64,000 bases of DNA from an uncultured Bacteroidia bacterium (lineage in GTDB: Bacteria; Bacteroidota; Bacteroidia; Bacteroidales; ML635J-15), in the NCBI GenBank assembly GCA_902800045.1, contig CADCCZ010000001.1, positions 973,346 to 1,037,345 of the forward strand, written 5' to 3'. Numbering within the stretch: the first letter of the stretch is position 1; each line of letters begins with the position of its first letter. Positions 1 through 64,000 of the stretch are shown in pieces. Below the pieces are notes generated by a model. That model was not told where the DNA came from and ran no database searches. It saw nothing but the letters and a program-made list of their open reading frames with translations. The position numbers were made by a program, and so were the translations under genes.

Positions 1-723
1 AAGTCGGCTATTGCGCATTTCTGGTTTGTATGCATACATCCTTTCGACGACGGCAACGGACGAATTGCACGCGCATTGTCGGACATGGTGCTTTCGCAGA
101 TTGACAAAAGCAAATTCCGTTACTTCAGCGTATCGCGACAAATTTGCACCGACAAGAAGAAATACTACAAGATGCTGGAACGAGTTTCACGCAACGACCA
201 CGACATTACCGAATGGATAATCTGGTATCTTCAGTGCATTGTCGATGCCGTAAAGTCGGCTGATTCGGTATTGAGCGGCATACTTTGCAAAACAGTCTTC
301 TGGCATACGCATTCTGAAGTCCCAATGGGCAAAAGACAGAAAGATATGCTTAGGATTTTCCTTGACGGGCAACAGAAACTTACAGTCAAGAACTGGAGCG
401 TAAATGCCAAAGTATCACACGACACCGCTGCCCGCGACATCGACGACCTTGTTCAGAAAGGAGTATTATTCCCTACAAAAGGACAAGTAAGAAACGTGTC
501 GTACAACTTCATTTACACAAAACAAAGCGATTTTATGCAGCATTTCAGCGATGTTGCCATAGAAAACAGAGATGGAAACAACTACATTTCCACACTTTTC
601 GACAATACTGAAATGCTAAGCGAAAAAATCGACGACCTTGATATTCTACGTCTGCGACAAGATGAAATAAGCATTGAGGACTTGGTGTGGAAATATTTCG
701 CTTGGAAAATTGAAGATTATTAA
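1..723 (+). CDS. Fic/DOC family protein, C-terminal part
   Basis: The gene is open at the left edge of the window, so only about 240 C-terminal residues are visible. Within the first 30 codons lies the Fic signature HPFDDGNGRIAR, with the catalytic His and the phosphate-binding GNGR. Fic enzymes usually transfer AMP from ATP to a hydroxyl of a target protein. After the Fic core, roughly the last 130 residues look like a winged-helix region (SHDTAARDIDDLVQKGVL resembles a DNA-recognition helix followed by a wing). This is the common Bacteroidetes layout of Fic protein plus helix-turn-helix. The N-terminal part, where an inhibitory helix would lie, is not visible, so I cannot say whether the protein is autoinhibited. 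It converges on ileS. The target is unknown. Confidence 0.85.
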   Translation, partial: KSAIAHFWFVCIHPFDDGNGRIARALSDMVLSQIDKSKFRYFSVSRQICTDKKKYYKMLERVSRNDHDITEWIIWYLQCIVDAVKSADSVLSGILCKTVFWHTHSEVPMGKRQKDMLRIFLDGQQKLTVKNWSVNAKVSHDTAARDIDDLVQKGVLFPTKGQVRNVSYNFIYTKQSDFMQHFSDVAIENRDGNNYISTLFDNTEMLSEKIDDLDILRLRQDEISIEDLVWKYFAWKIEDY

Positions 724-742
724 GAATCGCAAATCACAAAAA

Positions 743-771
743 AATGCCGATGAAATATCTCCATCGGCATT
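743..771 (-). terminator. ileS terminator
   Basis: A perfect 10-bp stem (743-752 with 762-771) with a nine-base loop. Read on the minus strand it is followed by a run of seven T. It lies 25 bases past the ileS stop. On the plus strand no T-run follows, so it mainly serves ileS. Confidence 0.85.
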
Positions 772-795
772 CTATGAAATGTAATTACCTTATTT

Positions 796-3700
796 CTATT
801 CCCTTACAACCAAAATGTTTACATTCACATCGTTGACATCAATTTCAGTTCCGTTTTCAACATTGGCAACAATCTCAATTGAGTTTGCCAAAGTCTGTCC
901 GCAGATGTAGTCGCGGTAATGGTTGACTGCGGTGTCAAGTTCGGAGGTAGAACTGATTTTTACACGGATGCGGTCGGTAATGTCGAAGTTGCTGTCCTTG
1001 CGGATATTCTGGATACGGTTGACAAATTCACGGGCAATACCTTCCTCAACAAGTTCGGGCGTTACATTGATGTCAAGGGCAACAGTGTATTTGCCTTCGT
1101 TTGCAACAAGCCATCCAGGAATGTCCTCGGAGTTGATTTCAACATCGGCAGTTGTTATTGCAACTTCCTGTCCTTCAACATTCAAAGTAAAGCTGTCGTT
1201 GCGCTCGAGCGAAGCAATGTCCTTCTGCGACATCTGTGCGATAGCGTTTGCAACCTGCTTCATAATCTTGCCGTAACGCGGACCCAAAACCTTGAAGTTC
1301 GCCTTTATCTTCTTTACCAAGAAATCTGAAGAATCGTCGAGAATCTGGATTTCCTTGATGTTGGTTTCGGTCTTGATAATTTGCTCTACCTTAGCCATTT
1401 GCTCTGCAAAGTCGTCAGAAACCGACGGAACCATAATCTTCTGCAACGGCTGGCGAACCTTGATGCTGACCTTGCGGCGCAAACCGAGAATCATAGATGA
1501 AATAGTCTGTGCCATTTCCATCCTTTCCTCGAGGCTCTTGTCGATTATCTGCTCGTTAACCTTCGGGAAATAAGCAAGATGAACCGATTCGTAGTTTTCC
1601 TTGCCTGTGACAGCATTGAGGTCGCGATACATCTTATCCATGTAGAACGGTGCAATCGGAGATGCAATCTTTGCAATGGTTATCAAGCAGGTATAAAGTG
1701 TCTGATAAGCCGAAATCTTGTCCTCGTCGTACTCACCACCCCAGTAGCGCTTTCTGCCGAGACGAACATACCAGTTGCTCAGGTGGTCCATCACGAAAGT
1801 CTGAATCAGACGGCCTGCCTTTGTATTTTCGTAAGTTTCGTAAGCCTCGCCGACTTCCTTAACCAAAGTGTTTAACAAGCTGAGAATCCAGCGGTCTAGT
1901 TCGGGACGCTTTTCGAACGGAACATCGGGCTCTGCGTATGTGAAATTGTCGGTGTTGGCGTACATTGCAAAGAAATTGTAGGTGTTGTACAAAGTTCCGA
2001 AGAATTTACGCTTCACCTCGTCAACTCCGGCAATGTCGAACTTGAGGTTGTCCCATGCCTGTGCGTTGGTAATCATATACCAGCGAACGGGGTCGGCACC
2101 ATATTTGTCAATAGTTTCGAACGGATTTACAGCATTGCCGAGTCGCTTCGACATCTTATTGCCGTTCTTGTCGAGTACCAAACCGTTGGAAATGATGTTC
2201 TTGTATGCTACGCTGTCGAAAATCATTGTTGCAATTGCGTGCAAGGTAAAGAACCAACCACGAGTCTGGTCAACGCCTTCTGCGATAAAGTCAGCTGGGA
2301 ACAACTTGTCGAACCTATCCTTGTTCTCGAACGGATAATGCCACTGTGCGTAAGGCATTGCACCCGAATCGAACCAAACATCGATAAGGTCGGGTTCGCG
2401 GAACATCTTACGACCATCCGATGCAACAAGCACAATCTCATCAACATACGGACGATGCAAGTCAAGGTTTTCGTAGTTTTCCTTGGTGTATTTGCCAACC
2501 TCGAAGTTCTTCCACGGATATTCCTTCATATATCCCTTGGCGATTGACTTGTCCATTTCGGCGTAAAGTTCCTCGACAGAGCCTATGCACTTGCGTTCGC
2601 TTGCATCCTCGGTGCTCCAAATTGGTAGCGGAGTTCCCCAGTAACGCGAACGGCTGAGGTTCCAGTCGACAAGGTTTTCCAACCATTTTCCGAAACGGCC
2701 TTCGCCAGTGCTCTGCGGTTTCCAGTTGATGGTCTTGTTGAGTTCAATCATGCGGTCGCGCATTGCTGTCGACTTAATGAACCAAGAATCAAGCGGATAG
2801 TAAAGAACCGGCTTGTCGGTACGCCAGCAGTGCGGATAGTTGTGCAAGTGCTTTTCAATCTTGAAAGCCTTGCCGTCCTGCTTCATTTCAATGCAAAGGC
2901 GGATATTCAAGTCCTCGTCCTTGGCTGCAGCTTCGGCGTCGTATTTTCCATCGACATTGTACTTCGGATCGTAGGCGTTCTTTACAAAACAGCCTTCGTA
3001 CTTCGAATACAAGTCAACATTTATATTGTTCTTTACGAATTCGGGGTCAAGGTCGCTCATGAGGAAGAATTTTCCTGTACGGTCGACCATAGGACGGAAA
3101 TCGCCCTTGCTGTTGATAATCATTACCAGCGGTGGAATTCCAGCAGCCTTTGCTACCTTGTTATCGTCGGCACCGAAAGTCGGAGCAATATGTACGATAC
3201 CTGTACCGTCCTCGGTTGTTACATAGTCGCCCGGAATTACGCGGAATGCACCGTCGGCAGGCTTAACCCACGGGAAAATCTGCTCGTAGCGCATGTCGAG
3301 AAGGTCTTCGCCAGTGTATTCGGCAACAATTCTGTAAGGAATTACCTTGTCGCCATGCTTGTATTCCTCGAGCGGAAGTTCTGCGCCCTGCGGATTCAGG
3401 TAAGCGCTAACCCTTTCCTTTGCCATAATGACGGTAACAGGTTCGCCATTATACATATTATAGGTGCGAACTGCAACATATTCAATCTTGCGGCCAACGC
3501 AGAGTGCTGTGTTTGATGGCAAAGTCCACGGTGTGGTTGTCCAAGCGATGAAATAAGGTTTTCCCCAGCCAGTCATTTCGGGCTTCGGGTCAACGATTGC
3601 AAACTGAGCGGTTACGGTTGTGTCCTTTACATCGCGGTAGCAACCCGGCTGGTTAAGTTCGTGGGTGCTAAGACCAGTACCAGCAGCAGGAGAATACGGC

Positions 3701-4242
3701 TGAATGGTGTAGCCTTTGTAAAGCAAGTTCTTGTTATAGAGCTGCTTCAACAGCCACCACAAAGTCTCGATGTAGCGGTTATCGTATGTTATGTACGGAT
3801 TTTCGAGGTCAACCCAGTAGCCGACGCGCTCGGTAAGGTCGGTCCAGTGACTTGTGTATTTCATAACTTCGCGACGGCAAGTGTCGTTGTAGTCCTTTAC
3901 GGAAATCTTCTTGCCGATGTCTTCCTTAGTGATGCCGAGAGTTTTTTCCACACCAAGTTCCACTGGCAGACCGTGGGTATCCCAGCCAGCCTTGCGGTCA
4001 ACCTTGTGACCTGTCAAGGTCTTGTAGCGGCAGACGACATCCTTAATTGTCCGTGCCATAACATGGTGGATACCAGGCATTCCGTTTGCCGATGGCGGAC
4101 CTTCGAAGAAGATGAAAGGCTTGCAGCCTTCGCGGGTTTCTATACTCTTGTGAAAGGTGTCCTCTTTTGCCCAGAGGTCCTTCATTTCGTTGTTAATCTC
4201 AAATAAATCGAGTTGCTTATACTCGGAAAACTTCTTTGTCAT
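796..4242 (-). CDS. ileS: Isoleucyl-tRNA synthetase, eukaryote-like (type 2)
   Basis: Charges tRNA-Ile with isoleucine in the cytoplasm. The protein has 1148 residues from the chosen ATG, the length of the long eukaryote-like bacterial IleRS group. The HIGH-type signature reads GIHH at residues 57-60, inside SANGMPGIHHVMARTIKD, so the first and third motif positions are swapped relative to HxGH. The second signature is KMSKR, within NGNKMSKRLGN. AGWDTHGLPVE and the editing-domain region follow as expected, and the C-terminal anticodon-binding part is complete. A TTG further upstream (4266) would lengthen the protein, but it lies inside the TATTTTTG promoter box, so ATG 4242 is the start. The gene has its own promoter and terminator. 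Confidence 0.97.
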   Translation of the reverse strand: MTKKFSEYKQLDLFEINNEMKDLWAKEDTFHKSIETREGCKPFIFFEGPPSANGMPGIHHVMARTIKDVVCRYKTLTGHKVDRKAGWDTHGLPVELGVEKTLGITKEDIGKKISVKDYNDTCRREVMKYTSHWTDLTERVGYWVDLENPYITYDNRYIETLWWLLKQLYNKNLLYKGYTIQPYSPAAGTGLSTHELNQPGCYRDVKDTTVTAQFAIVDPKPEMTGWGKPYFIAWTTTPWTLPSNTALCVGRKIEYVAVRTYNMYNGEPVTVIMAKERVSAYLNPQGAELPLEEYKHGDKVIPYRIVAEYTGEDLLDMRYEQIFPWVKPADGAFRVIPGDYVTTEDGTGIVHIAPTFGADDNKVAKAAGIPPLVMIINSKGDFRPMVDRTGKFFLMSDLDPEFVKNNINVDLYSKYEGCFVKNAYDPKYNVDGKYDAEAAAKDEDLNIRLCIEMKQDGKAFKIEKHLHNYPHCWRTDKPVLYYPLDSWFIKSTAMRDRMIELNKTINWKPQSTGEGRFGKWLENLVDWNLSRSRYWGTPLPIWSTEDASERKCIGSVEELYAEMDKSIAKGYMKEYPWKNFEVGKYTKENYENLDLHRPYVDEIVLVASDGRKMFREPDLIDVWFDSGAMPYAQWHYPFENKDRFDKLFPADFIAEGVDQTRGWFFTLHAIATMIFDSVAYKNIISNGLVLDKNGNKMSKRLGNAVNPFETIDKYGADPVRWYMITNAQAWDNLKFDIAGVDEVKRKFFGTLYNTYNFFAMYANTDNFTYAEPDVPFEKRPELDRWILSLLNTLVKEVGEAYETYENTKAGRLIQTFVMDHLSNWYVRLGRKRYWGGEYDEDKISAYQTLYTCLITIAKIASPIAPFYMDKMYRDLNAVTGKENYESVHLAYFPKVNEQIIDKSLEERMEMAQTISSMILGLRRKVSIKVRQPLQKIMVPSVSDDFAEQMAKVEQIIKTETNIKEIQILDDSSDFLVKKIKANFKVLGPRYGKIMKQVANAIAQMSQKDIASLERNDSFTLNVEGQEVAITTADVEINSEDIPGWLVANEGKYTVALDINVTPELVEEGIAREFVNRIQNIRKDSNFDITDRIRVKISSTSELDTAVNHYRDYICGQTLANSIEIVANVENGTEIDVNDVNVNILVVRE

Positions 4243-4263
4243 TGTACAATTTTTAAAGTGGTG

Positions 4264-4271
4264 CAAAAATA
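4264..4271 (-). promoter_or_regulatory. ileS -7 box
   Basis: TATTTTTG on the minus strand, a full match to the Bacteroidetes TAnnTTTG element, 21 bases before the ileS ATG. It rules out the upstream TTG as the start codon. Confidence 0.75.
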
Positions 4272-4376
4272 CAATTTATTTACGATTTACGAATGACGAT
4301 TTACGATTTAATTAGCGAGGTAGATTCTAAAAATATAGGCAAGATTAATCAACAAGATTTCTATATGTTTTATGGT

Positions 4377-4516
4377 TGTGTCGGATTTGTAACCTTTAAG
4401 CCGTTGCCTTTGGCAACAATCCGACACATACGAATATAAGCATTTGTAATGCGGTATTGATATTATTCGGATTTTAAATCCTTATATTCAAGACTTTCGG
4501 ATTACAAATCCGAAAG
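4377..4516. other. Structured intergenic element with three consecutive stems
   Basis: No gene fits the 373-base gap between ileS and the next gene. It holds three perfect stem-loops almost end to end. Stem A pairs 4377-4386 (TGTGTCGGAT) with 4419-4428 and encloses an inner hairpin, GTTGCC-TTT-GGCAAC (4403-4417). Stem B pairs 4432-4440 (GAATATAAG) with 4481-4489 and encloses GGATTT-T-AAATCC (4469-4481, sharing one base with it). Stem C pairs 4494-4503 with 4507-4516 around the loop ACA. Linkers are three to four bases. The word CGGATTT recurs in several arms. It could be a structured RNA or a REP-like repeat. I know no matching family. Strand cannot be decided. Confidence 0.5.
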
Positions 4517-4551
4517 AACAGAGGAATGACAATTTACGATTTAATTGGCAA

Positions 4552-4582
4552 CAAAAAAACAGCAGCCGACCGTAGCCGACTG
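4552..4582 (-). terminator. Terminator of the FISUMP lipoprotein gene
   Basis: On the minus strand CAGTCGGC and GTCGGCTG pair (two wobbles) around a TACG tetraloop closed by C-G, followed after CTG by seven T. It starts about 30 bases after the stop codon of the lipoprotein gene. Confidence 0.75.
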
Positions 4583-4615
4583 CCGTAATCTTTATAAAAA
4601 CAAGCGGCTAATTTT

Positions 4616-5887
4616 TTAATTATCGTGAATACAACGTACACTAAAAGCAGAACACTTGTTGTGATCTCCTCCCCCACCAAAACTCGTACATTGATAACTA
4701 ATACCACAGAAGCGTGCAGTATAATCTCCACTATCTGTGGTCGTATAAAAAGCAGCACTTTCGCCAAACTCATAGTAACCACCATTAGAGGCTGGAAAGT
4801 TACCAGCAAATTGCTTGCTATAACCAGCAGGCAAAGCATTGAAAACAGTTGTACCAAAATATGGAGAACTAACAAGATCAAAGTCCGGATAATCGTCAAT
4901 CCATAAATTTGTGCCTGCCAACATTGCTCCAGCATTGTCTGTCCCACCCAAATAATCAGCAAGTTGGGACCATTCTGCAACGCTTGGCAGATGCCAACCA
5001 TTAGGACAAATACCTTGCACTCCGCTTGGATTTGTTTCACTGCCAGTCTGACCGTTCACAGCAGCAGGCCAATTGTAAAGGTAGCCGTATGTGGATACAT
5101 TGTTAGCATCATTATTAGGATAGTACCGATATGGATCAACGAAACTTCCTTCTATCGTACCAAGAGTTATGTCGCCTTCGTAGCGCAAATTCTCGCCCAT
5201 CCATGTCTGCGAACCGATGTTTACCGTAGAATATGTATTACCATCGCGATCATCTGTAAAAGGCTCTCCGCGCGTTCCGATTTGAGATGTTGTCGTAAAA
5301 TACATAATGTCTCCGTATGATGTTCCCTCGCTATTACTAGCATACGCCTTATAAAAATAAGTAGTATTAGGCGACAAGAATGTTAGATAGACCAAAAAAC
5401 TACCATTGCCGACATCGCTCATTATTCTTTGAGATATGTTGTCTGCTTCTGTACCGAAAAGAAAACCTCGTTCCGTTATATATGCCCCTTCGTTGGAAAT
5501 AACATTTCCATTAAGTCTAGCAGCAGTCGCTGTTATATTTGTAGCTGCATTTGTTTGCACAATCGGAGCATTTGCCACAAGTGGTTGAGGAGTATTGGAT
5601 GTCCACAATGCATATAGAGTAAGGTCTGAAGTAACAGAAATTATTTGCTCGTCAAGAAAATTCGCACCATTTCCATTCCATCCAGAAAAATCGTATCCAT
5701 CACGAGTGAATTCATTTTTTTTCAACGCTTTCTGCTCGCCTTCTGTAAAGACCTGCTGCCGCATTGTACCAATTCCACCATTCGCATTGAAGGTTATAGT
5801 ATAGTTCTTCGGCTTCTTGCAACCATCAATCATTGCCATTCCCACTAATGAAACAATGGCTAACAATATAAATATTCCCCTTTTCAT
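4616..5887 (-). CDS. Lipoprotein with InlB-type repeat and FISUMP domain
   Basis: A 423-residue exported protein of unknown role. Residues 1-23 form a lipoprotein signal ending in MIDGC, so it is probably anchored in a membrane. Residues 28-95 match an InlB B-repeat (ITFNANGG at the start, YDFSGW in the middle, LTLYALW at the end). Residues 100-200 look like a fibronectin type III or Ig-like fold (ITATAARLNGNV, TTYFYKAYASNSEGTSYGD). From about residue 205 to the end is a FISUMP domain (DRDGNTYSTVNIGSQTWMGENL, then GWHLPSVAEWSQL). These are surface or matrix modules in Bacteroidetes and Fibrobacteres. The gene stands alone, between its terminator and the divergent cupin region. Function is not known. 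Confidence 0.85.
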   Translation of the reverse strand: MKRGIFILLAIVSLVGMAMIDGCKKPKNYTITFNANGGIGTMRQQVFTEGEQKALKKNEFTRDGYDFSGWNGNGANFLDEQIISVTSDLTLYALWTSNTPQPLVANAPIVQTNAATNITATAARLNGNVISNEGAYITERGFLFGTEADNISQRIMSDVGNGSFLVYLTFLSPNTTYFYKAYASNSEGTSYGDIMYFTTTSQIGTRGEPFTDDRDGNTYSTVNIGSQTWMGENLRYEGDITLGTIEGSFVDPYRYYPNNDANNVSTYGYLYNWPAAVNGQTGSETNPSGVQGICPNGWHLPSVAEWSQLADYLGGTDNAGAMLAGTNLWIDDYPDFDLVSSPYFGTTVFNALPAGYSKQFAGNFPASNGGYYEFGESAAFYTTTDSGDYTARFCGISYQCTSFGGGGDHNKCSAFSVRCIHDN

Positions 5888-5943
5888 GTTATACTATGTA
5901 TTAATTTGTACGGACAAAAGTAATAAATTTTTGCGAAAAAAAA

Positions 5944-6306
5944 TCAACTCTCACTCAAGGGCACTCCCACCACACCTGCATAAAACATATACAGCACAGT
6001 ATCATGGTCAGTTATATTTTCACCATAGTGCATTTTGCCAACACATTCCAGAATAGGATCACCCTGATGCAAAGTGATTTCGTTTCCATCGCAGTCGACC
6101 ACATGAAGCTCGCCTTCCACAACGACACCAGCGTTCATCATCGGATGTGTATGCTTAGACAATTGAGTATGAGGAGGCACAGTTATCTTCAAAATCGTAC
6201 ATTGCGGTGTGCCTTCAAGATACGATGGCATCAACTGATTGTTCCAACTTTTAGAGCTCCGAAGTAAAACTTCACTTTCGACCTTGCGAACCGATTCCAT
6301 TTGCAT
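5944..6306 (-). CDS. Cupin-domain protein
   Basis: A 120-residue single-domain cupin. The first metal-binding motif is clear in PPHTQLSKHTHPMMNAGVVVEGEL (H..HTH....E-like spacing), and the second conserved strand pair falls in LHQGDPILECVGKMHYGENITD. There is no signal peptide, so it is probably cytoplasmic. Small cupins of this kind bind a metal and either isomerise or oxidise small ligands, or only bind them. Nothing here identifies the substrate. An ATG two codons further in is an equally possible start. It stands alone. Confidence 0.8.
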   Translation of the reverse strand: MQMESVRKVESEVLLRSSKSWNNQLMPSYLEGTPQCTILKITVPPHTQLSKHTHPMMNAGVVVEGELHVVDCDGNEITLHQGDPILECVGKMHYGENITDHDTVLYMFYAGVVGVPLSES

Positions 6307-6560
6307 AATTTATTGCATTAAATAATGTGGTAAATTTAACACGATTATTCCATTTTTGCCGTATTAACGAATAATTTTTCTCCTAAAAATGGGCAAAAGT
6401 TCAGTTTCTAATATATCATGCACATATCTAGCTAAGATAATTTACTAAAAATCAACAATTTAACAAAATGATAAAATTTTTCATTTTTTTTATCGTATGA
6501 AAAAATTTTTTTTCACTTTTACCACCGAAAACAAACGCTCAAAAACTTAACAGAAAAACA

Positions 6561-7286
6561 ATGGCAACGACAAACAAACCGAGGGTTATCAAGGACTACG
6601 ACAAACTTGACAAGGAAGTTAAAGATTTGATAAAGGCTACCTATCCACAGGGCTTTGCCGAAAAGTTGATTCAATATCCGAACAAGGATGGCATGCTTGT
6701 AAGCGCACTTCCGTTCGAGACCGAAGACAAGATGTATCTTGTAAGAATCAACAATGAAGAAGTAAAAATTGTTTACGCTGATGCAGAAGACTTTGATGAT
6801 GATGAAGAAGACATCAAAGCAAACGAACTGAATGCTGAAAAAATTGAAGGTCTCGAAGAAGAAACTTCCGACGACGATGACTTCGATGAAAAGTATGGTG
6901 AAGAAAAGACCTTCGGTCCTGGCATCGAAGATGACGGCGACGACGATGACGACGATGAAGATGAGGACGACAGCGAGGACTATGACGACGACGATTTTGA
7001 CGATGATGATTTTGACGACGATGAAGATTTTGTAGACACCAAGGATAAAAAATCGAAAACAAAATCGACTGCGACAAAAAAGACTGCCACCACAAAAGCA
7101 AAAGAGTCGGCAAGCAAGAAAAAGGAAACAGCAACTAAAGAAAAGAAGTCAAGTGCAAAGGAAAAGAAAGCTGTAAAAGAAACTCCGTCGAAAGAAAAAA
7201 AGACGACAAAAAAGGCAAAGGAAACAGAGCCGAAAGCTAAGACAACAGCAAAAACCACAGCTAAGAAGACGACAAAGAAGAGTTAA
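6561..7286 (+). CDS. Acidic/basic two-tailed protein, histone-H1-like C-terminus
   Basis: A 241-residue protein with three parts. Residues 1-80 form a small mixed domain (DYDKLDKEVKDLIKATYPQGFAEKL...). Residues about 82-160 are almost wholly Asp and Glu, including a run of seven Asp. Residues 161-241 are Lys-rich with Ala, Thr and Ser (KKTATTKAKESASKKK and similar), like the tail of histone H1 or bacterial Hc1. The basic tail suggests binding to DNA or RNA. The acidic block may compete with nucleic acid or bind basic proteins. This is inference from composition; I cannot assign a named family. It lies directly upstream of tRNA-His, on the same strand. Confidence 0.8.
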   Translation: MATTNKPRVIKDYDKLDKEVKDLIKATYPQGFAEKLIQYPNKDGMLVSALPFETEDKMYLVRINNEEVKIVYADAEDFDDDEEDIKANELNAEKIEGLEEETSDDDDFDEKYGEEKTFGPGIEDDGDDDDDDEDEDDSEDYDDDDFDDDDFDDDEDFVDTKDKKSKTKSTATKKTATTKAKESASKKKETATKEKKSSAKEKKAVKETPSKEKKTTKKAKETEPKAKTTAKTTAKKTTKKS

Positions 7287-7372
7287 TTGCATTTAGGCTC
7301 AACAACTTACCAAGCAAAGTAAGATTTTTTACAAAATTTTTGAAAAAGAAATTTTCAATTAAAAAAAAATCG

Positions 7373-7380
7373 TATCTTTG
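7373..7380 (+). promoter_or_regulatory. tRNA-His -7 box
   Basis: TATCTTTG, a full match to TAnnTTTG, 14 bases before the tRNA. No convincing TTTG element is found 19-21 bases upstream. Confidence 0.65.
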
Positions 7381-7394
7381 CACTCACAAAAATG

Positions 7395-7468
7395 GTGGAT
7401 GTAGCTCAGCTGGTTAGAGTACCGGATTGTGGTTCCGAGGGTCGAGGGTTCGAATCCCTTCTTCCACC
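7395..7468 (+). tRNA. tRNA-His (GTG)
   Basis: Cloverleaf with acceptor GTGGATG paired to CTTCCAC (one T-T mismatch), D-arm with AGCTCAGCTGGTTAGAG, anticodon loop ATTGTGGTT with anticodon GTG, and T-arm GGTTCGAATCC. The extra 5' G typical of tRNA-His is encoded at 7394 and faces C 7468. Confidence 0.95.
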
Positions 7469-7470
7469 CC

Positions 7471-7499
7471 AAAAGGCGAAAGAAATTTCGCCTTTTTTA
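7471..7499 (+). terminator. tRNA-His terminator
   Basis: AAAAGGCGAAA pairs with TTTCGCCTTTT around a four-base loop and is followed by T-rich sequence, immediately after the tRNA. Confidence 0.85.
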
Positions 7500-7505
7500 T
7501 TTTAA

Positions 7506-8387
7506 TTACCTTGAAAATCTTACGAATGTACCCAATGGCAACCTCCGTCCTGCCTTGTCGGTGAAGAACATCTCGCCGCACTGCGTATCAACATTAGCGA
7601 AATGCGACCTTACAATATTGTCGGAAATCAAAGCCGACAACCCCATCGAATACAAGTTGAGTATAAAGAATGCGTCCTTGTCTTTAAGCAATTGCGATGC
7701 CAGCTCCACAATCTCATCAATCGAATCCTCGAGAATCCACTTTTCACCTGCTGGTCCACGACCGAATGCCGGCGGATCCATTATTATGCCGTTGTACTTG
7801 TTGCCACGGCGAATTTCACGTTTCACAAACTTCATGGCATCTTCCACAACCCAATGAATATCCGAAAGTTTGCTTGCCGACTGGTTTTCGGCAGCCCAAT
7901 TTACAACCTGCCTTACCGAATCGACATGATAAACCTTTGCGCCTGCAGCACGAGCAGCAAGACTAGCGCCACCAGTATATGCGAAAAGATTCAGCACATT
8001 GCATTCGGGTGACGAAATTCGCCTTACATTGTCGTATATGAAATTCCAGTTGTCGGCCTGCTCCGGAAAAACGCCTATATGCTTGAATGTGTTGAACTTC
8101 ATCACAAACGAAAGGTTCATATCGCCATGCTTGTAACCAATTGTCCATTCGTCGGGAACATTGCGACGGGTCCAGCGACCCTTCTCTCCATTGGCATTCT
8201 GCACATCGAGCACAAAACGAGCATCGGCACAGCCCCACTCCTTTTCGGACAAAGCCTTGCCCCATACTGCCTGCGGTTCGGGACGACGAATCACATACTT
8301 GCCAAAACGCTCAAGCTTCTCAAAATTACCGCTGTCAATAAGCTCATAGTCGCTCCAAAGTCCTGCATCAACCAACTGATATTCCAT
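7506..8387 (-). CDS. Class I SAM-dependent rRNA methyltransferase (COG1092 type)
   Basis: A 293-residue methyltransferase related to the RlmI/RlmK group, which methylates 23S rRNA. The SAM-binding motif I is NLFAYTGGASLAARAAGA, motif II contains HVDS, and the catalytic or target motif is MDPPAFGRG. The protein lacks the PUA domain of E. coli RlmI, like other Bacteroidetes members, so the exact rRNA base is uncertain. The open frame extends to an ATG at 8462, but a TATTTTTG box at 8404-8411 lies between, so ATG 8387 is the start. It converges on tRNA-His and diverges from the SpoU gene. Confidence 0.9.
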   Translation of the reverse strand: MEYQLVDAGLWSDYELIDSGNFEKLERFGKYVIRRPEPQAVWGKALSEKEWGCADARFVLDVQNANGEKGRWTRRNVPDEWTIGYKHGDMNLSFVMKFNTFKHIGVFPEQADNWNFIYDNVRRISSPECNVLNLFAYTGGASLAARAAGAKVYHVDSVRQVVNWAAENQSASKLSDIHWVVEDAMKFVKREIRRGNKYNGIIMDPPAFGRGPAGEKWILEDSIDEIVELASQLLKDKDAFFILNLYSMGLSALISDNIVRSHFANVDTQCGEMFFTDKAGRRLPLGTFVRFSR

Positions 8388-8403
8388 AGTATGTAAATTT
8401 TTG

Positions 8404-8411
8404 CAAAAATA
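8404..8411 (-). promoter_or_regulatory. -7 box of the rRNA methyltransferase gene
   Basis: TATTTTTG on the minus strand, 16 bases before the ATG at 8387. It places the transcription start inside the longer open frame and so decides the start codon. Confidence 0.7.
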
Positions 8412-8532
8412 ATTCGTTTCTGTCTTTAAATTCAAAAACCAAACATATTTTTTACCCACCATGCATTACGGCACAAAATTTGACTTACAAAAAGAAAAAT
8501 AACTTATCTTTACGGCCATAATTTGTACCGCA

Positions 8533-9339
8533 ATGACAACAATATCAAGCATAAAGAACCCGCTGATAAAGAAAATAGTAGCGTATCAGTCGAAATCGAA
8601 GGAACGCAAAGCCGACAACGTTGTGCTGATTGAAGGCAAAAAGGAAACCGAAATTGCAACAAGTGCAAACATAAAATTCAAGAAAATACTTTTCTGTCCC
8701 GATATTATCAGCGAAAACGAAGTCCGCGACCTAGTAGGCAAGCAATTCGACACCGCCGAAGTTTACGATGTCACCGAGGAGGTTTTCTCAAAGATTTCGT
8801 ACCGCGAAACCACAGGCGGACTATATATTATAGGTGAAATTGCCGAAAAGAAACTTTCCGACCTTCCTGTAAAAGACAATTCGCTGTTCATAATCCTCGA
8901 AGCAGTGGAAAAACCAGGCAATCTGGGTGCAATATGCCGAATTGGCGATGCAGCCAAAGTTGATGGCATCATCATCTGCGACCCGCATACCGACGTGTAC
9001 AATCCAAACTCGGTAAGGTCGAGCCTCGGATGCGTATTCAGCAACAATGTTGTCAGCACCGACTTCGACAGCTGCATAAAGTGGCTTCGCGAAAACGGCA
9101 TTACAAGCTACGCCGCCGAACTTCGCGCTTCGGAATTCTACCACAAATACGACTACCGTGGAAAAACCGCCTTAGTTTTTGGCACCGAAGCCACAGGACT
9201 TACCGAAAAATGGATACAGAATGCCGACCACCGCATAAAAATCCCGATGCTGGGATACATTGATTCGCTGAACGTTTCAACATCCGTTTCGGCAATGGTT
9301 TTCGAAGCATTAAGACAACGTAACTTTTATATGAAATAG
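8533..9339 (+). CDS. TrmH/SpoU-family RNA 2'-O-methyltransferase
   Basis: A 268-residue SPOUT methyltransferase with an N-terminal substrate-binding domain (residues 1-100). The three SPOUT motifs follow: EKPGNLGAICR, ALVFGTEATGL and IPMLGYIDSLNVSTSVSAMVFE. These enzymes methylate the ribose of a tRNA or 23S rRNA base through a deep trefoil knot. The target cannot be read from the sequence. A second family member, trmH-like, is at 56923. A TATCTTTA box lies 18 bases upstream. The next gene starts 2 bases after the stop, suggesting one transcript. Confidence 0.92.
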   Translation: MTTISSIKNPLIKKIVAYQSKSKERKADNVVLIEGKKETEIATSANIKFKKILFCPDIISENEVRDLVGKQFDTAEVYDVTEEVFSKISYRETTGGLYIIGEIAEKKLSDLPVKDNSLFIILEAVEKPGNLGAICRIGDAAKVDGIIICDPHTDVYNPNSVRSSLGCVFSNNVVSTDFDSCIKWLRENGITSYAAELRASEFYHKYDYRGKTALVFGTEATGLTEKWIQNADHRIKIPMLGYIDSLNVSTSVSAMVFEALRQRNFYMK

Positions 9340-9341
9340 CC

Positions 9342-9797
9342 ATGAAAAAACTTATTTTCACAATATTAGCCACAACATTGTGTATTTTCGCCGTACAAGC
9401 ACAAAATACAAATTTCGAAAAGTACGTATCGAAGGTAAAGCAAAGTTTCGAGGATAAGGGCTATAAACTTGCAAGCCAGACCATTGGAAAGACTTGCGAC
9501 ACGCTGCCTCTAGTTTCCGACACGCTTTATTTGGAAGCCGAAACATACTACAACGTAGTTGTTGCTTCCGACAATTGTTCATACTGCGTTGTTAAGCTAT
9601 TTTTCGTCGATTCGGAAAACAACATGACCCCACTCGATTTCGAAGTCATCGAGAACGATCCAGACGGTTGGTACAACTACCGTGTTTACAAAAATGCAAA
9701 TATGAAATACGAATTTGGCCGATATGTGATTATGGTAAACTCGGAACTGCCCTACGACATGGGACTGATGGTTTACAAAAAGATATTGCCCAGATAA
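9342..9797 (+). CDS. Small exported protein of unknown function
   Basis: A 151-residue protein. Residues 1-20 form a clear signal peptide (MKKLIFTILATTLCIFAVQA with cleavage before QN). The mature part has Phe/Tyr-rich strands and a few cysteines (SDNCSYCVVKLFF). I do not recognise a family. It follows the RNA methyltransferase gene with a two-base gap, so it is probably co-transcribed, but this does not suggest a shared role. It ends face to face with the flavoprotein gene, with no spacer. Confidence 0.8.
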   Translation: MKKLIFTILATTLCIFAVQAQNTNFEKYVSKVKQSFEDKGYKLASQTIGKTCDTLPLVSDTLYLEAETYYNVVVASDNCSYCVVKLFFVDSENNMTPLDFEVIENDPDGWYNYRVYKNANMKYEFGRYVIMVNSELPYDMGLMVYKKILPR

Positions 9798-11348
9798 TCA
9801 GATTTGCCCTGCAATACGTTTCACAACTTCCATCCCATCAACTGCCGACGACACTATGCCACCGGCATAACCTGCGCCTTCGCCACAAGGATAAAGATTT
9901 GAAACAGAAAGACTTTGCATAGTCTCTATATCGCGAACAACCTGTACGGGACTGCTAGTACGCGACTCCACTCCCACCACTACTGCCTCATTTGTAAGAA
10001 AACCATGCATCTGCCTGTCGAACTGGCGGAAACCTTCGCGCAAACGAAGCGACAGAAAATCGGGCATCCAGAAATGCATCGGACTGCTAACAACTCCTGG
10101 TTCGTACGAAACCGACGGCAAATTGGCTGAGATTTTTCCATTCACAAAATCTGCAAGCCTCTGAGCAGGAGCGACAACCGCACCTCCTCCATTCCTATAT
10201 GCCAATGTCTCAAGCATTTTCTGAAACTCCAATCCCGAAAATATTTTATTATCGGAATACGATGCATAATCCTCGGGACGCAATTCGACAACAATGCCCG
10301 AATTGGCAAACGGCGAATTTCGCTTCGAATTGGACATTCCGTTCACAACTATGGTGTTATCTTCGGTAAGTGCACTTACAATCTTGCCGCCAGGACACAT
10401 GCAGAACGAATATACACCTCGTCCATCCACCTGCTTAACAAGCGAATATGAAGCTGCTGGCAAAAATTTTCCTCTTTCTTTGCGCTTATACTGTATAGAA
10501 TCGATGAGAGCCTGCGGATGCTCTACGCGAACACCCATTGCGAACCCTTTCTCACGAAGGGCAACGCCCTCAGAATTAAGCATATAGTATATATCACGCG
10601 CCGAATGTCCAGTTGCAAGAACCAGATTGTCGCATAGATACTCGTCGGTTCCGTTGATTACAACGCCGGCGACTTTATTGTTAACAAGTTTTAATCCAGT
10701 CAGTTTCGACGAGAAATGCACCTCTCCGCCACAGTCAAGAATCTTGTTTCGGATATTGCGCATTATGGCATGAAGTCTATCAGTTCCTATATGCGGATGT
10801 GCTTCGACAAGAATATCTTCGTCGGCACCGAAATAATGCAGAAGCTGCAAAACCTCGGTCACATTACCACGTTTTTTGCTTCGTGTGTACAACTTTCCGT
10901 CCGAATATGTTCCAGCACCACCCTCACCGAAAGCATAATTTGATTCAGGATTAAGAATATGCTGTGTATTTAGAGCAGCAATGTCGAACTTGCGTTCGTC
11001 AACCGACTTGCCCCGTTCGAAGACTATTGGTTTCAATCTCGACATAATGCATTGTAACGCAGCAAAATAGCCAGCAGGACCAGCACCAATTATTGTCACA
11101 GTTTTAGAGGAGGAAACATCAAGAAACTCAAAGTTACCACGCAAATCGGGAAAGACATCGCCAGTTGTTGCAACCTGCAGACGCACATTGAATTTCACAC
11201 CTTTGCGTGCATCAATCGACTTGCGCACAATGCGATACGAAGATATTTCGTTTTCTGGAATTCCAAGTTGGCGCGAAACCGCTTTAAGTACCTGCGACCT
11301 ATCGAACAACTGTTCCGGAAAAAAGACGAAATCGGCTTCGTGAATCAT
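9798..11348 (-). CDS. FAD-dependent dehydrogenase, COG2509 type
   Basis: A 516-residue flavoprotein. A short N-terminal domain (about residues 1-80) precedes the dinucleotide-binding motif VTIIGAGPAGYFAALQ. The family-specific segments GEGGAGTYSDGKLYTR, NLVLATGHSARD and CGEGAGYAGGIVSSAVDG are all present. The family is widespread, and its physiological substrate is not established. The start overlaps the stop of porT in TAATG, so translation of the two is probably coupled. The link may only be transcriptional. Confidence 0.9.
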   Translation of the reverse strand: MIHEADFVFFPEQLFDRSQVLKAVSRQLGIPENEISSYRIVRKSIDARKGVKFNVRLQVATTGDVFPDLRGNFEFLDVSSSKTVTIIGAGPAGYFAALQCIMSRLKPIVFERGKSVDERKFDIAALNTQHILNPESNYAFGEGGAGTYSDGKLYTRSKKRGNVTEVLQLLHYFGADEDILVEAHPHIGTDRLHAIMRNIRNKILDCGGEVHFSSKLTGLKLVNNKVAGVVINGTDEYLCDNLVLATGHSARDIYYMLNSEGVALREKGFAMGVRVEHPQALIDSIQYKRKERGKFLPAASYSLVKQVDGRGVYSFCMCPGGKIVSALTEDNTIVVNGMSNSKRNSPFANSGIVVELRPEDYASYSDNKIFSGLEFQKMLETLAYRNGGGAVVAPAQRLADFVNGKISANLPSVSYEPGVVSSPMHFWMPDFLSLRLREGFRQFDRQMHGFLTNEAVVVGVESRTSSPVQVVRDIETMQSLSVSNLYPCGEGAGYAGGIVSSAVDGMEVVKRIAGQI

Positions 11349-12088
11349 TATTTTCTGTGTTTCCTGATAAAATCGAGTTTACCGCCTTCGAAATTGAAAC
11401 CGATAAGCAACATTCTGGAATTTAGACGCTTGAAATAGTCGGCGAACTGTGAACCATCGTACACAACATCGTTCAATGTTCCCCACGATGCCTTAATCTC
11501 CACTCCAAACATAAAATATTCGAGGAAGAAATCGATGCCTGCGCCTATTTCGTAGTAAGCGTCGAACCTGCGCAGACGTATCTTGGGATATTCTTCGGGT
11601 TTAATCTTTTTCTGCGATGCCATATCGATACGCGCCGATGCGCCAACAGTAAGGAACGGACGCCAGTTACTGATACGAGCGGCCTTGTACTTGAACTGGA
11701 TTGGCAAATCGATGAATGTAGACTCGATCATCATCGTATGTCGCCATATATCTCCTTTCTTCAGATACTTGTAATGCAAGTTGCGCTGACCAAAGACCAA
11801 TCCAGGTAAAAATCTGAAATCGAAATATTTGCCTATCCTGAAATTCGATATGATATTGATATTGAATCCAACAAATCGACTGACTTCAACACCATATATG
11901 GTATCCATAGCCTGAGTCAAGAACCTGTCGGCAGGACGAATTGTAAAGTCCATGGTGTTGAGCCCCAGCGAGTAACCGAAATGAACTATCTGCTCGTCCA
12001 ATTTGGGCAAGTTCATCGGTTTTTCCTTCTGTGCAAAGGTTGACAGCACAAACACTAACGGCAATATGGTCAATAATAATTTCTTCAA
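11348..12088 (-). CDS. porT: PorT, type IX secretion outer-membrane protein
   Basis: A 246-residue beta-barrel protein close in length to known PorT/SprT. It has a signal peptide (KKLLLTILPLVFVLSTFAQ) and the conserved segments HFGYSLGLNTMDF, NINIISNFRIGKYFDFRFLPGLVFGQRNL and IESTFIDLPIQFKYK. PorT is needed for the type IX secretion system that exports proteins with a C-terminal sorting domain, such as the subtilase at 57727. The longer frame begins at a GTG (12157), but a TATATTTG box at 12103-12110 lies inside it. The start is therefore probably the TTG at 12088, directly before the signal peptide. Confidence 0.85.
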   Translation of the reverse strand: MKKLLLTILPLVFVLSTFAQKEKPMNLPKLDEQIVHFGYSLGLNTMDFTIRPADRFLTQAMDTIYGVEVSRFVGFNINIISNFRIGKYFDFRFLPGLVFGQRNLHYKYLKKGDIWRHTMMIESTFIDLPIQFKYKAARISNWRPFLTVGASARIDMASQKKIKPEEYPKIRLRRFDAYYEIGAGIDFFLEYFMFGVEIKASWGTLNDVVYDGSQFADYFKRLNSRMLLIGFNFEGGKLDFIRKHRK

Positions 12089-12102
12089 AAGAAAAATTTT
12101 TG

Positions 12103-12110
12103 CAAATATA
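12103..12110 (-). promoter_or_regulatory. porT -7 box
   Basis: TATATTTG on the minus strand, 14 bases before the TTG start. It supports a short leader and excludes the upstream GTG. Confidence 0.7.
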
Positions 12111-12222
12111 ACTCTAATGCTTGAAAAATATTGCCTCAATCGAAAATATTTGTTCACACTGCAATGGTAATTAACAACGGTGGCCTCGATGATTTGGAAT
12201 AAAACAACCGGCGTTTAAATCT

Positions 12223-12242
12223 CGACGCAAAGCATTGCGTCG
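12223..12242. repeat. Dispersed palindrome, CGACGCAA family
   Basis: CGACGCAA and TTGCGTCG form an 8-bp stem around AGCA, between porT and tex. One of at least seven members in this window. Confidence 0.75.
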
Positions 12243-12285
12243 CTAAAAACGTTGAAGGTTGAACTAACGCATCATCAAACTATCG

Positions 12286-14424
12286 TCAGCCGTTGCCCTG
12301 CTCCACTCCTTTCATTGTCAACTGGATACGCTTGCGTTCCTTGTCAACCGATACGACCTTAACCATCACATACTGGTGCAATTTGAGCACCTCGGTTGGC
12401 GACTCAATACGCTTTTCGGAAATCTGGGAAACATGCACAAGACCGTTCTCCTTGATTCCAAAATCGACAAACGCACCGAAATTGGTAATATTGGTGACAA
12501 TCCCGGGCAGAATCATACCTTCTTCAAGGTCGTCGATACGATGAATATTCTTGTCGAATTCCAACACTTTTATAATACCACGCGGATTGCGACCTTTCTT
12601 CTTCAATTCGGTAACAATATCAAGAAGACTTGGCATACCTATCTGTTCGGTAACATATTTTGACAAATCGACAGCATCGAGCACTTCGGGCTTCTCGACC
12701 AGTTCTGCCATAGTAAGTTTACAATCCTTTGCAATTTTCGCAACAACTGGATACGACTCGGGGTGAACAGCGGTATTGTCGAGCGGATTGTCACCATCGG
12801 GAATGCGCAAGAAACCAGCACACTGCTCGAATGCCTTGTTGCCCAAACGAGTCACATCAAGCAACTGCTTACGGTTTGTGAACGCACCATGTTCCGCACG
12901 ATAATCGACAATATTCTGCGCCAACACAGGACCCAATCCAGAAACATAATTCAACAAATGCTTTGTTGCTGTATTCAAGTTCACACCGACATTGTTAACC
13001 ACGCTCACAACAACACGGTCGAGGCTGTCCTTCAGCAATTTCTGGTCGACATCGTGCTGATACTGGCCAACGCCAATCGACTTTGGCTCAATCTTCACCA
13101 ATTCGGCAAGCGGATCCATCAGACGGCGGGCTATCGAAACAGCACCGCGCACCGTAACATCGTACTGCGGGAATTCTTCCCTTGCCACCGACGAAGCCGA
13201 ATAAACCGAAGCTCCGTCCTCACTAACAACAAAGACCTGCACAGGTCGGTCGAAATGTATGCGTTTCACAAAATATTCGGTCTCTCGGCTTGCAGTGCCG
13301 TTGCCGATGGCAATAGCATCGATCTTGTACGCCGACACCATCGACGAAAGTTTCTTCATTGCCAAGGCCGTCTGTTCCTGCGGCTTATGCGGATAAATAT
13401 TGTCGTTGTGCAACAAATTTCCCTCGGTATCGATACATACCAGCTTGCAGCCAGTACGATAACCTGGGTCGATGCCGAGTATGCGTTTCTTGCCAAGTGG
13501 CGGAGTCATAAGCAGTTGTCGAAGATTTGCAGCAAAAACATCTATAGCCGTAATGTCGGCTTTTTCCTTGCTCGACGAAGCAAATTCGGTTTCTATCGAC
13601 GGCTTTATCAAGCGTGAGTAAGCATCGGAAATTGTCTCAGTGAGCAAATCGGAACATTGACCCTTGCCATGGATAAACAAATACTTCAACTGCTTGAGCG
13701 AATGTTCTTCATCTGGCGAAATATCCACACGCAGGAAACCTTCGCTTTCGCCACGACGCATGGCGAGTATCCTATGCGACGGACAAGTTGAGAGCCTCTG
13801 CGAAAAATCGAAGTAATCGCGGTATTTTTCAGCCTCTTCCATCTTCGATTTCACAACCTTCGATGTAATAACAGCCTCCTGCTCAAACATTCGGCGCACA
13901 CGTTCACGTGCCGACTTGTCCTCGCTTATCAGTTCGGCATTTATGTCGCTTGCTCCAGCTATGGCATCCTCAACGGTTTTAACATCGTCGTTCAGATATT
14001 TTTTAGCTTCGGCATATACATCGACTGACTTTTGCACAAAAATAATCTTTGCCAAAGGTTCCAAGCCTTTTTCACGGGCCACTGCTGCACGAGTTCTACG
14101 TTTTGGCTTGTAAGGCAAATATATATCCTCCAAATCGTTGAGATTCCATGTATTACGAATTACAGATTCGAGTTCGGGCGTAAGTTTTCCTTGCTTCTCA
14201 ATAGCGGCAAGTATAGTCGTTTTGCGTGCCTGCAACTCGTTGTAATACTCGTTTCTCTTGAAAATCGCTTCTACCTGCGTCTCGTCAAGGCCACCTGTAC
14301 GTTCCTTACGGTAACGCGAAATAAATGGAATTGTACAGCCATCATCCAACAAAGCGACTGTATTTGCTACTTGACGTTCAGAAATGCTTAATTCTGACGA
14401 AATTATGGAAAATATATTTTGCAT
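12286..14424 (-). CDS. tex: Tex, RNA-binding transcription accessory protein
   Basis: A 712-residue protein with the whole Tex layout: N-terminal helical Tex_N region (RYRKERTGGLDETQVEAI), YqgF/RNase-H-like domain around residues 310-440 (RILGIDPGYRTGCKLVCID), helix-hairpin-helix region (about 490-560, YVSGLGPVLAQNIVDYRAEHG) and a C-terminal S1 domain (GMILPGIVTNITNFGAFVDFG). Tex binds nucleic acid and is linked to transcription and stress functions. It begins three bases after the stop of the GtrA-like gene, so the two are probably one operon. Confidence 0.96.
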   Translation of the reverse strand: MQNIFSIISSELSISERQVANTVALLDDGCTIPFISRYRKERTGGLDETQVEAIFKRNEYYNELQARKTTILAAIEKQGKLTPELESVIRNTWNLNDLEDIYLPYKPKRRTRAAVAREKGLEPLAKIIFVQKSVDVYAEAKKYLNDDVKTVEDAIAGASDINAELISEDKSARERVRRMFEQEAVITSKVVKSKMEEAEKYRDYFDFSQRLSTCPSHRILAMRRGESEGFLRVDISPDEEHSLKQLKYLFIHGKGQCSDLLTETISDAYSRLIKPSIETEFASSSKEKADITAIDVFAANLRQLLMTPPLGKKRILGIDPGYRTGCKLVCIDTEGNLLHNDNIYPHKPQEQTALAMKKLSSMVSAYKIDAIAIGNGTASRETEYFVKRIHFDRPVQVFVVSEDGASVYSASSVAREEFPQYDVTVRGAVSIARRLMDPLAELVKIEPKSIGVGQYQHDVDQKLLKDSLDRVVVSVVNNVGVNLNTATKHLLNYVSGLGPVLAQNIVDYRAEHGAFTNRKQLLDVTRLGNKAFEQCAGFLRIPDGDNPLDNTAVHPESYPVVAKIAKDCKLTMAELVEKPEVLDAVDLSKYVTEQIGMPSLLDIVTELKKKGRNPRGIIKVLEFDKNIHRIDDLEEGMILPGIVTNITNFGAFVDFGIKENGLVHVSQISEKRIESPTEVLKLHQYVMVKVVSVDKERKRIQLTMKGVEQGNG

Positions 14425-14427
14425 AGT

Positions 14428-15000
14428 CTATTCTTCTATTTTTTCAACTTCTTCCCTCTGCCTTTGCGAAAAGCTAAAATACATCTGCATGAAGTAACTA
14501 TATACGATCACTATCACCATTGTAATTATCTTCGACAGCATTGCGGCAATTTCCTTGTTTGTCATTCCAAAGAATGTCCATCCCCAGAATCCAATAAAGT
14601 CGGAATCGACAAAGACAATCTCATTAAATAGCTTGAGCAACAAGTAATTAAGCAATATAGATCCACAAACTGTAAGTCCGTAGCGAATCAGCTGTCTGTA
14701 TCCTTGCAATGTTGAAGCGGTAAAAGTTATGTATTTTGCCAAAAGGAAACCAATGGTAAAAGTAATCGGGAATTCGGTTATGAATGCTGCAATATGCGGA
14801 GAAATCACCACAAAGCCCAAATCCACATTGCTTGCACCAAACGCGTAATTATACAATATGTAATAAAGGATAATATCAAGCAGCGTATTCATGCCACCAG
14901 TAAAACCATACCTGAATATGGTCTGCGGTATGAACTTGCGAAAAGGCTTGTAGAACCAATCTACCACAGCGAGAATAATATCACGAATCTTTCTTAACAT
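14428..15000 (-). CDS. GtrA-like membrane protein
   Basis: A 190-residue protein with four hydrophobic segments: TLLDIILYYILYNYAF, ITFTIGFLLAKYITF, GLTVCGSILLNYLLLKLF and KIITMVIVIVYSYFM. The start (FRYGFTGGMNTLLDIILYY) matches the GtrA family, which is thought to move polyprenyl-linked sugars or act with glycosyltransferases. No glycosyltransferase is next to it. The frame extends to a GTG at 15012, but that codon lies at the edge of a TATTTTTG box (15012-15019). ATG 15000 is preferred. Confidence 0.8.
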   Translation of the reverse strand: MLRKIRDIILAVVDWFYKPFRKFIPQTIFRYGFTGGMNTLLDIILYYILYNYAFGASNVDLGFVVISPHIAAFITEFPITFTIGFLLAKYITFTASTLQGYRQLIRYGLTVCGSILLNYLLLKLFNEIVFVDSDFIGFWGWTFFGMTNKEIAAMLSKIITMVIVIVYSYFMQMYFSFSQRQREEVEKIEE

Positions 15001-15078
15001 AAAAACAAGCACAAAAATACAACTTTATTTTAGATTTACGATTGAGGATTTGATGATTTGAAGATTTGAAGATTGTAT

Positions 15079-15106
15079 TGTAGCGGTGCAATATTGCGCC
15101 ACTACA
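15079..15106. repeat. Dispersed palindrome, variant copy
   Basis: TGTAGCGGTGCAA pairs imperfectly with TTGCGCCACTACA. It is followed by AT-rich words (CAATTGTCAATTG, CCATTATCAATTATT) and preceded by GATTTGATGATTTGAAG units. Similar words recur at 26010-26055 and 30940-30975. Confidence 0.6.
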
Positions 15107-15170
15107 ATTATCAATTGTCAATTGTTAATTATCCATTATCAATTATTATTGTCAATTGCCAATTGTCCAT

Positions 15171-15178
15171 TATTTTTG
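15171..15178 (+). promoter_or_regulatory. -7 box of the M23 peptidase gene
   Basis: TATTTTTG ends only four bases before the ATG at 15183. The transcript would have almost no leader. Confidence 0.7.
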
Positions 15179-15182
15179 CGCC

Positions 15183-16868
15183 ATGAAAAGTATACTACTC
15201 GCAATATTTACCTCCCTAATTATCAGCAATATATTTGCACAGCAGGAAGACTTCAGCGATTTTGGGCTTCCGGTAAACTTTCCAATACAGCTTTCGGGCA
15301 ACTTTAGCGAGCCTCGTGCCGCGCACTTCCATTCGGGCATAGACATCCGCACCTATACCGATGGCAAACCTCTGTATGCACTGGCCGACGGGTACATATC
15401 AAGGATTCTTATATCTCCATACGGATACGGTCATGCCCTGTACATCGACTACGAAAACGGCTACAGGTCTGTTTATGGTCATATTTCGGAATTTGCAGGC
15501 GAAATTGCCACATACGCCAAGAACATACAATACGAAAAGAAATCGTTCCGCATCGACATTAAACTTTCACCACTCGACATTCCCGTAAAAAAAGGCCAGC
15601 TTATAGCCTACTCCGGAAATACCGGTCAGTCGGGAGGGCCTCACCTGCATTTCGAAATTAGGGATGCGGCAACCGACATATCGCTCAATACCATAGGCAA
15701 ATACATAAAACTTTCGGATAATGTTCCGCCCGAAGCAATGTCGGTGGTAGTTTATCCGCAGTCGGCAAAATCGTCAGTCGCCGGCAACGATAGCAAAACA
15801 ATGGTATCGCTTCCAAAAAGCACAACTGGCAAATACAACCTATCGTCGCCGATATACGCAAAAGGCAAAATTGGAATCGGAGTCGAATACTGCGACCGCA
15901 TGAATGGCTCCTCGAACCGTTATGGTGCAGAACGTGCCGACCTAATCGTCAATGGAAAGACGGTTTACACCTCCGTTTTCGACAAGGTTGATTTCGACAG
16001 GCAGTCGTCAAAAAACAGCTGCTTCGACTTCAACTACTACGTAAGCGACAACAAATATGTGCAGAAGCTATTTGTCGAGCCAAACAACGACCTCGAAATA
16101 TACAGCAACCTTGTCAACGACGGCTACCTGAACATTGGCGACAACGACTCGGTGAAAATACAAATCAAACTTACCGATTTCAACGGCAATGTAAGCAACA
16201 TACGCTTCACAATTTTGACAGATACTGCCACAAATGTCAAGTATACCAACAACAAAAAGTTAAAATGGAATACCGACAACAATCTAGAAATCAAAGGTTG
16301 CCGCGTAAAAATCGATTCGGCTACTCTTTTCGACGACCGCGAAATACAACTTAGCAAGACTGGCAACAAAAAGTATTCACCGATATTTGCACTTGGCGAC
16401 GAAACCGAAGCTGTAAAGAAAAACTTTACCGTTTCGCTTTCCGACAGCCTGGTTCCACAGCAATACAAACAAAAGGCATTCGTCTGCCGCGAAATAAAAG
16501 GAAAGACCAATTATCTCACCTCGACCTGCGAAAACGGATGGCTCAGCGCCAAGTCAAACCGCTTCGGCAAGTTCTTCATTCTGGTCGACACAATTGCGCC
16601 GACAATAAAGCCACTTGTAATTAGCGGCGACATGACGGGTAGAAAGTATATCGAATTCAAGATTACCGACAACCTGTCGGGCGTGAGCACCTATAATATA
16701 TATATAAACGACACGTGGGTACTTGGCGAATACGAACCAAAGAAATCGTCGCTCAGGTATTACTTCGACAACCGTCTGCCAAAGTGCGACAAGTACAAGC
16801 TGAAAGTCGTAGTTGGCGACAACATGAAGAACGAAACCGTTTACGAGTACGAATTCATAAGGAAATAA
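15183..16868 (+). CDS. Exported M23 (LytM-type) zinc peptidase
   Basis: A 561-residue protein with a signal peptide (residues 1-19, ending in IFAQ). The LytM zinc ligands are HSGID (His50, Asp54) and PHLHFEI (in SGGPHLHFEI). These enzymes cut peptide bridges in peptidoglycan and act in the periplasm. The domain is interrupted, with about 60 residues between VYGHISEF and VKKGQLIAYSGNTGQ, as in some Bacteroidetes members. From about residue 180 to the end is a long region of Ig-like or beta-sandwich character with no named domain that I recognise. A TTG upstream is excluded by the promoter box. Confidence 0.9.
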   Translation: MKSILLAIFTSLIISNIFAQQEDFSDFGLPVNFPIQLSGNFSEPRAAHFHSGIDIRTYTDGKPLYALADGYISRILISPYGYGHALYIDYENGYRSVYGHISEFAGEIATYAKNIQYEKKSFRIDIKLSPLDIPVKKGQLIAYSGNTGQSGGPHLHFEIRDAATDISLNTIGKYIKLSDNVPPEAMSVVVYPQSAKSSVAGNDSKTMVSLPKSTTGKYNLSSPIYAKGKIGIGVEYCDRMNGSSNRYGAERADLIVNGKTVYTSVFDKVDFDRQSSKNSCFDFNYYVSDNKYVQKLFVEPNNDLEIYSNLVNDGYLNIGDNDSVKIQIKLTDFNGNVSNIRFTILTDTATNVKYTNNKKLKWNTDNNLEIKGCRVKIDSATLFDDREIQLSKTGNKKYSPIFALGDETEAVKKNFTVSLSDSLVPQQYKQKAFVCREIKGKTNYLTSTCENGWLSAKSNRFGKFFILVDTIAPTIKPLVISGDMTGRKYIEFKITDNLSGVSTYNIYINDTWVLGEYEPKKSSLRYYFDNRLPKCDKYKLKVVVGDNMKNETVYEYEFIRK

Positions 16869-16871
16869 AAA

Positions 16872-16903
16872 GCAGCCCAATAAAATATATTGGACTGCTC
16901 AAT
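16872..16903. terminator. Hairpin between convergent M23 and purQ genes
   Basis: AGCAGCCCAAT pairs with ATTGGACTGCT (one mismatch) around AAAATAT. It lies between two converging genes. T-runs are weak on both sides, so termination strength is uncertain. Confidence 0.55.
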
Positions 16904-16929
16904 TATGAAAATTTTTACTTAGGACAATT

Positions 16930-17628
16930 CTACTTTTTGTCTTCCAGATAACTGATTATTGATTTCAGTATGTACAAGCCGTCGGTATTACCGAGTTCCT
17001 TGTCGACAGCCCTTTCGGGGTGAGGCATCATACCGAAAACATTCTTAGTAGCATTGCAAACGCCAGCGATGTTCATAAGCGAACCATTGGGGCAGTCGGC
17101 TTCGGACAGATTGCCGTCCTTGTCGCAGTAGCGCCAAATTATCTGGCCATTCTGATGCAACTGCTTCAATACGTCCTCGGGAGCATAGTAGCGACCCTCG
17201 CCATGAGCAATAGGAATATTGAGAGGCTTGTTCTTCGGAATGTACATGGTCATTGCCGAATCGTTGTTGTCGGCCTTGATATACTGGTTCTTGCAAATGA
17301 ACTTCTGGTTTGTGTTGTGAAGCAATGTTCCAGGAAGCAATCCCGATTCGCACAAAATCTGGAATCCGTTGCATACACCAAAAACGAAACCGCCCTTTGC
17401 TGCAAAGTCAACAACCTTCTCCATTATAGGAGAAAACTTTGCTATTGCACCCGAGCGCAAATAATCGCCATACGAGAAACCGCCAGGTATTGCTATTGCA
17501 TCGCACCCCTGCAAATCGGTATCCTTATGCCACAATTCAACAACTTCCTGCTTCAGAATGTCGCGCAACGCGAAAACCATATCATGGTCGCAGTTTGACC
17601 CCGGAAAAATTACTACACCAAATTTCAT
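16930..17628 (-). CDS. purQ: Phosphoribosylformylglycinamidine synthase subunit PurQ
   Basis: A 232-residue class I glutamine amidotransferase that releases ammonia from glutamine for the fourth step of purine synthesis, in complex with PurL and PurS. The nucleophile Cys lies in FGVCNGFQ, and the His-Glu pair in MMPHPERA. The N-terminus KFGVVIFPGSNCDHDM is typical of PurQ. A separate PurQ of this size means that the PurL of this organism is the short type. Many Bacteroidales instead have one large fused enzyme. purL and purS are not in the window. Confidence 0.95.
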   Translation of the reverse strand: MKFGVVIFPGSNCDHDMVFALRDILKQEVVELWHKDTDLQGCDAIAIPGGFSYGDYLRSGAIAKFSPIMEKVVDFAAKGGFVFGVCNGFQILCESGLLPGTLLHNTNQKFICKNQYIKADNNDSAMTMYIPKNKPLNIPIAHGEGRYYAPEDVLKQLHQNGQIIWRYCDKDGNLSEADCPNGSLMNIAGVCNATKNVFGMMPHPERAVDKELGNTDGLYILKSIISYLEDKK

Positions 17629-17638
17629 ATACTAAATT

Positions 17639-18556
17639 TTATTGATTCTCAACTGCCTTATAAGCTTCTTTCTTAACACGAACAACTTCTCTTTGCTTTT
17701 CGATGCTCTTGTTTACGCTCGAAAGATTGCTTTCGTTCTTTGTCTTACCCTTTGTATTCTTTTCGATATCCTTGTTTGATGATTCGATAGTCTTATTGTA
17801 TCCAACCAAAGATTTTCTATAAGATTCGAGTTTCTTAGTTTCCTTATCTCTTGCCTTTGAAGCCTTTTCGATAACATCGCCGCTGTTTTCAGGATTTATG
17901 TCTCTTGCATAATCCTTAATAAGCTGTTCAGATGCTTCAATCTTCGAATTGGTGCTCTGGATATTGTCATTAGCTTCTTTTTTCTTAGTCTCAGCCTTGT
18001 CAAGGTTCTTCTGGTAACCGTCAATTGACTTCTGGTAACCGGCAGCCTTCTTCTCGTACGAAGCGAGCTTCTTCTCTTCCTTGCTCATTTCCTTGCCAAG
18101 CTTGCCGAGGATAGCTTCACGGTTCTTAGCGGTAAGGTCGTTTGCAAAAACCTTCAACATGTTAGATGCTGTAGGATACAATGCAGGAGCCTGTGTCGAT
18201 GTTATGAAAGCATTTGCTCCAAGCGAGAAAGCAACAACAAGACTTACATCTGTTGAACCCTTCGACTGGCTGATATTTGCGAAAACATCAATAGGATTTT
18301 CGCTTATTGCGGGAATAATAACGTTATCAATGGTAATCAGGTTCTTCTTTGCTGTCAATGTTTCGGGGTTGTAGCCTTTCATCATATTGGTAAATTCCTT
18401 TATTACGGTCTTTGCATCCGAAAACATGACCTTAGTTGCCATTGAAGGATAACTTGACTTTCCAAAAACACCTGTTGTTTCAACAACATCAACTCTTTGA
18501 GCGTAAACGATTACTGACAAAAACATAATCGCTGCAATTACAAAAAACTTTTTCAT
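17639..18556 (-). CDS. Exported coiled-coil protein of unknown function
   Basis: A 305-residue protein with a signal peptide (MKKFFVIAAIMFLSVIVYAQ). Residues 20-150 form a folded part (VDVVETTGVFGKSSYPSM...). From about 155 to the end the sequence is Lys/Glu/Ser-rich with strong helix and heptad character (EKKLASYEKKAAGYQKSI and KDIEKNTKGKTKNESNL), clearly coiled coil. It is probably periplasmic. I do not recognise a family. A TATCTTTG box at 18590-18597 gives it its own promoter. purQ begins 10 bases after its stop, so purQ may share the transcript. Confidence 0.8.
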   Translation of the reverse strand: MKKFFVIAAIMFLSVIVYAQRVDVVETTGVFGKSSYPSMATKVMFSDAKTVIKEFTNMMKGYNPETLTAKKNLITIDNVIIPAISENPIDVFANISQSKGSTDVSLVVAFSLGANAFITSTQAPALYPTASNMLKVFANDLTAKNREAILGKLGKEMSKEEKKLASYEKKAAGYQKSIDGYQKNLDKAETKKKEANDNIQSTNSKIEASEQLIKDYARDINPENSGDVIEKASKARDKETKKLESYRKSLVGYNKTIESSNKDIEKNTKGKTKNESNLSSVNKSIEKQREVVRVKKEAYKAVENQ

Positions 18557-18754
18557 CTTCTAAAAAAATTAAAATCATTAACCAATTTGCAAAGATAGTA
18601 TTTTTTTCTTTTACTCATATTTCCCTCAAAATTTAATTTCAAACAATCTTTCTATGCCTCCTTGAGAGTTTTACAATCGTTTGTTAACAAACTACATCAA
18701 ATATGTGCATGACAAGTTTTATTTTTTTTCATCTTTGCAAGAAAATAAAAAGGA

Positions 18755-19654
18755 ATGAAGACACCGAAATACTTATCAAAAGGTAGCAGAATTGCAATAG
18801 TAAGTCCAGCCGGATATATCAACCCTGACTTTGTCGCATCGGCAGAAGCATACTTGAAATCTGCAGGGTACGAAGTAGAAATTGGTCCACACTGCCTTGG
18901 TCGCCACAACCAAATGGCCAGCACCGACGAGCAGCGTCTTGCCGACCTGCAGCAAGCGATAGACAATCCGAAAGTAGACGCAATACTCTGCTCTCGCGGC
19001 GGCTATGGAGTAAATCATATAATCGACAAGATAGACATGTCGCAGTTCGAAAAGAATCCGAAATGGATAATGGGCTTCAGCGACATTACCAACCTGCACA
19101 TCTTAGCCAACAAGCATGGTGTGAGAAGCTTGCACTGCCAGATGGCCAAGGCGATACACAACAATCCCGATGCCGACTGCATAAAGAACATTTTCCAAAT
19201 TCTTGAAGGGGAAAAAGTGTCTTACACATTTGCACCAAACGAACTTAACAGAAAAGGAATAGCAGAGGGAGAACTTATCGGCGGAAACCTATCTATAATA
19301 TATAGTCTACAGGGAACCGACTTCGCCATCGACTGCGACGACAAGATCCTGTTTATCGAAGACCTTAACGAATACCTCTACCACCTCGACCGCATGATGC
19401 TCAACTTGAAAATGAGCGGAAAGCTTGCAAAACTGCGCGGACTCGTCGTTGGTACATTCAGCGACATGAAGGACAATGCAAGTCCGTTTGGCAAAACCGC
19501 CTACGAAATTGTAAAGGCTCACACGGACGAATATTCCTACCCTGTAGGCTTCGGCATTCCCGTCGGACACATCGACGACAACCAGCCGCTGGTCGAAGGC
19601 GGACAGTATCGTATCGAAATTTCTGATGCAACTTGCTCATTGAAAATGATTTAA
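18755..19654 (+). CDS. LD-carboxypeptidase (S66 family)
   Basis: A 299-residue S66 serine peptidase that removes the terminal D-Ala from the tetrapeptide during peptidoglycan recycling. The nucleophile is Ser109 in MGFSDITN. The partner Glu is in LFIEDLNEYLYHLDRM, and the His in VGFGIPVGHIDDNQP. The glycine-rich CSRGGYGVNHIID is present. There is no signal peptide, in line with a cytoplasmic recycling enzyme. A CATCTTTG box lies about 18 bases before the start. It stands alone. Confidence 0.92.
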   Translation: MKTPKYLSKGSRIAIVSPAGYINPDFVASAEAYLKSAGYEVEIGPHCLGRHNQMASTDEQRLADLQQAIDNPKVDAILCSRGGYGVNHIIDKIDMSQFEKNPKWIMGFSDITNLHILANKHGVRSLHCQMAKAIHNNPDADCIKNIFQILEGEKVSYTFAPNELNRKGIAEGELIGGNLSIIYSLQGTDFAIDCDDKILFIEDLNEYLYHLDRMMLNLKMSGKLAKLRGLVVGTFSDMKDNASPFGKTAYEIVKAHTDEYSYPVGFGIPVGHIDDNQPLVEGGQYRIEISDATCSLKMI

Positions 19655-19671
19655 AAACATTTCAAAAAAAG

Positions 19672-19703
19672 TTTTGCCATACAATCAAAAAGGACTATCT
19701 TTG
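19672..19703 (+). promoter_or_regulatory. tRNA-Pro promoter
   Basis: TTTTG (19672-19676), 19 bases, then TATCTTTG (19696-19703). This is a full match to the Bacteroidetes primary sigma consensus, 16 bases before the tRNA. Confidence 0.85.
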
Positions 19704-19719
19704 CAGTCCAATTTCGAAG

Positions 19720-19793
19720 CGGGGTGTGGTGCAGTTGGCTAGCATTCTTGCATGGGGTGCAAGCGGTCGCGCGTTCGAGTCGCGCCACTCCGA
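19720..19793 (+). tRNA. tRNA-Pro (GGG)
   Basis: Acceptor CGGGGTG pairs with CACTCCG (one G-T pair). The anticodon stem CTTGC/GCAAG holds the loop ATGGGGT with anticodon GGG. The T-arm is GCGCG-TTCGAGT-CGCGC. C1-G72 and discriminator A73 are typical of tRNA-Pro. Confidence 0.95.
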
Positions 19794-19795
19794 CA

Positions 19796-19825
19796 AAAGG
19801 ACAATCCGAAAGATTGTCCTTTTTG
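19796..19825 (+). terminator. tRNA-Pro terminator
   Basis: AAAGGACAATC pairs with GATTGTCCTTT around CGAAA, followed by a T-rich tract. Confidence 0.88.
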
Positions 19826-20257
19826 TTTTTCTACTCAAAAAAAATCTGGCAAGACAAAAATCTGACGTTTTTATTTTTTGAACGCAAAGAAGCTCCTAAA
19901 AATATTCATATAAAAATATTATTGAATAATATTATTATTTTTACTTCTTATTCGAATATTTGAGCATTTTTATATTTTTTAGCCAACGAAAGAATCAGCA
20001 GTGCAACATCGGGTGGAATTTTGGGGCTTTTTTAAGTTACGAGGACGAAAAAAAATGCAACAATTTGACTGTAAATTACTTATTCATGTTCAAAAGTTTG
20101 TTAATATAAACACAGTAAAAATCGTTTTTGAATATGACCTTTGAAATAATTTTGCAATGCCAAAAAGGAAATGAAAAGTCACTATTGACTCATTAGGTGT
20201 TGAATTTGGGAAGGCAGAAATATAAGTATTAAAAACAAAATATAAAAGGTATAGGAT
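19826..20257. other. AT-rich gap upstream of nrdD
   Basis: No gene is supported in these 432 bases. A possible -7 box TAATTTTG is at 20147-20154, with TTTTTG at 20125-20130 (spacing 16, shorter than usual). This would leave a leader of about 95 bases before nrdD. I see no strong hairpin or known riboswitch. Confidence 0.5.
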
Positions 20258-22369
20258 ATGCTTTATAACGAAAATTTTATAGTAAAAAGAAACGGAAAAA
20301 GGGAATTATTCTCCGTAGAAAAGATAAAAGCCGCTATCTCGAAAGCGTTTTTGTCGGTAGGAAGTTTTGCAACTCAGGAAGTTCTTACTAACATTCTCAG
20401 TCGTGTTAACATCTACGACGGCATTAGCGTTGAAGAGATTCAGAACCAGGTCGAAACTGCCTTGATGGCAGAACGTTACTACGCAGCGGCAAAATCATAT
20501 ATCCTATACCGCCAGAAGCACCTCGAAGACCGCGAAGTAAAGGGCAAACTCGACTTCCTTCTCGATTACTGCGAGGCTAAGAACGCTGCTACAGGAAGCA
20601 AGTTCGACGCAAACGCAAACGTTGAAAAGAAGAATATCGCAACCCTTATCGGCGAACTTCCAAAGCAGAACTTTATCCGTCTGAACCGCAAGATGTTGTG
20701 CGACAAGATTAAGGAATTATACGGCAAAGAACTGGCCGACAAGTACTTGAACCTGCTCAACAAGCATTTCATCTACAAGAACGACGAGACCAGCATAGCC
20801 AACTACTGCGCAAGTATCACCATGTACCCGTGGTTGTTGCACGGCACACAGATTATCGGTGGCAACTCGACCAAGCCGACCAACCTCAAGTCGTTCTGCG
20901 GCGGATTCATCAACTTGGTATTCATAGTATCGAGCATGTTGAGCGGCGCATGTGCAACTCCCGAATTCCTGATGTACATGAACTACTTTGTAGGTTTGGA
21001 ATACGGACAGGACTACTACAAGCGCGCCGATGAAGTTGTTGATCTTTCGCTCAAGAAACGTACAATCGACAAGGTTATCACCGACTGCTTCGAGCAGATC
21101 GTATATTCTATCAACCAGCCGACAGGCGCACGTAACTTCCAGTCGGTATTCTGGAACATCTCATACTACGACAAGTTCTACTTCCAGAGCTTGTTTGGCG
21201 ACTTCCGCTTCCCCGACGGATCTCAGCCCGACTGGGAATCGCTCAACTGGTTGCAGAAGCGTTTCATGAAGTGGTTCAACAAGGAACGTACAAAGACAGT
21301 CCTCACCTTCCCTGTCGAAACAATGGCTCTCCTTTCGGAAGACGGCGACGTACGCGACAAGGAATACGGCGACTTCACTGCCGAAATGTACTCCGAAGGC
21401 CACTCCTTCTTCACCTACATCAGCGACAATGCCGACTCGCTCAGCAGCTGCTGCCGTCTGCGCAACGAAATCACCGACAACGAGTTCAGCTATACACTTG
21501 GTGCCGGCGGTGTTTCTACAGGTTCGAAGAGCGTTCTCACTATCAACCTCAACCGCTGCATCCAGTACGAAAAGAAAGAAAAGATGCCGTTCCTCAGCTT
21601 CGTCGAAGAAGTTGTCGACCTTATGCACAAGGTTCAGACCGCATACAACGAAAACCTCAAGTACTTGCTCAGCAAGGGTATGCTTCCATTGTTCGACGCA
21701 GGTTTCATAAACATAAGCCGCCAGTACCTTACAATAGGTGTCAACGGTCTTGTCGAGTCGGCCGAATACCTCGGTATGGAAATCAGCGACAACGCACAGT
21801 ACCGCAACTATGTAAAGAATGTACTCGGACTTATCGAAACCTACAACAAGAAGTACCGCACTAAGGAACTCATGTTCAACTGCGAAATGATTCCTGCCGA
21901 AAACGTAGGCGTTAAGCACGCAAAATGGGACAAGGAAGACGGTTATTTCGTTCCGCGCGACTGCTACAACAGCTATTTCTTCGTTGTGGAAGACAAGGAC
22001 ATCAACACAATCGACAAGTTCCGTCTGCACGGCAAGGAATACATCGAGCATCTTACCGGTGGTTCGGCACTGCACGTCAACCTCGAAGAACACTTGAGCA
22101 AGGCACAGTACCGCCAGTTGCTTAAGATTGCCGCAATCGAAGGCTGCAACTACTTCACATTCAACATTCCTAACACCGTTTGCAACAAGTGCGGTCACAT
22201 CGACAAGCGCTACCTCAAGACTTGTCCGGAATGCGGAAGTACCGACGTCGATTATTTGACTAGAATCATAGGTTATATGAAACGTGTTAGCAACTTCTCG
22301 GAAGCTCGCCAGGAAGAAGCACACAGAAGATATTACGATAACAAATTAAAGGAACAGGAAAATGCTTAA
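20258..22369 (+). CDS. nrdD: Anaerobic ribonucleoside-triphosphate reductase
   Basis: A 703-residue glycyl-radical enzyme that makes deoxynucleotides without oxygen. The ATP-cone regulatory domain is at residues 1-95 (IVKRNGKRELFSVEKIKAAI). The catalytic barrel follows. The C-terminal zinc site is VCNKCGHIDKRYLKTCPECGS, and the radical glycine is in TRIIGYMKRVSNFS. A Cys pair in SSCCRLRNE lies in the expected active-site region. It overlaps nrdG by eight bases, so the two are translated together. The codons are strongly biased to C-ending forms, suggesting high expression. Confidence 0.97.
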   Translation: MLYNENFIVKRNGKRELFSVEKIKAAISKAFLSVGSFATQEVLTNILSRVNIYDGISVEEIQNQVETALMAERYYAAAKSYILYRQKHLEDREVKGKLDFLLDYCEAKNAATGSKFDANANVEKKNIATLIGELPKQNFIRLNRKMLCDKIKELYGKELADKYLNLLNKHFIYKNDETSIANYCASITMYPWLLHGTQIIGGNSTKPTNLKSFCGGFINLVFIVSSMLSGACATPEFLMYMNYFVGLEYGQDYYKRADEVVDLSLKKRTIDKVITDCFEQIVYSINQPTGARNFQSVFWNISYYDKFYFQSLFGDFRFPDGSQPDWESLNWLQKRFMKWFNKERTKTVLTFPVETMALLSEDGDVRDKEYGDFTAEMYSEGHSFFTYISDNADSLSSCCRLRNEITDNEFSYTLGAGGVSTGSKSVLTINLNRCIQYEKKEKMPFLSFVEEVVDLMHKVQTAYNENLKYLLSKGMLPLFDAGFINISRQYLTIGVNGLVESAEYLGMEISDNAQYRNYVKNVLGLIETYNKKYRTKELMFNCEMIPAENVGVKHAKWDKEDGYFVPRDCYNSYFFVVEDKDINTIDKFRLHGKEYIEHLTGGSALHVNLEEHLSKAQYRQLLKIAAIEGCNYFTFNIPNTVCNKCGHIDKRYLKTCPECGSTDVDYLTRIIGYMKRVSNFSEARQEEAHRRYYDNKLKEQENA

Positions 22370-22823
22370 ATACTACAACTACGATATTGTATTTCAAGAA
22401 GTTCCTGACGAAGTTACTCTGGCGGTAAACCTCAGCAACTGTCCGAATCACTGCCCAGGATGCCATAGTCCGCACCTTTGCAAGGACATTGGCAATCAGC
22501 TCGACGAAGAAACCATATCGAACATGATTTCGAAGTACAACAAGTGCATAACTTGCTTCTGCTTCATGGGCGGCGATGCCAATCAGGACGAAGTCATAAA
22601 GATGGCTGAGTTTGTCCACAAGACTTTCGACAAGAAAGTCGCCTGGTACTCCGGAAAACAAACATTTCCGAAGGACATCACTCCTTTCCAGTACCTGAAA
22701 CTTGGCCCTTACAATCCAAAGTACGGCGGTCTAGACAAAAAGACAACCAACCAGAGGATGTATAAGATAAACAACACTAAGCCAATCGACATCACCAACA
22801 GGTTCTGGAGAAAAGTCATCTAG
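22362..22823 (+). CDS. nrdG: Anaerobic RNR activating protein
   Basis: A 153-residue radical-SAM protein that installs the glycyl radical on NrdD. The cluster motif CPNHCPGC (Cx3Cx2C) lies near residues 27-34, followed by SPHL, typical of NrdG. GGDANQDE matches the SAM-binding GGE-like motif. The start ATG lies within the end of nrdD (eight-base overlap). A strong terminator follows 27 bases after the stop, so nrdDG is a two-gene operon. Confidence 0.95.
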   Translation: MLKYYNYDIVFQEVPDEVTLAVNLSNCPNHCPGCHSPHLCKDIGNQLDEETISNMISKYNKCITCFCFMGGDANQDEVIKMAEFVHKTFDKKVAWYSGKQTFPKDITPFQYLKLGPYNPKYGGLDKKTTNQRMYKINNTKPIDITNRFWRKVI

Positions 22824-22849
22824 CAATTATTCAAGATATATTTCATATA

Positions 22850-22878
22850 TGCGTTGCCCAAAAGGACAACGCTTTTTT
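22850..22878 (+). terminator. nrdDG terminator
   Basis: GCGTTG pairs with CAACGC and is followed by seven T. It excludes a TTG at 22854 as the start of the next gene, because that codon lies inside the hairpin. Confidence 0.88.
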
Positions 22879-22886
22879 TCACTAAA

Positions 22887-23408
22887 ATGTCGCCATTTAT
22901 CAAATACATATCCGACGAACAGCACTACACCGAAGTGCTTGCAAAACTTACAAGCGTAAAGCGTACATTGTGGATAGGCACCGCCGACATCAAGGACTTG
23001 TACATAAAACAAGGAAACGATGTGGTGCCAATGCTCGGAGTGCTCGCCTCTCTATTGAAAAAAGGTGTCGAGATACGACTGATACACGCCAAGGAACCAG
23101 GCGAAAATTTCCGCACCGACTTCGACCGCTACCCAATACTACAGACATCCCTCGAACGAGTACTCTGCCCGCGAGTACACTTCAAGATTCTGATTTTCGA
23201 CCTCGAAAGCGCATACATTGGATCGGCAAACCTAACTGGGGCCGGAATAGGCATGAAAAGCCAGCAAAAAAGAAATTTCGAAGCTGGGATTTTCACAAAC
23301 GACCCCGAAATTGTAGAACAAGCTATAAATCAGTACGATAAAGTATGGATGGGAAGTCACTGCGAAAAATGCGGACGTCGCGAATATTGTGGCGACAGGA
23401 TAAAATAA
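22887..23408 (+). CDS. Phospholipase D-fold protein with C-terminal Cys motif
   Basis: A 173-residue protein with one HKD motif: VHFKILIFDLESAYIGSANLTGAG contains the His, Lys, Asp and GSAN of the PLD family. One-motif members act as dimers, often as nucleases (Nuc-like) or phosphodiesterases. The last 20 residues hold four cysteines or histidines (SHCEKCGRREYCGD), a likely metal or Fe-S site unusual for a small PLD protein. There is no signal peptide. The start ATG lies just past the nrdG terminator. The substrate is unknown. Confidence 0.85.
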   Translation: MSPFIKYISDEQHYTEVLAKLTSVKRTLWIGTADIKDLYIKQGNDVVPMLGVLASLLKKGVEIRLIHAKEPGENFRTDFDRYPILQTSLERVLCPRVHFKILIFDLESAYIGSANLTGAGIGMKSQQKRNFEAGIFTNDPEIVEQAINQYDKVWMGSHCEKCGRREYCGDRIK

Positions 23409-23419
23409 AGGCACAAAAA

Positions 23420-23444
23420 AACTGCCCGGATATTCCGAGCAGTT
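23420..23444. terminator. Hairpin after the PLD gene
   Basis: AACTGCCCGGA pairs with TCCGAGCAGTT (one mismatch) around TAT. The T-run lies on the minus-strand side, so on the plus strand the stem lacks a U-tract. Confidence 0.45.
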
Positions 23445-23590
23445 ACTCATATAAAGCACTAATAACCTCTATGTTACCACTTCGATTTTTGAATTTTCAG
23501 TCATTTGTGGATTTTCATAATAACCATTTGGTTTTTAATGATATAGAAATTTCCAATTAGTAGATAACAACAACAAAAGCTAACAACGCC

Positions 23591-23621
23591 TTGCATTATT
23601 CGGCAAAATGATTTATCTTTG
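23591..23621 (+). promoter_or_regulatory. kamA promoter
   Basis: TTG at 23591-23593, 20 bases, then TATCTTTG at 23614-23621. The leader to the kamA ATG is about 55 bases. Confidence 0.7.
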
Positions 23622-23682
23622 CAGTCGCCAAAAGAAATGGCATTATTGTAAATTGTTTTTCAAAAATTAGATTGTAAAATAT

Positions 23683-24927
23683 ATGGCAAGCAGAAGAAAA
23701 GAAATGTTTCCGAATGTTACCGATGCAGAATGGAACGACTGGAAATGGCAAGTAAGAAACAGAATCGAGACTCTCGAACAACTGAAAAAATATGTGAAGC
23801 TGACTCCCGAAGAGGAAGAAGGCGTTGCTAAGTCGCTGAAGACCCTCCGTATGGCTATCACTCCATACTACCTGAGCCTCATTAACCCAGATGACCCGAA
23901 CGACCCTGTCCGCAAGCAGGCTATACCTACCGCCGCTGAACTTCACCAGTCGGCAGCCGATTTGCTCGACCCGCTTCACGAGGACGAGGATTCGCCAGTT
24001 CCTGGACTTACCCACCGTTACCCCGACAGAGTTCTGTTCCTCATCACCGACATGTGCTCGATGTACTGCCGTCACTGCACACGCCGCAGATTCGCCGGCC
24101 AGCACGACTGCCAGTCGCCATCGGAACGCATACAGGCAGCAATTGACTATGTTGCACGCACTCCGCAGGTTCGCGATGTCCTCCTTTCGGGTGGTGACGC
24201 TCTTATGGTCGATGATGCAATGCTCGAATCTATCATCCAGAGACTCAGAGCAATACCTCATGTAGAAATCATCCGTATTGGTTCGAGAACTCCAGTTGTA
24301 TGCCCGCAGCGTATAACCGACAGCCTCTGCGAAATGCTCAAGAAGTACCACCCGATATGGTTAAACACTCACTTCAACCACCCGAACGAAGTTACCGAAG
24401 AATCGGCAGCAGCTTGCGCTCGTCTTGCTAACGCAGGTGTTCCTTTAGGCAACCAGTCGGTATTGCTCCGCGGCATCAACGACAACGTCGATATCATGAA
24501 GAAGCTTGTTCACAAGCTCGTCATGATGAGAGTTCGTCCGTACTACATCTACCAGTGCGACCTCTCAATGGGTCTCGAACATTTCCGTACTCCGGTTTCG
24601 AAGGGTATCGAAATCATCGAAGGTCTCCGTGGTCACACATCTGGATACGCAGTTCCTACATTCGTAGTTGACGCTCCAGGCGGCGGCGGAAAGATTCCTG
24701 TAATGCCTAACTACTTGATTTCGGAAAGCCCGACAAAGGTTATTCTCCGCAACTACGAAGGCGTTATCACAACCTACTCGCAGCCAACCGATTATGTTGA
24801 CAACCAGACTCCTGCAAGCGAGGAATCGAAGATTAAGCCCGAAGGTGTTCTCCGTCTGATGAAGGGCGAACAGATGGCTCTCGAACCAAGCAACCTCGCT
24901 CGTAAGGAAAGACATGTAAAGAAATAA
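23683..24927 (+). CDS. kamA: Lysine 2,3-aminomutase
   Basis: A 414-residue radical-SAM, PLP-dependent enzyme that turns L-lysine into L-beta-lysine, the first step of lysine fermentation. The cluster cysteines are 125, 129 and 132 (CSMYCRHC). The segments [16 protein letters not shown] and THFNHP are typical. The PLP lysine is in [10 protein letters not shown]. The length and the C-terminal part ([31 protein letters not shown]) match the bacterial clostridial type rather than the short EpmB or the AblA of archaea. A perfect terminator-like hairpin separates it from the KamB-like gene. Confidence 0.95.
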
Positions 24928-24947
24928 AACAGAAATATGCTGATTGA

Positions 24948-24976
24948 ATAAAGGCGTGTTAATCACGCCTTTATTT
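24948..24976 (+). terminator. kamA terminator
   Basis: A perfect 11-bp stem, ATAAAGGCGTG with CACGCCTTTAT around TTAAT, followed by TTATT. It lies 66 bases upstream of the end-to-end co-directed next gene, so read-through may be partial. Confidence 0.75.
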
Positions 24977-24992
24977 ATTCAAACCTAAGCAG

Positions 24993-26006
24993 ATGCCGTT
25001 TATCAGCGAAATATTGAAGCACAAGTCGTTGTCGATTGTCGGAATGGAAAAGAACACCGGCAAGACGGAGTGCCTTAATTATATTATAGGTAGGCTACGC
25101 GACAGCGGAACAAGAATCGCCATAACCTCAATCGGCATCGACGGCGAAAATGTTGACCAGGTAACCAAGACGCACAAGCCAGAAATCGAAATATATCCGG
25201 GCACACTGTTCACAACCTCCGAAAACCACTACCGCACACGCAAAATAACATCGGAGATACTGAACATCTCGAAGCAAAGCACTTCGCTTGGACGACTTGT
25301 GACCGCCAGAGCAAAATCGCGCGGCAAACTGATATTCTCCGGTCCAACAAGCACAATGTGGATAAAGGACATAATCGGCGAAATGCAAGGCTACGGCAGT
25401 GAACTTACAATTATAGACGGTGCTTTGTCGCGCAAATCGCTTGGTTCTCCATCGGTTACCGACTGCATGATACTTTCGACAGGAGCTGCCGTCTCGCACG
25501 ATGCCAACGAACTCATCCGCAAGACCAAATTCGTCTATAACCTGATAAACATCGAAGCATACGAATCGCCTGCGAGCGACGAACTTCTGCGCACCGAACG
25601 AGGCATCTGGGCTATCGACGACAAAAACAAAGTCCACGACCTTGGCATCGACTCCACCCTGCTGCTCGAAAACAAAAAGGACAAGCTTTTTGAATTCGGC
25701 ACAACCATTTTCGCCAGCGGAATCGTCACCGACAAGGTTTTGAATCTTCTGCGAATGCAGAAGGAAATTCAGAACACCACATTGATTGTCAAGGATTTTA
25801 CAAGGATTTTTGTCACACCAGAATCGCTCTACTCCTACTTGTCCAAAGGTGGAAAAATAAAGGTTCTACTACGGACAAAGCTCATTGCAGTCTGCGTAAA
25901 CCCTACCTCGCCGAGCGGATACATAATGAATTCGGAAAAAATCACCGCAGAACTCTCGGAAGCACTGAATATACCTGTGTATGATGTGTTTAAGGAAAGA
26001 ATGTAG
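24993..26006 (+). CDS. P-loop protein resembling KamB of lysine fermentation
   Basis: A 337-residue protein with a P-loop close to the N-terminus (IVGMEKNTGKTECLN, residues 16-30). The middle shows SGPTSTMWIKD and ELTIIDGALSR, typical of an NTPase Walker B region (hydrophobic strand then D). Its position directly after kamA and the GxxKNTGKT form match the KamB subunit of the lysine 5,6-aminomutase reactivase, which renews the B12 cofactor of KamDE. KamC, KamD and KamE are not in the window. The identification rests on motif and neighbourhood, so I leave the symbol blank. Confidence 0.65.
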   Translation: MPFISEILKHKSLSIVGMEKNTGKTECLNYIIGRLRDSGTRIAITSIGIDGENVDQVTKTHKPEIEIYPGTLFTTSENHYRTRKITSEILNISKQSTSLGRLVTARAKSRGKLIFSGPTSTMWIKDIIGEMQGYGSELTIIDGALSRKSLGSPSVTDCMILSTGAAVSHDANELIRKTKFVYNLINIEAYESPASDELLRTERGIWAIDDKNKVHDLGIDSTLLLENKKDKLFEFGTTIFASGIVTDKVLNLLRMQKEIQNTTLIVKDFTRIFVTPESLYSYLSKGGKIKVLLRTKLIAVCVNPTSPSGYIMNSEKITAELSEALNIPVYDVFKERM

Positions 26007-26082
26007 AATTAACAATTAACAATGGATAATGGACAATTGATAATTGATAATTGAACATTTTTGCCAATCCAAACCAAAACTA

Positions 26083-26090
26083 TATTTTTG
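26083..26090 (+). promoter_or_regulatory. -7 box before a gene remnant
   Basis: TATTTTTG, 17 bases before the ATG of a 20-codon frame (26108). It looks like a surviving promoter with a decayed gene behind it. Confidence 0.5.
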
Positions 26091-26107
26091 TGACAAAATA
26101 AATATCA

Positions 26108-26170
26108 ATGAATAACGAATCACAAAATATAAACTACATTGAAACTTGGGAACATGGCATTGAACTTTGA
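26108..26170 (+). pseudogene. Possible remnant of an AlbA_2-type regulator gene
   Basis: A 20-codon frame reading MNNESQNI then NYIETWEHGIEL. The first half resembles the start of AlbA_2/COG2865 proteins (ESQNIEYK). The second half resembles their C-terminal motif (YIETWGRGIE). The two would be joined by loss of the whole middle. This is inferred from remembered family motifs and short matches. It has a promoter box and is followed by repeats. Confidence 0.35.
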
Positions 26171-26171
26171 T

Positions 26172-26291
26172 GTACTGTCGCGGCGCGCCACTACCACTAC
26201 AACTTGAAACATAGAAACCCAGAAACCAGAAACATGAAACTTAGTACTGTCGCGGCGCGCCACTACCACTACAACTTGAAACATAGAAACC
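26172..26291. repeat. 48-bp direct repeat with GGCGCGCC core and GAAAC linkers
   Basis: Two identical 48-base copies, 26172-26219 and 26244-26291. Each contains CGCGGCGCGCCACTACCA and ends in TAGAAACC. Between and after them run GAAAC words at nine- to ten-base spacing, up to the start of the crotonase gene. The rest of the 331-base gap (26007-26082) holds the AT-rich AATTGATAATTG words also seen at 15110. Confidence 0.85.
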
Positions 26292-26337
26292 TGAAACCTG
26301 AAACTTAGAAACCTAGAAACTTAAAAACCTCCCTCCC

Positions 26338-27093
26338 ATGCCCGAAACAATATCAATAACACGCGGTGCAATCACCACCATCAAGTTCGACAACGAACCG
26401 ACGATGAACGCCATGAGCCAGCTTTTCCTAAAGGAATTCCACGAAGCCGTTGAATCGGTACGCAACGACAAGGAATGCCGAGTGCTAATAATCCGTGGCA
26501 CAGAGAAAGTATTCTCCGCAGGCGGAAACCTTCACGAAATCGCAGGCGCCGACTACGAAAAAGCCGTCCTGATGGCAACCAACGCCCACTACATCTACGA
26601 CGGACTGCTAAACCTTGAAATTCCTGTCATAGCAGCACTCGACGGCATAGTTTATGGCGGCGGTCTGGAACTCGCTTTGCGCTGCGACATTCGCTTCTGC
26701 ACACCCGAAACCCGCATGAAGTTTCCAGAAGTCGATATGGGCATAATCCCCGGCGCAGGTGGAATATCCTTTTTGTCGAGATACATCTCCCCTGCCGACA
26801 TCGCCTACTATGTATATTCGTGCAAACAAATTCCTGTTGACTACGCAAAACAGCACGGAATAGTACAAGAGGTTTTCCCTCGTAACGAGTTGTACACCAA
26901 GACTGAAGAATTAGCGAAACTACTTGCCTCAAAGCCACGCGAAGCACTGCGTGCTGCAAAACACGAAATTGTTGCAACGATGCACAAAGACTTGAAAGAA
27001 TGCTTAAATATTGAAATTAAAGAATTTGCATCGACTTTACAGACCGATGGCAAAAGAACAATTGAAGAGTGGTTTGCTAAAAAGAATAAATAG
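26338..27093 (+). CDS. Enoyl-CoA hydratase/isomerase family protein
   Basis: A 251-residue crotonase-fold enzyme. The first oxyanion-hole motif is KVFSAGGNLHEIAG, the second YGGGLELALRCDIRF. Both positions corresponding to the catalytic glutamates of hydratases are filled (TPE at the end of the second motif, and FPEVDMGIIPGAGG). This favours a hydratase over an isomerase. It probably hydrates an enoyl-CoA such as crotonyl-CoA. Nearby kamA makes a link to lysine fermentation possible, but not shown. The start ATG follows the repeat run directly. Confidence 0.88.
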   Translation: MPETISITRGAITTIKFDNEPTMNAMSQLFLKEFHEAVESVRNDKECRVLIIRGTEKVFSAGGNLHEIAGADYEKAVLMATNAHYIYDGLLNLEIPVIAALDGIVYGGGLELALRCDIRFCTPETRMKFPEVDMGIIPGAGGISFLSRYISPADIAYYVYSCKQIPVDYAKQHGIVQEVFPRNELYTKTEELAKLLASKPREALRAAKHEIVATMHKDLKECLNIEIKEFASTLQTDGKRTIEEWFAKKNK

Positions 27094-27096
27094 CAA

Positions 27097-28275
27097 TTAA
27101 ATTGTGTTGTACGGATATCTGTCGAAATGAATCTTTTTCACCATTTCGAAAAGTTTTGTCTTAAACTCGTCGATATTCTGCAAATCCTTGGCCGAAACAA
27201 AAACACAATCGGCATTCTTGGCAAAATACATTTCCTTTAACTCATCGAGCGAATAATTGTCGCGAGTTTTGGGAGTCAAATCATCCTCGTCCTTCTTTGT
27301 ATATGTAAAAGCATCTATCTTATTGAACACCACGAGTATAGGCTTATTTACAATTCCTATATCCTTGAGTGTCTGCCCCACAACCTCCATCTGGTCTCTG
27401 AAGCAAGGATGTGAAATATCGACCACATGAATAATAAGGTCAGACTCGCGAGCTTCGTCGAGCGTCGATTTGAACGATTCGATGAGCGTTGTCGGCAACT
27501 TGCGTATAAAGCCAACGGTATCACTAAGCAGAAACGGAAGATTGTTTATCACAACCTTGCGCACGGTGGTATCGAGAGTTGCAAACAACTTGTTCTGCGC
27601 CAGCACTTCCGACTTGCTAATAAGGTTCATTATGGTCGATTTACCGACATTGGTGTAACCTACCAGCGAAACTCTGACAATGCCAGTACGATTCTTTCGC
27701 TGTTGAACCATATTCTTGTCAATCTTCTGCAAGTCTACCTTCAGTTTTGCAATCTTGTCGAGTACGATACGGCGGTCGATTTCAATCTGTGTTTCACCAG
27801 GGCCACGCATACCAATACCGCCACGCTGACGTTCCAAATGCGTCCACATACCTGCAAGTCGAGGGAGAAGATATTGGTACTGAGCCAATTCCACCTGTGC
27901 CTTAGCATGTGCAGTTCGTGCATTTTGTGCAAAAATGTCAAGGATAAGGTTTGTTCTATCAAGTACCTTTACCTGCAATTCGCGCTCAATATTGCGAAGC
28001 TGCGTTGGTTGCAATTCATCATCGAAAATCACCAACGAAATTTCGTTCTCCTGAATGTACAGCTTGATTTCTTCAAGTTTACCCGTTCCAACGTAAGTTC
28101 GCGTATTTGGAGAATCGACATTCTGCACGAATCTCTTAACTGGCTCAACACCAGCAGTATTAGCAAGGAAATCTAACTCGGCGAGATACTCATCGACTTG
28201 TTCGCGCGTCTGCAGGCGGTTAACAATTCCTACAAGGACAGCCTTCTCAAATTCTTCTTCCTGACACTCAAACAT
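27097..28275 (-). CDS. hflX: Ribosome-associated GTPase HflX
   Basis: A 392-residue GTPase that binds the 50S subunit and helps split stalled or heat-damaged ribosomes. The N-terminal HflX domain has the signature TYVGTGKLEEI and QLRNIERELQVKVLDRTNLILDIFAQNA. The linker RGGIGMRGPGETQIEID is conserved. GTPase motifs: GYTNVGKST (G1), SDTVGFIRKLP (G3) and NKIDAF (G4). It ends four bases from the crotonase stop (convergent). No separate promoter is obvious between it and the gene upstream. Confidence 0.96.
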   Translation of the reverse strand: MFECQEEEFEKAVLVGIVNRLQTREQVDEYLAELDFLANTAGVEPVKRFVQNVDSPNTRTYVGTGKLEEIKLYIQENEISLVIFDDELQPTQLRNIERELQVKVLDRTNLILDIFAQNARTAHAKAQVELAQYQYLLPRLAGMWTHLERQRGGIGMRGPGETQIEIDRRIVLDKIAKLKVDLQKIDKNMVQQRKNRTGIVRVSLVGYTNVGKSTIMNLISKSEVLAQNKLFATLDTTVRKVVINNLPFLLSDTVGFIRKLPTTLIESFKSTLDEARESDLIIHVVDISHPCFRDQMEVVGQTLKDIGIVNKPILVVFNKIDAFTYTKKDEDDLTPKTRDNYSLDELKEMYFAKNADCVFVSAKDLQNIDEFKTKLFEMVKKIHFDRYPYNTI

Positions 28276-28284
28276 TTTACTCGT

Positions 28285-28722
28285 TTAGAATTTAAAATTA
28301 ATAGGTATTGTATATTTAACCTTGACAGGTGCGCCATCTTTCATTCCAGGTTTCCATGCGGGCATCGACTTGATAACGCGTACAGCTTCCTTGTCGAGCA
28401 ATTTATCTACGCCTCTGACAGCCACTACATCAGTAACTTTTCCAGTCTTGTCGATTACAAATTGAACATGCACCTTTCCCATTATGTTTTTCTTCAACGC
28501 TTTCTTCGGGTATTTGATATTTTCTGACAAATATTTTCCAAGACCTTCATTACCATTGGGAAACTCTGGCTGACGATCTAGTTCGTTGATGGCATATTCA
28601 GCATCTTTTCCAGTTACGGCGTTTACATTTTGTTTGTCCTGAGCATACGCCATAGAGCAGAATGCAATGCAAAATACCAATAATAAAAACTTAAATTTCA
28701 CAATTATCTTCCTTTCTTTCAT
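28285..28722 (-). CDS. Exported stand-alone TonB C-terminal domain protein
   Basis: A 145-residue protein with a cleavable-looking signal peptide (FKFLLLVFCIAFCSMAYAQ) followed by one TonB C-terminal domain (KVHVQFVIDKTGKVTDVVAVRGVD...VIKSMPAWKPG). It lacks the membrane anchor and Pro-rich spacer of a normal TonB, so it would be free in the periplasm. The domain is closely related to that of the next gene upstream, pointing to a duplication. A longer start at 28761 is excluded because it lies inside the terminator of that gene. Confidence 0.88.
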   Translation of the reverse strand: MKERKIIVKFKFLLLVFCIAFCSMAYAQDKQNVNAVTGKDAEYAINELDRQPEFPNGNEGLGKYLSENIKYPKKALKKNIMGKVHVQFVIDKTGKVTDVVAVRGVDKLLDKEAVRVIKSMPAWKPGMKDGAPVKVKYTIPINFKF

Positions 28723-28751
28723 AAAAAAGCCCTGCCGAATAGCGACAGGGC
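28723..28751 (-). terminator. Terminator between the two TonB-type genes
   Basis: On the minus strand GCCCTGTCGCTATTCGGCAGGGC forms a stem with TTTTTT behind it, 22 bases past the stop of the larger gene and directly before the ATG of the smaller. Confidence 0.85.
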
Positions 28752-28773
28752 AAATCAACATTTAAAAATTAAG

Positions 28774-29475
28774 TTAGTTCAACTTGAAATTGATAGGCAC
28801 CTGATAAGTTACAGGAACTGCCTTACCTCTCTGAGAACCAGGTTTCCACTTAGGCATCGACTTTACAACTCTTAAAGCTTCGGCATCGAGAGCCGGGTCA
28901 ACACCGCGAAGTACCTTTACCTTAGTAACTGCACCGGTCTTGTCGATAACGAACTGCACGAATACTCTACCAGAAACGCCATTTTCCTTTGCGATTGGCG
29001 GATACTTGGTATTTTCTGCCAAATACTTCATAAGTGCAATATCACCACCTGGATATTCTGGCTTGTTTTCTACAGCTGCGAATGCAACAGGTTCAACTTC
29101 TTCCTCCTCCTCTACTTCAATTGTTTCAACTATATGAACTTGAGTCTGAGTCTTTTCGTCAGCTTCGGTGTTAATATTAATATCGGCAACTTCCTTGTCA
29201 TCGTCAACAATGGTAAGTTCTTCGATAACTTGCTCAGGTTCTGGTTCCGGTTCTGGTTCCGGTTCTTCAGGCTGTTCTTCTTCCTGTATGGTGTTGTCGA
29301 TTTCTTCTTCAATAACTTCATCGATTGTCAAATCGCCAAGAGAACCCATCGAAGCGTCTTCCGACGACCATTCGAAAGCAACAAGACATGCTGCCAATGC
29401 AATAACTGCTCCTATTTCTAAAAAGATGATTCTCAATCTGTCGAGATCAGCTTTTGGTGATTTCTTTACTTGCAT
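28774..29475 (-). CDS. TonB family energy transducer
   Basis: A 233-residue TonB. The membrane anchor is at residues 16-36 (IFLEIGAVIALAACLVAFEW). A periplasmic spacer rich in Glu and Pro has a run of four Glu-Pro pairs (PEPEPEPEPE). The TonB C-terminal domain covers residues about 150-233 (YPPIAKENGVSGRVFVQFVIDKTGAV...MPKWKPG). It passes proton-motive energy from ExbBD to outer-membrane TonB-dependent transporters. exbB and exbD are not adjacent in this window. A TATCTTTA box lies at 29510-29517. The region up to the stop of miaB holds no other gene. Confidence 0.93.
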   Translation of the reverse strand: MQVKKSPKADLDRLRIIFLEIGAVIALAACLVAFEWSSEDASMGSLGDLTIDEVIEEEIDNTIQEEEQPEEPEPEPEPEPEQVIEELTIVDDDKEVADININTEADEKTQTQVHIVETIEVEEEEEVEPVAFAAVENKPEYPGGDIALMKYLAENTKYPPIAKENGVSGRVFVQFVIDKTGAVTKVKVLRGVDPALDAEALRVVKSMPKWKPGSQRGKAVPVTYQVPINFKLN

Positions 29476-29594
29476 AATACAGTCCCTTTCTAATTTATAT
29501 TTTCGGTTGTAAAGATACGCATTTTATTTTTTACAACAAATTTTTATTCTATTTTTATTTACAAAAAACATTTAATAGTATTCGCCAACATAAA

Positions 29595-30905
29595 TCACTG
29601 AATTACAATTCCTTTTAATGTCGCAGAACTTGCCTCGGTAATTTTTACTTTTGCATAATCGCCCTTTTTCAGCGTCATCCTATCGAAAACAACCATCTTA
29701 TTTTGCTGAGTTCTTCCGCAAAGCATGTCTGTCGAGCGCTTTGATTCGCCCTCGACGAGCACCTCGAACACCTTGCCGATGTCGCTTCGGTTTCGCTCAA
29801 GCGATATGCGGTTCTGTATCTCGATAAGCCTTGCCAGCCTTGCCACCTTCTCCTCTTCGGGAACATCGTCGACAAGATTTTTCGATGCAAACGTGCCAGG
29901 CCTATTCGAATACTTGAACAAAAAGGCAGAGTCGAATCCCACAGTCTCCATCAAATCAACAGTTTGCATATAGTCGGCCTCGGTCTCACCACAGAAACCG
30001 CAAAATATATCGGTAGAAAGCCCGCAATCGGGAATTATCCGTCTGATAGCGGCAATCCTGTCGAGATACCATTCGCGGGTATATTTGCGGTTCATACGTT
30101 CGAGAACCGTATTGCTTCCCGACTGAACTGGCAAATGTATATGATTGCAAATGTTCGGATTACGAGCTATTGCCTCAAGCAATTCATCAGATATGTCCTT
30201 AGGATGCGATGTGGTAAACCTGACGCGCATTCCGGGCACTCTGCGAGCAACGGTTTCTATCAGTTTCGGGAAATTATACTCTCCACATATATATGAATTT
30301 ACATTCTGACCAAGCAATGTAAGTTCCTTGTAACCATTTGCTTGCAAATTTTCCGATTCCCTGATTATATCGTCAGCACTACGGCTGCGCTCGCGTCCAC
30401 GGGTATATGGCACAATGCAATACGAGCAAAAATTGTTGCACCCGCGAGTGATCGAAACAAAGCCCGAAATGCTTTCTCTGTCGAGACGCAAAGGTTCGAT
30501 GCCTGCATAAGTCTCGGTTATATCAAAGTCGGTGTCAGCCACTGGTTTAAGATCTGTTTCTTCAACAAGTGCAGGAATATGACGATAAGCATCAGGACCA
30601 GCAACAAAGTCAACCGCTCCGCTGTCGAACAACTTGTCGCCAACTCGCTGGGCCATGCAACCTATTACACCGACTTTCAGATTCTTATTCCTATGCTTCA
30701 GCCCTTTCATAAAATCAAGACGATTCCATATCTTGCGCTCGGCATTGTCGCGCACCGAACAGGTATTTATCACAACCACATCGGCCAATTGTATATCATC
30801 GGTAGTTTCGTAGCCATTAGATTTCATTATAGCCGCAACCATCTCGGAATCAGCCACATTCATCTGACAGCCGTAAGTTTCAAAATATATTTTTCTATCC
30901 TTCAT
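29595..30905 (-). CDS. miaB: tRNA-2-methylthio-N6-dimethylallyladenosine synthase
   Basis: A 436-residue radical-SAM methylthiotransferase that adds a methylthio group to i6A37 in tRNAs reading UNN codons. The N-terminal UPF0004 domain carries three cluster cysteines (YGCQMN, INTCSVR, IGCMAQ). The radical-SAM motif is CNNFCSYC. A TRAM domain ends the protein (FEVLVEGESKR...GDYAKVKITEASSATLKGIVI). The open frame starts 39 codons earlier, but TATCTTTG at 30928-30935 lies inside, so ATG 30905 is the start. Confidence 0.96.
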   Translation of the reverse strand: MKDRKIYFETYGCQMNVADSEMVAAIMKSNGYETTDDIQLADVVVINTCSVRDNAERKIWNRLDFMKGLKHRNKNLKVGVIGCMAQRVGDKLFDSGAVDFVAGPDAYRHIPALVEETDLKPVADTDFDITETYAGIEPLRLDRESISGFVSITRGCNNFCSYCIVPYTRGRERSRSADDIIRESENLQANGYKELTLLGQNVNSYICGEYNFPKLIETVARRVPGMRVRFTTSHPKDISDELLEAIARNPNICNHIHLPVQSGSNTVLERMNRKYTREWYLDRIAAIRRIIPDCGLSTDIFCGFCGETEADYMQTVDLMETVGFDSAFLFKYSNRPGTFASKNLVDDVPEEEKVARLARLIEIQNRISLERNRSDIGKVFEVLVEGESKRSTDMLCGRTQQNKMVVFDRMTLKKGDYAKVKITEASSATLKGIVIQ

Positions 30906-30927
30906 TGCAGAGATTTGAAATGAGGTG

Positions 30928-30935
30928 CAAAGATA
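30928..30935 (-). promoter_or_regulatory. miaB -7 box
   Basis: TATCTTTG on the minus strand, 22 bases before ATG 30905. It excludes the longer N-terminus. Confidence 0.75.
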
Positions 30936-31009
30936 CAATAATTTGATGATTTGATGATTTGATAATTTTATGAGATTATTACAATTTACATCCTGCATCA
31001 ACATTGTAC

Positions 31010-31029
31010 AGACGCAATTCATTGCGTCT
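31010..31029. repeat. Dispersed palindrome, AGACGCAA variant
   Basis: AGACGCAA and TTGCGTCT form a perfect 8-bp stem around TTCA. It carries a changed outer base pair compared with the CGACGCAA members. Confidence 0.7.
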
Positions 31030-31099
31030 CAACAGAACGGCGCAGCCCTCAACGAAGACTAGCTGCGTACCTAACGGGACAGGAGACAGATAATGCCAC

Positions 31100-31488
31100 T
31101 CAAACGGCGTAGCCATTCAAACGTGCGAAGCACATATAAACTTGAAACGTGCGAAGCACATTCAAACGCCGCAGGCATTCAAACAGCGAAGCGTAGAAAC
31201 GTGCGAAGCACATTCAAACGCCGCAGGCATTCAAACAGCGAAGCGTAGAAACGGGCGAAGCTCATTCAAACGCCGCAGGCATTCAAACAGCGAAGCGTAG
31301 AAACGGGCGAAGCTCATTCAAACGCCTCAGGCATTCAAACAGCGAAGCGTAGAAACGTGCGAAGCACATTCAAACGCCGCAGGCATTGAAACGGGCGTTA
31401 GCCCATAGAAACTTAGAAACGGCGCCAGCCATTGAAACAGCGCAGCGAGAAACGGCGAAGCCATTGAAACGGCGAAGCTATTGCGCCG
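31100..31488. repeat. 52-bp minisatellite made of mini-hairpins
   Basis: A 389-base array. The block starting GTGCGAAGCAC (or GGGCGAAGCTC) recurs exactly every 52 bases at 31149, 31201, 31253, 31305 and 31357. Each 52-base unit has three subunits of 17-18 bases joined by ATTCAAAC or GTAGAAAC. Most subunits form a tiny inverted repeat: GTGC-GAA-GCAC, GCC-GCA-GGC, GGGC-GTTA-GCCC, GGC-GCCA-GCC, GGC-GAA-GCC. The array is less regular at both ends and reaches the stop codon of the U32 gene. The period is not a multiple of three, so it is not coding. Confidence 0.9.
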
Positions 31489-33453
31489 CTACTTCAGACC
31501 CTTCTTCATATTGAAATCGGTACTGCCAGGTATTTTTACAGAATTCCTTACTGCATGAAGAATCTCCGACAGGCGCACAAGATTGTTGTCGTACGAAATA
31601 TCAATCAGGAAACGGCAAAAGCCCTTGTTGCTGAACTTTGAAACATTTTGCGTCCACGAAACAGGATTTTTATCTGTCACGATTGTAAATCCCTGTCTAT
31701 TAATGCAATTATACTTACGCTTTGCATCGTCAGTAAATTCTTTTTCGGATATTGGCTGACGCGAGAAAAACAAGTCGGGATGGAAATACAACGGAACGAT
31801 TCCTCCCCTGTCCCTACCCGAAATCATGTTGGGATAATCGCTCTCAAGCGGATAGCAATAATGGCGCACGCCAGCCGACTTTATGAAATTTACAGCTACG
31901 TCGTTCATAAGGTACACATTCTCGTTAGTGGCTACAATGCAACCTTTTGGAACCAAAGGCATCAGCGATATATTCGACAGAACAAACCTTGCATAACCTA
32001 CTGAACATAAACTAGATATAGCATTTCTCCAATCGTCAAGCTGCAGTTCCGAAATATATTTAGGCAACTCTACAAATATCTTCTGCTTTGTCTCCCTTGG
32101 AATTGACATCGAAGCGAGAGCCTTGGCATCGCTTATAGAAAGCCTTGCAAAGATGGCTTCAAATCCATTGGGATTCAGCTTCTTAAGAATTCCAGCATCC
32201 GAAACACGCAGGAATAAACGCATTTCTCCACCCCGTGAACCAACAGCCGGGAATGCACGACGGATACTTTCTACCTTCTGTGGTGACGGGAAAAATATCT
32301 TCTTCGATACAGGACGGCGGAACTTTGTTGAAAACGGATGATTCTCGTATCCAACCAGATACACCGCCTGTCCTACTGAATAACCTTCAGCATTGCAATA
32401 AATGTGTATCTTGCCATCGGTACGCTCAACGCGACGTATTTTTATGAATTCGGCATCAGTATCGCTGGCATTTCGGCAACGGAGCTTTGCATTGTCGGAC
32501 AATTTTACATCCGAAGCTAGAACAATGCAATCGTTTTCAACCTTTTCAATAGAACCGACAAGCAAACCTGTTTCCGAATTATGAGTGACAGCATTCTTAA
32601 CATCGTGTCCCATAAACCATTGCGTCTTCTCACGAGCGAAATCCGATGCAAGGATTTCCTTTGCTTCGTCTATGCGCGAATGGTCGTCGATAGCCATACG
32701 ATAAGCACGTGCCACATTGTAAACATAGTCGGGCGTTTTCATCCTGCCCTCGACCTTGAGCGATGACACTTTCAGCCGGGCGAAATCGGGAATCAGGTCA
32801 ATAAGCTGGAAATCCTTCATGCTGAACAGCGAAACAGAGCCGTTTTCGGTCTTGAAATTTCGGCGGCAAACCTGAGTGCAAAGTCCACGATTGGCCGAAT
32901 TTCCTCCCAGATAACTGCTAAACAGACATTGTCCCGACACCGAATAGCACAAGGCACCATGTATAAATATCTCTGTTTCAACATTTACCGACTTCATCAA
33001 CTGCGAAAGTTCGTGCATTGTAAGCTCGCGAGCCAGCACCACACGCGAAAAACCGCATTCTTTCAAATAGTTGCTCGAAAGGGAATTGTGCACCGACATC
33101 TGCGTGCTTGCATGAATCTGCAAATCGGGGAAATAACGTCGGACAATGTTTGCAACTGCCAAATCCTGAATTATAAGCGCGTCGGGACGGCACTGCGAAA
33201 GAGCCGACAATGTCTCTATGAGTTCCGAAAGTTCGGTGTTCTTAATCAGCGTGTTAAGTGTAACATACACCTTTCTTCCCCGCGAATGAGCCTCCGCTAC
33301 AACATTGACAAGGTCGGCGTACGAGAAGTTGCGTGCACGATTGCGTGCATTGAATTTTTTGAGTCCCAGATACACCGCATCGGCGCCACCTTCCATGGCT
33401 GCAAAGAACGAATCGAGCGTGCCTGCCGGTAAAAGCAATTCAGGTTTGAACAT
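31489..33453 (-). CDS. U32 family protein, RlhA-like (23S rRNA hydroxylation)
   Basis: A 654-residue U32 protein, the same length as E. coli RlhA, which hydroxylates C2501 of 23S rRNA. The N-terminal U32 domain starts PELLLPAGTLDSFFAAMEGGADAVYLG. The Cys-rich site of the family is GALCYSVSGQCLFSS...NRGLCTQVCRRNF (four Cys, likely an Fe-S site). SLKVEGRMKTPDYVYNV follows. The C-terminal half matches the DUF3656-type collagenase-like extension. Members may also modify tRNA (TrhP), but those are shorter. The first codon of the longer frame is a TTG inside the promoter box. Confidence 0.85.
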   Translation of the reverse strand: MFKPELLLPAGTLDSFFAAMEGGADAVYLGLKKFNARNRARNFSYADLVNVVAEAHSRGRKVYVTLNTLIKNTELSELIETLSALSQCRPDALIIQDLAVANIVRRYFPDLQIHASTQMSVHNSLSSNYLKECGFSRVVLARELTMHELSQLMKSVNVETEIFIHGALCYSVSGQCLFSSYLGGNSANRGLCTQVCRRNFKTENGSVSLFSMKDFQLIDLIPDFARLKVSSLKVEGRMKTPDYVYNVARAYRMAIDDHSRIDEAKEILASDFAREKTQWFMGHDVKNAVTHNSETGLLVGSIEKVENDCIVLASDVKLSDNAKLRCRNASDTDAEFIKIRRVERTDGKIHIYCNAEGYSVGQAVYLVGYENHPFSTKFRRPVSKKIFFPSPQKVESIRRAFPAVGSRGGEMRLFLRVSDAGILKKLNPNGFEAIFARLSISDAKALASMSIPRETKQKIFVELPKYISELQLDDWRNAISSLCSVGYARFVLSNISLMPLVPKGCIVATNENVYLMNDVAVNFIKSAGVRHYCYPLESDYPNMISGRDRGGIVPLYFHPDLFFSRQPISEKEFTDDAKRKYNCINRQGFTIVTDKNPVSWTQNVSKFSNKGFCRFLIDISYDNNLVRLSEILHAVRNSVKIPGSTDFNMKKGLK

Positions 33454-33468
33454 ATACGAAATTTGGCG

Positions 33469-33476
33469 CAAAGATA
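33469..33476 (-). promoter_or_regulatory. -7 box of the U32 gene
   Basis: TATCTTTG on the minus strand, 15 bases before ATG 33453. Confidence 0.75.
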
Positions 33477-33505
33477 AAGTTTATTTACGATTTACGATTG
33501 ATTTG

Positions 33506-33560
33506 GGGCAAAAAGGCTAACAGGCTAACAGGCCCAAAGGCTAACAGGCCCAAAGGCTTT
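33506..33560. repeat. Short tandem repeat AGGCTAACAGGCCCAA
   Basis: AGGCTAACAGGC(CCAA) units recur in the gap between the divergent U32 and alcohol dehydrogenase genes, flanked by TTTACGATTTACGA words also seen at 4275-4310 and 4530. Confidence 0.7.
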
Positions 33561-33640
33561 TGCTCTGCGATGCTAAATCTAAAATCGTAATTCGTAATTT
33601 TTTTGTATCTTCGCACCATAAATTTAAAAACGATATTGAC

Positions 33641-34807
33641 ATGATTTACGATTTCACTTACGAAAACCCGACCAGAATTCATTTTGGCAAAAGTGCATTG
33701 GAGCACCTTCCGGAAGAACTCAACAAATTTGGCAAAAACATATTGCTTGTTTACGGCAAGAATTCAATCAAGGCTACTGGCTTGTACGACAAGATTTTAT
33801 CCATGCTCAACGGCTGTGGCAAAAAAGTAACAGAACTTGCCGGCATCAACTCAAATCCGCGTTATTCGCAGGTTATGGAAGGCTGCAGACTTGTGCGCGA
33901 AAACGACATCGACCTCATACTTGCCGTTGGTGGCGGCAGCGTTGTCGACTGCTCTAAAGGCATTGCAGCTTCGGCATACTACAATGGCGACGCCTGGACA
34001 CACTACTGGGAACAGCAAGGTCCAATCGAAAACAAGGTTGTCGCTGTTGCATCGGTGCTTACAATGACAGGAACAGCATCGGAAATGAATACAGGTTCGG
34101 TCATCACCAACGAGGACAAGAAGCTGAAACTCGGACGCGTATTCCCATTCCCAGATCTTTGCCCGAAATTTTCGATCCTGAATCCTGAATTCACATATAC
34201 CGTTCCTAAAATGCAGATGATAAGCGGCATAGCCGACATTTTCTCTCACCTCATGGAACAATATTTCGGTGGCGACGACGACTGCACAAGCGACTATCTG
34301 CTCGAAGGCGTAATGCTTTCGCTCATAAATTCATCGCGCAAGGCAATCGTCGATCCGCACGACTACGAAGCACGAAGCAACATAATGTGGTGTGCTACAA
34401 TGGGTTTGAACAAAATCCTCGCACTTTCGAAAATGCAGGACTGGGAAGTTCACATGATTGAGCATCAGCTCGGTGCATATACCGACTGCCCCCACGGCAT
34501 AGGTCTGGCAATTATTTCACCGGCATATTACCGATACATATATAAATATGGTCTGCCGAAGTTCGTCCGCTTTGCAAAGAACATCTGGCATGTCGAAACA
34601 GCCGGCAAAACCGACGAACAGGTTGCCCTCGAAGGCATCGCCCGCCTCGAATCGTTCTTCCGCGAACTTGGTATTCCAGCAACACTCCGCGAAGTCGGTG
34701 CAACCGAGGAAATGCTTCCGCTGATTGCAAAATCGACAATTCCTGGCGGCGGCTACAAGAAAATGGAAGCTGACGACATACTGGTAGTTTTGAAAAATTG
34801 CTTCTAA
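33641..34807 (+). CDS. Iron-containing alcohol dehydrogenase, BdhA/YqhD type
   Basis: A 388-residue group III alcohol dehydrogenase, the usual length of butanol dehydrogenases. The cofactor motif is AVGGGSVVDCSKGIA. Metal ligands are visible as Asp and His in GIADIFSHLMEQYF and two His in WEVHMIEHQLGAYTDCPHGIG. These enzymes reduce aldehydes with NAD(P)H and serve fermentation or detoxification. A TATCTTCG box lies at 33606-33613. The start ATG 33641 begins MIYDFTYENPTRIHFG, a typical N-terminus. An MBL lipoprotein gene follows after 10 bases. Confidence 0.92.
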   Translation: MIYDFTYENPTRIHFGKSALEHLPEELNKFGKNILLVYGKNSIKATGLYDKILSMLNGCGKKVTELAGINSNPRYSQVMEGCRLVRENDIDLILAVGGGSVVDCSKGIAASAYYNGDAWTHYWEQQGPIENKVVAVASVLTMTGTASEMNTGSVITNEDKKLKLGRVFPFPDLCPKFSILNPEFTYTVPKMQMISGIADIFSHLMEQYFGGDDDCTSDYLLEGVMLSLINSSRKAIVDPHDYEARSNIMWCATMGLNKILALSKMQDWEVHMIEHQLGAYTDCPHGIGLAIISPAYYRYIYKYGLPKFVRFAKNIWHVETAGKTDEQVALEGIARLESFFRELGIPATLREVGATEEMLPLIAKSTIPGGGYKKMEADDILVVLKNCF

Positions 34808-34817
34808 AACACTAAAT

Positions 34818-35639
34818 ATGAAGAATATAACTTTTGCATTAATAGCAGCCATAACGTTTTTGGCATCGTGCTCGGGGAATGGCGACAAACCAGCCGCAAC
34901 AGAGACCGTCGAACCCGAAATTCAGAAGAAAGACACCCTGATTGCAATACAGGACTGCCAGCACAAAATGCCGACATACATTTTTGCAGGTCAGAACGAC
35001 AAACTTTTACATGAGGTTTTGCCTGGCGACTACATCGACAACTCAATAAATGTGTTTTTGCTGGAGCGTGGCGACAAGAATATTCTCTTTGATACAGGAC
35101 TTGGCACATCGCAAAACGGCCATCTGCTCGAAAAACTGGACTCTATAGGCCTTCAGCCTGACGATATAACCGACATTTGCATAACCCATTTCCACAGCGA
35201 CCATATTGGCGGACTTCTTACTGCCGACGGTGAGGCTGTTTTCAAAAATGCCAAGCTGCACTTTTCAGACTTGGAATTGGAAGTTTGGACAGTAGGTGTA
35301 TTAAAAGACAACGAAACAGTTGACAAGATGCTTAAGGCATACGATGGCAGATACGAAACGTTTCAGGCCGGCGACACAATTATCGATGGGATTGTAACCA
35401 TTGCAGCTTACGGACATACGCCAGGTCATACCATGTACGACATTGGCGAAACGCTGATTGCCGGTGACATCATGCACGCGATTGACCTGCAAATCGAACA
35501 TCCGGAAATTTCCGCCATATACGACTTTAACCCAGTAGAAGCCAGAGAAACACGAATTTCGGTATTAGAAACAGCCCGCAAAAACCACAAGCCAATGGCA
35601 GGAATGCACTTCCCCGCTCCTCACATCATAAAACTATAG
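34818..35639 (+). CDS. Metallo-beta-lactamase-fold lipoprotein
   Basis: A 273-residue MBL-fold hydrolase with a lipoprotein signal ending in FLASC (Cys18). The metal motif is ITHFHSDHIGG, followed by AAYGHTPGH and LIAGDIMHAID, which supply further ligands. Relatives include lactonases and other hydrolases of quorum-type or sulphur compounds. The natural substrate is not clear. Unlike most family members it is a lipoprotein, so it acts outside the cytoplasm. It is probably in one transcript with the alcohol dehydrogenase and msrC (gaps of 10 and 2 bases). Confidence 0.88.
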   Translation: MKNITFALIAAITFLASCSGNGDKPAATETVEPEIQKKDTLIAIQDCQHKMPTYIFAGQNDKLLHEVLPGDYIDNSINVFLLERGDKNILFDTGLGTSQNGHLLEKLDSIGLQPDDITDICITHFHSDHIGGLLTADGEAVFKNAKLHFSDLELEVWTVGVLKDNETVDKMLKAYDGRYETFQAGDTIIDGIVTIAAYGHTPGHTMYDIGETLIAGDIMHAIDLQIEHPEISAIYDFNPVEARETRISVLETARKNHKPMAGMHFPAPHIIKL

Positions 35640-35641
35640 CA

Positions 35642-36103
35642 ATGGATAGCACCGAAAAACAAAAAAAATACGAAAACCTTATCGAACAGGTAAAAGCATT
35701 TGCCGAATCGGAACGCGACGAGATTGCACTTATGGCAAACGTCGCAGCCATCATACACGATACATTCCACTTCTGGTGGACTGGCTTTTACCGCGTTGTT
35801 GGACAAGAACTTGTGCTTGGCCCATTCCAAGGTCCCGTTGCTTGTACAAGGATAAAATTCGGTCGTGGTGTGTGCGGGACAGCGTGGAAGGAGAAACGTT
35901 CTATTGTTGTCGAGGATGTCGAGGAATTTCCCGGACACATTGCCTGCAGCAGTGCATCGCGAAGCGAAATCGTAGTGCCTATTTTCCGCGATGGCGAAGT
36001 TGTCGCCGAACTCGACATCGACAGCGAGAAACTTGCCACCTTCGACGAAACCGACAAGCTGTATCTGGAAAAGATTGTGGAGAACATGCGGTTAACAGAA
36101 TAA
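35642..36103 (+). CDS. msrC: Free methionine-(R)-sulfoxide reductase
   Basis: A 153-residue GAF-domain enzyme that reduces free methionine-(R)-sulfoxide with thioredoxin. The three catalytic cysteines are C68, C78 and C102. Their spacing (10 and 24) is the same as C84, C94 and C118 of E. coli fRMsr. The surrounding motifs are GPVACTRIKFGRGVCGTAW and HIACSSASRSEIVVP. The residue after the last Cys is Ser instead of the common Asp. It starts two bases after the MBL lipoprotein stop, so the group may deal with oxidative or electrophile stress. Confidence 0.93.
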   Translation: MDSTEKQKKYENLIEQVKAFAESERDEIALMANVAAIIHDTFHFWWTGFYRVVGQELVLGPFQGPVACTRIKFGRGVCGTAWKEKRSIVVEDVEEFPGHIACSSASRSEIVVPIFRDGEVVAELDIDSEKLATFDETDKLYLEKIVENMRLTE

Positions 36104-36478
36104 ATTTAGACGTATTTTTTGCGGCTTATTGTCCGCACGCAATAAGATTATCGTATTGTTAATGTAGCGACGCAAAGCATTGCGTCGCTACATATTTTTA
36201 CGGAAATCCGACAGAAAAACGGCAACAAAAATCATCCCCCGTCCATAATTTTGCAAAAATCGAAATTATCTGTTATAACAAACTATAAATTTACCATAAT
36301 AAACTAACAAAATTATTTCATAAAATACAAATATTTTGACAGTTATGATTGCTTAAAAATTTCTCGATTTTTTCTTGTCTACATAAAATTTAACATTTAA
36401 TATTGCATAGAACATTTAATGGAGTTTGTATTATGAACACATACATATATACATACAACTCTCTGCATGGCGGATAGG
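36104..36478. other. Intergenic region with perfect dispersed palindrome
   Basis: No gene is supported. At 36163-36192 lies the longest palindrome of the dispersed family: TGTAGCGACGCAA and TTGCGTCGCTACA (13 bp) around AGCA. The rest is AT-rich without a clear -7 box. A 14-codon frame (36433-36477) ending in Gly-Gly is too short to call. Confidence 0.7.
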
Positions 36479-36612
36479 TTTGCCCTCGCTATATTTTTAT
36501 ATAGATGTATGAGGGCAAAATATGAGGGTTTCGTATTTTCGAATATAGAAAATACATAAAGGTACTGCTGCCGATTATGGGATAGGCTGCAGTGCAGAAT
36601 GAATTATCCCAT
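36479..36612 (+). promoter_or_regulatory. Structured leader with two hairpins upstream of the small lipoprotein
   Basis: Hairpin 1 pairs TTTGCCCTC (36479-36487) with GAGGGCAAA (36511-36519). An inner stem CTATAT/ATATAG continues it. Hairpin 2 pairs ATGGGATA (36577-36584) with TATCCCAT (36605-36612), enclosing CTGC-AGT-GCAG. Both lie in the 165 bases before the lipoprotein ATG. Neither ends in a T-run, so they are not simple terminators. An RNA switch or stability element is possible. Confidence 0.45.
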
Positions 36613-36642
36613 GCAATTAATAATTAAAATAGAATTAATAAA

Positions 36643-37062
36643 ATGAAGAAAATAGTTTTTTTGGCAGCCGCTTTAATGGCTAGCATGTTTATATTGACAT
36701 CGTGTGAAAAGGAAAATGTTGCAGAAATGGCAGAAAACAGTGTAAAAAAAGCGCCAAACTTTGTATTGATGCAGAAGGGATACGTAGATGAAAACGGATA
36801 TGTTGGAGATTTGTTCGCTGACGAAAACAACCCAACAAACAGATACTGCGTAATCTACAAACAACAACCGCAGACCAGAGCTCATCAACAACCGAAACCA
36901 TTCGACGGAAAATTATACAAGAAATACACCCCAGAGGGATATGAAGAGGGATACGAATGTAAAGGAGATCCAACTAATTGTTGGAACAATCCAAATGGAG
37001 TAAGTTTCCCATCCGATGCCAAGCCTATTATCATTAGAGAAAAAGCTAATACTGGAAAATAA
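36643..37062 (+). CDS. Small cysteine-containing lipoprotein of unknown function
   Basis: A 139-residue protein with a lipoprotein signal ending in ILTSC (Cys21). The mature part starts EKENVAEMAENSVKK and holds three further cysteines: C69 (NRYCVIY), C106 and C113 (YECKGDPTNCW). The C-terminal third is rich in Pro, Gly and Tyr. The place before propeller-type genes and the NVAEMA-like start recall NVEAL peptides of Bacteroides, but the likeness is weak. It is followed by a terminator-like hairpin and then two large exported proteins with CxxC thioredoxin-like ends. The function is not known. Confidence 0.8.
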   Translation: MKKIVFLAAALMASMFILTSCEKENVAEMAENSVKKAPNFVLMQKGYVDENGYVGDLFADENNPTNRYCVIYKQQPQTRAHQQPKPFDGKLYKKYTPEGYEEGYECKGDPTNCWNNPNGVSFPSDAKPIIIREKANTGK

Positions 37063-37082
37063 TTATTAAACAATTAAACACA

Positions 37083-37114
37083 AGCGAGGCACAATCGTGT
37101 CTCGCTTATTTTAC
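37083..37114 (+). terminator. Hairpin after the small lipoprotein gene
   Basis: AGCGAG pairs with CTCGCT, extended by CAC/GTG around AAT, and followed by TATTTT. A GTG inside it (37097) cannot be the start of the next gene. Read-through to that gene, 10 bases on, is plausible because no new promoter is seen. Confidence 0.65.
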
Positions 37115-37123
37115 ACAAAAGGT

Positions 37124-38776
37124 ATGAATAGAAAACTATTATTATTATTATCGTTTGTTACACTCATTTCGTGTAAGAATAATACGCAGCAAAACGACAA
37201 ATTTGTTTTCGACTACGAAGTATATAAGACCCAGAAAATTCTTCTTGCAGAAGAAGACAGAGGCAAAAAAATATTGTCATGCAAACAAATTGTCAATATT
37301 GACAACCAAAATGTTATCATTATGAACATAAACCGCAACTATTTGTCTTTTTACGATCTTGAAAGCGGGGAAAAAATACACGACATATTTGTTGATTCCT
37401 TAGGTAGGATGAATACTTTTTATTATATTGGGAAAGACAGTATTTTCGTTGGTTATTATAACAATAAAGGAGGAATGGAATTAGAATCTCCACAATCCTT
37501 GCGTCTTACCGACTGGGATGGCAATGTAAAAAAAATATATGGATACGAAGTCGATCAAGAAGAACTTAATAACTATAAATATGATATTAATAAACTCATT
37601 CCTCCATTGAATGATGAATTTGTTTTATGCCGCAACAACATAATCTCACAAAGCACATATTATGATTCATACGGTTTATTAGGGACAAAAGAATTCATTG
37701 ATAATCCTCTCCCATTAGGAATCCGTATGGATACGAAAGAAAACAAATACCATATTTCAAAGCATAGAAAATATGCAGATATAAAGGAAGGCATATATTA
37801 TCCTACTTATATATTAACTCGTGTAAAGAAATCTGCAAATGACTTACCGATATTTAGATACCCATATTCATCAACTGCATTAGAGTGGGATTTTGAAAAC
37901 GACAGTATAATTGAACATTATTTCAAATCCTCACTAATCGACACCATAATGCCACTTTCACATCCTGCAGAATACGACCAAGAACTTCCATACTCATATG
38001 GAGAAATTGAATACGATGAATACAACCAAGTATATACAAGTTCAATATACTTCAATAGCGAAACATATGGAGAAATTAAACATGGACTCATATTTGCAGA
38101 CAAGAACTTCAAATATTTAGGAGAAATGTTCGACAACAAATTCTGGCCGTCCGCATCCAACAAGGAGATGACACTAAACATACGAAAGGAAAACGATTCG
38201 ATTATAACAATTAACTACCTAAAGTTAGTCAAGACTGACAAAGATTACAACAAGTATATTGACTCATGCAGGAATGTTCTACTAATTATGAAGCAGAATC
38301 AAGAGAATAAAAAGAACACATTGATAAACGGCTGTCCATCAATCAACTTTGTTAAGTCACAAATGGAAATTAAGGAATCCTCATATAAAATTCTAACTCT
38401 ATATGGAGAAGGTTGCATAGGATGTGACATGATCACATTACAAACCTTATACGACAATCGTGAGGTGTTAAACAAGGTGCCATTATACATCATAGTTTCA
38501 AATACAAATCCGAGTGAATATATGCAAAAATACGAGCTGACCTACTACGACAAAGTTGTAATTGACTCTACATGCATAATGAAAAACATAGCAAACACCA
38601 GCAGTCTTTTGAATCCGAGGATAACTATAGTAGAAGATGGCATGGTAACCTTAGACACAATTTATCAAGCAGACGCAATCGAAGACAAACTTCTGCCGCA
38701 AATCACAGGACCCGATGAACATACAAAATATGCATTAACCGAAGATGGAGAAGTTATAGTTACCTATACATATTAA
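37124..38776 (+). CDS. Lipoprotein: propeller-like domain plus C-terminal thioredoxin-like domain
   Basis: A 550-residue lipoprotein (signal MNRKLLLLLSFVTLISC, Cys17). Residues about 30-400 are rich in beta strands with repeated motifs like DLESGEKIHDIFVDS and LTDWDGNVKKIYGYEV, in keeping with a beta-propeller of the Bacteroidetes 6-bladed kind. From about 415 comes a thioredoxin-like fold: strand KILTLYGEG, active-site C431-I-G-C434, helix, strand PLYIIVSN, then LNPRITIVEDG with a possible cis-proline. The codons are AT-rich, unlike nearby housekeeping genes. The partner gene downstream has the same order of domains. The exact function is unknown; redox activity is inferred from the CxxC. 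Confidence 0.75.
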   Translation: MNRKLLLLLSFVTLISCKNNTQQNDKFVFDYEVYKTQKILLAEEDRGKKILSCKQIVNIDNQNVIIMNINRNYLSFYDLESGEKIHDIFVDSLGRMNTFYYIGKDSIFVGYYNNKGGMELESPQSLRLTDWDGNVKKIYGYEVDQEELNNYKYDINKLIPPLNDEFVLCRNNIISQSTYYDSYGLLGTKEFIDNPLPLGIRMDTKENKYHISKHRKYADIKEGIYYPTYILTRVKKSANDLPIFRYPYSSTALEWDFENDSIIEHYFKSSLIDTIMPLSHPAEYDQELPYSYGEIEYDEYNQVYTSSIYFNSETYGEIKHGLIFADKNFKYLGEMFDNKFWPSASNKEMTLNIRKENDSIITINYLKLVKTDKDYNKYIDSCRNVLLIMKQNQENKKNTLINGCPSINFVKSQMEIKESSYKILTLYGEGCIGCDMITLQTLYDNREVLNKVPLYIIVSNTNPSEYMQKYELTYYDKVVIDSTCIMKNIANTSSLLNPRITIVEDGMVTLDTIYQADAIEDKLLPQITGPDEHTKYALTEDGEVIVTYTY

Positions 38777-38798
38777 CAAATAATACATAAAGTTTTTC

Positions 38799-38828
38799 CG
38801 CCGCAGCCTCAAACTGCGGCGTTTTTTT
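38799..38828 (+). terminator. Terminator, copy 1 of a repeated type
   Basis: CGCCGCAG pairs with CTGCGGCG around CTCAAA-type loop, followed by seven T. The flanking bases AAAGTTTTTC are the same as in the terminator at 40400. Confidence 0.9.
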
Positions 38829-38894
38829 GCATCAATTCCTTGCTTAAACAAACCGAAATAGTTATTATTGCAACGAATTTATAAATATGATAAT

Positions 38895-40391
38895 ATGAAC
38901 AGAATCTCCGCAATGTCACTTTATTTTAAACAACCTATTTTTAAGATAGCAATACTATTTTTATTTATTTTTCTTTGTTTGGATCTATCATCTCAAACTT
39001 TCTCCGTTTCTCCCAAAGTGGAACTTGAGAAGTGGCAAAGCACGGAATCTTATTCTTTTTATGATAGATTTCAGAGCGCGAACAAAACAATTGTACCTAT
39101 GAGGCTTCAGTTTTCTGAGAAAACAGAAGATACCGTACTTCTTCTTATTATTGACAGTGCATTAAACGATAGCAAGCTTTATTTTATTAGACCAACAGGG
39201 CGATTAAGCGTTTACGAGGACTATTATTTGGGAGCGGAAATGCCAGACGGAGAAATCCTTGTAATGTCACAGTTTTATATATATAGGACAAAAAAAACAG
39301 GTCAAGTTCTTGTTGAAGATAAAAGAATAAGGCTCAAGGATGATTGTAATTTTATTTCTAGTCTTGATGGTAAGATTGGAGGGAACAGAGTGCTACTAGC
39401 AGATACTTATAACGATACTCGCAAAGGAAGACCATATGATATTATAAGTTTAAAAGTATTCAACATGAAAACTAGGTTGGTTGAAAGATCTGCCAATTTA
39501 GATATAGGAAATGGCATATTGATGTCACATATAAGATTAGACATGGTGGCAAACTCCAATGACTATGTTGCAGTTTCGAGCCCATTACTAGGTGAAGTGT
39601 ATGTAATGAACAACAAACTTAAAGTTATTGACACGATAGTAGTTGATTATCCACCTATCCGACGCACCAAGCAGCTCCTTGATTCTATATTACCAGACAA
39701 AGTATTGCTTGAAAACTATCCAAATGCACATCTTAATCTTCGCATAATGAATAAGCACTCTTTTCATTTAAGGCCTAAGATAAATAAGATAGCTTTTGTA
39801 GGTAATGATCTCCTCTACATTGAAGTCCCAGTTGAGGAAGACTCGTATAGCGGACGTCATATTGATTTTGTGTATTCTATACCATTGAAGAAATTTCTTA
39901 ACGATAGTGGAAAAATAAATAATAATAAGGAAATATTATTATCACAACCTCTTATTTTCAATGGTTCTAACACTATAACGATTTCAGACTCGTTAGGAAA
40001 CGATGGAATTTATCATTATTATTATAAAGTTACGACTATCAGTGATTACAATCCTAGTGTAGCTCCAATCCTCGATAGAACAAAATATCCTCCGATTTCT
40101 TCACTTGAAACAATATTCGACACGTCAGGAATACAATACGACTACAAGGACTTTGACTACATAATGTTTGCCGATGTTGGGTCGTGCAGTCATTGCCGTT
40201 ATGGAAGTATGTATGGGAAAATAATGGTTATACATGTCGAGGAAAACCTTGGTGCGCTAAGTTTATCAAATAAAAATCTGCACAAGAAGAAATATGAACT
40301 TATGTTCAACTTTCCAAAAGTATTCTTTGTTGAAAAAAAGATATTGGATCCCAGCATAAAGATAAACTGCATATACAAGATTGACAAGTAA
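38895..40391 (+). CDS. Exported propeller-like protein with C-terminal CxxC domain
   Basis: A 498-residue protein with a signal peptide (FKIAILFLFIFLCLDLSSQ), not lipidated. The long N-terminal part is strand-rich with propeller-like turns (KLYFIRPTGRLSVYEDYY, VYVMNNKLKVIDTIVVD). The C-terminal part holds C431-S-H-C434 in FADVGSCSHCRYG, then IMVIHVEEN and FPKVFFVEKK, which fit a short thioredoxin-like fold with cis-proline. The CxxC lies at the same residue numbers as in the gene before it. A TATTATTG box at 38863-38870 excludes a TTG start at 38868. ATG 38913 is another possible start. No named family recognised. Confidence 0.75.
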   Translation: MNRISAMSLYFKQPIFKIAILFLFIFLCLDLSSQTFSVSPKVELEKWQSTESYSFYDRFQSANKTIVPMRLQFSEKTEDTVLLLIIDSALNDSKLYFIRPTGRLSVYEDYYLGAEMPDGEILVMSQFYIYRTKKTGQVLVEDKRIRLKDDCNFISSLDGKIGGNRVLLADTYNDTRKGRPYDIISLKVFNMKTRLVERSANLDIGNGILMSHIRLDMVANSNDYVAVSSPLLGEVYVMNNKLKVIDTIVVDYPPIRRTKQLLDSILPDKVLLENYPNAHLNLRIMNKHSFHLRPKINKIAFVGNDLLYIEVPVEEDSYSGRHIDFVYSIPLKKFLNDSGKINNNKEILLSQPLIFNGSNTITISDSLGNDGIYHYYYKVTTISDYNPSVAPILDRTKYPPISSLETIFDTSGIQYDYKDFDYIMFADVGSCSHCRYGSMYGKIMVIHVEENLGALSLSNKNLHKKKYELMFNFPKVFFVEKKILDPSIKINCIYKIDK

Positions 40392-40399
40392 AGTTTTTC

Positions 40400-40429
40400 C
40401 GCCGCAGCACACAACTGCGGCGTTTTTTT
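40400..40429 (+). terminator. Terminator, copy 2 of a repeated type
   Basis: The same stem CGCCGCAG/CTGCGGCG with a seven-base loop and seven T as the one at 38799, at the same distance class after its gene. A degenerate half of the dispersed palindrome (GCATTGCGACGCTA) follows at 40441. Confidence 0.9.
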
Positions 40430-40522
40430 GCTGCGTATATGCATTGCGACGCTAAAATTTTCTTAACAGCGATTGCACATTCATATTAAATGCTTACCTT
40501 TACGGCAAATTTTTCATCAAGA

Positions 40523-41128
40523 ATGAAAAGGTTTGTTTTGGCAATAGTATTTCTGGCAATCGCTGCCGTGGCACTCGCTCAGGACGGCAAGCTGTATCTG
40601 TACGAACCCGATTCATTATCAACGCTTAACACCAAACAAGAGAAGGAATCGCGCTTTATGTGCCGCTTCAACACTGGTGTTGCCGTTGGCGGATTTGGCG
40701 GACACGCATTCGGCGCAGGATTCGTAGCTCCAGAATTTGGCTACAAGGTAACCGACAAGTTCACCCTTTCGGGCGGATTTGCAGTCTCCTACTCCATGTT
40801 CTCGCCATCGCAATCGTCCGAAGGCAGAGGCATGTACGGACATCCGCAATACACGCTGTTTGCCAAAGGTTCGTACTCGCTTACGCCAAAAATAAACCTA
40901 TACGGAGCTGCTGCCGTAAGCTTCAACGACTACTACAATCCAAACAAGCCGTCGTTTTCGGGATTTTTCGGTGCCGACTACAAGATTACCGAGAAATCGA
41001 CAATCAGCATAGCCGTAAGCATCCGCGAAGGCAACCGCCATCCATTGTACCCCGAATACGGACTTTACCCGACGGCTCCAACCACAACATTCTCACCGAT
41101 GTTCCAGAACGAATTTTTCGGCAGATAG
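40523..41128 (+). CDS. Small outer-membrane beta-barrel-type protein
   Basis: A 201-residue exported protein with a signal peptide (RFVLAIVFLAIAAVALAQ). After a short linker (residues 20-45) come alternating strands of barrel type: FNTGVAVGGFGGHAFGAGFVAPEFGYKVTDKFTLSGGFAVSY and KINLYGAAAVSFNDYY. The protein ends in an aromatic-rich tail. It most likely forms an eight-stranded outer-membrane barrel. Function is unknown. A TACCTTTA-like -7 box lies upstream, and the longer frame is excluded as it overlaps it. Confidence 0.75.
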   Translation: MKRFVLAIVFLAIAAVALAQDGKLYLYEPDSLSTLNTKQEKESRFMCRFNTGVAVGGFGGHAFGAGFVAPEFGYKVTDKFTLSGGFAVSYSMFSPSQSSEGRGMYGHPQYTLFAKGSYSLTPKINLYGAAAVSFNDYYNPNKPSFSGFFGADYKITEKSTISIAVSIREGNRHPLYPEYGLYPTAPTTTFSPMFQNEFFGR

Positions 41129-41143
41129 TCAACCCAAACAAAA

Positions 41144-42976
41144 GTGGAACAGCGAAACATCCTCGATTTTTTTCCAACATCCGTCAAGGAACTGAAAGCC
41201 TTTGGCTGGGACTATGTCGATGTGATTCTCGTCAGCGGCGATGCCTTTGTCGACCATCCGTCGTTCGGTCCGGCAGTGATAGCCAGGGTTTTGCAGAATG
41301 CAGGTTACCGCGTGGCCGTAGTTCCTCAACCCAACTGGCAGGACGACCTTCGCGACTTCCGCAAGTTTGGTGCACCTCGGCTGTTCTTCGGCGTTTCGGC
41401 AGGCAACATCGACAGCATGCTCAACCACTACACCGCCAACAAGCGACTGCGTAGCGACGATGCCTACACACCAGGCGGCAAAAGCGGTCACCGTCCCGAC
41501 TATGCCACCAAGGTTTACTGCCAGATACTCAAAGACTTATTTCCCGGCACACCAATCGTCATAGGCGGAATCGAAGCCTCGATGCGACGATTTGCACACT
41601 ACGACTACTGGCAGGACAAAATCCTAAGCTCAATGCTAGAAATGTCGGGAGCCGACATACTTTGCTACGGAATGTCGGAAAAGTCGATTGTGGAGGTCGC
41701 CGACCGCATAAACCGCGACGGACATCACTACAACTGCTTCAACATCAAGCAGATTGCCTACCTCAGCGACGAGAACGACATCAAGAAGGACGACATCGTT
41801 CTGCATTCGTACAACGAAATTCTTGCCGACAAGCGCAACTACGCCGAAAACTTCGTCATCGTCGAACGCGAAGCCAACTCGTTCACCAACAGACGAATAA
41901 CCCAGCAACTAGAACATTCGAAGCTTATCGTAAACCCGACATACGAGCCGCTGACAGAACGCGAAATGGACAGCATCTACGCACTGCCATTCACACGACT
42001 GCCGCATCCGCGCTACAACGGCAAACCCGACATTCCCGCCTACGAGATGATAAAGAACTCGGTAACGATACACCGTGGCTGTTTTGGCGGATGCTCGTTC
42101 TGCACCATAGCCGCACATCAGGGCAAGCTCATATCAAGCCGCAGCGAAAAATCAATTATCGCCGAGCTAGAACGCATTTCGCGGATGCCCGAATTCAAGG
42201 GACACATTTCCGACATAGGCGCGCCCTCGGCAAATATGTACCGCATGCACGGCAACGACGAAAGCCTCTGCCGCAAGTGCAAACGCCCGTCGTGCATAGC
42301 ACCGAAGATTTGTCCCAACCTCAACACCTCGCACGAGGAACTATGCAAACTTTACCGCAAAGCATTGGAAGTTAAAGGCATAAAGAAGATAAGCATAGGC
42401 AGCGGCATCCGCTACGACATAGCCCTGCACAAGACAGGCAATGCCGAAACCGACCGCATAAACGAAGAATACCTCGAACTCGTGATTTCGAAGTTCGTAT
42501 CGGGACGACTGAAAGTCGCACCCGAGCACTCGTCGCCCAAGGTGCTGGAACTCATGCGCAAAACGCCTTTTACCAAGTTCGAGGAGCTGAAAGCATTGTT
42601 CGACCGCACCAACAAGAAATACGGGCTCAAACAGCAGCTTATCCCCTATTTTATTTCGGCACATCCGGGCTGCAAGGAAGAAGATATGGCCGAACTTATG
42701 GCACAAATCAGCGACCTCGGCATTTGTCCCGAACAGGTGCAGACCTTCACGCCCACCCCGATGACTCTCTCGACGGTAATGTACTACACCGAGTTGAACC
42801 CCTACACAATGGAGAAGGTATATGTCCCCAAATCGCGCCAAGAGCGAGAAAATCAGAACATGTATTTCTTCTGGTACACCCCCGACGCCCGCAAGAAGAT
42901 TGAAAAGCGGCTTAGACAGATTGGACGGGAAGATATATTGAAGAAGATGAAAGGAAAGCCGTCAGGGAAGAAATAA
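41144..42976 (+). CDS. ygiQ: YgiQ family radical SAM protein
   Basis: A 610-residue radical-SAM protein. The N-terminal part (FLPTSVKE-like DFFPTSVKELKAFGWDYVDVILVSGDAFVDHPSFG) is typical of YgiQ and resembles a B12-binding fold. The cluster motif is HRGCFGGCSFCTIAAHQGK. The C-terminal segment APEHSSPKVLELMRKTPF...QQLIPYFISAHPGC is also typical. The reaction is not established. The start is GTG 41144, because an in-frame stop lies six codons upstream and no other start codon exists. It begins 15 bases after the barrel gene stop. Confidence 0.93.
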   Translation: MEQRNILDFFPTSVKELKAFGWDYVDVILVSGDAFVDHPSFGPAVIARVLQNAGYRVAVVPQPNWQDDLRDFRKFGAPRLFFGVSAGNIDSMLNHYTANKRLRSDDAYTPGGKSGHRPDYATKVYCQILKDLFPGTPIVIGGIEASMRRFAHYDYWQDKILSSMLEMSGADILCYGMSEKSIVEVADRINRDGHHYNCFNIKQIAYLSDENDIKKDDIVLHSYNEILADKRNYAENFVIVEREANSFTNRRITQQLEHSKLIVNPTYEPLTEREMDSIYALPFTRLPHPRYNGKPDIPAYEMIKNSVTIHRGCFGGCSFCTIAAHQGKLISSRSEKSIIAELERISRMPEFKGHISDIGAPSANMYRMHGNDESLCRKCKRPSCIAPKICPNLNTSHEELCKLYRKALEVKGIKKISIGSGIRYDIALHKTGNAETDRINEEYLELVISKFVSGRLKVAPEHSSPKVLELMRKTPFTKFEELKALFDRTNKKYGLKQQLIPYFISAHPGCKEEDMAELMAQISDLGICPEQVQTFTPTPMTLSTVMYYTELNPYTMEKVYVPKSRQERENQNMYFFWYTPDARKKIEKRLRQIGREDILKKMKGKPSGKK

Positions 42977-43005
42977 AAAAAGCGAGGCTTACGCCCCGCC
43001 TTTAT
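42977..43005 (+). terminator. ygiQ terminator
   Basis: GCGAGGC pairs with GCCCCGC (one mismatch) around TTAC, followed by CTTTAT. Weak U-tract. Confidence 0.6.
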
Positions 43006-43038
43006 GTACCTAGTTTATAGGTTATTTTTTAATGATGC

Positions 43039-43638
43039 CTATTTAACACACTGATTATATTCCGTGACGATATTTTTGAATTCTTCAACATTTACAACAT
43101 TTGCAAAATTTACCACCCACACATCCTTACTGTTTATATACTCCACAACACTTGGACAATCGGAAAAGTAGGTCGATAAGTTTTCTTTTGACGTTGACTT
43201 TAAAGTAGCCGAAGTAAACAAGTCCTGACCAAAATCATCGCCCTGCCTGTAACATCCATAATTTCCGCGGATAGAATTCAAGAATCGAGTATAATAAACA
43301 TAAATAGACACCGGTTCGGTTCGCGGATCAGTCAGAAATCGTATCCAACCAACATTTGTTGCCGAAGTCTGAGACAGCTTGTTATATACAGGCATTCCGG
43401 AAAGCAAGTTATAAATAGTATCGCCCTCAATATTTGCAGCATACTTTACTTCCGAACTATATAGTCTAACTTTTTCTTTACTGGCACCCAATCTATAAGT
43501 TATGTAATCTTTTTTTACTTGGGCAAGGCACTCTATCTTATCACCACTCTTTGTTATTATTAAATATGGGACATATTTCTGGCCACACATTGCCATCACA
43601 CAAAACGTCAAAACAATAAATGCTAATATCTTTCTCAT
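43039..43638 (-). CDS. Exported protein of unknown function, partner of the protease-barrel gene
   Basis: A 199-residue protein with a signal peptide (MRKILAFIVLTFCVMAMCGQ). The first part has an SH3-like or small-barrel start (LIITKSGDKIECLAQVKKDYITYRLGASKEKVRLYSSEVKY), which resembles domains that carry metal or protein-binding loops in Bacteroidetes. The rest is unrecognised. It follows the protease gene after 24 bases in the same direction, so they are probably one operon. The start is ATG 43638 rather than a TTG six bases upstream. Confidence 0.75.
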   Translation of the reverse strand: MRKILAFIVLTFCVMAMCGQKYVPYLIITKSGDKIECLAQVKKDYITYRLGASKEKVRLYSSEVKYAANIEGDTIYNLLSGMPVYNKLSQTSATNVGWIRFLTDPRTEPVSIYVYYTRFLNSIRGNYGCYRQGDDFGQDLFTSATLKSTSKENLSTYFSDCPSVVEYINSKDVWVVNFANVVNVEEFKNIVTEYNQCVK

Positions 43639-43662
43639 TTTCAATATATTTAACTAAATACT

Positions 43663-45354
43663 TTATATATTTTTACACCACTCGAAACCGAATCTCAAAC
43701 CTACATAATGGCCGAAATAACCACGATACAACTTATCAATCATTTTCTTAAACTTATACTCTGGAGCCAAATATACTTGGTTGCCATTCTTAAATACATA
43801 TCCGACCCTGATACCTCCCTTGGCAACTACCACGGGCGAAGTCTCCTTTTCCAAATATCCCCAATAATTATAATACTTCCCCATATCAAATCCGAATCCG
43901 GCAAGTGCATAAGGAGATACGGCAATTTTGTTCTTTCTTATCGGAACTTGGAATCCTGTATTCAATTGCCCCGAAAAATCATAATTAGCATTAGGAGAAT
44001 ATTGAGATGCTGCCACATACGGATGGCTACCTTGCACTCCAAGGTCAACACCAACAATAAAATAGCTGCCCATTGTAAACAAGCAATGGAACATAAAACC
44101 TACTCCTTGAGACTCGTGAATAGGCACAAATAAAGTTGCACCAATCATTCCACGGTAGGTGAGCCTATGATTTGGATTTTGATAACCGACATACACCCTC
44201 GTCTTATCTAAGTTTACGGCATCAGTTTTTACTATCTTCCATCCATCATCGAAGTGTTGCCAACCATACGAAACAGTACTTTTATTTTCAAGGAAAACAG
44301 TATTACCAGTGCCGTCACCATGATCGTTCGCAGACTGTAATGTAACATTTTCAGCTTTCTTAAATTTATCACACATATCCTTTGCGACCATCATCCTTAT
44401 ACCATATTCCGGATCACCTGACCTAATAGTTGCTGATATATCTTCGTCAACTATTTTTAACAAGCTAACCAACTTATCGTCAGACATGTTCTTCAATATT
44501 TTTGGAGAAAAATAATCTACAATGCCCTTATAGCCCTTAGACAAATCCTTTGCAAAATTTGCCGCCACATCATTCAACTTTTCATCTTTTACAACTATTT
44601 TTTTCGTCTCGTATGAAGTTACAAAATCCTCCAGTTCTGCAATCCTTGTAGACAAGTTAGTATTTTCTCGCCAAACAGCTTTCCACGTATTTATACCAAC
44701 CACCATATAAGTTGTGTCACTGGAAACAACCTGCTGAACCAACAGAGGACCACCAGAGTTGCCTGCATCTACTTGTGCAGTGTGCTGTATAACCAACAGA
44801 GAATCCTTATCCCCCAGCTTGCCAGTATTTACTTCGGCATTAGAGACAATACCTTTTCCCAACTGCCACACAGGGGAACCGCCCAAGCCTGGGAATCCTG
44901 CAGAAAAAACTTCCTGACCGTCCTTCAGCAACTTACTTTCCGACTTCAACGCTTCGACATCAGCCCCCGTAGGCAAGGCTATTATCGCAACATCGCGCTT
45001 AACATCGATACACAACACAGTACAAGCATTATATGTCTTGCTGTCATTATTAACCTGGAACTCCAAGCTTACTTTTTTGGCATTACCGACAACGTGTCTG
45101 TTGGTCACAACATACTTAGCACCACTTTTCGACTCAAAAACAAATCCAGAACCAAAAGACTTAGACCTGTTCATCATAGACCTTCCTGCTGAGATATAGC
45201 CATTTCGTTGCAACACTAACCCCAAGCGCGTATACAACGAATCCATTTCCATGTCATCAGTACGCACAATACAAACAGATTTCTTTAAATCACCACCAAA
45301 CGATGACATTACCATACATAATGCCACAGCAAACAAAAAAAACTTTTTCTTCAT
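43663..45354 (-). CDS. Trypsin-like serine protease fused to a predicted outer-membrane barrel
   Basis: A 563-residue exported protein (signal to about residue 20, SSFGG). Residues 25-240 form an S1C/trypsin-like protease with a full triad: H87 (VTNRHVVG), D121 (VKRDVAIIALP) and S200 (DAGNSGGPLL). A helical linker region (about 240-345) follows. A folded segment with NTF2-like or similar features (345-390) comes next. The last 170 residues alternate as barrel strands (RGMIGATLFVPI, GVGFMFHCLFTMGSYFIVGVDLGVQG, KIAVSPYALAGFGFDM, VAKGGIRVGYVF) and end in GLRFGFEW. There is no PDZ domain. The start is ATG 45354. Confidence 0.82.
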   Translation of the reverse strand: MKKKFFLFAVALCMVMSSFGGDLKKSVCIVRTDDMEMDSLYTRLGLVLQRNGYISAGRSMMNRSKSFGSGFVFESKSGAKYVVTNRHVVGNAKKVSLEFQVNNDSKTYNACTVLCIDVKRDVAIIALPTGADVEALKSESKLLKDGQEVFSAGFPGLGGSPVWQLGKGIVSNAEVNTGKLGDKDSLLVIQHTAQVDAGNSGGPLLVQQVVSSDTTYMVVGINTWKAVWRENTNLSTRIAELEDFVTSYETKKIVVKDEKLNDVAANFAKDLSKGYKGIVDYFSPKILKNMSDDKLVSLLKIVDEDISATIRSGDPEYGIRMMVAKDMCDKFKKAENVTLQSANDHGDGTGNTVFLENKSTVSYGWQHFDDGWKIVKTDAVNLDKTRVYVGYQNPNHRLTYRGMIGATLFVPIHESQGVGFMFHCLFTMGSYFIVGVDLGVQGSHPYVAASQYSPNANYDFSGQLNTGFQVPIRKNKIAVSPYALAGFGFDMGKYYNYWGYLEKETSPVVVAKGGIRVGYVFKNGNQVYLAPEYKFKKMIDKLYRGYFGHYVGLRFGFEWCKNI

Positions 45355-45387
45355 TATTATCAATAAATTAACAATTCAATATTTTCG

Positions 45388-45395
45388 CAAAGATA
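45388..45395 (-). promoter_or_regulatory. -7 box of the protease-barrel operon
   Basis: TATCTTTG on the minus strand, 33 bases before ATG 45354. It drives the protease gene and probably the gene after it. Confidence 0.7.
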
Positions 45396-45623
45396 AACTT
45401 CATATACAATTTACACAAATATTTTTTTAACAATTATTTCACAAAACAAACGCATGAACGACAGCACTTTATCTTTTCGAAACACCAACCATCAAGAATA
45501 ACATTCCTGTTAAATAACAACAAAAACAAGCAATAAATAAACAATAGACGACGTTATGTTAGTCGTAATTTGCAGGGGAAACAAGAATCCGTATAAAAAC
45601 GATTTTGTTTAATAACCCTATTA

Positions 45624-45642
45624 AATAAATTTATTAGTTTTG
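45624..45642 (+). promoter_or_regulatory. TetR promoter with AT palindrome, possible operator
   Basis: AATAAATTTATT (45624-45635) is a perfect 12-bp palindrome that touches the -7 box TAGTTTTG (45635-45642). This is where an autoregulating TetR protein would bind. The rest of the 302-base gap back to 45354 is AT-rich with no gene seen. Confidence 0.5.
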
Positions 45643-45656
45643 CAGCGAATTTAAAA

Positions 45657-46289
45657 ATGCAAAGGATGAACAAGGACAACAATATGGAACAGCAGATTCT
45701 GCAATGTGCCGAAGAACTGTTCCTAGAGAAAGGTTTCTCACTCGTAAGTACCACAGACATAGCAAAAAAGGCTGGCTGTAATCAAGCATTGGTTCACTAC
45801 TATTTTCGCACTAAAGAAAACCTGTTCCAGCAGATTTTTCAGGCGAAATTCACTAAGTTCCTCTACATTTTCACAACCTTCGACGACAGCGACGAGCCGT
45901 TCACCACAAGGCTACGCAAGAAAATAGAGGCGCACTTCGACCTGCTGATAGAAAATAGGCAGATTCCATTTTTGGTAATCAACGAACTGATTCTGAACGA
46001 AGAACGCCGCAGTGCACTTGTCAAAAACATTTACAACAAGAACCTTGAAATATATCGGCGCTTCGACCACGAACTGCAAGAAGAAATCCAGAAAGGCAAC
46101 ATCCGCCCCATCTCCACCATCGACCTACTAATCAACATAGTGTCGATGAATATAATTATATTCTTTATGCTTCCGATGCTAGAAAGCCAATTCAACTTCG
46201 ACGAGGAAGAAATTACAGAAATACTGCAGCAACGCAAACGCGAAGTAGTAGAGACAATAATGTGCAGCATAAGACCCCAAAACAAGTAA
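45657..46289 (+). CDS. TetR/AcrR family regulator
   Basis: A 210-residue regulator. The N-terminal helix-turn-helix is standard (ILQCAEELFLEKGFSLVSTTDIAKKAGCNQALVHYYFRTKENLF, residues about 14-57). The C-terminal ligand-binding domain is helical and unrecognised. It starts one transcript with the large dehydratase-type gene, whose ATG lies three bases after its stop. It therefore most likely controls its own operon in response to a substrate or acyl-CoA. The second and third Met of the start (residues 4 and 10) are alternatives. Confidence 0.92.
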   Translation: MQRMNKDNNMEQQILQCAEELFLEKGFSLVSTTDIAKKAGCNQALVHYYFRTKENLFQQIFQAKFTKFLYIFTTFDDSDEPFTTRLRKKIEAHFDLLIENRQIPFLVINELILNEERRSALVKNIYNKNLEIYRRFDHELQEEIQKGNIRPISTIDLLINIVSMNIIIFFMLPMLESQFNFDEEEITEILQQRKREVVETIMCSIRPQNK

Positions 46290-46292
46290 AGC

Positions 46293-49200
46293 ATGGAAAA
46301 TCAATTATATAGACTCGGAATCGACATAGGTTCAACAACTGTAAAAACCATAGTTCTCGACAGCGACGACAACATTCTGTTTTCGGAATACAGGCGCCAC
46401 AACGCCAATGTGGTCGATACATTGTCGGAAACGCTTGCAAAAGTAACCGAAAAACTTGGCGACATAAACGCAAGTACCGTAATAACTGGTTCTGTAGGAA
46501 TGGGTTACGCTGAAAAAATAGGCACAAGGTTCGTGCAGGAAGTCATCGCCTCCACCGAATGGATTAAGGAAAAATATCCGCAAGTGCGCACATTCGTCGA
46601 TATTGGCGGCGAGGACAGCAAGATGATTTTCCTCCAGCCAGGCAAAACTCCCGACATCCGCATGAACGGTTCGTGCGCAGGTGGAACAGGAGCATTCATC
46701 GACCAGACGGCCACCCTGCTTGGCATAGAACCGATAGAACTCAACCAGTTAGCTGCCGACCACAAGACAATCTACCCCATAGCTTCACGCTGCGGAGTAT
46801 TCTCGAAGACTGATATACAGAACCTTATAAGCCGAAACACCAGCAAGCAGGACATTGCCGCTTCGGTGCTCAACTCGGTGGCAATGCAGGTGACATCGTC
46901 GCTTGCCCGCGGAACCGACATAGTACCGCCAATACTTTTCTGCGGTGGTCCGTTCAAGTTTATACCACAACTAAAAGAGAGCTTTATTAACATCTTAAAA
47001 ATCAACAATGAAGATTGTATAATTCCAGAGAATACAGAACTATTCCCAGCATTGGGCTGCGCTTTCCTCGCAAAGAAGTACAACGAAGCGCCAAGTTTAA
47101 TTTCCAACTTAATCAAACACTTAAATAAAGAGCACAAATCTTCCTCTAAATCAAATGGTAATGTATTAAGAAAATTATTCAATTCGGAAGAAGAATTCCA
47201 AAAATGGAAGACTGAAAGACAGAAATTCTCACTGAAAAGCGTAGTGCCGATCGAAGGCTCAGAAATCAGGTGTCATCTTGGCGTTGACTCTGGTTCCACT
47301 ACGACAAAAGTCGTTCTCATCGACGATAACCTCAACATAATATACAAGGATTACCGTCGCAACAACGGCAACAGCTTCCGCACTTTCGTAGAAAGCATGG
47401 AAGCACTGCAACAATTTGAAAAAGAGAAGAATATAAAAATTAGCATAGTCAGCAGTACAGCAACGGGCTACGGCGAAAACCTATTAAAGAAAGCCTTTAA
47501 CTTAAACAATGGAATTATCGAAACCATGGCACATTACATTGCCGCAAGAGAGGTTTGCCCAGAGGTTTCGTTCGTACTCGACATAGGCGGACAGGACATG
47601 AAAGCCATATTCATCGACAATGGCAGTATAAAGCGCATCGAAATCAACGAGGCTTGTTCGTCGGGATGTGGCTCGTTCATAGAGACTTACGCCAACATGC
47701 TCAACTATCCTGTTGCTGAATTTGCACGCATGGCATGCACCGCCGACCAGCCCTACGACCTCGGCACCCGCTGCACCGTGTTTATGAACTCAAAGGTAAA
47801 GCAGTCGCTTCGCGAAGGCACCTCCATAGAGAACATTGCCGCAGGTTTCTCCTACTCCGTCATAAAGAATTGTCTATTCAAAGTGCTGAAACTAAAGAAC
47901 TTGAACGAACTTGGCGACAACATTGTCGTTCAGGGCGGAACAATGAAGAACCTTTCCATTGTCAAGGCATTGGAAGTGCTGACAGGCAAAAATGTCTTCT
48001 TCTCCGACATTCCCGAACTTATGGGAGCCTTTGGAGCTGCAATATACGGAAAATCAACAGATTGCCACAACGAGACCAGCATTTCGGAACTTATCAAGTT
48101 CAACGAATACAAATCGTCGATTGTAAACTGTAAAGGCTGTGAAAATCAATGCACTGTGAACATTTTCAAGTTCGAGAACGGCAATTCGTTCTACGCAGGC
48201 AACAACTGCGAGAAAGTCTTCTCCAACAGGTCCGAATGCACGGCAAAAGGCATCAACCTGCACGCCGAAAAGGACGACATGCTGTTTGAAAAGCACGAAT
48301 ACTCGACAGCCAAGAACGGCAAAAAGGTTGGATTGCCGCGTGCCTTGGGAATGTACGAGAATTTCCAGTTCTGGCAGGCGATGTTCAGCACATTGGGCTA
48401 CGAAGTCGTATTGTCCGGTGATTCGACAAACAAACTCTACGAGCCTGGCGTTAAGTCGATTATGTCCGACAACATCTGCTTCCCTGCGAAACTCATGAAC
48501 GGGCATATACTCGACCTTGTCAACAAGAAAGTCGATTTCATTTTCTACCCCTACATCGTACTCGAAGTAAAGGACGACGAGAAGTCGAACAACAGCTACA
48601 ACTGCCCCATCGTGAGCGGTTACGGAGACGTCATAAAGAGTTCAATCGATACTGAAAATAAATACGGTATAAGGCTTGACAATCCAATAATTACATTTGG
48701 TAACGATGAGCTACTTTGGAAGTCGTGCAATGCCTACTTGAAGTCTCTTGGCATTGACAAGAAGATGCGTCGCAAGGCAATCGAAAATGCCATCGAAGCA
48801 CAGGCAAACTTCCGCGCACGCCTCACAGAGCGCACCGCCGAGGTAATTGAAAAAGCCAATCGCGACGGCAGAACTGTTATCGTCCTTGCCGGCCGTCCCT
48901 ACCACATCGACCCGCTCATACAGCACAAAGTGTCACAGGCAGTTGCCGAGATGGGCATAGATGTTGTAACCGAAAATGTTTCGTATCTCGACAACGAAAA
49001 CATCTTCGACGAACTGCACTCGCTCACGCAGTGGAGTTTCCCGACACGAATCTTCAAGGCTGCTCACTATGTTGCCAATGCCCCCGACAATGTTCAGTTC
49101 ATAGAACTCACCTCGTTCGGCTGCGGTCCCGATGCCTTCATCCTCGACGAAATGGGCAGCATTCTCAACCGCAAAGGCAAGAATCTCACCATATTAAAGA

Positions 49201-50540
49201 TTGACGATGTAAACAACATCGGTTCGTTGCGCCTACGTATCCGCTCACTCGTCGAAAGCCTCAAGCTCAACAACGGACACCGCAAGGAGACCAAGTTTGT
49301 AACCACCAAGCCGTTTATGGAAGAAGACCGCCGCAGGTTGATTATAGGTCCGTACTTCGCAGAAGGCTATTCAGAGTTCATTCCAGCCTTCTTTAAGGCA
49401 AAGGGCTACAATCTGCTCAACCTGCCAAAAGGAACGCCAGAATCGAACGAATACGGCCTCAAATACGCCAACAACGACATATGCTACCCTGCCACCATTG
49501 TCATCGGCACGATAATGATGGCTCTCGAAAGCGGAAAATTCAATCCGGACGACATTGCCGTTGCCATCACGCAGACAGGTGGACAATGCCGCGCCAGCAA
49601 CTATTTGTCGCTGATTAAGAACGCAATGGTGACTGCAGGATTCGAGAATATTCCCGTAGTTTCGGTTGCGACAGGAAGCAGCAAGATAAACTATCAGCCG
49701 GGATTCGACCTTCATGTTTCGAAAAATATCGGTCTGTTGCTCAACACGATGCTGTATGCCGACTGCCTTTCCAAATTGTACCAAGGTGCAGTCATTAGGG
49801 AAAAGACAAAAGGTATCGCTCGGAAAATCAGGGACAAATACACCGAAATGAGCTTCCCGTACATCGAAAACAAGCAGGGCGACAAACTTCAGGGACTTCT
49901 GAAGAAGGCCGTTTCCGAATTCCGCGAGAACATCAACGAAGGAAGCACCTACCCGACCATTGGCATCGTTGGCGAAATATACCTGAAATACAATGCGTTC
50001 AGCAACAAGTATGTCGTCGATTGGCTCAACGACCAAGGCTTTGAGGTTGCCGTGCCGTCGATATACAATTTCTTCATCAACGGACTGGTAAACAATGCAG
50101 TAAACCGCAAATACCATATCAAGCCAAGCAAAACGCCAGCTTTTGTAACCACAGCGGTTTACAACCTAATTGCAAGAATAGCACGCAAGTACGACAAGAT
50201 TTGCGCAGGCTTCCCGAGCTACCGTCCGTTCGACAACCTATTCGAAGCCTTCGACGATGCCACCAAGATTGTAAATCCCGCCACCAACTTCGGCGAAGGC
50301 TGGCTTCTGCCTGCCGAAATCGCCAACTACGCCAAGAACGGAATCAACAGCGTGGTAAGTTTACAGCCATTCGGATGCATAGCCAACCACATAATTTCCA
50401 AGGGAATGGAGAAGAAAATCAAGCAGATTTATCCTGACATGAACCTCCTGTTCCTTGACTTCGATGCTGGCACATCGGAAGCGAATGTGTTCAATAGGTT
50501 GCACTTCATTCTGGATAATGCGAAAAGCAAGATGAAGTAA
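46293..50540 (+). CDS. Giant acyl-CoA dehydratase activase/dehydratase-like fusion
   Basis: A 1415-residue cytoplasmic protein. Residues 6-260 and about 328-585 are two BcrAD/BadFG activase domains, each with an ASKHA phosphate loop (GIDIGSTTVKTIVLD, GVDSGSTTTKVVLID) and the Cys pair that bridges a 4Fe-4S cluster between subunits (NGSCAGGTGAF with SRCGVF, and NEACSSGCGSF with TRCTVF). A Cys-rich part (CKGCENQCTV) and DUF2229 follow. The C-terminal third is HgdB-like. Such proteins pass ATP-driven electrons to 2-hydroxyacyl-CoA dehydratases or related reductases. Family members of this size are known; the substrate is not. Confidence 0.9.
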   Translation: MENQLYRLGIDIGSTTVKTIVLDSDDNILFSEYRRHNANVVDTLSETLAKVTEKLGDINASTVITGSVGMGYAEKIGTRFVQEVIASTEWIKEKYPQVRTFVDIGGEDSKMIFLQPGKTPDIRMNGSCAGGTGAFIDQTATLLGIEPIELNQLAADHKTIYPIASRCGVFSKTDIQNLISRNTSKQDIAASVLNSVAMQVTSSLARGTDIVPPILFCGGPFKFIPQLKESFINILKINNEDCIIPENTELFPALGCAFLAKKYNEAPSLISNLIKHLNKEHKSSSKSNGNVLRKLFNSEEEFQKWKTERQKFSLKSVVPIEGSEIRCHLGVDSGSTTTKVVLIDDNLNIIYKDYRRNNGNSFRTFVESMEALQQFEKEKNIKISIVSSTATGYGENLLKKAFNLNNGIIETMAHYIAAREVCPEVSFVLDIGGQDMKAIFIDNGSIKRIEINEACSSGCGSFIETYANMLNYPVAEFARMACTADQPYDLGTRCTVFMNSKVKQSLREGTSIENIAAGFSYSVIKNCLFKVLKLKNLNELGDNIVVQGGTMKNLSIVKALEVLTGKNVFFSDIPELMGAFGAAIYGKSTDCHNETSISELIKFNEYKSSIVNCKGCENQCTVNIFKFENGNSFYAGNNCEKVFSNRSECTAKGINLHAEKDDMLFEKHEYSTAKNGKKVGLPRALGMYENFQFWQAMFSTLGYEVVLSGDSTNKLYEPGVKSIMSDNICFPAKLMNGHILDLVNKKVDFIFYPYIVLEVKDDEKSNNSYNCPIVSGYGDVIKSSIDTENKYGIRLDNPIITFGNDELLWKSCNAYLKSLGIDKKMRRKAIENAIEAQANFRARLTERTAEVIEKANRDGRTVIVLAGRPYHIDPLIQHKVSQAVAEMGIDVVTENVSYLDNENIFDELHSLTQWSFPTRIFKAAHYVANAPDNVQFIELTSFGCGPDAFILDEMGSILNRKGKNLTILKIDDVNNIGSLRLRIRSLVESLKLNNGHRKETKFVTTKPFMEEDRRRLIIGPYFAEGYSEFIPAFFKAKGYNLLNLPKGTPESNEYGLKYANNDICYPATIVIGTIMMALESGKFNPDDIAVAITQTGGQCRASNYLSLIKNAMVTAGFENIPVVSVATGSSKINYQPGFDLHVSKNIGLLLNTMLYADCLSKLYQGAVIREKTKGIARKIRDKYTEMSFPYIENKQGDKLQGLLKKAVSEFRENINEGSTYPTIGIVGEIYLKYNAFSNKYVVDWLNDQGFEVAVPSIYNFFINGLVNNAVNRKYHIKPSKTPAFVTTAVYNLIARIARKYDKICAGFPSYRPFDNLFEAFDDATKIVNPATNFGEGWLLPAEIANYAKNGINSVVSLQPFGCIANHIISKGMEKKIKQIYPDMNLLFLDFDAGTSEANVFNRLHFILDNAKSKMK

Positions 50541-50546
50541 ATACAC

Positions 50547-50577
50547 AAAAAAAGGTTGCCGATGGCAACCTTTTTTT
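50547..50577. terminator. Two-way terminator between the fusion gene and tnaA
   Basis: AAAAAAAGGTTGCC and GGCAACCTTTTTTT form a perfect 14-bp stem around GAT. It has a T-run on both strands and lies between converging genes. Confidence 0.92.
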
Positions 50578-50593
50578 ATTGTAAATCCAAAAT

Positions 50594-51970
50594 TTACTTG
50601 AGTCTCTTGAACTGGCAAGTGAAGTGACGCATCAATTCTGCTTCCCAAGTGATTTCGAGACCGCGCTTGATAGTGTCGCGACGATCATAAACGTTCTTCA
50701 AAGCAGCTGCGATTACATCCATGTGGTTGTTGGTGTAAACACGGCGTGGGATGCAGAGACGTACAAAGTCGTTGCCACCGAAACGGTTTTCGCGTGTAAC
50801 CGGGTCACGGTCAGCGAGTACGTAACCGATTTCGCAAGCACGGATACCAGCTTCGAGGTAAAGTTCGCAAGTCAATGTCTGAGCCGGGAACTCTTCCTTC
50901 GGGATGTTGGTCAACACCTTGTCGGCATCAACGAAGATTGCATGACCACCAGCAGGACGCTGATAAGGAATGCCGTATTCGTCAAGCTTCTTTGCAAGAT
51001 AGTGAACCTGCTTGATACGAGTTTCAACCATGTCGAACTCAATGTTTTCCTTCAGACCAACTGCCAAAGCATCCATATCACGGCCGTTCATACCGCCGTA
51101 GGTAAGGAAACCTTCGAAAGGAATGCAGAACAACTTAGCACCTTCGTACCAGTCCTTCTTGTTTGTAGCGATGAAACCACCCATGTTAACAAGGCCGTCC
51201 TTCTTAGCTGACATAGTCATGCAGTCGGCGTAGCTGAACATTTCGAGAGCGATTTCGCGCAAGGTCTTGTTTGCATAACCTTCTTCGCGAGTCTTGATGA
51301 AGTAAGCGTTTTCGATGAAACGGGCCGAGTCGATGTTTACCGGAACACCGTACTTGTGGCAAAGTTCGCAGGTTTCGCGGATATTCTTCATGCTAACTGG
51401 CTGACCGCCAACAGTATTGTTAGTAACGGTAAGAACCATGAAAGGAACATTACCCTTGTTTTCCTTCAATACCTTTTCCAACTTTTCGAGGCTAACATTA
51501 CCCTTGAAAGGAACTTCGAGCTGAGTATCGTAAGCTTCGGGAACGGTAACGTCGATAGCAAATGCCTTACGGCTTTCGATATGACCCTTAGTAGTGTCGA
51601 AGTGAGCATTACCAGGAACAACCATACCGGGCTTTACCAAGTACGAGAACAAAACATTCTCGGCAGCACGACCCTGGTGAGTAGGAATAACATATTCGAA
51701 ACCAGTAAGTTCGGTGATAGTATCTTTCATGTGGTAGAAACTGCGTGCACCACCGTAGCTTTCGTCACCCATCATCATTGCTGCCCACTGGCGGTCGCTC
51801 TGTGCGCCTGTACCCGAGTCGGTAAGAAGGTCGATGTAAACATAGTCGCTCTTCAACATGAAAACATTCTGGTGAGCTTCGTTGAGCCACTTTTCGCGTT
51901 CTTCTCTTGTGGATTTCTTAATTGGTTCAACCATCTTAATTTTCCACGCTTCTGCAAATGGTAATTCCAT
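50594..51970 (-). CDS. tnaA: Tryptophanase
   Basis: A 458-residue PLP enzyme that splits L-tryptophan into indole, pyruvate and ammonia. The PLP lysine is in MTMSAKKDGLVNMGG. The C-terminus LMRHFTCQF keeps the His of tryptophanases where tyrosine phenol-lyases have Phe, and GIRACEIGYVLADRDP matches tryptophanase (RAVEIG) rather than the Arg-containing lyase site. NIDSARFIENAYFIK and IPRRVYT are typical. It is highly codon-biased. The leader is about 200 bases long and contains a small ORF and a hairpin, pointing to control before translation. Confidence 0.93.
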   Translation of the reverse strand: MELPFAEAWKIKMVEPIKKSTREEREKWLNEAHQNVFMLKSDYVYIDLLTDSGTGAQSDRQWAAMMMGDESYGGARSFYHMKDTITELTGFEYVIPTHQGRAAENVLFSYLVKPGMVVPGNAHFDTTKGHIESRKAFAIDVTVPEAYDTQLEVPFKGNVSLEKLEKVLKENKGNVPFMVLTVTNNTVGGQPVSMKNIRETCELCHKYGVPVNIDSARFIENAYFIKTREEGYANKTLREIALEMFSYADCMTMSAKKDGLVNMGGFIATNKKDWYEGAKLFCIPFEGFLTYGGMNGRDMDALAVGLKENIEFDMVETRIKQVHYLAKKLDEYGIPYQRPAGGHAIFVDADKVLTNIPKEEFPAQTLTCELYLEAGIRACEIGYVLADRDPVTRENRFGGNDFVRLCIPRRVYTNNHMDVIAAALKNVYDRRDTIKRGLEITWEAELMRHFTCQFKRLK

Positions 51971-52182
51971 AATTTAAATTTTTAAATTTATTAATAATTT
52001 TTTGATTGTCCTTTCGGAAAGAAATGAAATAGGAAACTATTCTCAGCAAAATAGTTAGATGCCGAAAATGGTTTCCAATACTAAAACGAATCGCGCTCCT
52101 TGATATTTAGGAATACCAAGCTCCTTTTTTCTAATATTGCGCAAATACTATTCATTTCAATTTTTTACAGAATGCAAAGTTA
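51971..52182 (-). promoter_or_regulatory. tnaA leader region with hairpin and promoter
   Basis: On the minus strand a TAACTTTG box (52175-52182) begins a leader of about 200 bases. GGAAACCATT (from 52076 down) pairs with AATAGTTTCC (to 52032) with one wobble, around a loop of 25 bases. A smaller CTTTC/GAAAG hairpin lies nearer the ATG. A 24-codon ORF lies upstream of both. No T-run follows the stems. Confidence 0.5.
52081..52155 (-). CDS. Possible tnaA leader peptide
   Basis: A 24-codon frame that starts MNSICAIL and ends KERDSF, within the tnaA leader. The length equals that of E. coli TnaC, and both start with Met-Asn. But it contains no Trp and no final Pro, so a TnaC-like mechanism would have to differ. 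A ribosome site is not obvious (Bacteroidetes often lack one). It could be a chance frame. Confidence 0.3.
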   Translation of the reverse strand: MNSICAILEKRSLVFLNIKERDSF

Positions 52183-52272
52183 CATCATAAAAATGAATGG
52201 TGCAAGATGTTTTTCAATATTGTTTTAAACAGGGCAAAACACGCCAATATTTACATCCGCATCAGAAGCCAA

Positions 52273-52304
52273 TAAAAAAAACGGAGAACGCAAGCGTCCT
52301 CCGT
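52273..52304 (-). terminator. Terminator of the TPR gene
   Basis: On the minus strand ACGGAGGACGC and GCGTTCTCCGT pair with one mismatch around TT, followed by seven T. Confidence 0.9.
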
Positions 52305-52326
52305 TCCAATATCATTTAATGTAATA

Positions 52327-53595
52327 TTATTCAGTGAGTTCCTTGATTCTTGCACCCATCTGCTGGCTTTCTTCGTACTTGCCAGCCTTATAATACAATT
52401 CCTTCAAGATCTGGAGTACCTGCAAATCGTTTGGCTTGATAGACAATGCCTTTTCCAGATGTGGCAAGGCCTTTGTCTGGCATTCCTTTGCAATTTCCTG
52501 GTATTTTTCGAAAGCAGCGAAATCTGTTGGAGGAATGTTCTTGTCGGCCCACTCCAATGTATCGGCAGCAGAGTTGATGTACAAAGCGCCGAGACCGTAT
52601 ATTGCATCGTAGTTGTTAGGATCGATTTCGAGAGCCTTGTTAAAATCGGCTTCGGCAGCGGTCTTGTCCTTCATTTCCTGAGCCAAAGTACCACGGATTA
52701 CGAGGAACTGAGCATTGTTGGGATCGTTCTGCATTGCCATATTGATATACTCCCTAGCCTTTCCAGTATTACCTGAAGCTACATAGTAGTTAAACATTTC
52801 GATTACAAGCGGATAGCTATCGTTCGGGAACTTAGCAATACCGTCTTCGAGAACCTTCAGCATCTTTGCAGTGTCGCCAGTTTCCTTCAAAGCCATCGAC
52901 TGGTTGACATATACGGAAACTTTTTCCTTGTTGTCGACGCCATAGTTAGCACCGATAAGGAAATCGTTGAGCGTAATAGCCTCTTCGAACTTCTTGCTTC
53001 TCATTGCTGCCAATGATGCATAGTAGTAAATCTGGGTATCGATGCGGAAAGTAAGAGTTGAAATTTCGATTGCCTTCGCAAACTGGTTGTACGAAGTTTC
53101 GAAATCGTTGCTCTGGAAAGCATTGATACCTTTATTCACGAAAGCGTTTGACAAAGCCGGGAATCTCTGGAACAAGATATCCATAAAAGCTTCTGTACTT
53201 TCGTAATTTGATTCATTGTTCTGGTTAAGAATACTTGCGAACTTCATCAATCCGGCCTGGGTTGTAAAGTCGATGTCGCGATGCTCAGGATTTACAAAGT
53301 TGTATTTCAGAGCCTTCATATACGACTCGTAAGCCACTTCGTAGCAATCCGAGCACAAAGCCTGGTACTTTTTATTCTTTGTACTTCCAAGTTCCTGATA
53401 TATCTGACCTTTGAACCAGAAAGTCTTAAAACTTTCGGCAGTCTGCGGATTTGCTTCTGCCTTGTCGATTGCCTTCTTTGCATCATCGAGGTAACCATCC
53501 TTCAGATAGCTCCATGCGCTGGTAATCATTTGCTTCTGGGCACTCATTGTAAGTGCTGCCATCAAAGCTATACCTATTAAAAATAACTTCTTCAT
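52327..53595 (-). CDS. Exported tetratricopeptide-repeat protein
   Basis: A 422-residue protein with a signal peptide (MKKLFLIGIALMAALTMSAQ). At least six TPR-like helix pairs are visible: ESFKTFWFKGQIYQEL, NAFVNKGINAFQSNDFETSYNQFAKAIEI, AQFLVIRGTLAQEMKDKTAAEADFNKALEIDPNNYDAIYGLGALY, and ALPHLEKALSIKPNDLQVLQILKELYYKAGKYEES. It probably serves as a periplasmic scaffold for a protein complex. No partner is evident. gyrA ends 18 bases upstream in the same direction, and the two may be transcribed together. Confidence 0.88.
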   Translation of the reverse strand: MKKLFLIGIALMAALTMSAQKQMITSAWSYLKDGYLDDAKKAIDKAEANPQTAESFKTFWFKGQIYQELGSTKNKKYQALCSDCYEVAYESYMKALKYNFVNPEHRDIDFTTQAGLMKFASILNQNNESNYESTEAFMDILFQRFPALSNAFVNKGINAFQSNDFETSYNQFAKAIEISTLTFRIDTQIYYYASLAAMRSKKFEEAITLNDFLIGANYGVDNKEKVSVYVNQSMALKETGDTAKMLKVLEDGIAKFPNDSYPLVIEMFNYYVASGNTGKAREYINMAMQNDPNNAQFLVIRGTLAQEMKDKTAAEADFNKALEIDPNNYDAIYGLGALYINSAADTLEWADKNIPPTDFAAFEKYQEIAKECQTKALPHLEKALSIKPNDLQVLQILKELYYKAGKYEESQQMGARIKELTE

Positions 53596-53613
53596 AATAT
53601 TAAAATTTAAATG

Positions 53614-56247
53614 TTATTCATTCTCGTTATTACTCTCGTTGTTTTCTTCTACTGCAATTTCTGCGCCATTATTTTCTTCCTGCGAAATTTCTTCGCTTAC
53701 CGGTTCTGCAACTCCGTCAGCCTCAGCCTCAGCCTCTAACTGTGCTATCTTTGCTGCTTCTTCCTCGGCTATGCGCTCAAGTTCTGCACCACCTTCAATC
53801 TTTGCAACAGAAGCGATAACGTCGCCGTCGCGGAGATTTATCAGGCGAACACCCTGAGTTGCACGACCCATAACGCGCAGAGTATCAACTGCCAGACGGA
53901 TTGTTATGCCCGAACGGTTGATAATCATCAGGTGGTCATTGTCAGTAACAGCGTTGATACTGATAAGGTTACCAGTCTTTTCGGTGACATTCAAGGTCTT
54001 TACACCCTTACCGCCACGGTTTGTAACGCGGTAGTCCTCGATGCTCGAACGCTTGCCGTAACCATTTTCGGAAACAACAAGCACATCCTGCTCCGGACGG
54101 ACAGTAATCATACCTATTACATAATCGTTATCGTCCAAGGTTATACCCTTGACACCGGTTGCTGTACGGCCAATCGGACGGACAATGTCGTGCGGGAAGC
54201 GGATGGTCTTGCCACCGTAAGCACCAATCATGACATTTGTCGGAGCTTCGCCCTCTACATCCTCGATGAGCGATGCCGTGAGAAGCATATCGCCTTCGCG
54301 AACATTGATAGCGTTGACACCGTTCTGGCGCGGACGCGAATATTCCTCAAGCAAGGTCTTCTTGAAGACACCGTTGCGAGTACACATCACAACGTAAGTC
54401 CTATTGATGTAGTCAACATCCTTCAACGACTTGACATTCAGGTAAGCCTTAACTTCGTCTTCCTTATCGATGTTGATAATGTTCTGAATATGACGGCCCT
54501 TCGAGGTCTTTGTTCCTTCAGGAATTTCGTAAACCTTGAGCCAGTAGCACTTTCCAAGCTTTGTAAATAATAATAAGGTATTGTGCATTGTGGCAACGAA
54601 CATGTGTTCTACAAAGTCCTCGTCGCGTGTTGCAGTTCCCTTGGAACCTACGCCACCCCTATTCTGCGACTTGAATTCCGACAACGAAGTACGCTTCATG
54701 TATCCGAGGTGCGAAATTGTGATAACAACCTCTTCGTTTGCGTAGAAGTCTTCGGGATTCATGTCTTCCGATGCGTAAACGACTTCGGTCTTGCGCTCGT
54801 CGCCGTACTTTTCCTTAATTTCAAGAAGTTCGTCCTTGATGACCTGCATTCTCATTTCTACGCTGGCAAGCAATTCCTTCAAGTATTCGATGCGCTTCAT
54901 CAACTCTTCGTACTCGGCTCTCAACTTTTCCTGTTCGAGACCGGTCAACTGTTTGAGACGCATTTCAACGATTGCCGATGCCTGAATTTCGGAGAGCGAG
55001 AAACGCTGCATCAATCTTTCCTTTGCATCAGTAGGATTGTCAGAAGACTTGATAATCTGGATAACCTCGTCGATATTGTCGCTTGCGATAATCAAGCCCT
55101 GAACGATGTGAGCACGTTCTTCTGCCTTGCGAAGGTCAAATTCTGTACGACGGGTAACAACATCAAGTCTATGCTCAACAAAGTAGTGAATCAAGTCCTT
55201 AAGATTGAGAACCATCGGGCGACCCTTAACAAGAGCGATGTTGTTGATGCTGAACGACGACTGCAACTCGGTGTATTTGAACAACTTGTTGAGTACAACA
55301 TTAGCGACTGCATCGCGCTTGATATCGATAACGATACGCATACCAACGCGGCGGTCGGATTCGTCGTTGACATTCGAAATACCTTCTATCTTCTTGTCGG
55401 TAACGAGGTTAGCGATATGCTTGATAAGTTCGGCCTTGTTGACCATATAAGGAATTTCGGTAACCACAATGCGTTCGTGACCGCGTTCCGAAGTTTCTAT
55501 TTCAGTCTTCGAGCGGATGACAACGCGTCCGTGACCAGTTGCGTAAGCCTCGCGAACACCGTCGATACCATATATAATACCGCCAGTCGGAAAATCGGGA
55601 GCCTGGATTATCTTGCCAAGTTCATCGACTTCGATTTCGGGGTTGTCGATGTATGCGACAGTTGCATCGATTGTCTGTGCAAGGTTGTGCGGAGCCATGT
55701 TGGTTGCCATACCTACAGCGATACCGTTTGCACCGTTGACAATCAGGTTAGGGATTTTGGTCGGCAATACGCTCGGTTCCTGCAGCGAATCGTCGAAATT
55801 GTTGACGAAATCTACAGTTTCCTTGTCCATATCGGCCATCATCTCGTCCGAAATCTTCGACAGGCGAGCCTCGGTGTAACGCATAGCAGCGGGGCTGTCG
55901 CCGTCAACCGAGCCGAAGTTACCCTGACCATCGACGAAAGTATATCTCATTACCCAGTTCTGGGCAAGTCTTACCATTGCAAAATAAACTGACGAGTCGC
56001 CGTGCGGGTGGTACTTACCCATGACTTCACCGACAATTCTCGCCGATTTCTTGTGAGGCTTGCCAGGTGCAAGTCCCAAACCTTCCATACCGAAAAGTAT
56101 TCTTCTCTGAACGGGTTTCAAACCGTCCCTAACGTCCGGCAATGCACGCGAAACTATTACAGACATTGAATAGTCGATGTACGCCGATTTCATTTCATCT
56201 TCGACACTAATCGAAATTATCTTTGCTCTTCCTTCTTCTTCAAGCAT
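53614..56247 (-). CDS. gyrA: DNA gyrase subunit A
   Basis: The 877-residue breakage-and-rejoining subunit of gyrase. The catalytic tyrosine is Y124 ([11 protein letters not shown]). The GyrA-box [10 protein letters not shown] in the C-terminal beta-pinwheel marks it as gyrase and not topoisomerase IV. The quinolone-determining region reads [17 protein letters not shown]. The position of E. coli Ser83 is Ser85, and that of Asp87 is Phe89, an unusual residue there. The C-terminal tail (about 40 residues) is acidic ([26 protein letters not shown]). No gyrB in the window. Confidence 0.97.
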
Positions 56248-56504
56248 TTTTTATCTCAATTTTATTTCTAATATTCTTATAATCAAATCCTTGTGTTTTA
56301 CACAAAATTGTTGTAAAAATAGAAAATTCTGCTCACATATACAAGTATCAGCAAGCATTTTTTTAACAAAATTTGTTTATAAAATTATAGAGCCTAGACA
56401 GGGTTCGCAGACACAGAACGATAGTCAAAAGCAACAAAAATTCGCCAAAGTTATTAACAAGTTATACAAGATATTAACAATATAGCATTTTTTTACATTT
56501 TATG
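56248..56504. other. gyrA-hup intergenic region
   Basis: AT-rich and without a gene that I can support. It must carry the gyrA promoter, but I see no convincing TAnnTTTG box on the minus strand. Confidence 0.5.
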
Positions 56505-56535
56505 CTTGTACGTATAAAATCATTTTATATCTTTG
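56505..56535 (+). promoter_or_regulatory. hup promoter
   Basis: CTTG (56505-56508), 19 bases, then TATCTTTG (56528-56535). Close to consensus. Leader of about 35 bases to the HU start. Confidence 0.8.
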
Positions 56536-56575
56536 CTCAAAATATCTATTAGTATCAAACACAAATTTTTAAAAG

Positions 56576-56857
56576 ATGAACAAAGTAGAATTAATCGACA
56601 AGATGGCTGCAAAGGCAGGCATGACGAAAGCTGACGCAAGAAGAGCTCTTGATGCTTTCATGAACACAACTGAAGAATGCCTTAAGAAGGGTGATTCTTT
56701 GACTCTTATCGGTTTCGGTTCTTTCGGTGTTACCAAGAGAGCTGCAAGAAAAGGTCACAATCCACGTAATCCTAAGGAAGTTATCAACATCCCAGCAAGA
56801 AAGGTTGTTAGATTCTCAGCAGGTGCTGCATTGAAGAAGGCTGTAAACAAGAAGTAA
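56576..56857 (+). CDS. HU family DNA-binding protein
   Basis: A 93-residue HU/IHF-type protein with the full family layout: MNKVELIDKMAAKAGMTKADARRALDAF, the strand part LTLIGFGSFGVTKRAARKGHNPRNPKEVINIPARKVVRFSAGAALKKAV. The DNA-binding arm carries the proline-containing RNP motif (NPRNPKE). It bends and compacts DNA in the nucleoid. Codons are strongly biased, in keeping with an abundant protein. It has its own promoter and terminator. Confidence 0.95.
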   Translation: MNKVELIDKMAAKAGMTKADARRALDAFMNTTEECLKKGDSLTLIGFGSFGVTKRAARKGHNPRNPKEVINIPARKVVRFSAGAALKKAVNKK

Positions 56858-56871
56858 TCTTCTAAAAAAGA

Positions 56872-56902
56872 AAAAAAGGGGGACAATCGTTCCCCTTTTT
56901 TG
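56872..56902 (+). terminator. hup terminator
   Basis: AAAAGGGGGA pairs with TTCCCCTTTT around CAATCG and is followed by a T-run. Confidence 0.85.
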
Positions 56903-56922
56903 TTTTAATACCATTTATAAAT

Positions 56923-57600
56923 ATGGAAGCTAGACAAATAATTGATTTTCTTACATCATACGTAACCACCGAAAGACTAAATACACTAAACAAGGTCCTC
57001 GACGAAAGAACCAACTACATATCGGTTGTCCTCGAAGACATTTTCCAAACACACAACGCTTCGGCTGTACTCCGCAGTTGCGACTGCTTCGGTATACAAA
57101 ACGTAAACTTCATCGAAAACCGATACAGCTACATGGAAAACAAAGACGTGGCTATGGGTTCGTCGCAATGGCTGAGCATCAGACGGTTCAACCAGAAGGA
57201 AAACAACACACTAGATGCCATAAAGGCTGTACGCGATGCAGGTTACAGAATTGTAGCCACCACCCCGCACACAAACGACGTGCTAATAAAGGACTTAGAC
57301 CTGTCGAAAGGAAAAATTGCTCTGTTCTTCGGCTCGGAAAAGCCAGGCCTGTCGGACATTGTAATGAACAACGCCGACGAATTTGTCCGTATCCCAATGT
57401 ACGGATTCACCGAGAGTTTCAACATTTCGGTATCGGCAGCCCTTTGTCTTTACGAACTAACCGCAAGACTCAGAAATTCAGACATCGACTGGCACCTGTC
57501 ACCTGCCGAACGCACCGAACTGCTCGCACAATGGATGAAACTGAGCGCAAGAAACGCAGAGGGTCTCATCCGCGAATACGAAAAAAGAGGAAAAATATAA
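56923..57600 (+). CDS. trmH: tRNA (guanosine-18-2'-O)-methyltransferase TrmH
   Basis: A 225-residue SPOUT methyltransferase that methylates the ribose of G18 in tRNA. Length and C-terminal helix (WHLSPAERTELLAQWMKLSARNAEGLIREYEKRG) match TrmH. Motif 1 is IFQTHNASAVLRSCDCFGIQNV, motif 2 ALFFGSEKPGLSD and motif 3 IPMYGFTESFNISVSAALCLYEL. The N-terminal TERLNTLNKVLDERTNYISVVLEDI is also typical. The gene is followed by a palindromic repeat and the heptamer run. Confidence 0.93.
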   Translation: MEARQIIDFLTSYVTTERLNTLNKVLDERTNYISVVLEDIFQTHNASAVLRSCDCFGIQNVNFIENRYSYMENKDVAMGSSQWLSIRRFNQKENNTLDAIKAVRDAGYRIVATTPHTNDVLIKDLDLSKGKIALFFGSEKPGLSDIVMNNADEFVRIPMYGFTESFNISVSAALCLYELTARLRNSDIDWHLSPAERTELLAQWMKLSARNAEGLIREYEKRGKI

Positions 57601-57626
57601 GCTAAAGAGAGTTCATGGTTTATAGT

Positions 57627-57644
57627 GGCGCAATGCTTTGCGTC
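57627..57644. repeat. Dispersed palindrome, GGCGCAA variant
   Basis: GGCGCAA and TTGCGTC (one wobble) around TGCT, directly before the heptamer run. Confidence 0.7.
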
Positions 57645-57647
57645 GGT

Positions 57648-57727
57648 GTTCAAAGTTCAAAGTTCAAAGTTCAAAGTTCAAAGTTCAAAGTTCAAAGTTC
57701 AAAGTTCAAAGTTCAAGGTTCAAAGTT
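57648..57727. repeat. Heptanucleotide tandem repeat (GTTCAAA)n
   Basis: About eleven units of GTTCAAA (one GTTCAAG) from 57648 to the stop codon of the subtilase gene at 57727. A shorter form (TTCAAGGTTCAAGG) flanks the palindromes at 60810-60870. Confidence 0.95.
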
Positions 57728-60700
57728 TATTTTACTTTGACAAACCTTGTCGACATCTCTCCTGCTTCACCGAAAATCTTCACACTATAAGTACCTGCTG
57801 CAAAGTCAGAAACATCAAGTCTCGATACATTCTTGCCAGAGAATACACATCTGCCTTCGCTATCGATAACCATGATTTCAAAATTTCCATTCACTCCAAC
57901 AATTTCCAATATATCGGAAACAGGATTCGGATATAGCGACAAAGAACCGCAGAAACTATTCTCTTCTACAGCATCTCCCTGATTACCACACAGATAATCA
58001 TACTTAGCAACTGCTGCATCAACAGCTTCGGTCAGACGCGAATACGAATCGGCAGCAAACATGGCAATTCCAACCCTGACTGTATCGCCGGCTGCTATTG
58101 TCAACGGCCCTGCTCCTGTATATTGAACCATGTCGCCAATTATACTGCTTATCGAATTGTTGGTAGCCATATAAAACTTCTCCAGATCCGAAAATCCGTC
58201 CGAGATATCTATTGCGCCATCGCCACCTGCCCTATTTGCCAAAGTATAATTGAACGGCTGTCGAGAACCCAACAATTTCATTCCTGCATACAGCGAATTG
58301 TTGCCTTCGTAAGCACAATATGCAAAATTGCGGGTTGCATCGTATCTGCTCCTATTTTCTGACGGCTCATACAAATCCCAGTCGGCAAAAAGTCCGAAGT
58401 AATAGTCTTCGACTGGCTGAAGTCCTTTATTTACAATTGAATAGTCGGCTATAATATAATTGTCGGCATCGGCATACACGTCGAGTAAAATTTCCAAATT
58501 GTGCGAATTATAGTCGGAAGTATCTGTCATCTTTGCTGCCACATGCGTAATTGCCAACGTATCATCGACATAATGCGGATATTCAATTACCGAAAAGTCG
58601 GATACCTGACGTACTGCACTATAGACCTCATTGCCAGAGATTCCAGAAATAATACCGCAATCGTAAAACAATTCGTAGTAATCGTCGAGGTAGAACCCAT
58701 GACCGACTTCGGTATTAAGGTCAACATATCCGAGACGGCCGTTTCCTGCAACCGACATGCTAAGATTTTCGGTTGTCACATCGACAAAGCCACCGTTTAC
58801 AGGCACATCGATTATCTGCTCGTCGGCAAATTCGTCGGAAACAAAGTTAATCTTCAACTTGACTGTAAGTTCCTGAGGTGCATCGGGCAAAACTTCGAGC
58901 CTTATTGCATTGCCTCTCGCAACCGACAAGCTGTCGTTCTGCATCGGAGCCATATAGCCGAACGAAATTTCATCGTCAACAACTTGAACATAAGGACTTT
59001 CGGTAGAAATTTGCAATCGAAGGTTATCTCTTGCATTCAGATAATTAGTAATCATTCCTTCTACAACGACTTCTGTCTCCAGTCTGTCGAATTTCATATT
59101 GTGAAACTGTGTGGAATATAGGCTGTCTTCCGAAATTGTTAGTGCGCGGTAAAGGTTCAGACGTCCCTTCCCTATCAAACCTGCGTAATTGGCATTGAAA
59201 TAAACTGGATACGAAACGTCCAAATATGTCGTATCGTAAACATACTGACCGAAATAGACATCGTTGTGAGTTGTATCGTAAGCATAGCCGCCCACGTAAA
59301 CCTGGTTGTGTACGGTGTCGTACTCGTAAGCCTGCAGCAAGTCGGACCAAGTACTGTCGACCGAAATGCTGTCGTACGAATACAACTGGTCGTCCCAGAT
59401 GCTATCAACAGTAATCACATCGATATACTCTACAAAAGTACTGTCGACCTGCATAAGCGAATCGGGCACAATATAATTGAGGGTATCGATATTGTCGGCT
59501 GACACGCGCAATATTTCACCTATTTGCAAGGCATTGTACGACGGATAGTACGACCTTACAATTCCTGCACTACCTGCAACTATCGGGCTAGCGAACGATG
59601 TTCCGCCCCACATTGTTGCATAGCCGTTTTCGCTTGTCGAAACGTACATGGTTCCTGGTGCCGACACATCAACGGTTGTCGAATACGACGAGTTGTTCCA
59701 CTTGGCATCGTTGCGGTCGGTAGCAGCTACCGAAATAACATTTTCGTACGATGCCGGATAAAATCTCACCTCGATGCCATTGTTGCCAGCAGCAGCAACG
59801 ACAAGAACATCGTAGTTTATGGCTGCATAGTTTACCACATCCTGTCCCATCTGCTGGTACGAAGTGCTTCCCCAACTGCAGTTTACCACATCGAAACGGT
59901 GATTTGCTGCATAAACTATCGACTGGTATACATTTACGAGCGAACCTTCGTCGTTCATAATCCTCAGTGGTACGAACTTGCATTTGTAGCCAGCCCCCGA
60001 CACTCCAATTCCGTTTCCTGTTACAGCAGCTGCAATTCCAGATACGTATGCGCCATGCTCGTTGTTGTTGCATCCGTGCGGAATCTGGGCATTATTGTTG
60101 TCGTAGGCAAAATTCCAACCTTTGTAGTTGTCAACATAGCCATCGTTATCATTGTCAATACCGTCGGGTATATCATCGTAGTTGACCTTGATATTGTCTT
60201 GCAGGTCGACATGCGTAAGCCCTGTTCCCGTATCGGAAATGCCGATTACAATGGAAGTGTCGCCTTTGCAAATGTCCCAGGCCTCGTACGAACGCACATT
60301 ACGAGTCCAGTACTGGTATGCACCGTCGGCATTTGCATTTTCGGGACGTGCCAGCGGATCGTCAGGAACATCAAGCAACGAAACCTTATACAACGGCTCG
60401 GCATATTCAACATCTCCATTCTTACTGATATACGAAACTACTTGATTTACATCAACATCACTTTCAAACACAAGGCGGTAGATAGTAGTAATGTCAGATA
60501 GTCGTCGACCATAATTGTCATATTCCTTGACAGGGCGCACGGCATCGGGGAATTCGAGCTTGTAGCCGAAATCGCCGAAACATTCGCGCAAACTGGTAAC
60601 GTATGCCGACTTGAAAAAGGTATCAACCTTATTGGCGTTGACTTTAACAATTACCGTATTTTGTTCGTAATTAGCATTTTGCGCCACTACAGAGGAACAT

Positions 60701-60741
60701 ATAATCAGAATTGCAACAGCAATCGACAAAACTCTTTTCAT
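57727..60741 (-). CDS. T9SS-secreted subtilisin-like (S8) protease with an inserted repeat
   Basis: A 1004-residue secreted protease. After the signal peptide (MKRVLSIAVAILIICSSVVAQ) and a propeptide region (residues 25-120), the S8 domain carries the triad D170 (GISDTGTGLTH), H229 (NNNEHGAYVSG) and S382 (WGGTSFASP), with N320 as oxyanion residue. Residues about 424-515 are a Tyr/Asp/Thr/Ser-rich insertion with repeated YDT(T/V)H and VDSTW-like words, before the usual NANYAGLIGKGRLN end of the domain. Beta-sandwich regions follow. The last 80 residues (LSLYPNPVSDILEI...GTYSVKIF) are a type A T9SS sorting domain. The start is ATG 60741. Confidence 0.92.
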   Translation of the reverse strand: MKRVLSIAVAILIICSSVVAQNANYEQNTVIVKVNANKVDTFFKSAYVTSLRECFGDFGYKLEFPDAVRPVKEYDNYGRRLSDITTIYRLVFESDVDVNQVVSYISKNGDVEYAEPLYKVSLLDVPDDPLARPENANADGAYQYWTRNVRSYEAWDICKGDTSIVIGISDTGTGLTHVDLQDNIKVNYDDIPDGIDNDNDGYVDNYKGWNFAYDNNNAQIPHGCNNNEHGAYVSGIAAAVTGNGIGVSGAGYKCKFVPLRIMNDEGSLVNVYQSIVYAANHRFDVVNCSWGSTSYQQMGQDVVNYAAINYDVLVVAAAGNNGIEVRFYPASYENVISVAATDRNDAKWNNSSYSTTVDVSAPGTMYVSTSENGYATMWGGTSFASPIVAGSAGIVRSYYPSYNALQIGEILRVSADNIDTLNYIVPDSLMQVDSTFVEYIDVITVDSIWDDQLYSYDSISVDSTWSDLLQAYEYDTVHNQVYVGGYAYDTTHNDVYFGQYVYDTTYLDVSYPVYFNANYAGLIGKGRLNLYRALTISEDSLYSTQFHNMKFDRLETEVVVEGMITNYLNARDNLRLQISTESPYVQVVDDEISFGYMAPMQNDSLSVARGNAIRLEVLPDAPQELTVKLKINFVSDEFADEQIIDVPVNGGFVDVTTENLSMSVAGNGRLGYVDLNTEVGHGFYLDDYYELFYDCGIISGISGNEVYSAVRQVSDFSVIEYPHYVDDTLAITHVAAKMTDTSDYNSHNLEILLDVYADADNYIIADYSIVNKGLQPVEDYYFGLFADWDLYEPSENRSRYDATRNFAYCAYEGNNSLYAGMKLLGSRQPFNYTLANRAGGDGAIDISDGFSDLEKFYMATNNSISSIIGDMVQYTGAGPLTIAAGDTVRVGIAMFAADSYSRLTEAVDAAVAKYDYLCGNQGDAVEENSFCGSLSLYPNPVSDILEIVGVNGNFEIMVIDSEGRCVFSGKNVSRLDVSDFAAGTYSVKIFGEAGEMSTRFVKVK

Positions 60742-60756
60742 ACTCAAAAATTTTGC

Positions 60757-60764
60757 GAAAGATA
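60757..60764 (-). promoter_or_regulatory. -7 box of the subtilase gene
   Basis: TATCTTTC on the minus strand, 15 bases before ATG 60741 (one mismatch to TAnnTTTG). Confidence 0.55.
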
Positions 60765-60832
60765 ATAAAAATGTTTAAAAGTTCAAAAGATTAGCTGCGC
60801 GGAATAAAAAATTCAAGGTTCAAGGTTTGTAG

Positions 60833-60852
60833 CGACGCAATGCTTTGCGTCG
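60833..60852. repeat. Dispersed palindrome, CGACGCAA copy
   Basis: CGACGCAA and TTGCGTCG around TGCT. Confidence 0.8.
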
Positions 60853-60876
60853 GGGTTCAAGGTTCAAAGTTTGTAG

Positions 60877-60896
60877 CATCGCAATGCTTTGCGATG
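60877..60896. repeat. Dispersed palindrome, CATCGCAA copy with compensating changes
   Basis: CATCGCAA and TTGCGATG around TGCT. Compared with its neighbour at 60833, both arms changed so that pairing is kept. Confidence 0.8.
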
Positions 60897-60960
60897 GTTC
60901 ATATTTCAGGAAGTTCAAAAAAAATGAAATTTATTGAATCTGAATTTCAAGGTATAAACA

Positions 60961-60991
60961 AAAAAAAGCGGCTGAAAATCAACCGCTTTTC
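60961..60991 (-). terminator. Terminator of the DUF1573 operon
   Basis: On the minus strand AAGCGGTTGA and TCAGCCGCTT pair (one mismatch) around TTT and are followed by a run of T. Confidence 0.85.
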
Positions 60992-61008
60992 TTGTATCAG
61001 GAATAATT

Positions 61009-62121
61009 TTACTGTGCGCTTTGTTCTTCGATGTTACCTATAATCTTAACAACCATGCTCGAATTGTTTGGATCGTTGGTTGTAATTGTAATCGGCTTGC
61101 TCTGGTGACCTTTTTTGCCTGCCGAATTGAAGGTTGCCTTAATGAAGCTTTCTTCACCTGGCTTAATCACCATCTTTTCGGGATTTGGAACTGTGCAACC
61201 GCAAGTAGCCTTTACTTTACGAATGATAAGGTCCGACTTACCTTCGTTCTTGAACTTGTACTCGTATGTTACCTTGTCGCCCTGCTTGATTGTACCGAAA
61301 TCGTACTCAGTCTGGGCAAATACAATCTTAGGAGCATTTGCTCTTTCCTGTTCGGTAAGATGCGAGAAATCTTCGACGATGGTAGCACTTACTGTAATTC
61401 TGTTCTTGCTGCTGACGCTATCGTTAACGACAACTGTTATTCTGTCCTGCAAGAATCCCCAATCGTTCTTCTGGGTAGCATCGTAAGTGACATAGATTTT
61501 ACCAGTCTGCCCCATCTTCTCGTTTGGCTTCTTAGCTGCAAGTGTAGCAGGTTCCATCCATACCTTTATATGCTTAGGTACATTCTGGAAAGTGACCTTC
61601 ATAGGAGCCTCGGTAACGTTAACTACGCCAATAGTATCGGTAACCGACTTGGTATTATACACATTGTTTAATGCCAAATGTGCTGTTCTCAATCTCAATC
61701 CGCTGAAATCCTTTGGATAATAGTCTTCTACGCCCTTTTCTCTCGGGATTACTTCGCCCGAAATAGTAAGTATTGTAGTCGGAGTTTCGCAGTTTGATGT
61801 AACCGTTATAGTCTTGTTGAACTTACCGGGACGGTTCTGCGGATTGTACGAAGCCTTTACAAAGCCCTTCTTACCCTTCTGGATAGGTTCCTTGGTATAG
61901 TCGGTTGCTGTACATCCACACGATGCCTTTACATTGGTAAGGTACAATGGTTCCTCGCCTACATTTGTAAATTCGAATATAGCAGTCTGCATGCCTGCTT
62001 CTTCCTTGAATACGCCAAAGCTGTGAGATGTCTTATCCCACGAAATTTGTGGCGCCTTTGTCTGTGCCATCAAAGCGACAGCAGCAAACGATGCTAAAAT
62101 AATGAAAAACAACTTTTTCAT
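61009..62121 (-). CDS. Exported protein with two DUF1573 domains
   Basis: A 370-residue protein with a signal peptide (MKKLFFIILASFAAVALMAQ). Two DUF1573 (Ig-like) domains are visible, about residues 25-125 and 270-365, each with the SCGCT motif or its TCGCT form (KASCGCTATDYTKEP, KATCGCTVPNPEK) and the start WDKTSHSFGVFKEEAG or FAQTEYDFGTIKQGD. The middle 130 residues form a further beta-sandwich region. It is probably periplasmic or on the surface. Function unknown. It follows the single-domain gene after 18 bases; the two share long identical stretches, a sign of duplication. Confidence 0.9.
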   Translation of the reverse strand: MKKLFFIILASFAAVALMAQTKAPQISWDKTSHSFGVFKEEAGMQTAIFEFTNVGEEPLYLTNVKASCGCTATDYTKEPIQKGKKGFVKASYNPQNRPGKFNKTITVTSNCETPTTILTISGEVIPREKGVEDYYPKDFSGLRLRTAHLALNNVYNTKSVTDTIGVVNVTEAPMKVTFQNVPKHIKVWMEPATLAAKKPNEKMGQTGKIYVTYDATQKNDWGFLQDRITVVVNDSVSSKNRITVSATIVEDFSHLTEQERANAPKIVFAQTEYDFGTIKQGDKVTYEYKFKNEGKSDLIIRKVKATCGCTVPNPEKMVIKPGEESFIKATFNSAGKKGHQSKPITITTNDPNNSSMVVKIIGNIEEQSAQ

Positions 62122-62139
62122 AATACCTTATTATTATAA

Positions 62140-62550
62140 TTAATTGTTGGTTTCTTCTGGTTTTGGAGCTGCAGGAATAACTTCGCCGGTAATTCTTACT
62201 ATCGAAGTCGGCTGGAACTCGTTTGTTGTTACAGTTATCTGCTTTGTGAACTTACCAGGTCTGTTCTTCGGATTGTACGAAGCCTTTACATAACCTTTTC
62301 CGCCCGGCTGAACAGGCTCCTTGGTGTAGTCGGTTGCTGTACAACCGCACGATGCCTTTACATTGGTAAGAAACAACGGCTTGTCGCCAGTATTGGTAAA
62401 CTCAAATATTGCAGTCTGTATTCCATCTTCTTCGTGAAAAGTTCCGAAATCGTGAACTGTCTTTGCCCATGAAATTGCAGGTTCTGACTGCTGTGCCATC
62501 ATAATTCCTGAAAACACAATCGCCAATGCCAATAAAACTATTCTCTTCAT
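62140..62550 (-). CDS. Exported protein with one DUF1573 domain
   Basis: A 136-residue protein with a signal peptide (MKRIVLLALAIVFSGIMMAQ) and one DUF1573 domain (TVHDFGTFHEEDGIQTAIFEFTNTGDKPL...KASCGCTATDYTKEP). Nearly the same segments occur in the first domain of the next gene (for example FEFTN, KASCGCTATDYTKEP, SYNP-NRPGKF). The end is a short Pro/Glu tail. It probably heads a two-gene operon. Confidence 0.9.
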   Translation of the reverse strand: MKRIVLLALAIVFSGIMMAQQSEPAISWAKTVHDFGTFHEEDGIQTAIFEFTNTGDKPLFLTNVKASCGCTATDYTKEPVQPGGKGYVKASYNPKNRPGKFTKQITVTTNEFQPTSIVRITGEVIPAAPKPEETNN

Positions 62551-62665
62551 AACCTTTAATTTTTATAGTTTGCAAATCTAATTATTTATCAAGCATACAT
62601 TGCTTACAAATCACGCACCAAAAAAAGCGAAAATATCAATTCGCTGAATTAAAAAAATGTTAAAC

Positions 62666-63688
62666 CTATATTTCCATGAAGTTTATCCTCGCCTGCGGTA
62701 TGACCGAAAGCGGTGATATTTTTCCTTTCATATACATATAATATCCTACTAATGCAATCATTGCAGCGTTGTCGGTAGTGTAGCTAATCTTTGGTATGTA
62801 AACTTCCCATTTCTTTTTTTCGGCTGCCAGCAACATTCTGTTTCGCAGTCCCGAATTTGCAGAAACTCCACCCGAAATGGCAACCCTTCTTATGCCGGTC
62901 TGCTTTACAGCCTTCTCCAACTTGTTGAACAAGATGTCGATAATGGTTTTCTGCAGCGATGCCGCCAAGTCGTTCACATTTTCGGCAATGAAATTCGGAT
63001 TCTTGGCCACCTCGTCGCGTACCGTATATAAAAAAGAGGTTTTCAGTCCGCTGAAACTATAGTCGAAGCCAGGAATCGAAGGCTTTGCAAACTTAAATCT
63101 GTTCTCGTCGCCTATTTTCGACAGCTTATCGATGACTGGACCTCCCGGATATGGCAGTCCCATAACCTTGGCACACTTGTCGAAAGCCTCTCCTGCTGCA
63201 TCATCTATTGTCTTGCCAATAATCTCAAAATCAAGGTAATCCCTCACAAGCACTATCTGAGAATGTCCGCCCGACACAAGCAGGCAAAGAAACGGAAACT
63301 GAGGCACGCAATCGTCCTCGCCCTTTTCCCTCAGGAAATGTGCAAGTATATGTCCGTGCAGATGGTTGACACCAACCAGCGGAATACCTAGCGACACCGA
63401 AAGGCCCTTGGCAAACGATGCACCGACCAACAACGAGCCCAACAAGCCAGGCCCCTTTGTAAAAGCTATAGCATCAAGTTCGTCCATTCCGATTCCAGCA
63501 CGCTCAATCGCTTCCTTTACCACCAAAACTATATTCTGCTGGTGAGCCCTGCTTGCGAGTTCAGGAACCACACCGCCATACTTCTCGTGAATAGCCTGAG
63601 TATTAATGACATTCGACAACAATTTTCCATCGCAGACAACCGATGCCGAAGTATCATCGCATGAAGATTCTATACCTAAAATTTTCAC
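62666..63688 (-). CDS. tsaD: tRNA threonylcarbamoyladenosine synthase TsaD
   Basis: A 340-residue ASKHA-fold enzyme that transfers the threonylcarbamoyl group to A37 of tRNAs reading ANN codons, together with TsaB and TsaE. The start KILGIESSCDDTSASVV and the metal-binding HLHGHILAHF are typical. SGGHSQIVLV and GVSANSGLRNRM complete the active site. The start codon is GTG 63688: the codons upstream contain no other start, and a T-rich region precedes. It diverges from the tamB-like gene, an arrangement common in Bacteroidetes. Confidence 0.95.
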   Translation of the reverse strand: MKILGIESSCDDTSASVVCDGKLLSNVINTQAIHEKYGGVVPELASRAHQQNIVLVVKEAIERAGIGMDELDAIAFTKGPGLLGSLLVGASFAKGLSVSLGIPLVGVNHLHGHILAHFLREKGEDDCVPQFPFLCLLVSGGHSQIVLVRDYLDFEIIGKTIDDAAGEAFDKCAKVMGLPYPGGPVIDKLSKIGDENRFKFAKPSIPGFDYSFSGLKTSFLYTVRDEVAKNPNFIAENVNDLAASLQKTIIDILFNKLEKAVKQTGIRRVAISGGVSANSGLRNRMLLAAEKKKWEVYIPKISYTTDNAAMIALVGYYMYMKGKISPLSVIPQARINFMEI

Positions 63689-63744
63689 TTCGCTTTTTTT
63701 TGCAAATTTACAATTCTTTAATTTAGGCTGTCAATAATTTTTAA

Positions 63745-63752
63745 GATATTTG
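63745..63752 (+). promoter_or_regulatory. -7 box of the tamB-like gene
   Basis: GATATTTG, one mismatch to TAnnTTTG, 27 bases before the TTG start. Confidence 0.4.
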
Positions 63753-63779
63753 CAGTTTATTCTTTAAACTGCAGAAATT

Positions 63780-64000
63780 TTGCACAGATATAAGATCAGA
63801 AGGTTTTTTATTATTTTGTTCTTACTAATAGTCAAGGACTTAATACTTCTTATTGTCATTCTGAACTCCCCCTATCTGCAAAGCCTAATTGCAAAAAAAT
63901 GCATAGAATTCTTCGCCGACCACTACAATATAGAGCTAACTGTAGGCGATGTTTACCTGAAAATACCCAACAAAGTCGTATTGTACGATGTCGAAATGAA
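63780..64000 (+). CDS. Start of a TamB-like translocation/assembly gene
   Basis: The gene is cut by the right edge. About 73 codons are visible, with no stop. A TTG at 63780 begins a short basic stretch (HRYKIRRF) and a membrane anchor (IILFLLIVKDLILLIVILNSP). Then comes YLQSLIAKKCIEFFADHYNIELTVGDVYLKIPNKVVLYDVEM. The anchor followed by a helix and a beta-strand ladder resembles the N-terminus of TamB/AsmA-like proteins, which bridge the periplasm to move lipids or help assemble outer-membrane proteins. Position next to tsaD supports this. Confidence 0.7.
   Translation, partial: MHRYKIRRFFIILFLLIVKDLILLIVILNSPYLQSLIAKKCIEFFADHYNIELTVGDVYLKIPNKVVLYDVEM

Follow-up and report, generated by a model that had tools for sequence, protein, structure and literature searches.

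Three adjacent genes for small or exported proteins with conspicuous cysteines raise the question of whether they make up a single redox locus of the bacterial envelope or whether only some of them belong together. The genes lie in a window of 64,000 nt, the whole stretch of DNA analysed here, which is part of the 3.2 Mb genome of an uncultured gut Bacteroidales bacterium. Relatives with the same genes are also uncultured Bacteroidales, many of them of ruminant gut origin according to their record titles.

The genes of the locus

The original prediction had named three open reading frames and their cysteines, all of which we found in place on the forward strand. The first open reading frame, P1 (36643-37062, +), encodes a small lipoprotein of 139 aa with the lipobox cysteine C21 and the cysteine pair C106-x6-C113. 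A gap with a terminator- or attenuator-like hairpin (37082-37107, +; 11-bp stem and a short T run) separates it from P2 (37124-38776, +), a lipoprotein of 550 aa composed of a propeller, a linker and a thioredoxin-like domain. A strong intrinsic terminator (38799-38829, +; 8-bp GC-rich stem and T7) stands 3' of P2, and P3 (38895-40391, +), encoding an exported protein of 498 aa with C431-S-H-C434, is a separate transcription unit with its own intrinsic terminator at the 3' end (40400-40430, +), the stem arms being those found after P2. None of the three proteins matched a Pfam or NCBIfam family above cut-off, and the Rfam search of the region gave no match. P2 was read from the ATG at 37124, with a GTG further up, and P3 from the ATG at 38895, with a TTG further up. 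That CxxC falls on residue 431 in both proteins, a point of the original prediction, is a coincidence, because P2 and P3 do not align and the numbering hangs on the choice of start.

Further upstream in the window, positions 34818-35639 encode a lipoprotein-like protein with a metallo-beta-lactamase fold, for which the top NCBIfam match is an AidB-type lactonase (E 2e-34, below cut-off). Between this gene and P1, an almost perfect inverted repeat of 14 bp with a T run behind it (36162-36193) is probably the terminator of a GAF-domain gene.

Domain structure of P2

The AlphaFold2 model of P2, calculated from a 20-sequence alignment, has a mean pLDDT of 86.5 and consists of a propeller (residues ~29-370), a helical linker (375-413) and a thioredoxin-like domain (~418-530). 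Its first structure match is 3s9j, a DUF4221 structure, with Z 23.7 and an rmsd of 3.5 over 317 residues (VIA-align), followed by 4raa with Z 16.4, while eukaryotic propellers crowd near 14. In profile-profile comparison P2 matched three DUF4221 proteins with 99% and E 2.5e-18 (hhalign). The Pfam model for DUF4221 (PF13970) found none of 20 P2 members at E up to 1, so P2 shares the propeller fold and a detectable homology with this family and misses its gathering cut-off.

In the C-terminal domain of the model the elements follow each other as E421-426, H432-444, E454-459, H463-469, E478-481, H485-490, E499-504, E507-513 and H516-528. This is the alternating strand-helix order of a thioredoxin-like domain: CIGC (431-434) lies at the N-terminal end of the first helix, which follows the first strand, and a proline loop precedes the last two strands. 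The assignment rests on this order and on a profile match to the thioredoxin oxidoreductase 8t4c (E 6e-5), the NPR at 497-499 being called cis-Pro-like by its motif; a match to AhpC-TSA is weak and none of the curated thioredoxin families reaches its cut-off on P2. The propeller plus thioredoxin lipoprotein of the original prediction is thus borne out by the model and by the matches to 3s9j, DUF4221 and 8t4c.

P2 has a signal peptide and the lipobox LISC with C17 and is therefore predicted to be lipidated. C17 and CxxC are invariant in the 20 aligned homologues and NPR is strictly or almost strictly kept. As CxxC is invariant in 20/20 homologues of P2, with identities as low as 21%, and in 6/6 homologues of P3, down to 28%, the motif is more than chance, and a CxxC that is not conserved in homologues, named in the original prediction as a refuting outcome, did not occur. 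P2 was detected in 19 of 100 relative genomes, nearly all from the same genus, and was not found on plasmids.

Besides these full-length proteins there are shortened P2 relatives without CxxC (L003, L025-L028, L034-L039), sometimes in tandem, which have no P1 neighbour; one is encoded in the same genome as the window (G000:C2:379505-380674). They often adjoin a glutamyl-tRNA synthetase-like gene, and several have an exported protein of 121-128 aa upstream in place of P1.

P1 and the conserved gene pair

P1 contains four cysteines, C21 in the lipobox LTSC, C69, C106 and C113, and its signal peptide and lipobox cysteine predict a lipidated protein. In a chosen set of ten relatives C21, G55, G89, C106 and C113 are invariant, conservation outside a few residues is poor and the spacing of the cysteine pair ranges from 6 to 9. 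The predicted structure (pLDDT 58) is too weak to judge. We also considered P1 as a member of the NVEALA peptides, which was ruled out as the Pfam model matched neither P1 nor any of 12 relatives. Small exported proteins commonly carry cysteine pairs, and the role of thiol substrate or carrier first suggested for P1 is a candidate role that fits the data.

A small lipoprotein with a cysteine pair proved to be a conserved neighbour of P2, as had been anticipated. Such a P1-like protein, with a C-x6-9-C pair, is encoded upstream in 15 of 22 loci in which P2 bears CxxC and in 1 of 13 loci without CxxC (Fisher p 0.001; the loci are not independent, and as most of them come from one genus the counts overstate independence). 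The 15 loci were counted by hand, the same locus from two collections being merged, and include one (L018/L058) with one gene in between; in all others P1 is directly upstream. Seven CxxC-bearing P2 loci have no adjoining P1 gene, one of them at a contig edge. A second Bacteroidales family (L029), the Cryomorphaceae (L070) and L071 also have the pair, with P2 identities down to ~22%, so that the P1-like neighbour reaches out to the Flavobacteriales. In three distant loci the ORF ranked first by a profile of mature P1, from which the signal peptides had been removed, was the small one upstream of P2, with within-locus E values of 2.5e-4 in the other Bacteroidales family, 0.01 in the Cryomorphaceae and 1.7e-5 in a further MAG. 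At L071 (3907-6174), the one exception among the loci without CxxC, the P2 homologue has lost the motif and the P1-like protein upstream retains CYGASRNC, which means that the partnership can persist without redox function. The unit is the P1-P2 pair and not the trio.

The hairpin in the gap between the two genes has a fold z of -6.9 against shuffles in the window, and several relatives have strong hairpins of differing sequence in the same gap. It may raise the level of P1 over that of P2.

The genome of the window contains a second P2 copy on G000:C2, which is preceded by a P1 copy that is 50% identical and has no in-frame signal peptide. The P1 paralogue at L008 (9341-9661) has a conserved ECINDPTNC and no signal peptide in frame, and is followed by an intact P2 paralogue.

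A possible two-gene redox module

The fold of P2, its invariant CxxC, the invariant cysteine pair of P1 and the conserved gene pair are all computed here. To explain them we propose, with about even confidence for and against, that P1 and P2 constitute a two-gene extracytoplasmic thiol-disulfide module with P2 as the putative enzyme and P1 as its client. Judged by their lipoboxes both proteins would be exported and lipidated, the DUF4221-type propeller of P2 might be where P1 docks, and the thioredoxin domain, tethered by the linker, would exchange disulfides with C106 and C113, so that the pair of P1 is either kept reduced or given its correct bond. P2 would then probably be re-reduced by the DsbD of the same genome, which is encoded with its N-terminal, membrane and CxxC C-terminal parts. 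As DsbD is present and a search of the genome for VKOR gave no match, a reducing role is favoured but not proven. P1 is probably in excess over P2, since the terminator-like hairpin stands between the two genes.

P1 could also be a redox shuttle between DsbD, or another source, and the thioredoxin domain of P2, in which case the propeller would hold a different envelope protein, the actual substrate. The conservation of the pair and the co-occurrence of the cysteines would fit this equally well, the presence of DsbD agrees with it and the position of P1 before the terminator-like hairpin would suit an abundant carrier. However, the poor conservation of P1 beyond a few residues would be unusual for a carrier that has to fit several partners and seven P2 genes have no adjoining P1, which is why we regard a shuttle as unlikely.

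Alternatively, P2 might bind P1 as a ligand or as a peptide of the cell surface that serves display, sensing or competition, a role which NVEALA peptides may also have, with the thioredoxin end only guarding P2 or the complex against oxidation. NVEALA loci hold several unlike small exported peptides beside several propellers, and the P1-like gene kept at L071 after the loss of CxxC would also be explained. Against this, CxxC is invariant in all 20 full-length relatives and shortened forms that lack CxxC also lack a P1 neighbour, making a mere ligand improbable as well. That the adjacency is neutral, with a common small lipoprotein gene co-inherited within the genus beside an unrelated lipoprotein gene, would agree with the origin of most loci from one genus and with the P2 genes that have no P1, but is very hard to reconcile with the recurrence of the pair in L029, L070 and L071, where similar small proteins are top-ranked and P2 identities fall to ~22%.

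P3 as a probable later arrival

P3 has a signal peptide without a lipobox, and Gln34, located after it, is invariant among the homologues and fits the Q-rule for signal peptidase I substrates of Bacteroidetes (PMC5837995). In the original prediction P3 was a paralogue of P2 with the same propeller-thioredoxin layout. This did not hold: hhalign gave a probability of 1.5% for the whole proteins, and the propeller halves and C-terminal halves compared separately also failed (0.3% and 1.8%). The profile of P3 showed no detectable similarity to DUF4221 proteins, propellers or thioredoxin sets and thus supports neither domain, and no P3 relatives were found in viral contigs.

The search for the trio in other genomes, also suggested at the outset, did not find it again, as P3 is present in G005, G009 and G025, three further genomes from this genus, but away from P2. 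A second P3 copy with 68% identity (G000:C1:1218627-1220069) shares its flanking genes with the single copy of G005 (flanks 89 and 95% identical). Since this shared, older syntenic locus is elsewhere in the genome, the P3 of the window is best read as a duplicate that was probably dropped behind P2. The stem arms of the terminator behind P2 are identical to those behind P3 and occur nowhere else in the window, which fits an insertion at that point. P3 therefore probably stands outside the P1-P2 module as an unrelated later arrival.

A single redox locus of all three proteins, with P2 and P3 as paralogues that split roles, would account for their adjacency on one strand, for the invariant CSHC of the P3 homologues and for the fact that two distant P3 homologues have a small exported C-x7-C protein of their own directly upstream in a parallel layout. 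In view of the missing similarity between P2 and P3, their separation in three genomes, the strong terminator between them and the syntenic P3 locus elsewhere, it is highly unlikely. The arrangement of P3 with a C-x7-C neighbour resembles that of P1 and P2 by analogy only.

In four genomes of the genus an exported C-x7-C protein related to this neighbour is encoded head to head with a thioredoxin-reductase-like (TrxB-like) gene carrying CATC (L116 401-1986, L117 1420-3012, L118 396-1989 and L121 1342-2995), probably as one inherited arrangement.

Comparison with known systems

A close parallel in gene arrangement is found in NVEALA loci (PF14055). The P2 profile matched a DUF4221 protein on a contig with three NVEALA peptides, and loci of this kind combine small cysteine-containing peptides with several propellers (DUF4221, DUF5128, TolB-like) and with a lipoprotein bearing CxxC, in many cases together with DUF1573 and sometimes with MauE/DoxX. 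The C-terminal half of P2 matched the separate thioredoxin-like lipoprotein of such a locus with 95% and E 6e-8 (hhalign). The two halves of P2 thus correspond to separate, neighbouring lipoproteins, which suggests that propeller and thioredoxin work jointly. Both systems have small exported cysteine proteins beside propeller and CxxC thioredoxin-like parts; in NVEALA loci these parts are separate, whereas they are fused in P2. P1 differs from NVEALA peptides by its lipobox, and the genome of the window gave no match to an NVEALA protein. The pattern C-x-G-x(3-6)-C was considered as a motif common to all these small proteins. Compared with residue shuffles it is enriched in the P1 type (7/15, shuffle mean 0.5) and in the P3-partner set (6/8, close relatives), but in NVEALA peptides it is at the level expected by chance (2/18, shuffle mean 1.8) and it was therefore not used as a link.

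Gut Bacteroidota have both NVEALA peptides and DUF4221 propellers; our literature search outside subscription journals found no paper on NVEALA and no functional work on either. A wider reading, conceivable but only tentative, sees in P2 a fused and minimal version of an envelope system that is widespread in the Bacteroidota, with a propeller lipoprotein to hold a small exported cysteine-pair protein and a thioredoxin domain to set its disulfide; P1-P2, P3 with its C-x7-C neighbour and the NVEALA loci would then be client-specific versions.

Like the DUF4221 proteins (PF13970; 3s9j, BVU_1028), P2 is a six-bladed propeller lipoprotein, but it adds the linker and the thioredoxin domain, which are absent from the DUF4221 proteins read here. 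With thioredoxins of the TlpA/ResA/StoA type it shares an exported thioredoxin fold with CxxC, but it reaches no curated thioredoxin family cut-off; the thioredoxins of NVEALA loci match StoA weakly. The original prediction knew of no described system with this architecture, which is right only in part, as a fusion of thioredoxin and a six-bladed propeller in one chain is known from NHLRC2 and plant SOQ1. In the solved structure of NHLRC2 a substrate cleft was proposed between the thioredoxin and the NHL propeller, and no conserved neighbouring genes were found in bacteria (PMC6107167). NHLRC2 has an N-terminal thioredoxin with CCINC and an NHL propeller, whereas P2 has the propeller first and CIGC, which places it outside that family. 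The domain order and the conserved partner, and with them a DUF4221-like propeller fused to a thioredoxin with an adjoining conserved cysteine-pair lipoprotein, appear to be new. As P2 fuses two components that are otherwise neighbours and keeps one cysteine-pair partner, the pair offers a compact two-protein system for direct redox tests.
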